A stretch of 37,298 nucleotides of DNA, from positions 1-37,298 of the IMG/VR virus record IMGVR_UViG_3300025030_000273; one strand, written 5' to 3'. Each line of letters starts with the position of its first letter. Positions within the stretch are counted from its first letter, which is position 1. The position numbers and the translations under genes are program-made. The notes beneath the pieces are model-generated. The model was not told where the DNA came from. It worked only from the letters and a program-made list of their open reading frames with translations, and did no database searches. This stretch comes from a virus. Shown one piece after another: positions 1 through 37,298 of this stretch.

Positions 1-31
1 CAGTTGCGCCCAGCTCAAATTTGAATTCCAT
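1..31 (-). CDS. 5' end of an unknown early gene (runs off the window)
   Basis: An ATG at 31-29 is preceded by AAGGAG six bases upstream and reads MEFKFELGAT before leaving the window. The short hydrophilic start resembles small phage early proteins, but ten residues are too few to assign a family. It lies just beyond the hairpin at 72-127 and would be the gene of the neighbouring cassette-like unit. If position 1 were joined directly to 37298 the frame would stop after six more codons, so either the ends do not join directly or this is a very short peptide. Confidence 0.45.
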   Translation of the reverse strand, partial: MEFKFELGAT

Positions 32-71
32 TTGAATCTCCTTTTTATGTTTGATTGCTACAAAGTCCCAT

Positions 72-127
72 ATAACCAGCGTTCCGACCCGACCAAAAAA
101 CCGGACGGGTCAAACGCCAGCCGTTAT
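72..127 (+). other. attC-like recombination site A
   Basis: A 56-bp imperfect hairpin with attC architecture. ATAAC (72-76) pairs with GTTAT (123-127). GCGTT (79-83) pairs with AACGC (113-117). GACCCG (86-91) pairs with CGGGTC (106-111), with a small CC/GG pair near the loop. Unpaired spacers (CA and CAGCC) separate outer and inner boxes, as in the unpaired central spacer of attC sites. The plus-strand 5' arm carries one more unpaired base (CC against A), which in known attC sites marks the left-hand side and sets the orientation. The stop codon of the gene at 124-840 lies inside the GTTAT box. It has the same plan as the sites at 36433-36493 and 37128-37180. The family assignment is by structure only; no covariance search was possible. 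Confidence 0.6.
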
Positions 128-840
128 GGTGTTTCTATGTACCGCTTTCCATTGAGAAGTCCCGCCTTGTAGAAAAACGGTACTCCTGCCGCATGTGCCT
201 GTGCTTGCAACCGCATTGCCCATTGATCATCAAACGGGCGCTTGCTCTTGCCGTTCTCAGGGCCACAGATAATCCATTTCAGATGACGTATTTCGTATGC
301 GTTTAACTCGACTGGAGACAGCATAGGCTCAAACAATCCACCCACACTCCAACCATTCGCCGCTATTTCGATTACGTCCGGCATCCTGACATCAACTAAA
401 TGCTGGTTATCCATCGTGACCAGAATTATTACATTACCCATTGGCCGAAATTTTGGCATACCGCCAATACCGCTCAAATACGTTGCAGCGTTAGCAGGGC
501 GTTTCGTGCAAATGATGTGAAAATCTTCTGACAGTTCCAATTTCTGAAATAACGCATCCCGCAAGCCATACGTTACATCCCTGTGAAAAATATCATTCCA
601 GTACGTCCACACTCGCGGCTTACGATGGCCGGACTTCGGCAGTATTTCAAGCAACCGTTCAGGGTGTTCTACAATGGTGCCGTCAAACGGCTTTCCACAG
701 TTGAAGCGCATTTGCATTGCTTCGCTCCAGCAATTCTGGCAGCCCGGGGAAACCTTTGTGCAGCCTTCCACCAGTGTCCGTGAATGGGTCCAAAAGCGGC
801 CTTCCAACAACTCTTTTTCCAATAATTTCGATAGTTCCAT
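124..840 (-). CDS. DUF5131 (phage Gp37/Gp68) family protein
   Basis: A 238-residue protein starting at an ATG with GGGAGG four bases upstream. Near the N-terminus it has C27-x6-C34-x2-C37 (GCTKVSPGCQNCW) followed by aromatic-rich segments such as RVWTYWNDIFH and FHIICTKRP, typical of the phage Gp37/Gp68 family (DUF5131). The Cys cluster suggests a metal or iron-sulphur site, but the biochemical role of the family is not established as far as I know. The length is normal for the family. Its TAA stop is embedded in the GTTAT box of the attC-like hairpin at 72-127, so it looks like the cargo of a cassette read towards the integron-type integrase. No hairpin is visible on its 5' side (841-863), so this may be the last unit before core early genes. 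Confidence 0.8.
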   Translation of the reverse strand: MELSKLLEKELLEGRFWTHSRTLVEGCTKVSPGCQNCWSEAMQMRFNCGKPFDGTIVEHPERLLEILPKSGHRKPRVWTYWNDIFHRDVTYGLRDALFQKLELSEDFHIICTKRPANAATYLSGIGGMPKFRPMGNVIILVTMDNQHLVDVRMPDVIEIAANGWSVGGLFEPMLSPVELNAYEIRHLKWIICGPENGKSKRPFDDQWAMRLQAQAHAAGVPFFYKAGLLNGKRYIETP

Positions 841-863
841 ATATCCTCCCTTTAACCATGCCC

Positions 864-1202
864 CTAAGCGTTACTCGGCAACGTCTCAGGCGGCTCTGGG
901 AAATTCATCCAATGAGTGATATTGGCATCATCGATAGGCGCACCCATCAGATCCACCCACTGCTCTCCATCATGATAGGCGGGCCAGATCGGCTCGTTGC
1001 TGTCAGGGCTGTATGTCATTACGGTTGTTTCTGAATCAGGCAAAATATCAGCCTGTACCCAGACCGGGGCGCCTCTCCGTAATCCTGCGTCAAAAAAGAA
1101 TTTCAGTTGGCCAACGGTCACTTTCCCGAAAAGCTGCTCCGGGGGACACTCTGACATGGCTACATAACCATTACTGCGGCACCAACTATTGAATTCGCTC
1201 AT
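864..1202 (-). CDS. DUF551-like early phage protein
   Basis: A 112-residue acidic, Trp-rich protein. The C-terminal segment ITHWMNFPEPPE matches the closing motif of DUF551 domains (THWMPLPEPP-like), which are common in small phage early proteins of unknown function. The middle (PVWVQADILPDSETTVMTY) fits the preceding beta strands of that domain. Its ATG at 1202 overlaps the stop of the upstream gene (ATGA), implying translational coupling. Function is unknown. I trust the family call mainly because of the C-terminal motif. Confidence 0.65.
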   Translation of the reverse strand: MSEFNSWCRSNGYVAMSECPPEQLFGKVTVGQLKFFFDAGLRRGAPVWVQADILPDSETTVMTYSPDSNEPIWPAYHDGEQWVDLMGAPIDDANITHWMNFPEPPETLPSNA

Positions 1203-1477
1203 ATCGATTGTCCTTTTGCTGTATTGACGGTCGCACAGTCACTCGGCGCCACCATTTCCATGCCGGCGGAAAGAAAGAAGAGTTGAGCCATGGGCCCGGG
1301 CGCATTTTTGGCGCATTCAAGGGTGGCCAGAAGCTCACCCTCACCGGTGGCCAACATCCGGCGCTTGATCGAATCTGAATATGGCTGCACTACTTGGGGA
1401 TATGTTTCTCGGTATGCCCTGCGGACTGTTTCGCGGGCGGTTTCTAATTTATAGGCAAGTTGTTCGAGATTAGACAC
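1199..1477 (-). CDS. hypothetical early protein, 92 aa, GTG start
   Basis: I chose the GTG at 1477-1475 because AAGGAGG lies five bases upstream. A longer frame to 1576 exists, but its N-terminus is basic, low in complexity and lacks a ribosome site. The protein begins with helical, charged sequence (LEQLAYKLETARETVRRAYRETYP), then a hydrophobic stretch with GPMAQLFFLSAGMEMV. I recognise no family. The stop overlaps the start of the next gene by four bases. Confidence 0.6.
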   Translation of the reverse strand: MSNLEQLAYKLETARETVRRAYRETYPQVVQPYSDSIKRRMLATGEGELLATLECAKNAPGPMAQLFFLSAGMEMVAPSDCATVNTAKGQSI

Positions 1478-1587
1478 GGGATCCTCCTTCTTCAAAAATT
1501 GCATTAAAAAGTGGCTTCCAAATTTGCCCTGTAATGGGCGATCTTGCCGGGGTGCTGGTCTATGCCTTCGTGCCATTGGCCTCTGGC

Positions 1588-1869
1588 TTACTCGTAATAG
1601 CCCCGCTTCCGGTTTTTCTCTTCCACCTGGTACTTGATCATCATAGGGTTGACCATCAGGCCTTTGCTCCAGGCGCGCTTTACAATCTTCCTGATCAATG
1701 TCTCTGTTGAGCCGATCAGATCAAACGCTTCGTGAATTGCATGCTCCAAATTTCCAACCGCCAAGGCCTTGATGATTTCCCAGAGTTCAGAGGCCATGTG
1801 AAACAACTGGCGGGTGATCCCCGATTCATTCACAAACTTGGTTCGGGGAAAAGAATAGTGGGAACTCAC
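1588..1869 (-). CDS. MazG-like nucleotide pyrophosphohydrolase
   Basis: A 93-residue helical protein with the metal-binding signature of all-alpha NTP pyrophosphohydrolases: E28-x2-E31 (ELWE), fifteen residues, then E47-x2-D50 (EAFD). The C-terminal KNRKRGYYE resembles endings seen in phage-encoded single-domain MazG-like proteins. Such enzymes hydrolyse (d)NTPs to monophosphates and can shape nucleotide pools during infection or remove stress nucleotides. The substrate cannot be read from the sequence. The start is a GTG at 1869 overlapping the upstream stop, with GGGAGG upstream. Confidence 0.6.
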   Translation of the reverse strand: MSSHYSFPRTKFVNESGITRQLFHMASELWEIIKALAVGNLEHAIHEAFDLIGSTETLIRKIVKRAWSKGLMVNPMMIKYQVEEKNRKRGYYE

Positions 1870-2177
1870 GCCGCCTCCCTTTGCTTCAGGTACCCGGCAT
1901 ATTCACGGAAAATTTCCAGAGTCAGCTTGCCCCATTCCAGTGTTAAGGCTTTCATCTCTTCAAAAATTCCATTCAGCCAGGCTGTTTGCAGCCGGTCCCG
2001 TAAGTCAGTCAGTTTCCGGCGAAGCTCCACCTTGTGCTCGTCCAGCCAAACCCAAACACCGCCATCATCCTGCAACGTTTCCGGCCATTTATCGCGTATT
2101 ACCTGATCAAGTCGTTGAAGCATTGATTTGTATTCAGCCTTGCATTGCTCGAACATGGCGCGCTCCTCGGTAGTCAT
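1866..2177 (-). CDS. hypothetical helical early protein
   Basis: 103 residues, strongly charged and predicted helical throughout (for example RRKLTDLRDRLQTAW and LEWGKLTLEIFREYAGYLK), probably a coiled coil. A WVWLDE patch sits near residue 42. I recognise no family. It lies between the OB-fold-like protein gene and the MazG-like gene, starts directly after the OB-fold gene's stop and overlaps the next GTG start, so it belongs to the early operon. Confidence 0.6.
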   Translation of the reverse strand: MTTEERAMFEQCKAEYKSMLQRLDQVIRDKWPETLQDDGGVWVWLDEHKVELRRKLTDLRDRLQTAWLNGIFEEMKALTLEWGKLTLEIFREYAGYLKQREAA

Positions 2178-2179
2178 GA

Positions 2180-2812
2180 TTAATAGGGTCGATCTTCTTC
2201 ATTGGTTGGTTTATGGATCTCAAGCGATTCCAGATACGCCCGGATCGGCCCATCACCGCCGCATACTCCATCGGGCTCTTTTTGACGAATCAGGCCTTTG
2301 ATTCTTACCGTATCGCCCAGGGAAACCGGATCAAGCAACTTGTCACCAGGCGCATAAAATTCATATTTTTCTTCCTGCATTTGGTCACCGATGCCGGGCT
2401 TGCAGACATTAACCAGAAAGCGCTGGCCACCATCATTAAGGCCACTTGGTTGGTTGCAAACCTCACCCACCACGATGAAATAAGCGCGTTTCGCGCCGCT
2501 TTCGACCAGCTCAAAACCGAACAAGGTGAACGAAGAAAGAAAAGAACTAGATTGATCCTTCTGATATTGGGAATAGATCCCCTGCAGCTTGAAAAGGCCC
2601 TGCTTGTTTGATGCCCACAGTTTTTTCAGATCGGCAATGCTGCCTTCCTTGTCATACATCCGGCAGTATGCGGTCACATCACCGCTCAGTGTGCTGGACA
2701 CGTCAACCTGAATCGTGACGTACTTTTTCTTGCTGTCTTTGGTCTCCTCGTCCTTGATCTCGGTGATCCGACCGGTGATGACCCCTTTGGTGAAGTGCTT
2801 GGGTACGCTCAT
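2180..2812 (-). CDS. OB-fold-like early protein, possible ssDNA-binding protein
   Basis: 210 residues with two beta-rich segments that read like OB folds. The first is at about residues 8-60 (ITGRITEIKDEETK, YVTIQVDVSS, VTAYCRMYDKEG). The second is near the C-terminus (GDTVRIKGLIRQKE, RAYLESLEIHK). A Ser/Gln-rich linker lies between them. Position in the early operon next to a recombinase fits a DNA-metabolism role such as single-strand binding, but there is no diagnostic motif and no acidic SSB-type tail. GGGAGG lies ten bases before the ATG, which overlaps the upstream stop. Confidence 0.5.
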   Translation of the reverse strand: MSVPKHFTKGVITGRITEIKDEETKDSKKKYVTIQVDVSSTLSGDVTAYCRMYDKEGSIADLKKLWASNKQGLFKLQGIYSQYQKDQSSSFLSSFTLFGFELVESGAKRAYFIVVGEVCNQPSGLNDGGQRFLVNVCKPGIGDQMQEEKYEFYAPGDKLLDPVSLGDTVRIKGLIRQKEPDGVCGGDGPIRAYLESLEIHKPTNEEDRPY

Positions 2813-2934
2813 TTCTTTTTTTCCTCCCAGGATGAACAGTGTAAAAACTCGTCAACTTCAATTTCTTCAGCTTTGCATGCTCCATCATCATTGTGATTAC
2901 AGGAGATGAACTTGCATTTCTTCACTATCGCCAC
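2809..2934 (-). CDS. small Cys-rich metal-binding protein (DUF1540-like)
   Basis: A 41-residue protein that I place at the GTG at 2934-2932, nine bases after GGAGG; a GTG three codons later is possible. It carries C-x4-C then N-x3-G-x-C then a conserved I-x-V and a final HC (CKFISCNHNDDGACKAEEIE). This pattern resembles the DUF1540 small metal-binding domain. It starts inside the 3' end of the resolvase gene, in another frame, and its stop overlaps the next ATG. Function is unknown. Confidence 0.55.
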   Translation of the reverse strand: MAIVKKCKFISCNHNDDGACKAEEIEVDEFLHCSSWEEKKK

Positions 2935-3487
2935 TGTCTTTTGCCTCCTTTGTGATGCGGTAGACGCTCGCAATGCTGATTCCCAATTCATCAGCGGTGG
3001 CTTGCTTGGTCTTGCCTTCAGCAATCAACTCCAGCACCTTCTCGCTCTTGTTTCTGGCGGTCGGCTGGCGGCCGGTATATGCCCCCTTGGCCTTGGCGAT
3101 CCGGATCCCTTCCTTTTGCCGCTCGAGCATCATCTCTCTTTCAAACTGACCAATAGCGGCCAGCATCGATAGCATGAGTTTTCCGGTGGGGCTGGATGTG
3201 TCCAGGTTGATATTCAGAACTTGGAAAGAAACCTTTTTTGCTTCGAGGAGATCAACGATGTTAAGCAGGTGCTTTGTGCTGCGGGCGATACGGTCCAGCT
3301 TGCAGGCCACAACAGTGTCACCCTCGCGTACATATTCAAGCAGGGCTGCCAGCTGCGGCCGATCTTCCTTTATTCCGGAAGCCTTCTCTTTAAAAACCTT
3401 GTCGACCTTGGCCGCCTCCAGCTGCTCCATCTGGGCGGTCAATTCCTGACCTTCGGTACTTACCCTTGCGTAACCAATTCTTGCCAT
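2897..3487 (-). CDS. serine recombinase, resolvase/invertase family
   Basis: 196 residues. The N-terminal catalytic domain has R8 and nucleophile S10 in GYARVSTEGQ, the KLDRIARS motif near residues 83-90 and the long dimer helix (LSMLAAIGQFEREMMLERQKEG). The C-terminal helix-turn-helix is TKQATADELGISIASVYRI. Length and order match Hin/Pin/Tn3-type small serine recombinases. In phages such enzymes invert tail-fibre segments or resolve multimers. I saw no flanking inverted crossover pair, and it sits far from the fibre genes, so resolution or a regulatory role is equally possible. The ATG at 3487 follows AGGAGG. Confidence 0.92.
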   Translation of the reverse strand: MARIGYARVSTEGQELTAQMEQLEAAKVDKVFKEKASGIKEDRPQLAALLEYVREGDTVVACKLDRIARSTKHLLNIVDLLEAKKVSFQVLNINLDTSSPTGKLMLSMLAAIGQFEREMMLERQKEGIRIAKAKGAYTGRQPTARNKSEKVLELIAEGKTKQATADELGISIASVYRITKEAKDSGDSEEMQVHLL

Positions 3488-3581
3488 GACTGCCTCCTGT
3501 CGTTTGCCTCATCAATAATTAATCCCGGGAAGGGGAGGGTGAGGCGGCCCTCCGTTCGGTAGCTAGCCTATCCCCGGAAAC

Positions 3582-3746
3582 TTATGGCCTGACGCCTTCC
3601 AGACCGTGGTAGCTGACTTCCTTGTAAAAGGAACAGTCAGGAACCGGTTGATTACTGCTCCAGGCAGTTATGAACTCCATACAGTACTGAGAGTTGATCA
3701 GTATCCCGCATACGCCTGTGCAACTTTTACATGGTAGATCTGGCAT
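3582..3746 (-). CDS. small Cys-rich hypothetical protein
   Basis: The ATG at 3746 is preferred because GAGG lies eight bases upstream, inside the end of the previous gene; an ATG six codons earlier lacks a ribosome site. The product has 54 residues with C-x2-C-x3-C near the start (CKSCTGVC) and two further Cys, suggesting metal binding. No family is recognised. It is the last gene before a 94-base gap ahead of the resolvase gene. Confidence 0.5.
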   Translation of the reverse strand: MPDLPCKSCTGVCGILINSQYCMEFITAWSSNQPVPDCSFYKEVSYHGLEGVRP

Positions 3747-3751
3747 GACTT

Positions 3752-4123
3752 TTACCTCTGCCATGGTGATTGAGGTTTGATGCTGGCAGAATAGGTAAGC
3801 AGATCGCTCAGGCTTTTTTCCCCCCTACTTTTGGCCGCGATACAAAGCGCGAAAGCAACCGCGCCAGCTGGTATCCCGAGCACCAAACCGCAGGCCAGTG
3901 CGCGCCATCTTGCCGCTTTGTCAGAAGGTGCAGGCTTAGAGGCTATCGCCGCTGCTCTTTGGCTCTCCAGACCAAAGCCGCTGAATAAAACAACTGTCGG
4001 GTCAACAGCTTTTTGTGACACCGCCGGGGCGTTCAGAATTGTGGTTTCAGTCCGGCATTCCACATACCAACCAACCAGTAATAAAACAGCGATCAGGATC
4101 AATCTCCCTCTATATTCTCTCAT
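3752..4123 (-). CDS. membrane protein with two transmembrane segments
   Basis: 123 residues. An N-terminal hydrophobic helix (LILIAVLLLVGWYV) is followed by an Ala-rich extramembrane region, a second helix (LACGLVLGIPAGAVAFALCIAA) and a basic/Ser-rich tail. It starts at an ATG five bases after GGAGG that overlaps the upstream stop. Location in the early operon next to regulatory genes suggests a host-takeover or superinfection role, but that is inference and no family is recognised. Confidence 0.55.
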   Translation of the reverse strand: MREYRGRLILIAVLLLVGWYVECRTETTILNAPAVSQKAVDPTVVLFSGFGLESQRAAAIASKPAPSDKAARWRALACGLVLGIPAGAVAFALCIAAKSRGEKSLSDLLTYSASIKPQSPWQR

Positions 4124-4347
4124 GCTGCCCTCCTTGGTTTTTTGCGGCTTTTATTCCAGCGATCGATAGCTTCTAAAACGTTGTCAGACATACAAATCAA
4201 CAAACAATCCCGGTCAGTCATCATTCCGGTTGATTCGACCAGATGCGGTTCTGAAACAGCGCCACTTTCGGCAATACGCATCAACAGGGCGTTCTGCGCG
4301 GTCAATAGCCGATTGCTCTCCTTTATGGCGGAGAGTGTTGCGTTCAC
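4120..4347 (-). CDS. hypothetical early protein, GTG start
   Basis: 75 residues beginning MNATLSAIKESNRLLTAQNALL, a likely coiled coil, followed by a second helical region (DNVLEAIDRWNKSRKKP). The GTG start overlaps the stop of the CII-like gene (GTGA), and its own stop overlaps the next ATG. It is therefore embedded in a tightly coupled operon. No family is recognised. Confidence 0.55.
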   Translation of the reverse strand: MNATLSAIKESNRLLTAQNALLMRIAESGAVSEPHLVESTGMMTDRDCLLICMSDNVLEAIDRWNKSRKKPRRAA

Positions 4348-4811
4348 CTGGAGCTCTCTTCCTGGAAGAGCTGGAGCAGGGTCCCGACATGGTGCAACAG
4401 ATGGTGCCCGGCAACTTCCAGATCCTGACGCTCAGCAGGAGTAATCCGGCCATCCGCCATAGCCTGGGCAGATTTCTCCATCAGTCCGCCGAACTTCTTG
4501 ACGGTTTCATATAATTGAAAATGTATGTTCTTCAGAGTTGGGGTTTCTTTGGGAAGGGGGATAAGAATGGAATTAAAGGCCTGTGCCAGGTATTGAATGG
4601 GGGCCAAGGCGTCCTCTTGGGCGGTGCCTAGCTTAAGACTTGTTTCAACGATCTTCTCAATCCGGTCCAGCGGGTTGAAAGCGCCGCTGTCCGAAAAGTC
4701 TAGAGTGGGCTCTTGCCACTTACTGAGTGAGCTCGTTGATAAATGTAACTCACGGGCGTGGAGCACAGTCTTGCCGTCGATACATCTCTGTAGTGCCTCG
4801 TAAGTCTTCAT
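4344..4811 (-). CDS. phage regulatory protein CII-like (Phage_CP76 type)
   Basis: 155 residues. The N-terminal half contains a helix-turn-helix-like segment (ARELHLSTSSLSKWQEP) followed by SGAFNPLDRIEKIVE. The C-terminal half ends in a helix pair opening with DGRITPAERQDLE. This layout matches the CP76/CII family of phage regulators, which control early or lysogeny promoters. It is the second gene downstream of the control region, the place expected for a CII-type regulator. The ribosome site is weak (GGCGGGA). The family match rests on motif memory, not on a search. Confidence 0.65.
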   Translation of the reverse strand: MKTYEALQRCIDGKTVLHARELHLSTSSLSKWQEPTLDFSDSGAFNPLDRIEKIVETSLKLGTAQEDALAPIQYLAQAFNSILIPLPKETPTLKNIHFQLYETVKKFGGLMEKSAQAMADGRITPAERQDLEVAGHHLLHHVGTLLQLFQEESSR

Positions 4812-4876
4812 TACAATCCCGCCTTAAATTCGTAATTCATTTAATTAAAATTAATGGGTAGGGTCACATCATGAAA

Positions 4877-5140
4877 CTAAGCAGCTTTGTCAATGACCTC
4901 TTCAGTAATCAAACCCTCAGTCAGTGCGGCGCGGATGATCTCTTTGATCTTTGGACCGGCTTCGCCGGTGTAATCACCCTTGATAAGTGCGTACACGGTT
5001 TTGTAGCTAAACTCTTCACCATTTGGATGCTTATGATCGCGGCACCATTCAGCAAGGAAGCCGCGAGGCTTACGAGTGAACTCAGTCCAGTCGTAATGCC
5101 CAGGGGAGTGAATGATTGTGTCCTTAGAAGTTTCTTGCAT
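4877..5140 (-). CDS. Cro-like small regulator
   Basis: 87 residues from the ATG at 5140, nine bases after GGAG; a longer frame to 5281 has no good ribosome site. The central part reads FLAEWCRDHKHPNGEEFSYK then TVYALIKGDYTGEAGPKI, which fits a helix-turn-helix followed by a helix. It is transcribed divergently from the plus-strand repressor side and leads the early operon, the classic position of Cro. A near-perfect palindrome lies just upstream (5159-5174). The DNA-binding role is inferred from position and a weak helix-turn-helix. Confidence 0.5.
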   Translation of the reverse strand: MQETSKDTIIHSPGHYDWTEFTRKPRGFLAEWCRDHKHPNGEEFSYKTVYALIKGDYTGEAGPKIKEIIRAALTEGLITEEVIDKAA

Positions 5141-5158
5141 GGCTTTATGCTCCGTGTT

Positions 5159-5174
5159 AATTTCTATAGAATTT
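5159..5174. promoter_or_regulatory. palindrome with CTATAG core, candidate operator
   Basis: TTCTATAGAA is a perfect 10-bp palindrome within an A/T-rich 16-base near-palindrome, immediately upstream of the Cro-like gene. The same CTATAG core recurs at 5588-5593 and 5603-5608 in the control region. This suggests binding sites for one of the two regulators. No clear -35/-10 pair could be fixed. Confidence 0.35.
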
Positions 5175-5267
5175 AAGCTAATATGCTGCGGAAGGCCTGA
5201 AAATGCTCTTGAAACCGGAATTGCTGCATAACTTGAAATGTTTCTTGTTCCATGGGAGGGCTCCTTT

Positions 5268-5510
5268 ATGGCAAATGACAAAGTTATTACTTATGGAATG
5301 GACGGCAAAATCAAAGCCGCTTTGCTGCACGAATGTCTCCGTTGTGATAAGGGGATAATAATTGACGGACCGGCCGTAAAGTTAAACGAGCTCTTTTTCT
5401 GCACCTATTGCGGGCTTGATTCGCGTATGTCACTTGACATGGTTCAAACTGTTCACGATTCCTCAAATAAGCGTCCTTCACGGACCGCGGGGCATCGTTC
5501 ACATACTTAA
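5268..5510 (+). CDS. putative zinc-ribbon protein
   Basis: 80 residues from the ATG at 5268, with GGAGGG seven bases upstream. It has two C-x2-C pairs (CLRCDKG and CTYCGLDSRM) about 20 residues apart, the geometry of a small zinc ribbon. The last 15 residues (KRPSRTAGHRSHT) look non-conserved. It overlaps a minus-strand frame (5311-5568) that also looks plausible, and the two cannot both be ordinary genes without antisense conflict. The paired Cys motifs make me favour this frame, at least for its first two thirds. Confidence 0.5.
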   Translation: MANDKVITYGMDGKIKAALLHECLRCDKGIIIDGPAVKLNELFFCTYCGLDSRMSLDMVQTVHDSSNKRPSRTAGHRSHT

Positions 5511-5568
5511 GAAACCTATTCACAGATTTTTCACACATGGCTTGCAGTTTTCTTTCGGCTCTATTCAT
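5311..5568 (-). CDS. alternative early gene antisense to the zinc-ribbon frame
   Basis: 85 residues. The first half is helical and looks protein-like (RAERKLQAMCEKSVNRFLKY, NDAPRSVKDAYLRNREQFE), while the second half is Arg-rich as expected of the reverse of another gene. GGAAGGGGCGGAAG precedes the ATG. Its start is about 97 bases from the repressor start, a typical divergent regulator spacing with the operator-like dyads between, which argues for a true leader gene of the early operon. Only one of this and the zinc-ribbon frame may be real. Confidence 0.35.
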   Translation of the reverse strand: MNRAERKLQAMCEKSVNRFLKYVNDAPRSVKDAYLRNREQFEPCQVTYANQARNRCRKRARLTLRPVRQLLSPYHNGDIRAAKRL

Positions 5569-5587
5569 CTTCCGCCCCTTCCTTTTT

Positions 5588-5634
5588 CTATAGACTTAAC
5601 GACTATAGGAATAATCCCGAAAACAGGAATAGTC
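5588..5634. promoter_or_regulatory. operator-like dyads between the divergent regulators
   Basis: CTATAG (5588-5593) and CTATAG (5603-5608) form a 21-bp imperfect palindrome centred on TTAA. GACTAT (5601-5606) and ATAGTC (5629-5634) form a second inverted repeat. AGGAATA occurs twice 18 bases apart (5607-5613, 5625-5631), with a further GGGAAT at 5655-5660. This cluster lies just upstream of the repressor start at 5665 and is the expected place for repressor and Cro operators. The exact half-site is uncertain. Confidence 0.45.
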
Positions 5635-5664
5635 AATATAAAAATTACGATAACGGGAATTATT

Positions 5665-6066
5665 TTGAGCATTAAAGAAAACCTTAATAAACTGATGGAC
5701 TTAAAGGGCATAAATGCTAAAGCCCTTGAAAAAATTTCGGGTGTCCCCGACTCTAGGATTTCCGATATCAGGAATGGTAAGACTCAGAATCCACGCATGG
5801 GGACTCTGAGCAAACTGGCTACAGCATTAGGAGTTTCTACGGATGTTTTGGTTTCCGAGAATATTGAGCAATATGCCGGTGATCTTAGTAGAATGAAGCG
5901 GGTAGGTGAAATGGAGGAGGAGGGCAGCATCTTAAAGTTAAAAGAGTTGCCCCCCTCAAAGCAGATGTTGGTTGATGAAATACTCAGAATGACGGATGAA
6001 GAGGCTCGGGATCTTGTGACTGATCTTCTTTTAAAACATCGGAAGGCGGACCAACGGCCAGCATAA
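5665..6066 (+). CDS. phage repressor, XRE-type helix-turn-helix
   Basis: 133 residues if translation starts at the TTG at 5665; the frame is open further upstream, but that part runs through the operator-like repeats. The N-terminal domain is a clear XRE/CI helix-turn-helix (KALEKISGVPDSRISDIRNG, then TLSKLATALGVSTDVLV). The C-terminal part is short and acidic (LPPSKQMLVDEILRM, DEEARDLVTDLL). It lacks the S24 autoprotease domain of lambda CI, so induction would need another signal. It leads the plus-strand lysogeny cluster with two exported proteins and the integrase. The start has only a weak GGGA ribosome site. Confidence 0.8.
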   Translation: MSIKENLNKLMDLKGINAKALEKISGVPDSRISDIRNGKTQNPRMGTLSKLATALGVSTDVLVSENIEQYAGDLSRMKRVGEMEEEGSILKLKELPPSKQMLVDEILRMTDEEARDLVTDLLLKHRKADQRPA

Positions 6067-6145
6067 TTAAAAGCATAGCATGTGGCAGAGATATCCCTGA
6101 CCAGGCTATTTGTCTAATTGTAGCGATAGTTACATGACTTTCCAT
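5984..6145 (-). CDS. candidate small membrane protein antisense to the repressor end
   Basis: A 53-residue frame starting at an ATG preceded by a perfect AGGAGG eight bases upstream. It contains one hydrophobic stretch (LPHAMLLIMLAVG) and a polar tail. It overlaps the last 83 bases of the repressor gene on the opposite strand and points against the lysogeny cluster. The strong ribosome site is the only support; there is no homology I can recall. It could instead reflect a chance purine run. Confidence 0.3.
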   Translation of the reverse strand: MESHVTIATIRQIAWSGISLPHAMLLIMLAVGPPSDVLKEDQSQDPEPLHPSF

Positions 6146-6232
6146 TGATAAACCCTCCTGAGATAAAATTAAGAGGAGTATTTTAACTATTATCAAACAC
6201 TTCGTAAGACAAAAATCGAAGGAGCAGTAAAA

Positions 6233-6550
6233 ATGCATAAATTCTTAATCGTATTTATTCTGCTTATTGCCACACCAGTGCTTGCTGATACATTGAGCGC
6301 ACCCAGCAATAGTACTCATGTTCTTGTTTTTGAAACTAAAGACAAAATGGAATATTTTATCAAAGAGTGTGCAGGTAAAGGGAATCGGTCTTATGAGAGA
6401 GACTGTATTGCTTGCATTAAAAAAATGGTGCCATCTGGTGCCCGTTGCTCAGTGGTTAGCAAAACATTTACAGCCAGAAAGATACGGATTATGACGGGTG
6501 AGTTTGTTGGTGTCGTTGGATGGGTTCCAATGGAAATGGTGCTGCCATGA
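6233..6550 (+). CDS. secreted protein with SH3-like end, candidate lysogenic-conversion gene
   Basis: 105 residues with an N-terminal signal peptide (KFLIVFILLIATPVLA, cleavage after ALA-D near residue 19). Three Cys lie in the mature part. The C-terminal segment KIRIMTGEFVGVVGWVP resembles the last strands of bacterial SH3-like domains. GAAGGAG lies eight bases before the ATG. It sits between repressor and integrase, where prophage-expressed cargo is common, and overlaps the following lipoprotein gene by four bases. A periplasmic role in superinfection exclusion or envelope change is inferred only from location. Confidence 0.65.
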   Translation: MHKFLIVFILLIATPVLADTLSAPSNSTHVLVFETKDKMEYFIKECAGKGNRSYERDCIACIKKMVPSGARCSVVSKTFTARKIRIMTGEFVGVVGWVPMEMVLP

Positions 6551-6969
6551 AAATAATACTGGAGCACTGTAAAATAGTTATAAACTTGGTTCTATTTTGC
6601 TTGCTTTTCTTGGTTGTCTCGGGTTGCGGCGGCCCTTGCGACGGCCCGGATAAGAACTCTGAATACTGCAAAAACTTGATGGCCGAACAACAACCGCCAA
6701 ATGCCGTAAATTTCTCAGTTGTGTGCTTGGATGATTGGGTTAGTCCCTCAACAAGCTGTTCAGGAACATGTGCGAGTCACCTAGGCGAAAATTATTTCAT
6801 TCCAAATGGCCCGCTTTCGGCATGCCCAGGAGCAAGCACAACTATTTCGACTAAAACATATGTGGTTATTTGCAATAAAAACAGCAACGGTGATTATATA
6901 GCAGGGACAACGTGCACGGCCTGCGGGACTTTAGGAATAGCTATGAAATTATCATCTGTTTGTAATTAA
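6547..6969 (+). CDS. lipoprotein, Cys-rich, candidate superinfection-exclusion factor
   Basis: 140 residues from the ATG at 6547, which overlaps the previous stop (ATGA). The N-terminus is a lipoprotein signal with lipobox VVSGC, acylated Cys at residue 27. The mature protein has about ten more Cys, in short clusters (CSGTCASH, CTACG), suggesting disulphides in the periplasm. The integrase ATG follows two bases after its stop. Base use looks more A/T-rich than in the structural genes, a sign of separate acquisition. Phage lipoproteins next to repressors often block receptors or DNA entry, but no family is recognised. Confidence 0.65.
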   Translation: MKIILEHCKIVINLVLFCLLFLVVSGCGGPCDGPDKNSEYCKNLMAEQQPPNAVNFSVVCLDDWVSPSTSCSGTCASHLGENYFIPNGPLSACPGASTTISTKTYVVICNKNSNGDYIAGTTCTACGTLGIAMKLSSVCN

Positions 6970-6970
6970 A

Positions 6971-8077
6971 ATGGCTGTCAGCCCCTATAAAAACAAAAAG
7001 AAGGAAATAGTCCCTGGAGCCTGGGAGATCATCTACTATCCCGAGGGCGCCAAGGGCAAGCAGAAGCGCAAGGTACTAAAAGATACCACCAAAGCCAAGG
7101 CTCAACTGATAGAGCTGGCCCTGATCCGCCAGAGCGTCCATGCCCCACCTCCCCACGATCCCACTGTCAACCACGTATGGCACGAATGGCTCAAGGATTA
7201 TGCCCGCGACACCGAGGAAAGCACCATAGGCGATGTTACCTATGCCTCCGGCCGGTTATTGCCTTATTTCGGCAAATGGAACCTTTCTCGGCTTACGTTA
7301 CCGCTCTTCAATGGATATATGGATAAACGGCGTGCGGATCTGTGGCGGCCCCCCATCAAAAACCCTGACCCGGAAAAAACCTATGCACCAGGTAAACCGA
7401 CCAGCAAAGGCCGTATCAACACCGAATTGAAGTATTTCGGCTTGTTTTTAAAATACTGCATCAAAAAGAATTATATGCTGAAGCTGCCCTTCGATATCCC
7501 CAAATTTAAGAAATTGCCAAAGCGCACTCCAAACCTACCGGCAGATAAAGAGATAGATATTCTTTTAACCAAGTGCCATGACGATGCCCGCCTGGCAGTT
7601 TTATTATATAATGATGCGGGCCTGAGAAGGGATGAAGGGCTGAATTTAAAAGCTGAGGACGTATTCCTTGACGATGATGTTTTGGTCGTAATAGGAAAGG
7701 GTGATAAAGAGCGGCATGTGGCTATAGCAACTGAACGGCTGAAAGAATATCTGCGAGTACGCATCGACAAAGTAAAAACCGGATTGCTAATGCGGAATGA
7801 TAAGACCGGAGAAGCTTATAAAAACCTACGCAAATCCATTGAAGGGGCAGCAGAGAGGGCAGGCATAAAAAAGAACATCTATAATCATTTGTTTCGGCAT
7901 GCACATATGACAGGCCTGCATGAGCTCGGTGTTTCGGTAGTAGATATCCAAGAGCAAGCCGGTCATGCCGACATCCAAACTACCAGAAGATATGTCCAGT
8001 CAACAACCAAGCGAAGGGTGAACACTATAAAATGCGCCTCAGACACCGTGAGTCTAAAAAAACAAAATAAACAGTAA
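6971..8077 (+). CDS. int: tyrosine integrase of the phage
   Basis: 368 residues. An N-terminal arm-binding-like segment is followed by the SAM-like core-binding domain (about 65-165) and the catalytic domain. The tyrosine-recombinase residues are complete: R219 (AGLRRDEGL), K246 (GKGDKER), H306 and R309 (NHLFRH), H332 (AGHADIQTT) and nucleophile Y341 (RRYVQ). The stop lies about 30 bases from the tRNA-derived core at 8108-8152, so this is the enzyme for lysogenic integration. It has no ribosome site of its own and is probably coupled to the lipoprotein gene. Confidence 0.93.
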   Translation: MAVSPYKNKKKEIVPGAWEIIYYPEGAKGKQKRKVLKDTTKAKAQLIELALIRQSVHAPPPHDPTVNHVWHEWLKDYARDTEESTIGDVTYASGRLLPYFGKWNLSRLTLPLFNGYMDKRRADLWRPPIKNPDPEKTYAPGKPTSKGRINTELKYFGLFLKYCIKKNYMLKLPFDIPKFKKLPKRTPNLPADKEIDILLTKCHDDARLAVLLYNDAGLRRDEGLNLKAEDVFLDDDVLVVIGKGDKERHVAIATERLKEYLRVRIDKVKTGLLMRNDKTGEAYKNLRKSIEGAAERAGIKKNIYNHLFRHAHMTGLHELGVSVVDIQEQAGHADIQTTRRYVQSTTKRRVNTIKCASDTVSLKKQNKQ

Positions 8078-8107
8078 ACTAAATAAGTTATATCCGCATC
8101 CACTGTT

Positions 8108-8152
8108 CTGGGGGTCTAGTGGTCGCTGGTTCGAATCCAGTCGCACCGACCA
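8108..8152 (+). other. attP: attachment site core: 3' part of a tRNA-Pro gene
   Basis: The stretch matches the 3' half of a bacterial tRNA-Pro: anticodon loop with GGG (CTGGGGG), the 3' anticodon stem, variable loop, a T arm (GCTGGTTCGAATCCAGT), the acceptor 3' strand CGCACCG, discriminator A and CCA. The bases just upstream cannot form the 5' anticodon stem and no D arm or 5' acceptor strand is present, so it is not a working tRNA. Such fragments are phage att cores that restore the host tRNA on integration. Phage genes on both sides imply an attP rather than attL or attR. Confidence 0.8.
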
Positions 8153-8160
8153 ATAACCAA

Positions 8161-8196
8161 GCGGGTTTGAGAGCATTTCTCAAACCCGCTTTTTTT
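8161..8196 (+). terminator. intrinsic terminator next to the att core
   Basis: A 12-bp perfect stem (GCGGGTTTGAGA with its complement at 8178-8189) closes a 5-base loop and is followed by a run of seven T. It directly follows the tRNA-like core, so it may have been carried along as the host tRNA terminator and also stops the integrase transcript. Read on the other strand it may end the late operon, though the T run is poor in that direction. Confidence 0.85.
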
Positions 8197-8200
8197 GTTT

Positions 8201-8220
8201 TGGACTCACATGGACTCACA
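8201..8220 (+). repeat. tandem 10-bp repeat, possible integrase arm sites
   Basis: TGGACTCACA occurs twice in tandem (8201-8210 and 8211-8220), 49 bases from the end of the core. An inverted copy with 8 of 10 matches (CGTGAGTCTA, 8047-8056) lies on the other side of the core in the integrase 3' end. This arrangement suits arm-type binding sites of the integrase. It is inference from position. Confidence 0.45.
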
Positions 8221-8246
8221 CGTTCCGGCCGCTGCCTCTTCTGTTT

Positions 8247-8636
8247 TTATTTCGGCATCTCCGGCCAAACCGGATTGGCTGGATCACAGATTTCCGGGAA
8301 ATCCCGTAACTCCTGCCGGTATACCCTCCACTCCTCAAGCTGGTCGGCCGATAACGGCGCATCCGGCATTTGCGACCAATCCGAATCCGATAGCCGCCGA
8401 TTACGCTCGGCGCGGATATCGATCAACAACTCCGCATTAGTCGGAGGAGGTGGCAGCGGCGCGGTAATCCGTTGGCCGGAAATTGGGTCACGCCGCCATT
8501 GCTGGCCCTGGACATAGGCTAGGTAATCCTCATCGCTTATTGTTATAGCTTCAGCCGGGATTTTACTCCCGTGGACCGCCTCAAAATAAAATCCTGTCGG
8601 ATTACCCTCGGCATCAAATGTTGCATATGGTTTCAT
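8247..8636 (-). CDS. tail fibre assembly chaperone-like protein
   Basis: 129 residues. The C-terminal segment (RNRRLSDSDWSQMPDAPLSA, then EEWRVYRQELRDFPE and PVWPEMP) matches the conserved block of the phage tail assembly chaperone family (Phage_tail_APC). The N-terminal part is variable, as usual. It is the last gene of the late operon, directly after the fibre gene, consistent with helping fibre folding or attachment. Confidence 0.75.
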   Translation of the reverse strand: MKPYATFDAEGNPTGFYFEAVHGSKIPAEAITISDEDYLAYVQGQQWRRDPISGQRITAPLPPPPTNAELLIDIRAERNRRLSDSDWSQMPDAPLSADQLEEWRVYRQELRDFPEICDPANPVWPEMPK

Positions 8637-8651
8637 TTTGCTCTCCCTTAA

Positions 8652-9098
8652 TTAATATCCTATTGCAAAAAATTCAGTTGCGATTGACCCGGACGAAACA
8701 CTGCCCTGAAACTGCGCCGCAGTATACGCATGGACATAAACAAGATTCGTCACATTTGAATAATTTTGGCCATATACCCTGTAATTAGCGGTTGTAAATG
8801 CTACAGGAAGGCTGAAATATCCATTAATTGATGTAAGTGTAACCGCACCCCACTGAATGATTAGACCGCTTTTCAATTTTTGCCAGCCAGTGGCTAGGAT
8901 TGTGCCGGGACAATTGGCATCAGTCCAAAAAGAAGTGCCCAGCTGACCCGCCAATTTCAGCGCGTCCCCAGCCTGATATCCAGGTGTACCAGCCAGGATA
9001 TTGTTGATAAATGTTTCCAGGGCAGTCAGGTTTCCATCCTGTTCGGCATTGGTCAACCCGCGCGCCAGTTCCGAACGTTTGAGTAGATTTATCGGCAT
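8652..9098 (-). CDS. tail fibre / host-recognition protein
   Basis: 148 residues from the ATG at 9098, four bases after GGAGG. The N-terminus (INLLKRSELARGLTNAEQDG, NLTALETFINNI) is the short trimer-like start seen in small fibres. The C-terminal half (GLIIQWGAVTLT, GYFSLPVAFTTANYRVYGQ, ATEFFAIGY) has the beta-rich gp53-like tail-fibre fold with the typical IQWG motif. It is encoded between the large tail protein and the chaperone. Confidence 0.75.
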   Translation of the reverse strand: MPINLLKRSELARGLTNAEQDGNLTALETFINNILAGTPGYQAGDALKLAGQLGTSFWTDANCPGTILATGWQKLKSGLIIQWGAVTLTSINGYFSLPVAFTTANYRVYGQNYSNVTNLVYVHAYTAAQFQGSVSSGSIATEFFAIGY

Positions 9099-9106
9099 AA
9101 AACCTC

Positions 9107-11923
9107 CTATGAATTTGAGAGGAGATAATCCTCGCTGTAATAGTCCTCGCCCATATACGGCCACTCTGTATGTATATCGGTGGCGGTGATCGCCAGGGTG
9201 TCCAGTTGCGATCTATCACCAGGTGACAGATCTGCTGCGGTTATCTCTACCCGCTGACTGCCCTCAAATCCCAGGGTGATGGCATCGGCAAACTGTAACG
9301 CCTCGTTGTCCAGTCCGGAGTTGAATTTGAATATCCGGTGACGGCGGGAATGTTTGCCCAGGTAGTAGCCCATGACATGCATGGCCATGTAATAGTCGCG
9401 CACAAAATCAAACCAGAATATTTCCGGCTGGCCAGCTTTACGCTCGCCATAATATTGGATAGATTCAGCCATACGATCAGTGAGGCAACCCTTGTAATTT
9501 TCCGCGCTGCGAGCTTGGCTCCAGGCCCGATCGTAATGCAGAGCCATGACGTTGATCACCTCTGACAGCGGGGCTTTGCTGGTTTTTAGGCTGCGCTTGT
9601 TGCCGTCCAGCAGGCAGTTAGTGACGGTTTTGACCGGGGTCAGCACATCCGGCCGCACGATCAGTTTTGCAACCCCGAGCTCTTTTACAAACCAGGCACG
9701 GCACTGGAAAGCTAGAGAATCAAGCCAATATTGGGCTGATTTATATTCAGTGATGGCACCGTCCAGGCGATAGTTGGCGGGGAAAGTGCCCACTGTAGTC
9801 AGGATCGATCCATCGGCGCGGGTGAGGAGATCCTGCTCGACTGCCGATGGCAGATAGACGTTGCAGGTGCAGTCGCAGAGGATGGTGTGGGAGATGATCG
9901 AACGCACGGTGGCCGTGCCGATCAGGGCGATCGCGCCGGTTTTTGTAGCAGAGCCGGTTTTAGTTGTTGTCCCGGTTTTAGCTACGCCGTCTGCAGATGA
10001 GTAAGTTGATGCGCTGGAGCCTTGTTGCACCTCCCACCAGGTTTCTACAACGCGGACATCAACAGCACCGTAAAAAAAATCGATATAGGTGTTAGTGGCA
10101 TAATAAATTTTAGTAATGTCGGTGAATGTATGCCAGCCTGAATATATCGTTACTTGCGCACCGCCGGTGTTGACCAATGTGACTGTTTCAACTGCCGACC
10201 CATTGACATAGAGTGTCGCGTTGATTGAATATCCCCCATTGTATGAATAGGTAAATCCGGCCCTGATTTTTACCGGATTGGCAATAGAAACAACTCCTGA
10301 TCTGGCAATTTTGGCATGGCCACCAGCGCCATACGACATATATGTGCCGGTGTTGCTATCATAGGCGTAGGAAGGATTGGAGGGGCCGGATGTGACGTTG
10401 TAATCCGGGGTGACTGTGGTTGTTCCCGAAATACTGCCAATATGAGCGTGATTGCCCTGGTTGACATCGATGGTGTCGGCAACATCAATGGTATCCGCCA
10501 CGTTGGTGGTATCGGCAATGCCCAGCGCCTCCAGTTGTGTTGCGGTCAGCACCCCCGGAAGAGATACAACTGCCAAACCATTGTATTTGCCGCTGGGGTG
10601 CTGGTTGGCAGACTGCCCGGTGTAGCGGGTGACTACGCTGGTGATATCGATCGGGATATCATCGATGGTGCCGTAGACGCGGGGCAGCGCATCCAGGGCC
10701 TCTGCCGCGATATAGAGGTATTCCGGCTTTACCTCCCAAACCGCAGCGCCTCGGCTATGGGTGGCTGCCAGAGTGCCATTGATGCCACGATTGGCCGTGA
10801 TGGTATTACCTGTGATGGAGGTGATTTGCATCTGTTCGTCATCGATTTGGATTGTGGCTGTGCCTAGATTGGTAACATCGGACAGATCAAATGACACCGC
10901 CGCGGCGGAGATTGCAGCCGGTAACGTGGTGCGTTTACCGACATCCGCGCCCAGGGCTGGGAGCATGGATATATCACCAAAAACAATTGGGATCACCTTG
11001 CCGACATCGTTGGAATCAGCGTTCGGATAGGTTCTCACATCCAGCAGAGTACCGATGTTTTTAGATAACCGGGCGGCCTCATCCTCGCACTCGAGTCGCA
11101 GGGTAGTATCATCCATTTCAGGATGATTACGGATGTAGCCAGTCCATTTCAGCCGGGGAGGATCTGTGACCGCATTGAGGCCGTGAAACCAGAGATACAG
11201 CTCAACCGGATTTTGTTCCAGCTCATAGGTATTGGCCAGATCCCGCAGGTTTGGTGACGCATCCGGATCAATCAGCAGATCAACGGAAAAATCACTGACC
11301 TTGTATTCATTCAGGGTGCCAGTAATGCCGCTTTGAATCTTGCCCCAGGCTTTGACCAATGGCAGGGTCGGACCGCAGAAGCCGGGTACATCAAAAACAT
11401 GGTCTGATATCCAATAATCTACGGCATTAATGGTCATGCGCCAGATCCAGCACGGAAACGACCCGGCCACGGCTGCAGATGCAGCAGCCCAGGATGCCGC
11501 TGTTGGTGAGGCCAGCGGGATCAGCTCTTCCAATTCAATGTCAATTTGATTTCGGTTTGGGCCGGTCTGGTAATAGTTTATCGGAGCGGTAAAGCGGCAG
11601 TTATGGCCGCCATCAAAATAATCCTCGCTGTAATAATCCTCGCTGTAGTAGCTCTGCCCGATGTGATCAAACCAAACCAGCATATGCCGCCCGGCGTCGA
11701 CCGTCTCATATAGCGCCAGCAGCGCTGTTAAAACTGCATCGCTGACCTGGGTGAAAGTCAGAGGCCGGGCGATTCTGTAATGCAGGGCTTTGTTGTACAC
11801 ATACAGGCTGCCGTCGCTGGCCAGAGTCTGGGTTTGAATCAGCTCGGAGGAATCATCTGTGTTGCAGAGCGGAGCGTCTGGAAACTGAATGACGGTGGCA
11901 CCATACTGCAGGGCGTTTTTCAT
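9107..11923 (-). CDS. large tail-tip/baseplate hub protein
   Basis: 938 residues, the largest tail gene after the tape measure and the expected place for the hub. The N-terminal ~250 residues look like a tail-attachment domain. A beta-rich, Thr/Asp-rich middle (NVADTIDVADTIDV, about 480-500) resembles carbohydrate-binding or knob regions. The C-terminal part returns to a structural domain (FVRDYYMAMHVMGYYLGKHS). The motif YYSEDY occurs in tandem near residue 92 and again at the extreme C-terminus. Hub identity follows from size and position, not from a clear family match. Confidence 0.6.
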   Translation of the reverse strand: MKNALQYGATVIQFPDAPLCNTDDSSELIQTQTLASDGSLYVYNKALHYRIARPLTFTQVSDAVLTALLALYETVDAGRHMLVWFDHIGQSYYSEDYYSEDYFDGGHNCRFTAPINYYQTGPNRNQIDIELEELIPLASPTAASWAAASAAVAGSFPCWIWRMTINAVDYWISDHVFDVPGFCGPTLPLVKAWGKIQSGITGTLNEYKVSDFSVDLLIDPDASPNLRDLANTYELEQNPVELYLWFHGLNAVTDPPRLKWTGYIRNHPEMDDTTLRLECEDEAARLSKNIGTLLDVRTYPNADSNDVGKVIPIVFGDISMLPALGADVGKRTTLPAAISAAAVSFDLSDVTNLGTATIQIDDEQMQITSITGNTITANRGINGTLAATHSRGAAVWEVKPEYLYIAAEALDALPRVYGTIDDIPIDITSVVTRYTGQSANQHPSGKYNGLAVVSLPGVLTATQLEALGIADTTNVADTIDVADTIDVNQGNHAHIGSISGTTTVTPDYNVTSGPSNPSYAYDSNTGTYMSYGAGGHAKIARSGVVSIANPVKIRAGFTYSYNGGYSINATLYVNGSAVETVTLVNTGGAQVTIYSGWHTFTDITKIYYATNTYIDFFYGAVDVRVVETWWEVQQGSSASTYSSADGVAKTGTTTKTGSATKTGAIALIGTATVRSIISHTILCDCTCNVYLPSAVEQDLLTRADGSILTTVGTFPANYRLDGAITEYKSAQYWLDSLAFQCRAWFVKELGVAKLIVRPDVLTPVKTVTNCLLDGNKRSLKTSKAPLSEVINVMALHYDRAWSQARSAENYKGCLTDRMAESIQYYGERKAGQPEIFWFDFVRDYYMAMHVMGYYLGKHSRRHRIFKFNSGLDNEALQFADAITLGFEGSQRVEITAADLSPGDRSQLDTLAITATDIHTEWPYMGEDYYSEDYLLSNS

Positions 11924-12282
11924 GGCTGCACCCGCAATTGGACTTTTACCTGGTGATGGTTGTAGGCGATTTCTCGGATAGCAATACTGATCTGATTGAA
12001 TTTAACCGTCAAAGCGGTACCAGCCACAGTATTGTAGGTAAAGGGATTGCTGGCACCTCGGGCAGAGTTGGCCCAGAAAAACAGGAACTGCTCCCGCTCG
12101 GCATCGGTCAGGCGCAGCGTAAGATCGATCAGATCATCCGTGGCCAGTGAATCATGCACGATCGGCACATCCACGGCGGTCAGTTCGCGGGGCTGGACTT
12201 TATCCAGCGATCGAGGAGGCCGCAGCGGTGCGAGGGTGAAAATCAGCGTCTGGCTGGTATGTACGAATGACGCCTGTGGCAT
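11920..12282 (-). CDS. minor tail protein
   Basis: 120 residues, beta-rich. Features include LTAVDVPIVHDSLATDDLID, a charged helix (TDAEREQFLFFWANSA) and a C-terminal strand (HHQVKVQLRVQP). It lies between tape measure and hub and overlaps the hub start by four bases, which matches the small distal tail or tip proteins in siphophage modules. No family name can be assigned with certainty. Confidence 0.55.
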   Translation of the reverse strand: MPQASFVHTSQTLIFTLAPLRPPRSLDKVQPRELTAVDVPIVHDSLATDDLIDLTLRLTDAEREQFLFFWANSARGASNPFTYNTVAGTALTVKFNQISIAIREIAYNHHQVKVQLRVQP

Positions 12283-12474
12283 CTAGTCCCTCGGGGCGTT
12301 GCCGAAATCAGCGCAGGCGATAATGATCACCCCGTTGCCAGGGGTTGGGTCCTGATGGGCCGGATCTGTGTTGAGCTCGTTGGTCAGTGGCGACAGGGCC
12401 GAGTACAGCGCGGGCCGGTCGGGGCAGTCGGTGCGGTTAGTGCATTGTGAACAACGGGCATCTACACTCCACAT
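12283..12474 (-). CDS. small hypothetical protein in the tail operon
   Basis: 63 residues with C-x2-C-x5-C near the start (CSQCTNRTDC) and a hydrophobic end (VIIIACADFG). GGAG lies a suitable distance before the ATG at 12474, and its TAG is followed directly by the next ATG. Tight packing in the tail operon supports it as real. Function is unknown; the Cys motif hints at metal binding. Confidence 0.55.
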   Translation of the reverse strand: MWSVDARCSQCTNRTDCPDRPALYSALSPLTNELNTDPAHQDPTPGNGVIIIACADFGNAPRD

Positions 12475-12483
12475 GGTGATCTC

Positions 12484-15120
12484 CTATGCAGCGCGTTTGC
12501 GCGAGTTGTAATCATTTAGCTTGGGGATCAGCTGCCGCAGTAGATCATCGGCGGTATTGCGGTCGGTGACGTTGGGGAGGCTTATGTTGAGGCCGCCTTG
12601 GATGGTGATACCACCACCAGATCCACCGGCTGCGGGGTTGTATTTCTCCGGGACTACAGCTTCGCCCCTGTGCAAATAGGCGTACCCATCGGCGGGGATA
12701 TAGTTGGTGCCTACCGCAAAGCCACCCAGAAATGGTGAGTTGAGACTGGAAGGGAAGGCATTGCCGTTGATAAAACTGCTGGAGGATAGGGACGATGACG
12801 GCGCGCCACCGACGGCAGCAGCGCTAGCAGCCGATTGATATTTGTATTGACCGGCGGTGGCATCTTTCGCATAGATAGGCTTGCCGTTGGAAAAGCCGAC
12901 AATATCCCCGGTCAATACTCCCAAATCCTTTTCATACTGAAGCTGTTGTTCTTTCTTTTGATTTAACTGAGATTGAAGCGATATCTGCTTGCTCAAGGCC
13001 GCTACTGCAATTATATTTCCTTGTGCCGTAGCCAGATTTAATCGTTCCTGAAGTGAAACTAGCTTGTTCTTGCCTTCACTGATCGCATTTTCAATATTGA
13101 GCATGGAAGTATCAATCCCGAGAAGTGTATCCCACTCATTCTGTAAAGCGCGGGTTTCGTTGGCAAGGGTACGAAGTGACTCGGCCTCTTTGTTTCTGCC
13201 CTCGATAACTGAAACTGACCGCTTTTGCTCCCAGACGGCAAGTGCTTCAACAGCATCCTGCTCGCCTTTCATGGCCTCAGTTTTCAATTTCAGATACTCG
13301 ATGCTCTTCTTGTCCATCTCAACCTGGGCTTTTGCTGCTTCTTCATATTTCCCGGCAGTTTCCAGAACTGAGACCTTCAGCTTATTGTATTCTTCGCTAC
13401 GTTGCCGCAGTGCCTCGATCTCTTTGTTGTTCAGATCGGTAGAGGTTTTTGCATAGTCGAGAGCCGCGGACTGCATGACTTCCAAAGCCTTACGATTCTT
13501 TGACAGCTCCTCCTGATATTCTGGAGATTCGGCACCTTTTTTTGCTTTGATAAATTCCAGAAGCTTTTGTTCCTTTTCAAAGTAAGCGCTGGCACTATCC
13601 AGTTTCTTTTGGGCTGCATCAAGAGCAAGCCGTTTTTCTTCCTCGTAGTAGTCACGGGTTGCAACCAGACCTTGATAAAAACGGCCTTTTAAGGCTGAAA
13701 GCTGAATCTCCGCCTGGGACTGGGCAATTGCAGACTTGCTATCCTCCATCGTCTTGAAGGCGGCCAGTTCCTTATTCATCAGGTCCATTTTGCGCTTGGT
13801 CTGCTCTTGCGAATCCGCAAGATCTACTTTGGGAGCCGCAGCGGCTGCACTGGCAACTGTATCGGGCTTAAAAGCTTTGATCTTGGCCATTTCGTCAATA
13901 TCGTTTGTGTCTTTTGCGCCCATGACCCATGCGCCGGCCGCCAGAGCTGCGGTGACTGGATTAAGTAAATATTTCAAACCAGGCAATAAACGGGCTTTTG
14001 CGAGCCACCCGCCGGCGGCTCCAGCCGCGGCACCACCAGCTGCAGCGGTGCCAACACCGGCAGCCGCACCTGCACCACCAGCAATAGCGCCACCGGCCTG
14101 AATCAATGCAATTTCACGCACCACATTGCGGATATCCTTATACAGGCCCACTGTGGAGGTTAACCCTTTGATCAGCGCACCACCGACAAACAGGCCAACA
14201 AAAAGACTAGCATGCTCATACATTTCTTTGAGTACCGGCACCAAAAACTCAGCAACCTTTTTAAAATCCTCCCAGGCATTCTTGATCTTGTTCCCGATAA
14301 GCTCTTGGTGTGACTTTAGGTACTCGTTGGCTTTGCCCAGCCACTCCACCAGATCTTTGACTATGGCTGAGAACCCGGCACGAAGAATGAGGCTGACGGA
14401 AGTTTCCAGAGAGGATTTGACTGCGCCCCAAGTCAGGGATAAATCTTTAGAGGAAAGTCCAAACCCTGAGAGTTTGTCCCCTAATACCTGTACCAGATCG
14501 CCTGCTTGCTTGTGCTTCTCCACCCATTCGCGCAGAGGGCCTTGAACCGTCTTCTGCAGCATGCTGGCAAGCTGGGCGTTTTGGTCTACCTCACCACGAA
14601 GCAATGCTGATACTTCCTGCCGAAGCTGAACTTCATTCCTCCCATTGTTGCTATAAACCGCCACGGCATTTGCCAAGCGGGTGAAGCCATCCACCTGCTG
14701 AGAGTTGTTGCCATCCAAGACAATGCCTTGCTTGATCATCTCCTCTGTGATGGCCTGTAAATTGTTGAGGTTGAGAGTGGTGTTTGCATCTACTTTCATA
14801 AGAACGTTTTGCAGACCTTCAGCATACGACTTGGCTTTAAGGTAATTTTCAGCAACGTTCTCTCCGCCCTGAAGAGATGTAATCATGGCGGCTGTCTTGA
14901 TCACTGATTGCTGAAAGGAATCAACCGCCTCAATGCCCTTGGCAAATCCCGCTACCAGCTTATCGGCGGCGAAGTAGGCCAGGAAGGCACCGCCCAGAGT
15001 AGTGACACGGCCTTTCAGTTTATCTATTGCGGTACCCAGGGTGTCGATATTCGATACCGCAGAACGGAAGGATCCTCCCGTTTGATCGTGTCCCGCTATG
15101 TTGAGTTGAACTGTGGCCAT
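12484..15120 (-). CDS. tail tape measure protein
   Basis: 878 residues. It starts with a helical N-terminus (SAVSNIDTLGTAIDKLKGRV), has a hydrophobic Gly/Ala-rich centre (around 330-400) with likely membrane-active helices, and then a long coiled-coil stretch rich in Lys/Glu (about 430-720). The C-terminus has the common tape-measure ending GYAYLHRGEAVVPEKY. It is placed after the frameshifted chaperone pair, as in lambda-type tails. Its length implies a medium-long tail. Confidence 0.9.
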   Translation of the reverse strand: MATVQLNIAGHDQTGGSFRSAVSNIDTLGTAIDKLKGRVTTLGGAFLAYFAADKLVAGFAKGIEAVDSFQQSVIKTAAMITSLQGGENVAENYLKAKSYAEGLQNVLMKVDANTTLNLNNLQAITEEMIKQGIVLDGNNSQQVDGFTRLANAVAVYSNNGRNEVQLRQEVSALLRGEVDQNAQLASMLQKTVQGPLREWVEKHKQAGDLVQVLGDKLSGFGLSSKDLSLTWGAVKSSLETSVSLILRAGFSAIVKDLVEWLGKANEYLKSHQELIGNKIKNAWEDFKKVAEFLVPVLKEMYEHASLFVGLFVGGALIKGLTSTVGLYKDIRNVVREIALIQAGGAIAGGAGAAAGVGTAAAGGAAAGAAGGWLAKARLLPGLKYLLNPVTAALAAGAWVMGAKDTNDIDEMAKIKAFKPDTVASAAAAAPKVDLADSQEQTKRKMDLMNKELAAFKTMEDSKSAIAQSQAEIQLSALKGRFYQGLVATRDYYEEEKRLALDAAQKKLDSASAYFEKEQKLLEFIKAKKGAESPEYQEELSKNRKALEVMQSAALDYAKTSTDLNNKEIEALRQRSEEYNKLKVSVLETAGKYEEAAKAQVEMDKKSIEYLKLKTEAMKGEQDAVEALAVWEQKRSVSVIEGRNKEAESLRTLANETRALQNEWDTLLGIDTSMLNIENAISEGKNKLVSLQERLNLATAQGNIIAVAALSKQISLQSQLNQKKEQQLQYEKDLGVLTGDIVGFSNGKPIYAKDATAGQYKYQSAASAAAVGGAPSSSLSSSSFINGNAFPSSLNSPFLGGFAVGTNYIPADGYAYLHRGEAVVPEKYNPAAGGSGGGITIQGGLNISLPNVTDRNTADDLLRQLIPKLNDYNSRKRAA

Positions 15121-15121
15121 A

Positions 15122-15867
15122 TCACTTTGCCTCTGGTTGCGGTTGAAGGCTCTTCAATTCCATCTCTATCCAGGCCAGGGTGAACATATCTTCTTGCGAA
15201 AGTTCGAAGCTGGCAGCCGCTTGTGCTCCTAATCCAATTTCATTCAAGGTGATCAAGATCCCGCGCACATTCAGTAGCCGGCGGGTATCATCTGATAACT
15301 GGTCAATCAGGGCTTCGCAGCGGTCTTCTGCACAAACAGGTAAATTTCCTTCTGATTCAAATAACTCTGCACAGGCTCTGCAGCTTACCTTTGAATTGTC
15401 CAATGACGCCCTAAGGTGAGCTGCTATTGCTTTTTTTCATCATCCTCTTTTATGAGGGTTTCCAATCCTTTGAGATCTTCATCATTCAGATCATCAAGAA
15501 TGACACCATTCTCCAAGAAACCTTCTGAATCTGTTGCATATCTCAAAACGAAAGCGGCAAATTCCCTGCAGCGCTTCATCATTTTGTCACGGTTTTCATC
15601 GGTGAAGGGTATTGCGGATCCGTCCGGCATTTCCAGCCCAGGGTGCTCATGATCATCTTGCTTTCTCCAGCCGAGAACGGCCGCGCGGCCTAGAAAAATG
15701 TCATATAGGGAACTGTTATTTGCCCCAAGTTTTTTGGCAACGGAATCAGATTTCTGGATAATCTTTGATAATTCTTCTTTGTTGATGTAGCGGATGAGTA
15801 TTTCGGTGTCTCCGCCATACAGGAAATGTTTTTCCGGAGGGGTGCTGAAAATTCCGACCTTTGCCAT
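15122..15867 (-). CDS. tail assembly chaperone, frameshifted G-T form
   Basis: A -1 shift at 15430-15436 joins the G-type frame (15867-15424) to the second frame, which stays open from GCA at 15430 to its stop at 15122, giving about 248 residues. The T-type part contains C-x2-C and two further Cys (VSCRACAEL, LPVCAEDRC) and a helical end (FTLAWIEMELKSLQP). In lambda and many other phages the G and G-T proteins coat the tape measure during tail assembly at a fixed ratio. A TTG inside the second frame (15403) has no ribosome site, so the shift is the likely way to make it. Confidence 0.85.
15424..15867 (-). CDS. tail assembly chaperone, short G form
   Basis: 147 residues produced without frameshifting. 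Mostly helical and acidic at the end (LKGLETLIKEDDEKKQ). An internal segment (FLGRAAVLGWRKQDD) resembles other tail assembly chaperones. It sits between the tail tube and tape measure genes. It terminates two codons after the slippery heptamer. Confidence 0.8.
   Translation of the reverse strand: MAKVGIFSTPPEKHFLYGGDTEILIRYINKEELSKIIQKSDSVAKKLGANNSSLYDIFLGRAAVLGWRKQDDHEHPGLEMPDGSAIPFTDENRDKMMKRCREFAAFVLRYATDSEGFLENGVILDDLNDEDLKGLETLIKEDDEKKQ
15430..15436 (-). other. -1 ribosomal frameshift heptamer A AAA AAG
   Basis: In the G frame the codons are GAA AAA AAG CAA TAG, so the heptamer A AAA AAG is in the canonical X XXY YYZ phase. The -1 frame has no stop and runs straight into the downstream tail gene. 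Gene position matches the conserved programmed frameshift of tail chaperones. Confidence 0.88.
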
Positions 15868-15925
15868 GATGATCTCCTTGTTCTCATTGAATGTTTAACC
15901 CAAAGGGTTAATAAAAGGGCGGTAA

Positions 15926-15948
15926 GGGGCGGCTATGGCGACCGCCCC
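15926..15948. other. GC-rich hairpin downstream of the tail tube gene
   Basis: GGGGCGG (15926-15932) and CCGCCCC (15942-15948) form a 7-bp stem with a 9-base loop, after the tail tube gene and before the chaperone genes. The T run is weak on the transcribed strand, so it may protect the mRNA 3' end or attenuate rather than terminate. The same 7-bp arms recur at 21206-21223. Confidence 0.6.
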
Positions 15949-15988
15949 CTGCCCTAAAGGAGGGAAAGGGCAGCCGCCAATCTGCCAA

Positions 15989-17056
15989 CTAAGCAAGTGG
16001 ATCTGTGGTGCGGGTGTTAATGACTGTCCACCAGAGCGGATCAGTGATGCCAACCATACCGGCAGGGGCTGTGGTGCAACCGTGAGCCGTGAACTCAAGA
16101 TCCTCCATGATGCGGCCTTTGCTGTCGGCCGGGTTATTGTTTGTCATCTGCAGATGTGGGAACTGTTGCAAGTGCTGATAATAGTAAGGGGCAGCGATCA
16201 GTCCACCGGTCGCTGTAATGTCGAGTTTTTTACGGGTATCGTTGCCCAGAGCGGCAAGGTAGGTATTATTGATATGCTTGGCGAAACCCAGCGTCAGTTT
16301 CAAGATTGGCTGACCATCGTCAACTGGCTCGTCAATCAGGTCCTGAGGGCTGGTTGTGGTGGTGCGGTACTCGCCGGTATATTCACCCTTCATCGGGCGC
16401 TCCAGGCTCAGGGTAAACTTGTTGGGGTAGATGCGATCACCAACGGCCAAAGCTATAGCACTTTGATCGTTCATCCGGAATACCAGGTGACTGAATAAAA
16501 CTGAATTTATGTCCGCTCCTGAGGGAAGAGTCACGTTCAAAAAACTGGCAGTTGTATTGGTAACGCTGTCTACTTCCTTATTTATTCCCTGAGTCGTGAC
16601 TTTCAACTGCAGTGGTTCGGCACCTACTGAGCCAGAAAGCTCAATCTTGCTAATCTTGGCGGTTGGTACCTCCTCAATGTAATTGATCATATCCTTGGCA
16701 ATCGTTGCCATCAGGCCCCAAGAGGATTTATTCCATTTGTAGATGTTCTTGTAAGCTATTGTGGCGCCCTGCTGGGCAGGCGCACCGGCAATGCCCATAA
16801 ACAGCGCAAGCAGCACATCAAACCCTATATAGCGCAATGGAAACTCATAAGCAGGGTCACACTTGATCGGGCCAGGGGTACCATTGAGAGAAAAGGCGAG
16901 TCCTCGTGAATCATCGGTCACTACATCTGCCGAGCGATTCGCGCCGCCTGAACGAAACAGCAAACCATCACCAGCGGCGGCTGCAACTGCGGTTCCCCAA
17001 ACAGCGGCCTTTTTTATGGCGAGTTTTTCAAGATTGCCGGTAATTGGCTGAGTCAT
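15989..17056 (-). CDS. major tail tube protein
   Basis: 355 residues, beta-rich with repeated Thr/Val strands (LQLKVTTQGINK, KFTLSLERPMKGEYTGEYR). Acidic and Gly-rich loops follow, and a C-terminal domain with TAHGCTTAPAG. Its place between the terminator/connector genes and the chaperones is that of the tail tube in siphophages. Its ATG overlaps the stop of a small upstream gene. A GC-rich hairpin follows, as for other abundant proteins here. Confidence 0.75.
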   Translation of the reverse strand: MTQPITGNLEKLAIKKAAVWGTAVAAAAGDGLLFRSGGANRSADVVTDDSRGLAFSLNGTPGPIKCDPAYEFPLRYIGFDVLLALFMGIAGAPAQQGATIAYKNIYKWNKSSWGLMATIAKDMINYIEEVPTAKISKIELSGSVGAEPLQLKVTTQGINKEVDSVTNTTASFLNVTLPSGADINSVLFSHLVFRMNDQSAIALAVGDRIYPNKFTLSLERPMKGEYTGEYRTTTTSPQDLIDEPVDDGQPILKLTLGFAKHINNTYLAALGNDTRKKLDITATGGLIAAPYYYQHLQQFPHLQMTNNNPADSKGRIMEDLEFTAHGCTTAPAGMVGITDPLWWTVINTRTTDPLA

Positions 17057-17226
17057 TTCTTCTTACCTCCCTTTATTGTTTCTTCACCTGTGGCTGGTGC
17101 TTCACGGGTGAATAATTGATCAGCAAAATCCTTTTCATCAATCGTGTATTCCTCGCCTTTGCGGATCTCTCCAAACTTAAGTGACAGGCCGAGGTTGTCT
17201 TTCCCATAAACAGTTATGTTTGCCAT
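17053..17226 (-). CDS. small structural-module protein
   Basis: 57 residues, from an ATG five bases after AAGGAG to a TGA that overlaps the tail tube start. Sequence begins MANITVYGKDNLGLSLKFGE and ends in a Lys-rich tail. It overlaps the upstream gene by 13 bases. Small proteins of this kind occur beside tail tube genes in Mu-like siphophages, but no function is known to me. Confidence 0.7.
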   Translation of the reverse strand: MANITVYGKDNLGLSLKFGEIRKGEEYTIDEKDFADQLFTREAPATGEETIKGGKKK

Positions 17227-17654
17227 ACGATCTCCTTGCTGATCTTGATTTCCTTGACTAAGAAATAAACCGGATGCCCTTTGCCCTCATCATTGGCCGA
17301 ATCACCAGGCTCGGTATAGCTAACCCGGCGGCCAAGGGTGGGATCCCTCATGATGGCATTTTCAATGGCTTCTTCGAATCGGATCAGAACATCTTGTGCT
17401 TGGTCTCGATCTTCGCAATGAAACCCACAATAAAGCGCCATCGTATGCTCCTGTGTACCAGTAGCATTGCTATCGGGCGATGCGGTCATACGGGGACGAG
17501 TGATCATTATCACCGGTAGGTCAGTAATGTGGATTTCCGATCTGGGCTTGTAACGGCGGATAACTTTGACAACCTTAGAAGGGAAAAGGGCGGCTATGCC
17601 AAGATCAGCAGCCAGCATTTCCTTCAGATATGTCAGATCGTCGGAGAAGGTCAC
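17214..17654 (-). CDS. tail terminator-like protein
   Basis: 146 residues with an alpha/beta pattern: LTYLKEMLAADLGIAALFPS at the start, strand-rich middle (HTMALYCGFHCEDRDQAQDV), and C-terminal strands (VYFLVKEIKISKEIVW). Size, fold pattern and position before the tail tube match tail terminator/completion proteins. No firm family call. The ATG overlaps the holin stop. Confidence 0.55.
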   Translation of the reverse strand: MTFSDDLTYLKEMLAADLGIAALFPSKVVKVIRRYKPRSEIHITDLPVIMITRPRMTASPDSNATGTQEHTMALYCGFHCEDRDQAQDVLIRFEEAIENAIMRDPTLGRRVSYTEPGDSANDEGKGHPVYFLVKEIKISKEIVWQT

Positions 17655-18124
17655 TTGTGAACACCCTTGAATTTTTCAAAGGTTCGCATTGTGCCCAAAC
17701 CAAGTAGGCCAGAAAGAAGAATAATAAGATCGCCCATAGGTATCTCTGGCATTAAGGGGAGAACGGACACATAGCCAAGGAGGAGGGCACCAACCTGCAC
17801 CAACCAGGGCAGTAGTGGCTTGACCACGAAAGTGTAGGCCAGACCCGCGACGCAAACCCAACCTACTGCCGGCCGCCAACCGCTTTTATACAAACTGTCG
17901 CTTTTGGCCTCTTCCAAATTGATGGCGTTCTGCCCCTGGATGATTGTAAGGTCCAGGTTATTTGCGGCCTGTTCAAGCGCAGTTGTCATTTCTAATATTT
18001 TTGCTCGCTCTTCGGATGAAACTACCGATTCACCGGTGAACGCTTCACGAAGTTTCACAGCCAGCGAGCCGACTCCGCCCACCAAACCCTCTGCTCCACC
18101 TTTCATCAAATCTGCCCAGAACAT
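17651..18124 (-). CDS. holin, three-TM type
   Basis: 157 residues. A helical N-terminal half (FTGESVVSSEERAKILEMTT) is followed by KSGWRPAVGWVCVAGLAYTF and two further hydrophobic stretches. The motif SGWRPAVGWVC is characteristic of the 3TM holin family linked to gene-transfer-agent release. Adjacent to the endolysin gene, it would permeabilise the inner membrane at lysis. Embedding a lysis cassette inside the head-tail region is a Mu-like trait. Confidence 0.8.
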   Translation of the reverse strand: MFWADLMKGGAEGLVGGVGSLAVKLREAFTGESVVSSEERAKILEMTTALEQAANNLDLTIIQGQNAINLEEAKSDSLYKSGWRPAVGWVCVAGLAYTFVVKPLLPWLVQVGALLLGYVSVLPLMPEIPMGDLIILLSGLLGLGTMRTFEKFKGVHK

Positions 18125-18135
18125 AGCAAACTCCC

Positions 18136-18756
18136 TTATGCGATTATGCCCAGGCTGCGGGCCTCAGAATTAGCCTGTGCGAGCTTTTTAGGCGATAAGC
18201 CTACTCTTGATATCCATGACTTCCAAAATCCCTTCTGATTGGGCTTCTGGGCCAGGGTAAGATAATAAACAGTGGCATGCCCTTTGATCTCTTCCAGCAG
18301 TTCAGGCCCATTCACCTTGTTTGCTGCTGCAATAGTTCTTGGGCCAACCAAGCCATCCACAGCCACGCCTAAAGCTTCCTGCAGCCAGCGGCTGCCCATG
18401 CTGCCGGTGTTGACATCCTTGTCATAAATCCAAGTGGCAAGGTCCTGATCGGTGATCTGATCAAGATTCTTCCAGAAGTTGGCTTTATAGAAATCGAGCA
18501 CTAATTGCTGCAGGACGTTGATCTGCTCGAGGAGGCCATTCAGATGTTTTGCCCAATTGAAATATTCGCTGGTGCCATATACTGGCTGTTTAACCATCTG
18601 GGCTTTTACATTATCGATGTACTTCCAGCCGCCCCATTTTCCCCAGAAGTTGCGAGCAATACCCTTATAGGTTTCTCCGCCCCGGTCCTTGGGGTTATTG
18701 GCATAGCCACCTTCGTGGCTCATTACTTTTTTATGTGCAGTTAAAAAGTCGCTCAT
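18136..18756 (-). CDS. endolysin, glycoside hydrolase family 108 muramidase
   Basis: 206 residues. The N-terminal motif MSHEGGYANNPKDRGGETYK contains the catalytic Glu of the GH108 family (EGGY). The C-terminal part (GSRWLQEALGVAVDGLVGPR) is the peptidoglycan-binding domain that accompanies it. There is no signal peptide, so release depends on the holin. Its start overlaps the stop of the upstream membrane protein gene. Confidence 0.88.
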   Translation of the reverse strand: MSDFLTAHKKVMSHEGGYANNPKDRGGETYKGIARNFWGKWGGWKYIDNVKAQMVKQPVYGTSEYFNWAKHLNGLLEQINVLQQLVLDFYKANFWKNLDQITDQDLATWIYDKDVNTGSMGSRWLQEALGVAVDGLVGPRTIAAANKVNGPELLEEIKGHATVYYLTLAQKPNQKGFWKSWISRVGLSPKKLAQANSEARSLGIIA

Positions 18757-19034
18757 GGGTGAGGTCCTTTATTATGTGCCGGATCATAATACCGGCGGCC
18801 ACCTGTGCGCGGATCATTGCCATGCATAACGTCACATCGGGTTTCCAGAGCTGTTATTCTGGATTCATGATCGTTCCGGTTTTCAAATAATTCTTTGATA
18901 AGCTCTTTCAGCTCATTGATGGTTGACCTGAAATCAGAAAAAATACCCTTGACCGACCAGAGAAAGTAGCCGCCAAGAAAAATAACAACCAGGATTAGAA
19001 ACCAGCTATCCACAGTCTTTAAGAAATCCGTCAC
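18753..19034 (-). CDS. membrane-anchored coiled-coil lysis-cassette protein
   Basis: 93 residues with one N-terminal transmembrane helix (WFLILVVIFLGGYFLW) and a heptad-like region (TINELKELIKELFENRNDHE). It ends in RYYDPAHNKGPHP. Location next to endolysin and holin suggests a spanin-like or regulatory lysis protein, but no outer-membrane partner is evident. Confidence 0.5.
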   Translation of the reverse strand: MTDFLKTVDSWFLILVVIFLGGYFLWSVKGIFSDFRSTINELKELIKELFENRNDHESRITALETRCDVMHGNDPRTGGRRYYDPAHNKGPHP

Positions 19035-19621
19035 GCCAGCCCCCTTTTTTGGATTTCAACCTGCAGTTCCTGCTCGATTGCGACAGCGATTCCGTTGCCC
19101 TGATTGAACTTGGCTAGTGCATCATCAATGAAAGCGCGTTTTCCAAACTTGGCGCTGCTGCCAGTGCCCTGGTGGATTACCGATGCATATTCTGCGGAGT
19201 CGTAAACTATGGCTTCCATGTGGCCTGCGGTGAATGATGAGCCGCCGCCGGACTTGCTTTGTCCTGGATCAACAAAATCGAGAAGCCGCTTCAAGTTGCC
19301 GGTGCGAACCGGTACCGGGTAACCACCTGAGTCAGTGAACCGCTTGAACTGCTGTGTTTCGCCGGACGATCTGGTGAAACCATCGTACATCTCAATCTTT
19401 GAGCCGGTTATTTTCTGGTACTGTTTACCGCCTTTGCTGGTGCGGGTTTCGTAGCTATTCAATCCACCAGCGCCATTCAAAAAGTCCATGGCATTACGAT
19501 GGACACCCCTGACAACTTTTTTCATTCCCCTCTGCATAACCTGCGGCATATCGGCGGCCAGCTGGTTCAAGCCTTTGATAATCACCTTATCTCCGGATAT
19601 GGTGACGTTGAGGGCCAGCAT
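19031..19621 (-). CDS. head-tail connection protein, gp10-like
   Basis: 196 residues. The pattern (IKGLNQLAADMPQVMQRGMK at the start; YPVPVRTGNLKRLLDF; EYASVIHQGTG near the C-terminus) matches the HK97-gp10-like family of head-tail adaptor proteins, which has 'PVRTGNL' and 'YA..vh.GT' motifs. It links the mature capsid to the tail. Confidence 0.75.
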   Translation of the reverse strand: MLALNVTISGDKVIIKGLNQLAADMPQVMQRGMKKVVRGVHRNAMDFLNGAGGLNSYETRTSKGGKQYQKITGSKIEMYDGFTRSSGETQQFKRFTDSGGYPVPVRTGNLKRLLDFVDPGQSKSGGGSSFTAGHMEAIVYDSAEYASVIHQGTGSSAKFGKRAFIDDALAKFNQGNGIAVAIEQELQVEIQKRGLA

Positions 19622-20037
19622 CAGGAATTCACTCCATCGAAATGAGAAGAACTTGATTGACCGAAAGCAGCGTCTGAGCCATCCGCAATGGCTCCGGAAA
19701 CCAGTTTTGGAATAATCTTCTCAGCCTCTTCCTGGTAATCTTGACGAGCCCTTTTGAGTTGCAAAATCAGCATGCCGGTTTCAGGATCCACATTGCCGGA
19801 CAAGCGGTTAATGCGTCGCTGTAACAATTCGGCAGCACTCATGCACTTCTCAGTGCGCTTGATGTTTGTTGCCAAAGAAGGGTTTGCCAGAGTGGAAATG
19901 CCAACGCGATCAGAAAGAAGCGCCTCTTGTTCATCAAGAATGGCTTGAATAAATGCATCGAAGTCGAGCGGATCACCAAAGTGCTCGGCCACAAATCCTA
20001 AATCTTTTATGTCTTGTGGGGATGCCTTGGTCGCCAT
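19621..20037 (-). CDS. head completion / connector protein
   Basis: 138 residues, largely helical (FDAFIQAILDEQEALLSDRV, AAELLQRRINRLSG, RARQDYQEEAEKIIPKL). Position directly after the capsid gene and before the gp10-like gene is that of a head-tail connector such as Mu gp36. Inferred from place and size. Its stop shares a base with the next gene's start. Confidence 0.55.
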   Translation of the reverse strand: MATKASPQDIKDLGFVAEHFGDPLDFDAFIQAILDEQEALLSDRVGISTLANPSLATNIKRTEKCMSAAELLQRRINRLSGNVDPETGMLILQLKRARQDYQEEAEKIIPKLVSGAIADGSDAAFGQSSSSHFDGVNS

Positions 20038-20070
20038 ATCAACCTCTGGGGGATAATCGGGTGCTCTGTA

Positions 20071-20098
20071 AAAAAGGGGAGGGTTACCTCCCCTTTTT
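20071..20098 (-). terminator. intrinsic terminator after the capsid gene
   Basis: A 12-bp stem (AAAAAGGGGAGG with its complement) closes a 4-base loop and, on the transcribed strand, ends in a run of T. It would partly stop transcription after the capsid gene, allowing more capsid than downstream connector mRNA. It is symmetrical, so could act on both strands. Confidence 0.8.
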
Positions 20099-20117
20099 GG
20101 TCACAACGTCCGATTGA

Positions 20118-21170
20118 TTATGCGAGAGCCAGTTTCCGAATCTGCTGAACTTCGCCAACTCCGGCGTTGTACTCGCCGCAATAGGCAACGTCAGTTCCGC
20201 GCATAAGGATATCGCGATCGGTCTCGGCGGACAGATCAGACCAGATGCCGCGCTTCAACTTGCGACCCGCCAGCACAACGTAGTACTCGGTGAGGGACAG
20301 CTTGGTGCTGTATTTGCGGTTGAGGCCGTGTACTAGCTGGTTTTTGTCAGCATTCGGGCTGTTGAAGGTAAGGGCAAAAGCCTTTTCAATACGGGCCTTA
20401 AGGGTTACGTTGCCGCGCAACTCAAAGGTCTCGTTACCAGTGAGGGTGTAGCCTTTAGCGGCGCAAGCGGTGAGAATGCTGGCACAGGCATTGTTGATGG
20501 TGGTGATGTCGTCTGTGGCGAATGCCTGGGCCACTGCACCGGCCGAGATCAGTGCATAGTGATCAGTGGCCATCTTGTCATAGTACTTGGACTTGGCTTC
20601 CAGGGCGGCCTGGTTCAGATTCCAGTACTGCTGGTAATTGATCCAGTCGTCCAGGATACCCAGAGCTGCAGCAACGATCATCTTGTTCACGGTGGCCTTG
20701 CCATCCTGAATGCCGTACTTTTTCATACGCTCGCCGCTCTTCACCTCGGCGAAGGTGATCAGGTTGGCTACGTCCAGAATGTCGAAGTTGGTTTGCAGCG
20801 ACTGGCGCATGTCGACAAAGTCGAACAGTTCCTCGAAACCAAAATCCAGCAGAGGGTCAACTACGCCGGTATAGAATACTCCGGCAGTGACCGGCTGGCG
20901 GTTCATCAGGTTTGGTGCATCGCTGGGGCCGGTTGCGCCTTTGGCTGCCATGATGGCAAACATCTTAACAACCAGCTCTTCGTCAACACCCATTTCCTTA
21001 GCGATCTCAACCGCCAAAGGAGTTTGCGGCATTTTATCCTGGAAAAATGCAGTCAGCAGTCCGCACAGTTTTGAACGACGCTCCCCGACTTCCATCTCTG
21101 CCATTTTGCGGCAGGACTCAGCTGTAAAGAGCTTGATGGTATGGCCGATGCCGCTTCCGTGAATGTTCAT
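20118..21170 (-). CDS. major capsid protein
   Basis: 350 residues with no signal or membrane segment. The middle section (LDFGFEELFDFVDMRQSLQT, then TFAEVKSGERMKKYG) and the C-terminal strands (KLSLTEYYVVLAGRKLKRGI) fit a Mu-type capsid protein. Position after protease/scaffold and the decoration gene supports this. GGAGG precedes the ATG and a terminator follows, consistent with high expression. Confidence 0.8.
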   Translation of the reverse strand: MNIHGSGIGHTIKLFTAESCRKMAEMEVGERRSKLCGLLTAFFQDKMPQTPLAVEIAKEMGVDEELVVKMFAIMAAKGATGPSDAPNLMNRQPVTAGVFYTGVVDPLLDFGFEELFDFVDMRQSLQTNFDILDVANLITFAEVKSGERMKKYGIQDGKATVNKMIVAAALGILDDWINYQQYWNLNQAALEAKSKYYDKMATDHYALISAGAVAQAFATDDITTINNACASILTACAAKGYTLTGNETFELRGNVTLKARIEKAFALTFNSPNADKNQLVHGLNRKYSTKLSLTEYYVVLAGRKLKRGIWSDLSAETDRDILMRGTDVAYCGEYNAGVGEVQQIRKLALA

Positions 21171-21205
21171 TGATTCGTCCTCCTAAAAGTTTTGGGTAAA
21201 TGTAA

Positions 21206-21223
21206 GGGGCGGTTGCCCGCCCC
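21206..21223. other. GC-rich hairpin between decoration and capsid genes
   Basis: GGGGCGG (21206-21212) and CCGCCCC (21217-21223) form a 7-bp stem with a 4-base loop downstream of the decoration gene and upstream of the capsid start. No T run of note. It shares its arms with the hairpin at 15926-15948, suggesting a common origin or function such as mRNA end protection. Confidence 0.6.
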
Positions 21224-21229
21224 GTTGGT

Positions 21230-21958
21230 TTAAATGACTGCCCGAGATACGGTGTAATCAATCTGGGTGCCAGCACCGCCGTTGCCTGAAAGGGTGACTG
21301 TGAGAGTGTCTGCTGTCAGGACTGCCTTATTCACAGTCACTGCATTGGCAGAGGCCCGAATGGTAGCGGTAGCTACATCACCTGCCACTGCACCGGTAAC
21401 GGCAATAACAACCGTTGCATCAACATCAGCCTCAGCTGCAGAGGTGCCGGCGGCTATGATTGAGTGACTGGGGCCGGAAGCAGCGCGCATGGAAGGATCC
21501 AATACCACAAAGCCGGTTGTGCTTGGATTGGCCGCAGATTCACTGGCATAACCTGCCAGAATGCAACCGATTGCCCGAACATTGGTAAATTTGGCGTCAG
21601 CCGGATCCCAATAGATCTTCTGCCCACCAGTCCATGCTTGAGCGGCCACTTTGGCGTACTCGATCAATCCAGAGCAGACAAAGACGTTCTCTATATTGGC
21701 GAGAGCAGTGTTCTGTGCCAAGAGGACCATGCCGTTCAGGTAATAGATGGTGTCAACCGTAGTAAGGGCATTATGGGTGTATTTGATGGTGCGAACGTGA
21801 CAGAGTTCATCACGAACTTTGACGGCGCCGACTCCGATAAACGGAATAGCTGCTACAGCAGGGTGAATCACGCCAGCCATGGCCAATCCAACGCAAAGAA
21901 CGATCAGGGCAATGATGATCAGCCCTATGACAGTGAAATTTCCAAACAGTTTTTTCAT
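21230..21958 (-). CDS. capsid decoration protein, DUF2190-like, with N-terminal TM
   Basis: 242 residues. The core (TVDTIYYLNGMVLLAQNTAL; KIYWDPADAKFTN; TGFVVLDPS near residue 150) matches DUF2190 decoration proteins. The C-terminal 80 residues are Ala/Val/Thr-rich (AVAGDVATATIRASANAVT). Unusually, it starts with a strong hydrophobic helix (NFTVIGLIIIALIVLCVGLA) that decoration proteins usually lack, so either it is a membrane- or envelope-linked fusion or the true start is internal. It is next to the capsid gene. Confidence 0.65.
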   Translation of the reverse strand: MKKLFGNFTVIGLIIIALIVLCVGLAMAGVIHPAVAAIPFIGVGAVKVRDELCHVRTIKYTHNALTTVDTIYYLNGMVLLAQNTALANIENVFVCSGLIEYAKVAAQAWTGGQKIYWDPADAKFTNVRAIGCILAGYASESAANPSTTGFVVLDPSMRAASGPSHSIIAAGTSAAEADVDATVVIAVTGAVAGDVATATIRASANAVTVNKAVLTADTLTVTLSGNGGAGTQIDYTVSRAVI

Positions 21959-22015
21959 ATCTTTATCCTCCGCTTTTTAAGGTGAACGTTATGTTTCAAA
22001 GAAACCGGGAACGGT

Positions 22016-22486
22016 TTACTTACCGACAGTTTTGAAAAGCTCGTTGTGAGCAGGGTTGGTAAAATCCTTCTTGCCCTTGGTCTCCTGGCTTTTTTCTTCG
22101 CCTTCCTTGCCATGCTGTTCACGGTCGGACTGATCCTTGCCTGTGAAAATAGTATGGGTGGGGAATTTATCGCGGGCCTTTGCCTCATATTTGTCGCGCT
22201 GCGATTTGAGGCGGGCAATGGGTACGGTCTTTAGAAAGTCGGCTTCTTCCTTCTGAGCCTTCTCGTCTGTACCGATCTCCTCAAGGAGAGCCGCGAATTT
22301 GACGGTATCGGCAATCAGATCGTTCCGGTATGCCTCGCCATCGGCGGCTTTCCCTTCCAGCTCACTGATCTTTGCATCCTTTTCATCAGCCAGAGTTTTG
22401 ATCCCAGCGGCGATCTGTTCTTCCGTGGCGGTTTCGGTCAATGACTTGAGACCGAGACCAACCAGCATTGATACAAGCATCTTCAT
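22016..22486 (-). CDS. scaffold protein, nested in-frame in the protease gene
   Basis: Predicted from an internal ATG (residue 225 of the protease frame) with AAAGGAG eight bases upstream. The 156-residue product is helical and charged (TEEQIAAGIKTLADEKDAKI, then LLEEIGTDEKAQKEEADFLK). This matches scaffolding proteins and the well-known protease/scaffold nesting of lambda C/Nu3 and Mu I/Z. It would assemble the prohead and then be cut by the protease. Confidence 0.75.
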   Translation of the reverse strand: MKMLVSMLVGLGLKSLTETATEEQIAAGIKTLADEKDAKISELEGKAADGEAYRNDLIADTVKFAALLEEIGTDEKAQKEEADFLKTVPIARLKSQRDKYEAKARDKFPTHTIFTGKDQSDREQHGKEGEEKSQETKGKKDFTNPAHNELFKTVGK

Positions 22487-23158
22487 AGTAGGTTCTCCTT
22501 TATCCTTGGTTTCTTGATCCTTCATATTTTTTTGTGATGTAGCACCAGGCTGTGCACCAAGCCAGACCAACGAGCCCTCAAGGGCTTCGCCAGGGCAGCA
22601 GTATTCCCAATAAAGGGCAGGGCCATTTGGATCTTTCCGAACAGCGGCCAAGTCGGCAGCGGCAAAACCAATGGAACAATGGCGAGTAATGCCGCCATCA
22701 ATCCACTTGAGCCATTCTTCACTGCTGGGAGTTTTCAGGGTGTAGAACCAAGCCCATAGACACTTGCAGCGGTCTAGACCATCCGGCATGCGGGGGTTTT
22801 CCCCGGTAATAGATTTGAACTGTTCTATAGTCATTTCCTCGGTTGATGCTTCGAAGAAAAGACCGGAGCCAGTCTCTTTGCGGTTGTGGCCGATCAGGAG
22901 TGATTTACCAAGAATGGTTTCTGCAAACTGATCCAACATAGCGTCAGGAAAACGCTCGTTGTCTCGATCAATGCAGTTATGGGCAAGGAGAAGCTTACGA
23001 GTATAAACTTCCTCTACCTTAAGAGGAGTGAGGGCATACTGGTTGATCTTAGCAAGCATCTCCGGTGTGCATTCGGCACCCTCACCAATGGACATCTTTA
23101 GCCCAAAGACCTTTTGTCGGAGTTTACCCGACATTTTCAACACCGATTTCCTTCCCAT
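22016..23158 (-). CDS. prohead protease-scaffold fusion
   Basis: 380 residues. The first ~200 form a serine-type maturation protease, with H91 in SLLIGHNRK and S162 in RHCSIGF as likely catalytic residues. The rest is the scaffold domain. The product matures the capsid by cleaving scaffold and probably capsid. The shorter scaffold starts at codon 225 within it. The gene overlaps the upstream one by 35 bases. Confidence 0.8.
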   Translation of the reverse strand: MGRKSVLKMSGKLRQKVFGLKMSIGEGAECTPEMLAKINQYALTPLKVEEVYTRKLLLAHNCIDRDNERFPDAMLDQFAETILGKSLLIGHNRKETGSGLFFEASTEEMTIEQFKSITGENPRMPDGLDRCKCLWAWFYTLKTPSSEEWLKWIDGGITRHCSIGFAAADLAAVRKDPNGPALYWEYCCPGEALEGSLVWLGAQPGATSQKNMKDQETKDKGEPTMKMLVSMLVGLGLKSLTETATEEQIAAGIKTLADEKDAKISELEGKAADGEAYRNDLIADTVKFAALLEEIGTDEKAQKEEADFLKTVPIARLKSQRDKYEAKARDKFPTHTIFTGKDQSDREQHGKEGEEKSQETKGKKDFTNPAHNELFKTVGK

Positions 23159-23486
23159 CGCGGTACCAGATACGCTTGAGGCCGTCGCGGTGGGTGATCA
23201 TTGAGGTAGCACCTTCCTTATCAAAGGCAGGGGTTTTGGTCTCTTTGGCAACAGCAGGAACTGTGGATTCTTTAGGGAGATCCTTTTTTATGTCATCATC
23301 TGACGGCAGATCAGCAGCTTTCTGTTTCTGCACTTCAGCCCATGCCTCGTCACGTTCAACTGCAGTTACATCAAACCCAACAGCAAAGGAAAGGGCGGCT
23401 GTCTGTGGGGATCCGCCTTTTGTGAACTCTTCAGGTTTCAAAGTGGCAATTGCCGCGATAAGTAAAAGTAATTTTTCCTTGTCCAT
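23124..23486 (-). CDS. Mu-like head-module protein (HI1506-like)
   Basis: 120 residues. The start KLLLLIAAIATLKPEEFTKG followed by GSPQTAAL resembles the HI1506-type proteins in Mu-like prophages. A Lys/Asp-rich linker leads to a short C-terminal part (HRDGLKRIWYRDGKEIG). Overlaps the protease start. Function is unknown; the family call is tentative. Confidence 0.5.
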   Translation of the reverse strand: MDKEKLLLLIAAIATLKPEEFTKGGSPQTAALSFAVGFDVTAVERDEAWAEVQKQKAADLPSDDDIKKDLPKESTVPAVAKETKTPAFDKEGATSMITHRDGLKRIWYRDGKEIGVENVG

Positions 23487-23608
23487 TATTGTTTCCCTCC
23501 GAGTTTGTTTGCGCCTTTGAGCCCCTCAATACCGGAAGAATTAAAATCCTTCTGATTTGTGGAGGTGGTATTTGTTCCCACTTTCAAAGTTGCGCCCTGC
23601 TTTGGCAT
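23486..23608 (-). CDS. small hypothetical head-module protein
   Basis: 40 residues from the ATG at 23608 with GAAGG six bases upstream; a longer frame to 23707 would cross the terminator at 23700-23736 and is unlikely. The product is Gly/Asn/Lys-rich (MPKQGATLKVGTNTTSTNQ). It shares one base with the next start. It may be a small structural protein. Confidence 0.45.
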   Translation of the reverse strand: MPKQGATLKVGTNTTSTNQKDFNSSGIEGLKGANKLGGKQ

Positions 23609-23699
23609 ATCGAACCTTCGTTTAGGAATCTTATTTGAGCAATGACTGCCCAATACCACGGAATCAATGTCGCAGTTGGGCGAAGTGCGACACTTTTTG

Positions 23700-23736
23700 A
23701 AAAACAATAAAAAAGCCGGAACATTTCTGTTCCGGC
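23700..23736 (-). terminator. intrinsic terminator after the portal gene
   Basis: GCCGGAAC (23715-23722) and GTTCCGGC (23729-23736) form an 8-bp stem with a 6-base loop, followed on the minus strand by T-rich sequence. It separates the terminase-portal block from the following head genes. Confidence 0.85.
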
Positions 23737-23763
23737 CAAATCCTCTTCAATGTTTTGTTAGAG

Positions 23764-25917
23764 TTATACAGTCTCGCTTACAGCTGGACGTTTTGAGCAT
23801 CGGCAACGGGGATGGACTGTTATTTTTGGGCAATCATCTATATCGTAAGTTCCTTCCAAAGCCTGACAGATCGGGCAGGCATCCGGTGCCGCAACAAAAT
23901 CAACTTTTTTCAAATCCCATGCCTTCCATTCATTGGTTTTAGCCGCCTCGGCTGCATCACCCATCTCGGTTCTTGCCAGTCGCTCCCAACTTGAATTCTG
24001 ATCCCCGAAAAGCTTATTCAGCCGTTCGGCTACATTGAGCGGATTTGTACCGGCAAGAGTGTGTGCCTGCATTTCGGTGATGATCTTGTCCTTAACAGCG
24101 CGGGTGGCGTTATCTTTTACTCGCTCGAAACCATTGCGGATCAGTTCGTCGTAAATCTCCTTATTTTTGATGATGTCGAGAATCGGCCGATCTTTGCCGA
24201 TCATCTGTGCCGCCTGGATCAGCCCCAGGCTGTAGGACTCCCCATAATACATCTTGAGAGGTGAATCGGGATTGTCGAAGGCATAGTTTCCCGTGTAATC
24301 CTCCATGGCCTGAAGCACCTGAGCACGCTGTTCCTCGGAAAAGGTAAACGCATCATCTCCAGGAGCTTTAGTCATGCCAAGAGCGATGCTCGTCGGATCG
24401 AGTTTGCAGATAGTGAAGAGTTTTACTGCAAATTCGCGCCAATCAGCTTTTAGCCGATTTTCATAAGCGGTTTCTACTTTGTCTAATTGCGGCCATGGAA
24501 AAGGCCTGGTTTCCTTGCTGCCGTGGAACATCTTCCCGGCTCCGGGGAAATGCTCATGACCGCACCCACAGGCTGATTTTTTAGGAGTGTTTACGGTGAT
24601 AGTTTCCTGAGGTTTGGCAGCACTGCCCATCTGATCAGCCTGGGCATTGAGGAAACGAGCCTGCGCCTGTGCAACCAGGTCGCGGAGATTCGGAGTTTCA
24701 AAGACAATGCCCCAATCTCCGGGCCTATCAAGAGAGGTGGTGATCGTTTTCCACGAACGCCCCCGCATTTTCAGCATGATTGACAACATACGGATCAATT
24801 CGGGCAGCATGGCCAGCTGCCTGATTTTGGCATCCTGTAAAGCCGCTTCCACTTCCAAGCCAGCCATACCCTGAACTGTTTTGCTGCCGATTCCCAACAT
24901 CCAGGCAGGCAGGCCGGTCTTGCTGACGATCTGCTCGAGTACATGACGGGCCGGTATTTCCAATTCCAATACCTGACTATCCGCACCGATGACCTTTATT
25001 TCCATTGAGGCATCAGTATTGACTGCGCTGATAAAGTCGGCACTCTTGCCGGCGCGTTTGGCTCTGATTGCGGAATCAAAATCTGTCTGTATCTTCAAAC
25101 GGCGGGCTTCAAGAGTATCGCCGGTCAAATCCTTTTTATTGGTTTTGTAATTGACGTGATAGGAAGGGTCTCCAAACCGCTCCCAGACGTTGCCCAGACT
25201 GTTCTGCATGGTCATGAGCAATTTAGAGCAGAACTCCATGGACCGCATCAGCGAGACTCCGTAGGGGTCGGAATTTTCGTTATTGATGGAAAAATACATT
25301 TTGTTGGCCGGATTGAGTTTTGCCTCCCAGCCGGCATTAGTTTGAACTGCCTGGTTATAGTTGGCGTTGATGATCCGCTCCACCAATGTGCCGGGCGAGG
25401 AATAGCGAGTGACGCCTGCGGGGATAAAGCTGTTGGCGTATCGGTACCATGGCTCGGTTGTACCCTCGGCTGTCCGCCGGAAAATAATCTGCTTGGAATC
25501 CGGTACCCGCAGACCCGCAATGTCATCAAATTTAGGGGTAGCAAGAAACTCGGGCAGGGCAAAACCCTGTTCAAATACCTCATTGGTGAAGTTTTCCAAA
25601 AATGCATGAATGCCACGCTGGTGATCATTCACCGGGACACTTAGACAAAAATCTTCCAATTCCTTCACCAGGGCCGCATTGTCACCAATGATTTTGACGG
25701 TGCCATTCAGGCTGATCAGCCGGCGGATCGCCGAATCAATGATCGGAATACCTTCCCGCAGCGCCTCGTAAAAATCTCCCGAAACCTTTCGCAGGTAGTA
25801 ATCCTGAAACCAAGGAGTGAGCGGGCCTTGAGCTGCCGTGTTGGCATACTGGCTTTTGTTGATGGAGATATCAGTCGGGGCCTTAGCTCTGCCTATTTCA
25901 AATCCGAATAGTTTCAT
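23764..25917 (-). CDS. portal-MuF fusion protein (DUF935 portal + head morphogenesis domain)
   Basis: 717 residues. About 1-445 is a Mu gp29-type portal (DUF935), with motifs such as SNGTVKIIG-like strands and LPAWMLGIGSKTVQG. A Cys/His-rich linker (CGCGHEHFPGAG) joins it to a C-terminal Mu F/SPP1 gp7-like domain ending in the C-x2-C ... HPRCRC signature (CPICQAL, VHPRCRC). In Mu these are two proteins. Fusion fixes them at a one-to-one ratio. The ATG overlaps a small upstream gene. The portal forms the DNA channel. Confidence 0.88.
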   Translation of the reverse strand: MKLFGFEIGRAKAPTDISINKSQYANTAAQGPLTPWFQDYYLRKVSGDFYEALREGIPIIDSAIRRLISLNGTVKIIGDNAALVKELEDFCLSVPVNDHQRGIHAFLENFTNEVFEQGFALPEFLATPKFDDIAGLRVPDSKQIIFRRTAEGTTEPWYRYANSFIPAGVTRYSSPGTLVERIINANYNQAVQTNAGWEAKLNPANKMYFSINNENSDPYGVSLMRSMEFCSKLLMTMQNSLGNVWERFGDPSYHVNYKTNKKDLTGDTLEARRLKIQTDFDSAIRAKRAGKSADFISAVNTDASMEIKVIGADSQVLELEIPARHVLEQIVSKTGLPAWMLGIGSKTVQGMAGLEVEAALQDAKIRQLAMLPELIRMLSIMLKMRGRSWKTITTSLDRPGDWGIVFETPNLRDLVAQAQARFLNAQADQMGSAAKPQETITVNTPKKSACGCGHEHFPGAGKMFHGSKETRPFPWPQLDKVETAYENRLKADWREFAVKLFTICKLDPTSIALGMTKAPGDDAFTFSEEQRAQVLQAMEDYTGNYAFDNPDSPLKMYYGESYSLGLIQAAQMIGKDRPILDIIKNKEIYDELIRNGFERVKDNATRAVKDKIITEMQAHTLAGTNPLNVAERLNKLFGDQNSSWERLARTEMGDAAEAAKTNEWKAWDLKKVDFVAAPDACPICQALEGTYDIDDCPKITVHPRCRCSKRPAVSETV

Positions 25918-26036
25918 GCGGTCACCTTTTTGCGCTTAGTAGCCGTAGCAGCACGGCGTTCATGCCTATTAGCCGCGGGCCGAGTGGCTGGCGCCAGAAT
26001 AAGATTATTGACCCCACCTAAAATGACGATCTGCAT
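25914..26036 (-). CDS. small basic protein between terminase and portal
   Basis: 40 residues with an ATG closely preceded by GGAG and a TGA that overlaps the portal ATG. The C-terminal half is strongly basic (ANRHERRAATATKRKK). The N-terminal half is hydrophobic (MQIVILGGVNNLILAPA). Coupling suggests it is translated. Function is unknown. Confidence 0.5.
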   Translation of the reverse strand: MQIVILGGVNNLILAPATRPAANRHERRAATATKRKKVTA

Positions 26037-26045
26037 TGATTCTCC

Positions 26046-27977
26046 TTAGCCACAAGCAAATAGATCTTCGGTCTCTACACCCAGAACGCCGGCAAGCTTA
26101 GCCTGACGCTGTGAATCAATAAGATGGTCATTGTCCTTGCTATATATCCGCTGGCGTTCGCCCTGTCGGCAGGTGTGGTTGGTGTAGGCGGTGATGATGT
26201 CCTGATCTGCTGGGTATTCGACTTCTTGACGCTGTACTCTTCGGACAATCCACTCGGTGGCGAGCTCTTTGAGAGTTATTTTGGCTGGTTTACCGCTTTT
26301 GCCGTCCAAAATCTCATTGCTTTCTTCGTCAATGTGATCAGTTGTTGACTGAAACATGAAGCCTTTTAGCCGGTCGTCATAGTCCTTATGCGCGTACAGC
26401 TGGGTGCCTTGGAGACTATGGGCAACAGCAGAACCGGCATTTCCGTGGTCAGTTCCCCATGAAATTGATTCCTTTGGCCCGAATAGATCATCCATGGCAT
26501 CAAGCGCCTGCTCTTGCTGGTCATAGGTAACCTGTTTCAGCTGTAATCTGGCCACCAGGCGGTCACGCTTCCCGATCACATTCCAAATTGTTATCTCGGT
26601 TGGATCAGGTGAAAAACCGAAGTCACCCCCTCCAAGTTTTTTGCCGGGGACTGCATTAAAGAAACTCCGGATCAAGCGTTTAAAATCGCTATCCCCATTT
26701 GCATCAAAATCAAAGAAGGTGCCGGCAGTGTAGGTTTCGTCCACCAGCGTCTTGTGCCGCGGGGTTGGCCCATCGTTGCCAATTTCGTAATCACAGCGGT
26801 AGCCTTCGGCAGTTACGCCGCCTTTCCCGGGATCAACGATAATCTTCAGACAGCGATATTCGGGGATATCCTTCACGCACTGCTTGAACTGGTGCCACGG
26901 GAAAACGGTATTAACTGGATCCCCATGCTCACCATCCACGTTGTGCCTGAAGTCCGGGCCATCCTCGCCACCATAGCGGCTGATATAGTACTTCTTACGC
27001 TGCGGGCTCCAATATGGAGCTGGCATCATCCGTTTGCTCCAACGATACCGGGTAAAAAGCAGTTCCTTGGGCATATCGCTGTCTTTGTCGCTAATCTGCT
27101 TATCGCTGGTCAGTCCTTGGTTATCAGCAGCGGGCCATGTGGTCTCGGCGCACTCGGTCAGCTTATAATATTCAGTTTCACGGTCGCCATCAGGCACCGA
27201 ATAAATACGGGCCACACAACCAGGCTTGACCGCGCGCCAAAACTCGGACCACGTTTTTTTGTTCTTATCCTTGGCCGCTTCATCCTTCATGACGTAGGTG
27301 CGGGCATGTACTCCGCGGTAGGCATTGCCGTCATGGCCAGAGGGGCGGAAATCAAGCTTGAAACCGGTCTGAAATTTGAATTTTGTATAAGGCTGTTTTT
27401 TGTAAGGCCTGATCAATCCGTTATAAAGCACGGGGTTATAATCCAACTGTTCAAGCATCGCCTCGATAATCTCGTCCAGGTGTATTTGCAAGGGTGCCCC
27501 GATCAAGCCAGAGCCACCGCGCGCGGTAAAATGCTTCCAGGTGCCCCAAGCGACAATCTCGCGAGTTTTGCCAACCTCGGCGCCGTCCTGGTGAACTACG
27601 CTGCCGGGATCCATCAGGCTGGGGATTTGATAATCAAAAAACTGGTAGGGGTCTTTATGATCTGGATCTTCAGGCTCGCGCAGAAAAGCAGTGCACCACA
27701 GGAGCGGGTCGGAGCTGATAATGGCAAGCTGGAAATACATTAAGCGTTCGTGGCGGTCTTTCCCTTGAATGCCTAGATCAACTGGATATTCATCCCGGGC
27801 AATCTGCTGCCAGCTCCAATCAATTTCCTTCAAGGTCCTGTCAAAATACTCCTGAGGAACTATGATTCCCTTGCCAAGATCAGCCGGATCGTAAAGCGGC
27901 TCCATTGGAGGAATTACAATAATGCCAGGATAGGGGACCTTTTCGAGTTGGTCCGTGGAAGGATTGAGCAGAATCAC
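26046..27977 (-). CDS. terL: terminase large subunit
   Basis: 643 residues. The ATPase part contains a Walker A-like DGAEVGKT (131-138) and a Walker B-like TYVMKDEA (near 229). The nuclease part has GGGDFGFSPDPTEI and a late DSQRQAKL-type segment. It packages DNA through the portal. The deviating Walker A is typical of Mu-like terminases. The start overlaps the small subunit stop. Confidence 0.88.
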   Translation of the reverse strand: MILLNPSTDQLEKVPYPGIIVIPPMEPLYDPADLGKGIIVPQEYFDRTLKEIDWSWQQIARDEYPVDLGIQGKDRHERLMYFQLAIISSDPLLWCTAFLREPEDPDHKDPYQFFDYQIPSLMDPGSVVHQDGAEVGKTREIVAWGTWKHFTARGGSGLIGAPLQIHLDEIIEAMLEQLDYNPVLYNGLIRPYKKQPYTKFKFQTGFKLDFRPSGHDGNAYRGVHARTYVMKDEAAKDKNKKTWSEFWRAVKPGCVARIYSVPDGDRETEYYKLTECAETTWPAADNQGLTSDKQISDKDSDMPKELLFTRYRWSKRMMPAPYWSPQRKKYYISRYGGEDGPDFRHNVDGEHGDPVNTVFPWHQFKQCVKDIPEYRCLKIIVDPGKGGVTAEGYRCDYEIGNDGPTPRHKTLVDETYTAGTFFDFDANGDSDFKRLIRSFFNAVPGKKLGGGDFGFSPDPTEITIWNVIGKRDRLVARLQLKQVTYDQQEQALDAMDDLFGPKESISWGTDHGNAGSAVAHSLQGTQLYAHKDYDDRLKGFMFQSTTDHIDEESNEILDGKSGKPAKITLKELATEWIVRRVQRQEVEYPADQDIITAYTNHTCRQGERQRIYSKDNDHLIDSQRQAKLAGVLGVETEDLFACG

Positions 27978-28759
27978 TCAGTTCCCTTTTTTTCTTTCGC
28001 GCGGGCGAGACCACCAGCCGCGGCACTGAAAATAGTGGCCAGTGTTTCCTTGGTATCGTCGTCTGTTTTCTTTCTTTCAAGCGCTGCAGGCGTGATCATG
28101 AAGTCTGGCAGGGTCACACCAACCGCTTTGAGCAGATTAGCGAGGGCCAGCAAGGAAGGATTGGGTTTGATGGCATAACCGATTACCTTGCCATTCTTGT
28201 CCATCTTTTCATCCTTCATATAGACGCCGAATTCCAGAATACTCCCCTGCAGCTCGTCTATTACCTGTAAGGACTGCCCCAACTGCAGGGAAACAACATC
28301 CTTAAGGTCTGACAGGTCTCCATTGCTAACCGCGCGGGAAACAGCCTCGACACAGGCAAGCATGTATTCCTTATCCAGACATTGCTGCCCGGGCTGAGTG
28401 GCGCCATCATCAACCAGGGTGCAAGGATATTGCTGGCAGGTAGATTTGCAGGGTTTACCAAGGTTAAGGATGCGAGTCCGGGCATGTAGGCCATGCTTCC
28501 AGGCATTTTTGGAGCTGGATGCTTTACCGGCTTCCGTTGTCGGGCCGGTAGAGAGTGCTGCGGCGTCCCGGCGCTGTTGGAGTGCCTTCGGGGTGAGTGT
28601 GTAGGGGCGTTTCTTGACGCGCAGGCGTTCAAGAGTGGGATCAGGCGCATCATCGTCAATATCCCGGAGGAGTTGTTCGTATTCGTGGAGTAAGCCAGGC
28701 TCACCATTATCAATAAGCCGGCGAAGTTCGGCAAGTCTGCTTGTTTTGTCTTCACTCAT
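27974..28759 (-). CDS. terminase small subunit (probable)
   Basis: 261 residues from the ATG at 28759 with AGGAGGG ten bases upstream. It has the phage motif STGPTTEAGKASSSKNAWKH and a C-terminal helical part (PSLLALANLLKAVGVTLP) like small subunit proteins. A C-x3-C-x4-C cluster (CKSTCQQYPC) sits in between. It is first in the late operon and overlaps the large subunit start. Its ribosome site is inside a terminator-type hairpin. Confidence 0.65.
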   Translation of the reverse strand: MSEDKTSRLAELRRLIDNGEPGLLHEYEQLLRDIDDDAPDPTLERLRVKKRPYTLTPKALQQRRDAAALSTGPTTEAGKASSSKNAWKHGLHARTRILNLGKPCKSTCQQYPCTLVDDGATQPGQQCLDKEYMLACVEAVSRAVSNGDLSDLKDVVSLQLGQSLQVIDELQGSILEFGVYMKDEKMDKNGKVIGYAIKPNPSLLALANLLKAVGVTLPDFMITPAALERKKTDDDTKETLATIFSAAAGGLARAKEKKGTE

Positions 28760-28806
28760 AAAAAAAAGCCCTCCTGGGTGGATTCTTTTCCACGCCATGC
28801 AGGGCT
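28760..28806 (-). terminator. terminator-type hairpin masking the terS ribosome site
   Basis: AGCCCT (minus strand, 28806-28801) pairs with AGGGCT (28772-28767). Inside, GTGGA (28793-28789) pairs with TCCAC (28782-28778). Eight T (28767-28760) follow on the transcribed strand and end just before the ATG. The Shine-Dalgarno AGGAG lies in the 3' arm. It is thus both a terminator for upstream transcripts and a possible block to translation of the first late gene. Confidence 0.75.
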
Positions 28807-28847
28807 TCTTACCAGATTTAAAGGTCTTATTTAGGCAGGTAGGGACA

Positions 28848-29135
28848 TTATTTCGGTTTGTTTGTACTCACGCCATGAATTATCCTTCTCACCTGCCGGC
28901 ACTTCAGACGATATTTTATAGCCAGTTCCTCATAATTAAATCCGGTGAACTCATTTTGAAGCCGGCGGTTTCTCTCCGATCGGTAAAGATCCTGCAAATC
29001 AGGGAAGGTCAGGCGGAGACCTCCGACCGTTTCCACCATGACCTTGATTATCAGAGGGGCCATATTCCCGAACTCGCGTTGGAACCTGCCAAACAGTTCT
29101 TCCACCGCTTCCTGGTTGCCGGATCTAGTCATCAT
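28848..29135 (-). CDS. Mor-family late transcription activator
   Basis: 95 residues. Central GGLRLTFPDLQDLY and the C-terminal helix-turn-helix (FTGFNYEELAIKYRLKCRQV then RRIIHG) match the Mor/C family of Mu, which activates middle or late promoters. It is encoded just upstream of the late operon and overlaps the preceding recombinase gene by four bases. This suits activation of the terminase-to-fibre operon. Confidence 0.78.
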   Translation of the reverse strand: MMTRSGNQEAVEELFGRFQREFGNMAPLIIKVMVETVGGLRLTFPDLQDLYRSERNRRLQNEFTGFNYEELAIKYRLKCRQVRRIIHGVSTNKPK

Positions 29136-30100
29136 CCCTCCTCGATCTCGTTAAACCGCTTGTCAGGTATTGCCGTTCTCCGTAGGTGCCGGTCGCTTAC
29201 TGCTATGTAAGGAATGGTGGTTTTCGGGTCCTCATGCCCCAGGGCAAGCTGGACCATCAACAAATCCATGTGATTGATACCGCAGCCGCAGCGCGGGCAC
29301 TTATCATCACCACTGTCATAAAGATCGCTGGCAAAGGTCGACCGCATTTTGTGAGCAAACACATCGGCGGAATCAAGGCCCACAATCTTGGCATATTTTT
29401 GAAGGATATCCTGGGCGCTATCGACACTTAGCCGGGTGTAATGCTGGCCTTTCAAGCGAATGAACAACGCATTATGACCGGCATCTATTGTTTGCCTAAC
29501 TAGGATCCAATCACGAAGGGCTTTAGATGGGTTGCGCCGTAAGGTGATGGTGCGGTCTTTGTTGTTTTTTCCGGCCTTGAATTGCAAGCGGATGTAGCCG
29601 CCAGTATCATTGAGTTGATTCAGATCCAGATTACATAATTCAGAAACGCGGGGGCCGGCGGCATAAAGCGTTTTCAGAAGGGCCAGATCACGCAACCCCA
29701 TCAACTTTTCCTTGTCCGGAGCCCCAAACAATAAGCGGAGTTCTTCCGTGCTGAATTTTTGCGGCTGGCTCGCCTGAATCCGAGGGGAGGGGACTGCTTT
29801 GGTCGGATCCGCTGCGCGGTGACCAGCGTAAACCAGCCACCCAAAGAATGAACGCAGGGCTGAGAGCTTTGATGCGCGGCTTTTGTTGCTGACATTCCCA
29901 AAATCATAGAACAGAGCTTTCATCCATTGTTCAATGTCAGCCATCTCCACTGATTGTATGTCAAAAACGAGCTGAGAGGCCAGCCAAGCGAAGAACGAGC
30001 GGGTAACCTTGGCATACTGTTCCACTCCTCGCGCTTGCCTTCCACGGACGATAAAGAGCCATTCCATCCAATCTGCTATGAGCCGTTCAATCTCGTTCAA
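29132..30100 (-). CDS. second tyrosine recombinase, XerC/D-like, with Cys-rich insertion
   Basis: 322 residues if it starts at the TTG at 30100 after a GGGGGG tract; an ATG at 30067 is an alternative, and the longer frame crosses the G-rich repeats. A SAM-like domain precedes the catalytic part with R in AAGPRVSELCNL, a Lys near KNNKDRT, H-x2-R in FAHKMRSTFA, H in LALGHEDP and Y in TTIPYIAV. Between HxxR and the second His is a C-x2-C-x-C stretch (DKCPRCGCGINHMD) absent from ordinary XerC. It is co-transcribed with the late activator, so it may act on replicated DNA. Confidence 0.8.
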   Translation of the reverse strand: MNEIERLIADWMEWLFIVRGRQARGVEQYAKVTRSFFAWLASQLVFDIQSVEMADIEQWMKALFYDFGNVSNKSRASKLSALRSFFGWLVYAGHRAADPTKAVPSPRIQASQPQKFSTEELRLLFGAPDKEKLMGLRDLALLKTLYAAGPRVSELCNLDLNQLNDTGGYIRLQFKAGKNNKDRTITLRRNPSKALRDWILVRQTIDAGHNALFIRLKGQHYTRLSVDSAQDILQKYAKIVGLDSADVFAHKMRSTFASDLYDSGDDKCPRCGCGINHMDLLMVQLALGHEDPKTTIPYIAVSDRHLRRTAIPDKRFNEIEEG

Positions 30101-30190
30101 AATCCCCCCGCGCCCCCCGCTTTTAGAATTAAATCCGTATTTTTTGCCTTCTGACACTTGAAAACCCCCTGCACCCCCGCATTTAAAAAG
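30097..30190. repeat. G/C-rich direct repeat upstream of the second recombinase
   Basis: Two imperfect copies about 60 bases apart, each an A-rich edge then C5-6, GC, C5-6, GC and T/A-rich edge (30097-30129 and 30158-30190). They lie exactly at the start of the recombinase gene. They could be its binding site or a regulatory element. No function is proven. Confidence 0.45.
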
Positions 30191-30639
30191 GGTTTTAGAG
30201 AATGGGCTCGATAATTGTGAGCTATAGGGGGGTGGTTTGACCAAGCCTGTTCAGCTTTTTGATGGGGGGTGGTCTCATCGGTTTTATCTCCTGGCCTATC
30301 ATTGAATTTATGATGATGTGAGAAGGTACCTATCAAAATTGAAACTGAATCCTTGTGACACTGGTGGAGAGCGATTGACTGACTCTCACTAGACCACGCC
30401 CTACTGAGATACTTGATTCCGTCAATCCAGTTCGATTCAAGCTGGTTTTTATCTGACCCTCGACCACAGCCTGCACAGGGAATGTATGAAGCCTTATCGG
30501 TACTGACGGAGAAGCTTGATTACTTACTAAAAGAAATACTCCATCAAATACCTTTTTTAGGGACTAACTAACGCCTGCGGCTGGCTGATCCCTGGAACTG
30601 ATATACGAAAGTCTAAGCGATTCGTCTGAGCCAGGGGTG
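30191..30639. other. non-coding stretch without clear features
   Basis: No convincing long gene. A 29-codon plus-strand frame (30482-30571, MYEALSVLTEKLDYLLKEIL) has protein-like composition but only a weak ribosome site. The region leads into the iteron origin and may hold control sequences for replication. Confidence 0.4.
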
Positions 30640-30830
30640 TATTTTAGCTTTCACCACTTTCACCACTTGCCGCAGATGCCCAATCTATGCTAGTTTACGC
30701 ATTGGTGAAAGCTAAAAATACGCTGGAACTTTCACCAGACTTTCACCAGACTTTCACCAGACTTTCACCAGACTTTCACCATAACTAACTAACTGAAATA
30801 ATTAATAAATATATAGTAAATGGTGAAAGT
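30640..30830. other. replication origin with iterons
   Basis: TTTCACCA occurs seven times in one direction: two in tandem as 9-mers (30649-30666), four as exact 11-mers TTTCACCAGAC (30730-30773) and a fifth partial copy (30774-30781). It occurs twice inverted (30703-30710 and 30821-30828). One inverted copy and the first direct copy form a 15-bp inverted repeat (30642-30656 with 30703-30717). A 40-base A/T-rich stretch (30781-30820) between copies suits duplex opening. It is adjacent to the primase-helicase gene, which in P4-like systems also binds iterons. Confidence 0.8.
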
Positions 30831-30937
30831 AGTAAGTGTTTCAAAAAAATGCCCCGGCACCCTGAAAAACGCTAAGCAAAAAAAATGATGATGTTGCAAA
30901 AACACCACGCTTTTCAGCTGACCTTCTCTCCTCATTG

Positions 30938-31162
30938 TTAGAACGGAATACATAGTTCGAATAGATCCGCCAGAATCATTTCGAGATTTAAGGCTATAAC
31001 GTTCAACCTCCGATGCCTCACCATGTCTTTCCGCTTGAAAGCCTCCTTGGCACGTTTCCGCGCCAGCTTTGCCCGAGCATCATACTTCCAATATATTTCA
31101 TCCAACTCTTTATCAATCTCCTGCAGCGTCAAATCGTCTCTAATAAACTTGAATTTAGTCAT
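30938..31162 (-). CDS. small helical protein downstream of the primase-helicase
   Basis: 74 residues, basic and helical (DDLTLQEIDKELDEIYWKYD, then LARKRAKEAFKRKDMVRHRR). It starts four bases after the primase-helicase stop and is next to the origin. A role in replication control or DNA binding is plausible but unproven. Confidence 0.6.
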   Translation of the reverse strand: MTKFKFIRDDLTLQEIDKELDEIYWKYDARAKLARKRAKEAFKRKDMVRHRRLNVIALNLEMILADLFELCIPF

Positions 31163-31165
31163 AGA

Positions 31166-34100
31166 TCACCTCACCCACACATGCTGAAATTTGAGATAGT
31201 TGTAACCGCTGGTGGTTTTCCAGTACATTCCCTTGCCTTCCTTGGCGATCAGTTTCCAACCGCCCTTCTCCAGTACCTTCAGATCGTTCTGGAGCCGCGC
31301 ACCGAATACCGAGGCCTCAGGGTAAGGGTTGCGCAGCCCGTTGTTGCGACAGAAGCGGTCCAGCGCGTACACGATCTCTTTTGACTGCGCCACAAACTCA
31401 ATCGTTGAAGTCTCATACCGCTCTCCATCTATCGTTTGATCCTGCGGGATGGATTTATAAAGAGTCAGGCCATATTCCGGATGCTCGATCTTAAAAACCT
31501 TATCCTCATATCCTGAAACAATCTCAGGTTCTATAGACTTTCCCTTAAAGAACATCATGTATTCCCGCACCAGGCCATCAAACAATTTGAGAATATTATT
31601 GCTGGAAACCTCAGTGTCTTTTGACTTGGCGTTCTGCTCCTGAATCCAGGCATCACGGATGTCTTTCTCAGCCATGTCATACTTGCCGGTGTCATCTTTT
31701 AAGCCGTACATCAAATCGTCTTTGCTGTAGAGTGGGATGTACTTCAGCAACCGGTTCAGGATCAGCGAGAGCATGGCCAGATATTCGTTGGTACGGTCCT
31801 TGGAATGCCCAGGGTAATCAACATTCAGCACGGTCATGTACTCGGTCAGGCGGTCTATATTCACCAGAACCTCGCTCTGGATGAACTTGATGAAGGCTGA
31901 AAGAATCAGATCTCGCTTTTTCTTCAGCTGCCGGAAGGTCTCGGCCTTGTAAAAGTTGGTCGAGGGCCACTTGCGGCGGTCGAACCAGATATCATAAATG
32001 CGGGATATCAGCTCAGGCAGGGTGAAGGGTTCAATGGCCGTGATGCAGATCAGCGCCCTGGGGCGTTCCTTGATCGTGCCACTATCGCTGCCACTGGTGC
32101 GCTTGGCCTTGCCGCCCCTGGTTGCCGCCAGCAACAAGAACTTTTGCATGGTTCGGGTCAAGTCCTTGCTTTCCAGATTGTCGATCACCAGCAGCGGGTT
32201 CTGTGCCGCCATCGAATACGCCGCGGCGCCGGTGGGATCCTCGAGGGAATCTTTGCCATACAGCAACGATGATATCAGCTCGGCCGTGGTCGACTTGCCG
32301 CTGCCGGCCGAACCTGCAAATTTCATGTGAGCTTGAACGCTGGAGAAATCAGTCATGAATGCCGACAGCAGCCAACAGGCAATGAAGTAGCGCTGTTTCT
32401 TGTCGCAAGCCATGTTGTCAATTACCAGCGACTTGAATAAATCCATGCCATCTTGAATATCGGCATCCGGAAGGAAATTGAAGGGCATGATCTCGGAAGA
32501 TGATGATAGCAGCACATGATCATCATTCATGCCGTTGGTGATCTCTTTGATTCCCTCGGACGATATCCGCAGGATGGTATTATTCGGCCCGTTCAGATTG
32601 CACCAGATGATTCCCCTCACATCGTCGGTGTGCACCCATTGGGCGCGATCGATGCGCCGGCCATGGTTATAGGCGGTACATTTAAGAGCATCCCAAACCA
32701 TGCCCCCCGGGGAACGGGTATAAAGCAGCTTGGTCAACTTGTGCATCAAGGCATTGAAAGGCGTGTTGTTGCTGACTTCGTAAGTCTTGTTCTTGTAGAT
32801 CAACCAGACGATATTTGAAGCATCCCAGTAAAACCGGCCATTCTCTGAAAAATACTTGTAAATGATGGCTGCCACTGCATTCGGGTCGGCATCCTTTGCC
32901 GAATGATTGGCAAAATATGCAGACACCCGGGTATAGAGCTCCTGGGAGAAATCAAGGGCCTGCTCGATCGCCTTTCGAGTAAAGCCCAACTTTTCCAACT
33001 TTTCCATATAGATCAGTTGTTCCATCTCGCCGCGGCTGGCCATCATCTTGAAAACATCCCAATCTTTCAGATGCTTGCTCTTCTCCTCAATGGTCGACAG
33101 GTGGGCGGCCTGCATGATCTCCCAGGTGATAAAATCAACCGAATCTAGGATTAACTTTTGAACCTCTGACTTGCGGTTGATATCCGCCGGCAGATTTTTA
33201 AGAAAGGAATCCGGATCATCATTGGAAACGCCATAGACCAGGATGCGAATATTCATTTCTGGCAGTGTGCCGCAGATTTTGCGGATGTACTTATCTCCGC
33301 CTTGATCGTTATCTACCCACAAATAAAGATGTTTGCCGCGGCAACGATTACCCAGGGCCTTGACCTGTTCGTCTGATACCTGGCCGATCATGGCCATGAC
33401 ATTTCTCATTCCGGAATTAAGCACCTGCAGGCGATCATTTTCACCCTCAACCAGAATGATCTCCTCATGCCGATCGAGAACGTCCTGCCCATAGAATAAC
33501 CACCCTTTGCCGCGCTTTTCGTTGGGCAGCTGATAGGACAGCTTCTTTTCTGGATCCTTCATGGTGAAATGCAGAACCTTTTCCGCGTAAAAATGAGGGT
33601 ATATGACCAAACCCTTCGAGAAGAAGTCGAGGGTTCGGGAGTTGCCTTCACCCATATCCTTCAGCTTGGCCAGCCCCGCCTCAATGATTTCCTCGTCCGT
33701 AAACTCCAAGGCCCTCAAATGGTCGAGCAGTTTCCCATCCGACCAGCCTACCTTCTCCTTTTTCAGCACATCCATTGAATGGCCGCGCGTTTCGGTCAGA
33801 TAAACCTTGCCGCCGTTGTCCAGCATGCGGCCGTGATAATAATCTGCTGCCAAAGCTTTGACTTTTTCGGCGCGCGAGAAACGCAGCTTTCGCTCGGCCC
33901 CCTTCTCTTCAATGATTATGTTCGCGATAGCCGCCGCGCGCTTGAGCGCTTCGGCGGGTGATTCGTTGTAATACCTTTCCAAAAACGTGAACACGTCACC
34001 GCCTTTGTCACTGCATTGGAAGCAATGCCAGGCACCTTGCGCTTCGCGTATGTTGAAACAGTCATGACCATTACAAAAGGGGCATTTCCCCAAAAACAAC

Positions 34101-34195
34101 TGACTGCCGGACTTCTTTGTGGCCTCACCGGTGGCATCAGTGATAACTGCGGCAAGGCTATGGATTGCATCTTTAACGCGGTCAAAATCGCTCAT
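31166..34195 (-). CDS. primase-helicase, P4 alpha-like
   Basis: 1009 residues from the ATG at 34195 (GAGG upstream). Order of domains: zinc ribbon C38-x2-C41 ... C58-x2-C61 (KCPFCNGHDC, WHCFQC); Toprim with E250 in ILVEGEND and D295-x-D297 in WVDNDQGG; helicase with Walker A GSAGSGKST (628-636) and Walker B LLVIDNLE (668-675). A C-terminal region follows that may bind DNA. This makes it a one-protein initiator, primase and helicase, as in P4. The iteron origin lies 340 bases downstream. It overlaps the DUF4031 gene by four bases. Confidence 0.88.
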   Translation of the reverse strand: MSDFDRVKDAIHSLAAVITDATGEATKKSGSQLFLGKCPFCNGHDCFNIREAQGAWHCFQCSDKGGDVFTFLERYYNESPAEALKRAAAIANIIIEEKGAERKLRFSRAEKVKALAADYYHGRMLDNGGKVYLTETRGHSMDVLKKEKVGWSDGKLLDHLRALEFTDEEIIEAGLAKLKDMGEGNSRTLDFFSKGLVIYPHFYAEKVLHFTMKDPEKKLSYQLPNEKRGKGWLFYGQDVLDRHEEIILVEGENDRLQVLNSGMRNVMAMIGQVSDEQVKALGNRCRGKHLYLWVDNDQGGDKYIRKICGTLPEMNIRILVYGVSNDDPDSFLKNLPADINRKSEVQKLILDSVDFITWEIMQAAHLSTIEEKSKHLKDWDVFKMMASRGEMEQLIYMEKLEKLGFTRKAIEQALDFSQELYTRVSAYFANHSAKDADPNAVAAIIYKYFSENGRFYWDASNIVWLIYKNKTYEVSNNTPFNALMHKLTKLLYTRSPGGMVWDALKCTAYNHGRRIDRAQWVHTDDVRGIIWCNLNGPNNTILRISSEGIKEITNGMNDDHVLLSSSSEIMPFNFLPDADIQDGMDLFKSLVIDNMACDKKQRYFIACWLLSAFMTDFSSVQAHMKFAGSAGSGKSTTAELISSLLYGKDSLEDPTGAAAYSMAAQNPLLVIDNLESKDLTRTMQKFLLLAATRGGKAKRTSGSDSGTIKERPRALICITAIEPFTLPELISRIYDIWFDRRKWPSTNFYKAETFRQLKKKRDLILSAFIKFIQSEVLVNIDRLTEYMTVLNVDYPGHSKDRTNEYLAMLSLILNRLLKYIPLYSKDDLMYGLKDDTGKYDMAEKDIRDAWIQEQNAKSKDTEVSSNNILKLFDGLVREYMMFFKGKSIEPEIVSGYEDKVFKIEHPEYGLTLYKSIPQDQTIDGERYETSTIEFVAQSKEIVYALDRFCRNNGLRNPYPEASVFGARLQNDLKVLEKGGWKLIAKEGKGMYWKTTSGYNYLKFQHVWVR

Positions 34196-34593
34196 TGTTG
34201 CCTCGTGGTGACTGTAATAGTGAGAACGGCAGCAGCTATCCAATAAATGCCGCGGTTATAATCTTTATTTTTCAGGTAGACGATTGCAGAAAGAATATTG
34301 AGAGATACAATAATAGATGGGAAGAGCCAGAGTGGGATGTTCATGCGGCCTTCCTTTCCTGAATAAGCCCATATAGCACCGGCCAAGATCGCTTCCTTCC
34401 GTTTCCCCGCGGTTAAATCGTAATGGGGGAGCAGAGGATGGTTCTGGAACCATGACCGCTTAAGGCCGATTCGTTCGGCAAGGGTATGAAGATCATCCAT
34501 GGAGGATGAATCAGCTACAAGATGACAGCTTTGGTTATAGGGCCACTTCTTGGTGGGCACACAGGGGCGGAGTGGATCGACGTAGATGCTCAT
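34192..34593 (-). CDS. DUF4031 protein with C-terminal transmembrane segments
   Basis: 133 residues. The first ~80 match DUF4031 (YVDPLRPCVP; SCHLVADS; HTLAERIGLKRSWFQ; HPLLPHYDLT). The rest contains two hydrophobic helices (IPLWLFPSIIVSLNILSAIV and GIYWIAAAVLTITV) not found in the domain. An internal ATG at the junction has AGGAAGG four bases upstream, so a separate 50-residue membrane protein could be made from the same frame. Confidence 0.7.
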   Translation of the reverse strand: MSIYVDPLRPCVPTKKWPYNQSCHLVADSSSMDDLHTLAERIGLKRSWFQNHPLLPHYDLTAGKRKEAILAGAIWAYSGKEGRMNIPLWLFPSIIVSLNILSAIVYLKNKDYNRGIYWIAAAVLTITVTTRQQ

Positions 34594-35045
34594 ATATGAT
34601 CCAAGGTTTCATATAGATCTGGATCGATATCGACATCAAAAAAACCTTGGCGGCCAATCACCGGCACCGGTTCGCGGAGAGCTATAACATTTTCCAGAAT
34701 CCAGGCAAAACGCCCGGGGGCGTAATAACCAACCGCCCGCTCCAGGGGAGATAATGAGGCGGCTAATCCCTCTGTGATCTTCACGGAGCCGCCTAAAACA
34801 CATACGGCGACAACTGCACCTTTGGGGAGTCGGTCCATGATCATCCCGTTGCTGCGCATGAATTCACGGATTTCAGGGGTTCGCCATGCATCAGCCAGTA
34901 CTTCTTTAAGGGTATATTTTGTCGAACATATAGCCAGGGGCTGACCAATGAATGCTTTTGGCGGTGCCCAGGATCTTGTTTCAATTTGCTTTCCGCCGGC
35001 GGCGATCAGAGATGCCCACGGTTGCCAGAGAGATATTGCTTTCAT
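34590..35045 (-). CDS. ASCH-domain protein
   Basis: 151 residues from the ATG at 35045, six bases after GGAGG. It begins MKAISLWQPWASLIAAGGKQ with IETRSW, the hallmark of ASCH domains (SLWQPWA...K..ETR), and continues with the beta-barrel strands (GAVVAVCVLGGSVKI, GRFAWILENV). ASCH proteins are RNA- or modified-base-related. Here it may act in nucleotide or RNA handling early in infection. It overlaps the next start. Confidence 0.8.
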   Translation of the reverse strand: MKAISLWQPWASLIAAGGKQIETRSWAPPKAFIGQPLAICSTKYTLKEVLADAWRTPEIREFMRSNGMIMDRLPKGAVVAVCVLGGSVKITEGLAASLSPLERAVGYYAPGRFAWILENVIALREPVPVIGRQGFFDVDIDPDLYETLDHI

Positions 35046-35067
35046 GTATTTCCTCCTGTTTAAATAA

Positions 35068-36084
35068 TCAAGCAGCTTTGCTAAGTACAGATGCTCGCAG
35101 CGTATCCAGTGGACTCGGAACATCCGATTGTTGCTTAATACAATGCAGATAGATCATGGTTGTTTTTGGGGTGCTATGCCCTAAGAGTCTCTGCAGGCGG
35201 ATGATCGCCACTTCCTGGGCGTTGCCGGCGCTCTCCAGCCAGTGTGTGGCGTAGCTGTGACGGAAAGTATGACATCCAGCCTTTTTCATCACTCCTGCAT
35301 CACGAATAGCGCGACCAATCCGCTTCTGCACAGCAGACTCATGGACGTGCCATAGTTTCCCGAGCCAGGCCGGATTCGCCGGACGCCCCTCATGTTTTCT
35401 GACCGGACCACTTGCCGGGAACACCCAGAACCAGCCCTGTTCATAAGGTATTTTGGGATACTTCCGATCAAGTGCATCCGGCACCGAAACAGGCACCCGT
35501 TGTTGAGAGTACTGCTCCCAAACAACTCGATTATTTCGCAGATGTTTTTGCATCGGAATGACAACGTCTTCCGGCATGGATACAATGCGTGACTTCATCC
35601 CCTTGCCGTCCCAGATAGTTATTTGCCTACGGTCAAAATCAAGATCTTTTACTCGTAAAGCGCAGACCTCACCCACTCGCATTCCGCACCCATACATCAA
35701 CTGGCCCCACAACTCTCCCAATCCTTCCAGATTGTCCAGCACTGCCTGGACTTCCTCACGGCTGAACACAACAGGTATGCGTGAAGGGCGGGAAGACCGG
35801 ACAAAAGAGGAAATGTCGCCAAGGTCATTTTTCAATACCCGCTTGCAGAGATAAATGATTGAACACAAGGCCTGCTTCTGCGTGGATGCCGCAACATGAT
35901 GTTTAACAGCCAATTCAGTAAGATAAGCGATGACCTTATCTTCTTTGGTTTCTTCAGCCGGGCGGCACCGGATATACCTCATGAATTTGGCGACCCACCC
36001 AAGGTAGGACTTGATGCTTTTGGGGCTTTTTCGCTGCATCATCATGGTTTCGCGCATCTTTTTGATTGTTTCATTCGGATTCAT
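35068..36084 (-). CDS. integron-integrase (IntI) family tyrosine recombinase
   Basis: 338 residues from the ATG at 36084 after AAGGAGG. Catalytic residues: R136 (GMRVGEVCAL), K164 (GKGMKSR), H272 and R275 (CHTFRHSYATH), H303 (LLGHSTPKTT) and Y312 (MIYLH). The IntI-specific extra domain is present at 203-223 (ALDRKYP ... GWFWVFP), and the C-terminus has SPLD as in IntI1. Length is close to IntI1 (337). The stretch between HxxR and the second His is about five residues longer than in IntI1. Ahead of it lie an attI-like box and attC-like hairpins. Integron integrases are rare in phages. Confidence 0.85.
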   Translation of the reverse strand: MNPNETIKKMRETMMMQRKSPKSIKSYLGWVAKFMRYIRCRPAEETKEDKVIAYLTELAVKHHVAASTQKQALCSIIYLCKRVLKNDLGDISSFVRSSRPSRIPVVFSREEVQAVLDNLEGLGELWGQLMYGCGMRVGEVCALRVKDLDFDRRQITIWDGKGMKSRIVSMPEDVVIPMQKHLRNNRVVWEQYSQQRVPVSVPDALDRKYPKIPYEQGWFWVFPASGPVRKHEGRPANPAWLGKLWHVHESAVQKRIGRAIRDAGVMKKAGCHTFRHSYATHWLESAGNAQEVAIIRLQRLLGHSTPKTTMIYLHCIKQQSDVPSPLDTLRASVLSKAA

Positions 36085-36140
36085 GATGTCCCTCCTTGGA
36101 TGGTTATCTAGCCATTGTGGCGATCTAATAGATGTTATGT
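36085..36140 (+). other. attI-like site next to the IntI gene
   Basis: Between the recombinase start and the next gene are two GTT boxes: GTTATCT (36103-36109), identical to the box of site B, and GTTATGT (36134-36140). The second lies six bases before the stop of the gene at 36140-36400, the same distance as in site C. No AAC partner or large hairpin is present, as expected for attI rather than attC. Confidence 0.4.
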
Positions 36141-36400
36141 CACTCTGCAACAGCTTCGTAAATTAAGTCCGGCTTGTTCCTGCCTGCAATCCGCCCACAA
36201 CCCTCGCAGGGATGATTTACGTGGTTCAAGCAACCACTGTGGCTGCATGGTTCGCCTTCGGCTGGAGTCTCAAGCTGCACCATGCTTATGATTTCAGTGC
36301 TACCATCTGTCTTGAGTCGTGAAGTACATTTTACCGTGTGATCTCCACCGGGCCTGCCATAGTCAATGGCTATAAATATCTGGTTCGCGGCTCTTGACAT
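36140..36400 (-). CDS. Cys/His-rich cassette protein
   Basis: 86 residues with strands early on (IFIAIDYGRPGGDHTVKC) and a C/H cluster (CSHSGCLNHVNHPCEGCG) that looks like a metal site. GGAG precedes the ATG. It is flanked by the attI-like box (its stop end) and attC-like site B (its start end), so it forms a single-gene unit read towards the integrase. No family is recognised. Confidence 0.65.
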   Translation of the reverse strand: MSRAANQIFIAIDYGRPGGDHTVKCTSRLKTDGSTEIISMVQLETPAEGEPCSHSGCLNHVNHPCEGCGRIAGRNKPDLIYEAVAE

Positions 36401-36432
36401 GATATATCTCCTTTGAAACGGTCTTTCGTGAC

Positions 36433-36493
36433 ATAACCAGCTTTTTCGACACAGACGGCGATAAGGCCGCCGCTGGTCAAAGCTGATCGTTAT
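36433..36493 (+). other. attC-like recombination site B
   Basis: A 61-bp folded site. ATAAC (36433-36437) pairs with GTTAT (36489-36493). CAGCTTT (36438-36444) pairs with AAAGCTG (36479-36485). GAC-A-CAG-A-CGGCG (36448-36460) pairs with CGCCG-CTG-GTC (36468-36478). Extra bases TTC, A and A lie on the plus-strand 5' arm; ATC is unpaired on the other side between boxes. The gene at 36490 ends inside the GTTAT box. Confidence 0.65.
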
Positions 36494-37110
36494 CTGTCTA
36501 CCCCGGCAGTTTCTGCAATTCGCAACAGGATATTGCGGAATGCCTCCGGGGTTGCGTTTCTGATCCTGGTCTTATCCTTGCCGCCGACCATTGCCATCAT
36601 TCCGATTCGCCTGGCCTTCTCGTAGCCGTACCGCTCCAGGGCTACCGGGTGAATTCGCTGGCCGGACGTTCCCCATGTCAGTGTTGGCAGTGCGACGCAA
36701 CAGGCATACAGCCAAGTCGCTTTCCTGCTCATGTGGCCGTAGTGACCTTGTTCGACATAGCAAGTGTACCCGCCGAAATCGTCAGCCTTCACCCATCCGC
36801 CACTTTTCGGCGGGGTTGTCAGCCCGAAGAAGCGCCAGGCGTGAGAGTGTGCCGGATGCTCCAGAATGCCGCCGTAATTCCGTACCGCCGTCAAAGCGGA
36901 AGCAAAGCAGCCACCATCCTCACCAAGTCGGTACTGGTTCGGTTTATTCGGAGCTCCATGCCAGTACCGGCCCCAACGCTGGCAGGGCGGGTGTGCTACA
37001 ACCGGCAGCGGCCCTTGGTATTTCCGGGCGTCCCTCACTTCGTCCCATGGGTCAACGCCAGGTATTCCGAAATATGCGCCGTCTGTTTCCACAAATAATG
37101 CCGCTACCAT
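36490..37110 (-). CDS. phage cassette protein, possible methyltransferase-like
   Basis: 206 residues from the ATG at 37110, four bases after GGAGG. It has AHPPCQRWGRYWHG, whose PPCQ resembles the catalytic loop of cytosine-C5 methyltransferases, then GGILEHPAHSHAW and CYVEQGHYGHMSRKATWLYA. No S-adenosylmethionine motif I is clear, so the enzyme role is uncertain. Related sequences occur in phages as hypothetical proteins. It lies between attC-like sites B and C and reads towards the integrase. Confidence 0.55.
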   Translation of the reverse strand: MVAALFVETDGAYFGIPGVDPWDEVRDARKYQGPLPVVAHPPCQRWGRYWHGAPNKPNQYRLGEDGGCFASALTAVRNYGGILEHPAHSHAWRFFGLTTPPKSGGWVKADDFGGYTCYVEQGHYGHMSRKATWLYACCVALPTLTWGTSGQRIHPVALERYGYEKARRIGMMAMVGGKDKTRIRNATPEAFRNILLRIAETAGVDR

Positions 37111-37127
37111 AAACCCTCCTACGACAG

Positions 37128-37180
37128 ATAACAAAACGTAGCAGCAGCCGGAAAGGCCGCTGCTGTACTCAAGCCGTTGT
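37128..37180 (+). other. attC-like recombination site C
   Basis: A 53-bp folded site. ATAAC (37128-37132) pairs with GTTGT (37176-37180) with one G-T wobble. GTA-G-CAGCAG-C-CGG (37138-37151) pairs with CCG-CTGCTG-TAC (37157-37168). The extra bases G and C lie on the plus-strand 5' arm, as in sites A and B. Spacers AAAAC and TCAAGCC separate the boxes. The next gene's stop starts six bases after the GTT. Confidence 0.6.
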
Positions 37181-37181
37181 A

Positions 37182-37298
37182 CTACTCTTGCACTTTCGGT
37201 ATATGATCCCCGCAAGTATTTCTGTAGCCATCAGGAGTGGGAGTACCACACGTTGCCGCTCTCCAGCAATCAGGCTCGTCACAAGCGGCCCATATTGA
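37182..37298 (-). CDS. 3' end of a Cys-rich protein gene (runs off the window)
   Basis: The last 38 residues read CDEPDCWRAATCGTPTPDGY and end in CGDHIPKVQE. Four Cys and the spacing suggest a small metal-binding phage protein. The stop at 37182-37184 sits just after the GTT box of attC-like site C, so this is a third cassette gene of the same orientation. The start is outside the window. Confidence 0.55.
   Translation of the reverse strand, partial: SIWAACDEPDCWRAATCGTPTPDGYRNTCGDHIPKVQE

Follow-up and report, generated by a model that had tools for sequence, protein, structure and literature searches.

Integron integrases (IntI) bind attI and the folded bottom strands of attC sites, inserting cassettes at attI and excising them between attCs. 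By the usual rule cassette genes are transcribed away from intI by Pc, though this is not a strict part of the integron definition and single reversed cassettes occur in bacteria. Integrons have been regarded as devices of bacteria that phages acquire by accident. A survey of 10,705 phage genomes lists 17 CALINs, one In0 and three complete integrons, and these last derive from integrons of the host or of class 1 (Qi et al. 2023; PMC9892861). The locus described here lies in a window (the whole stretch of DNA that was analysed) of 37,298 bases, a linear IMG/VR virus record without end repeats. The window very probably carries a complete, phage-owned integron with reversed cassettes that would exchange single genes of the early region; its activity, its read-through expression and its part in counter-defence we infer from the sequence. 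This reading of a phage-borne integron with reversed cassettes rests on agreement between the sequence, the covariance models, the closure signature, the loci compared and the IntI tree.

The locus resembles class 1 and sedentary chromosomal integrons in its IntI family, in an attI by the 5′ end of intI, in canonical attCs opposite intI and in closed cassettes starting at G^TT. It is unlike them in being carried by a phage, in a 5-residue insertion in IntI, in the reversal of its genes and in having no evident Pc or separate intI promoter. With the integrons and CALINs of Qi et al. it shares the presence of integron parts in phage genomes and of methyltransferase cassettes; those, however, either lack intI or have IntIs and arrays that match chromosomal or class 1 ones, and the accessible text of that survey describes neither a phage-specific IntI nor a reversal (PMC9892861). 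In the “reverse” integron of Treponema intI and the cassette genes are likewise transcribed in the same direction, but there intI is transcribed towards attI, with the cassettes following (PMC3607928, PMC4909258). This type was considered for the window and rejected, as attI lies upstream of intI; since attI precedes intI and the genes are read towards attI, it is the cassette genes that are inverted and not intI. The inverted superintegron of V. cholerae is alike in the term “inverted” and in the question of orientation, whereas there the whole array was inverted experimentally with respect to replication, and the genes kept their polarity relative to attC (PMC11023631). Within the open literature searched we found no report of reversed or phage-specific integrons, the closest being PMC9892861. 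Phage integrons as such are already known (Qi et al. 2023); what has no counterpart among the reports found is a phage-specific lineage with reversed cassettes.

Recombinase and recombination sites

By gene content the window belongs to a tailed phage, with a portal and minor head protein (phrog_30703, E 1.4e-48), a tail tube (PF18906), an endolysin, a DNA primase and a repressor-like regulator. An ordinary phage integrase (6971-8077) adjoins the repressor and is separate from IntI. Four site-specific recombinases are thus seen in 37 kb: these two, a XerD-like tyrosine recombinase (29132-30244) and the product of 2897-3487, which reads by eye as a serine resolvase. The features of the locus are collected in Table 1.

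Table 1. Features of the integron locus and the adjoining early genes, in window coordinates
Feature	Position	Strand	Details
intI	35068..36084	-	338 aa from ATG 36084, RBS AAGGAGGG; phage-clade integron integrase
attI	36102..36140	+	crossover G36134^T36135; conserved box GGTTATaC-GCCAttgTGGC-..TAA.-.AT^GTTAT
cassette 1	36135..36489	+	355 bp; start GTTATGTC is the reverse complement of attC-A R'' GACATAAC, 8/8
cassette 1 gene	36140..36400	-	86 aa, towards intI; SD AAGGAG before ATG
attC-A	36431..36495	+	crossover G36489^T36490; R2 28.6 bits; not listed by R1
cassette 2	36490..37176	+	687 bp; start GTTATCTGTC against attC-B R'' GACAGATAAC, 10/10; common to phage L004
cassette 2 gene	36490..37110	-	206 aa, phrog_12600 family; stop TAA at crossover
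attC-B	37126..37182	+	crossover G37176^T37177; top match of both models, R1 21.2 and R2 37.5 bits
cassette 3, cut by contig end	37177..37298	+	partial gene on -, 37182-37298, stop 37182
distal cassette, cut by other contig end	1..123	+	partial gene on -, 1-31, starts at 31 (MEFKFELGAT)
attC-C	70..129	+	crossover G123^T124; R1 12.5 bits (second in window), R2 35.2 bits
DUF5131 (PF07505) gene	124..840	-	stop TAA exactly at attC-C crossover
upstream genes of presumed early operon	864..4811	-	DUF551, SSB-like position, resolvase-like 2897-3487

The initial annotation had proposed an IntI-type recombinase, which is borne out by a score of 300.5 bits against the “integron integrase” profile TIGR02249 (curated cut-off 265) and by a profile of IntI relatives that aligns end to end with V. 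cholerae IntI4 (2A3V, E 1.9e-90), the IntI-specific additional domain included. The catalytic residues R136, K161, H272, R275, H303 and Y312 are invariant in the IntI alignment, and the window protein is 36% identical to IntI1. From the HxxRH(S/T)xAT(H/R) motif to the GH motif there are 20 residues in all members of the phage clade described below, as against 15 in all other IntIs tested, which makes this a private 5-residue insertion of the clade. The attI-like box also stood up, its sequence and crossover being conserved immediately 5′ of intI in about 20 related loci, and blastn homology between related loci begins at attI. A DNA pattern search for attI returned 26 contigs, two of them already known and most of the others expected to be chance matches.

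The attC sites were assessed with two covariance models, R1 made from 14 class 1 and Shewanella attCs (alignment A2) and R2 made from the attCs of other phages only (alignment A5), the window being excluded. For comparison, R1 gives 15-27 bits to genuine Vibrio attCs that were not part of its training set. The three hairpins that had been called attC-like are exactly the top three matches of R2 in the window, at 28.6-37.5 bits, the next reaching 11.0, though the third begins at 70 and not at 72; R1 ranks attC-B and attC-C first and second and misses attC-A, which scores with the phage model only. All three lie on the plus strand and so opposite intI, the canonical geometry that had been proposed, and they share the R''/L''/L'/R' structure with its extra-helical base in a common orientation. 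Sites found with R2 in the other loci are likewise on the canonical strand only. Stem covariation in A5 is 0.542 against 0.144 in shuffles, a value biased towards the model, to which the alignment had been fitted, and double changes (on both sides) are found in 9/9 L-arm pairs. A search of the window against Rfam gave no match. A plain scan for R''/R' complementarity with folding energy was also tried; it produced many false sites, left the real ones unranked, and was replaced by the covariance models and a closure walker.

Cassette closure and gene polarity

Because a cassette derives from a circle, its first bases must complement the R'' of its own attC, and both complete cassettes of the window close perfectly in this way (Table 1). 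The wrap-around of the array across the contig ends, which divide it, we infer, as the record is linear and has no end repeat, and this is supported by homologous genes that run unbroken in the same order in a related phage, L004. The two phages have a common backbone, with primases about 74-82% identical in their best blocks and the proteins at the SSB position about 40% (both aa), and the upstream early genes in the same order. Positions 1 and 37298 both fall inside the cassette array, as though variable cassettes in the population had broken the assembly.

Profile searches gave no family match for the product of the cassette 1 gene. The cassette 2 protein has a PPC motif resembling that of DNA methyltransferases, and its family, phrog_12600, is also found in cassette 1 of the relative L029; a homologue in Pseudomonas phage Persinger is 80% identical (aa), with blastn homology ending within the gene. 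On the minus strand attC-B (window 37140-37164) forms a hairpin followed by ACGTTTTGTT, resembling a weak terminator or attenuator ahead of the gene of cassette 2. The end of the cassette 3 protein resembles the cassette 2 gene of L011, with a nucleotide match to that contig at 37173-37262. For attC-C we have no closure partner in hand, and a search by eye found no closing attC for the DUF5131 gene, which may therefore be either the edge of the array or a decayed cassette. Good ribosome-binding sites precede the gene starts checked, namely those of cassettes 1 and 2, the distal partial gene, intI and the DUF5131 gene.

That all cassette genes of the window point towards intI, as first noted, holds for cassettes 1 and 2, the two partial genes and the DUF5131 gene. 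For the relatives we used the closure walker, a script that recovers known class 1 plasmid arrays with the longest frame always away from intI. It found closure in 14/21 phage loci, compared to about 5% in a random-start null, with chains of 8/8 closures that comprise five cassettes in both L011 and L029, three in both L018 and L025 and two in both L004 and L019. Altogether 27 closed cassettes were obtained from 13 loci of the phage lineage (12 IMG/VR contigs and the prophage L006), one of which, in L015, closes with one mismatch. The longest frame runs towards intI in 24 of these and in none of the class 1 control plasmids, and in 14 of the 24 reversed cassettes the stop codon occupies the very first cassette bases (the TTA of the GTTA core). 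Among the exceptions, L017 and cassette 1 of L018 have a competing reversed frame of good length, and cassette 3 of L011 is a real ambiguity; cassette polarity in L058 and L142 is ambiguous or canonical, that of L058 perhaps canonical. Bacterial integrons taken by the same measure have canonical polarity in 7/10. The usual rule of transcription away from intI is thus broken in the window and its relatives.

Phage lineage and cassette turnover

Searching IMG/VR with IntI alignments gave about 22 contigs, and the IntI lineage is common to about 20 phage contigs from different metagenomes and to prophages in genomes. The statement in the initial annotation that integrons in phages are rare is therefore too strong, given these contigs and the cases in the accessible text of PMC9892861. 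In a tree with 34 other IntIs, most of them from bacterial genomes belonging to the same class as a Geobacteraceae MAG, a single clade (support 100/100), rooted inside the bacterial IntIs, unites those of the window, the IMG/VR contigs and the prophages; the contig L028 falls outside it, among the bacterial ones. Within that class the lineage is found with a high score in 5/244 genomes. The four genomic copies examined there adjoin portal, terminase or head genes, as do two copies in a second MAG (L007 and L142), and for this reason the genomic copies look like prophages. Portal and terminase types vary among these copies, so that the lineage extends over several phage backbones, and attI and reversed cassettes are common to it across them. 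The absence of non-phage members applies to the genomes searched, as members of the clade were gathered for their similarity to the window.

Several of these loci have features of their own. In L005 the IntI is 98.5% identical (protein) to that of the window over the part present (L005:1-620, window 35092-35711) while the rest of its 10.6 kb is unmatched; the two share IntI but nothing else, and the intI module therefore seems to move between unrelated phage backbones. The Geobacteraceae prophage L006 carries at 7420-8656 a reverse transcriptase (phrog_1423, E 2e-113) preceded by a stretch rich in asparagine codons, a locus that looks like a diversity-generating retroelement beside the integron. 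Virus Rctr41k (KX853513), a phage from a methane-oxidising enrichment, has a 36% IntI-like gene at 4680-5678 after co-directional small genes, and gave no attC match with R1 or R2.

The arrays themselves differ between related phages. The cassette 2 proteins of the window and L004 are 95% identical (aa), while their IntIs are only 66% identical, and the blastn block between them (36488-37178, 84.8%) covers cassette 2 to within 2 bases, with its edges at the crossovers. A comparison of gene content between related phages, suggested earlier as a check, shows that it is not identical, the near-relatives carrying entirely different arrays: L004 and L011 are 83% identical in attI and intI, with similarity starting at 5616 against a predicted attI crossover at 5620, and L025 and L029 are 79% identical there, with similarity starting at 5936/9898 against predicted crossovers at 5940/9902. 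In L029 (7285-8437) one 547-bp cassette is present in two adjacent tandem copies with 0 mismatches, which by its sequence is evidently a recent cassette duplication. Cassette exchange between arrays is seen in cassette 2 of the window and L004 and in the tandem copy of L029, which we take as signs of activity. In another phage of the lineage two attCs of equal score and composition (L119:3743-3801 and 5189-5247) suggest a second duplicated cassette. The cassette genes of the family encode C5 and N6/N4 DNA methyltransferases, phrog_12600 proteins, an ASCH protein and small unknown proteins, contents that suggest a changeable kit against host restriction.

Alternative explanations and a possible mechanism

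A piece of a bacterial chromosomal integron could have been captured by chance, as in Vibrio anguillarum phages, and carry no phage-specific function. Complete phage integrons reported to date, in the accessible text of PMC9892861, are all of this kind, and the rooting of the phage clade inside bacterial IntIs implies that an ancient capture did happen. However, about 20 contigs and the prophages agree in IntI clade, attI and cassette polarity although their backbones differ, and same-class bacterial integrons, mostly canonical, are without the IntI insertion, so that we regard chance capture as very unlikely. A capture of the kind described by Qi et al. (2023), with an IntI nearly identical to a bacterial one, was rejected in view of the separate clade, the low identity to IntI1 and the private insertion.

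The lowest probability, bordering on negligible, goes to the reading that the recombinase is an ordinary phage integrase and that the hairpins serve the early genes as intervening terminators, attenuators or RNA-processing sites. The hairpins do lie between co-directional genes, and the minus strand of attC-B, with its ACGTTTTGTT, scores as terminator-like; such sites, however, are not commoner than in shuffles (4 against 3.3), terminators leave unexplained the 8-10 base closures, the conserved R boxes, the covariation in attC register and the homology edges at crossovers, and an ordinary integrase is already present elsewhere, next to the repressor. The integron might instead be real but dead or nearly frozen, its recombination long stopped and its arrays only drifting, given that the window has only two closed cassettes, that the DUF5131 gene and L007 lack a clean closing site and that some contigs lack closure. 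The perfect tandem duplicate in L029, the 8/8 closures in chains of up to five cassettes, the entirely different arrays of the near-relatives L004/L011 and L025/L029, and the intact catalytic residues of IntI in the alignment all argue against this, and we consider it highly improbable, slightly more so than chance capture.

If the phage-owned integron with reversed cassettes is as we describe it, IntI would insert circular cassettes by recombination between attI and their attC and excise them by recombination between two attCs, which would let the phage exchange single genes at one place in its early region. Each cassette gene is reversed relative to its attC, with the stop at the crossover, often as the TTA of the GTTA core, and the ribosome-binding site near R''. 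Being reversed within the cassettes, the genes are read towards attI and intI and are co-directional with the phage operon. This operon would start near the divergent repressor (about 4811-4871) and cover the SSB and DUF5131 region; provided that the contig ends join, it would go on through the array into intI, an ASCH gene and the primase. A phage read-through transcript would then serve the cassettes and intI alike and take the place of both Pc and a separate intI promoter. Cassette 1 and the start of intI are separated by 55 bases, filled by attI, and as this leaves little room for a separate intI promoter, read-through is the simplest reading. A promoter scan of the operon found none above shuffles. 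The earlier suggestion of a phage promoter in place of Pc is plausible.

Reversed arrays can be missed or misread by gene-finding pipelines built on the expectation that genes point away from intI. Because the bottom strand of attC is the one that IntI mainly accepts, the location of the promoter should set cassette polarity, which is testable, and a polarity set by the promoter would separate the phage and bacterial cassette pools. With a chance we place a little short of even, tailed phages may have evolved an integron lineage of their own, in which IntI is modified and the cassettes have the opposite polarity, and which maintains a separate and largely anti-restriction pool circulating among phages and mutually mute with bacterial integrons. 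If our main reading is true, viruses reshuffle their early genes by integron recombination, including DNA methyltransferases that perhaps protect against host restriction.
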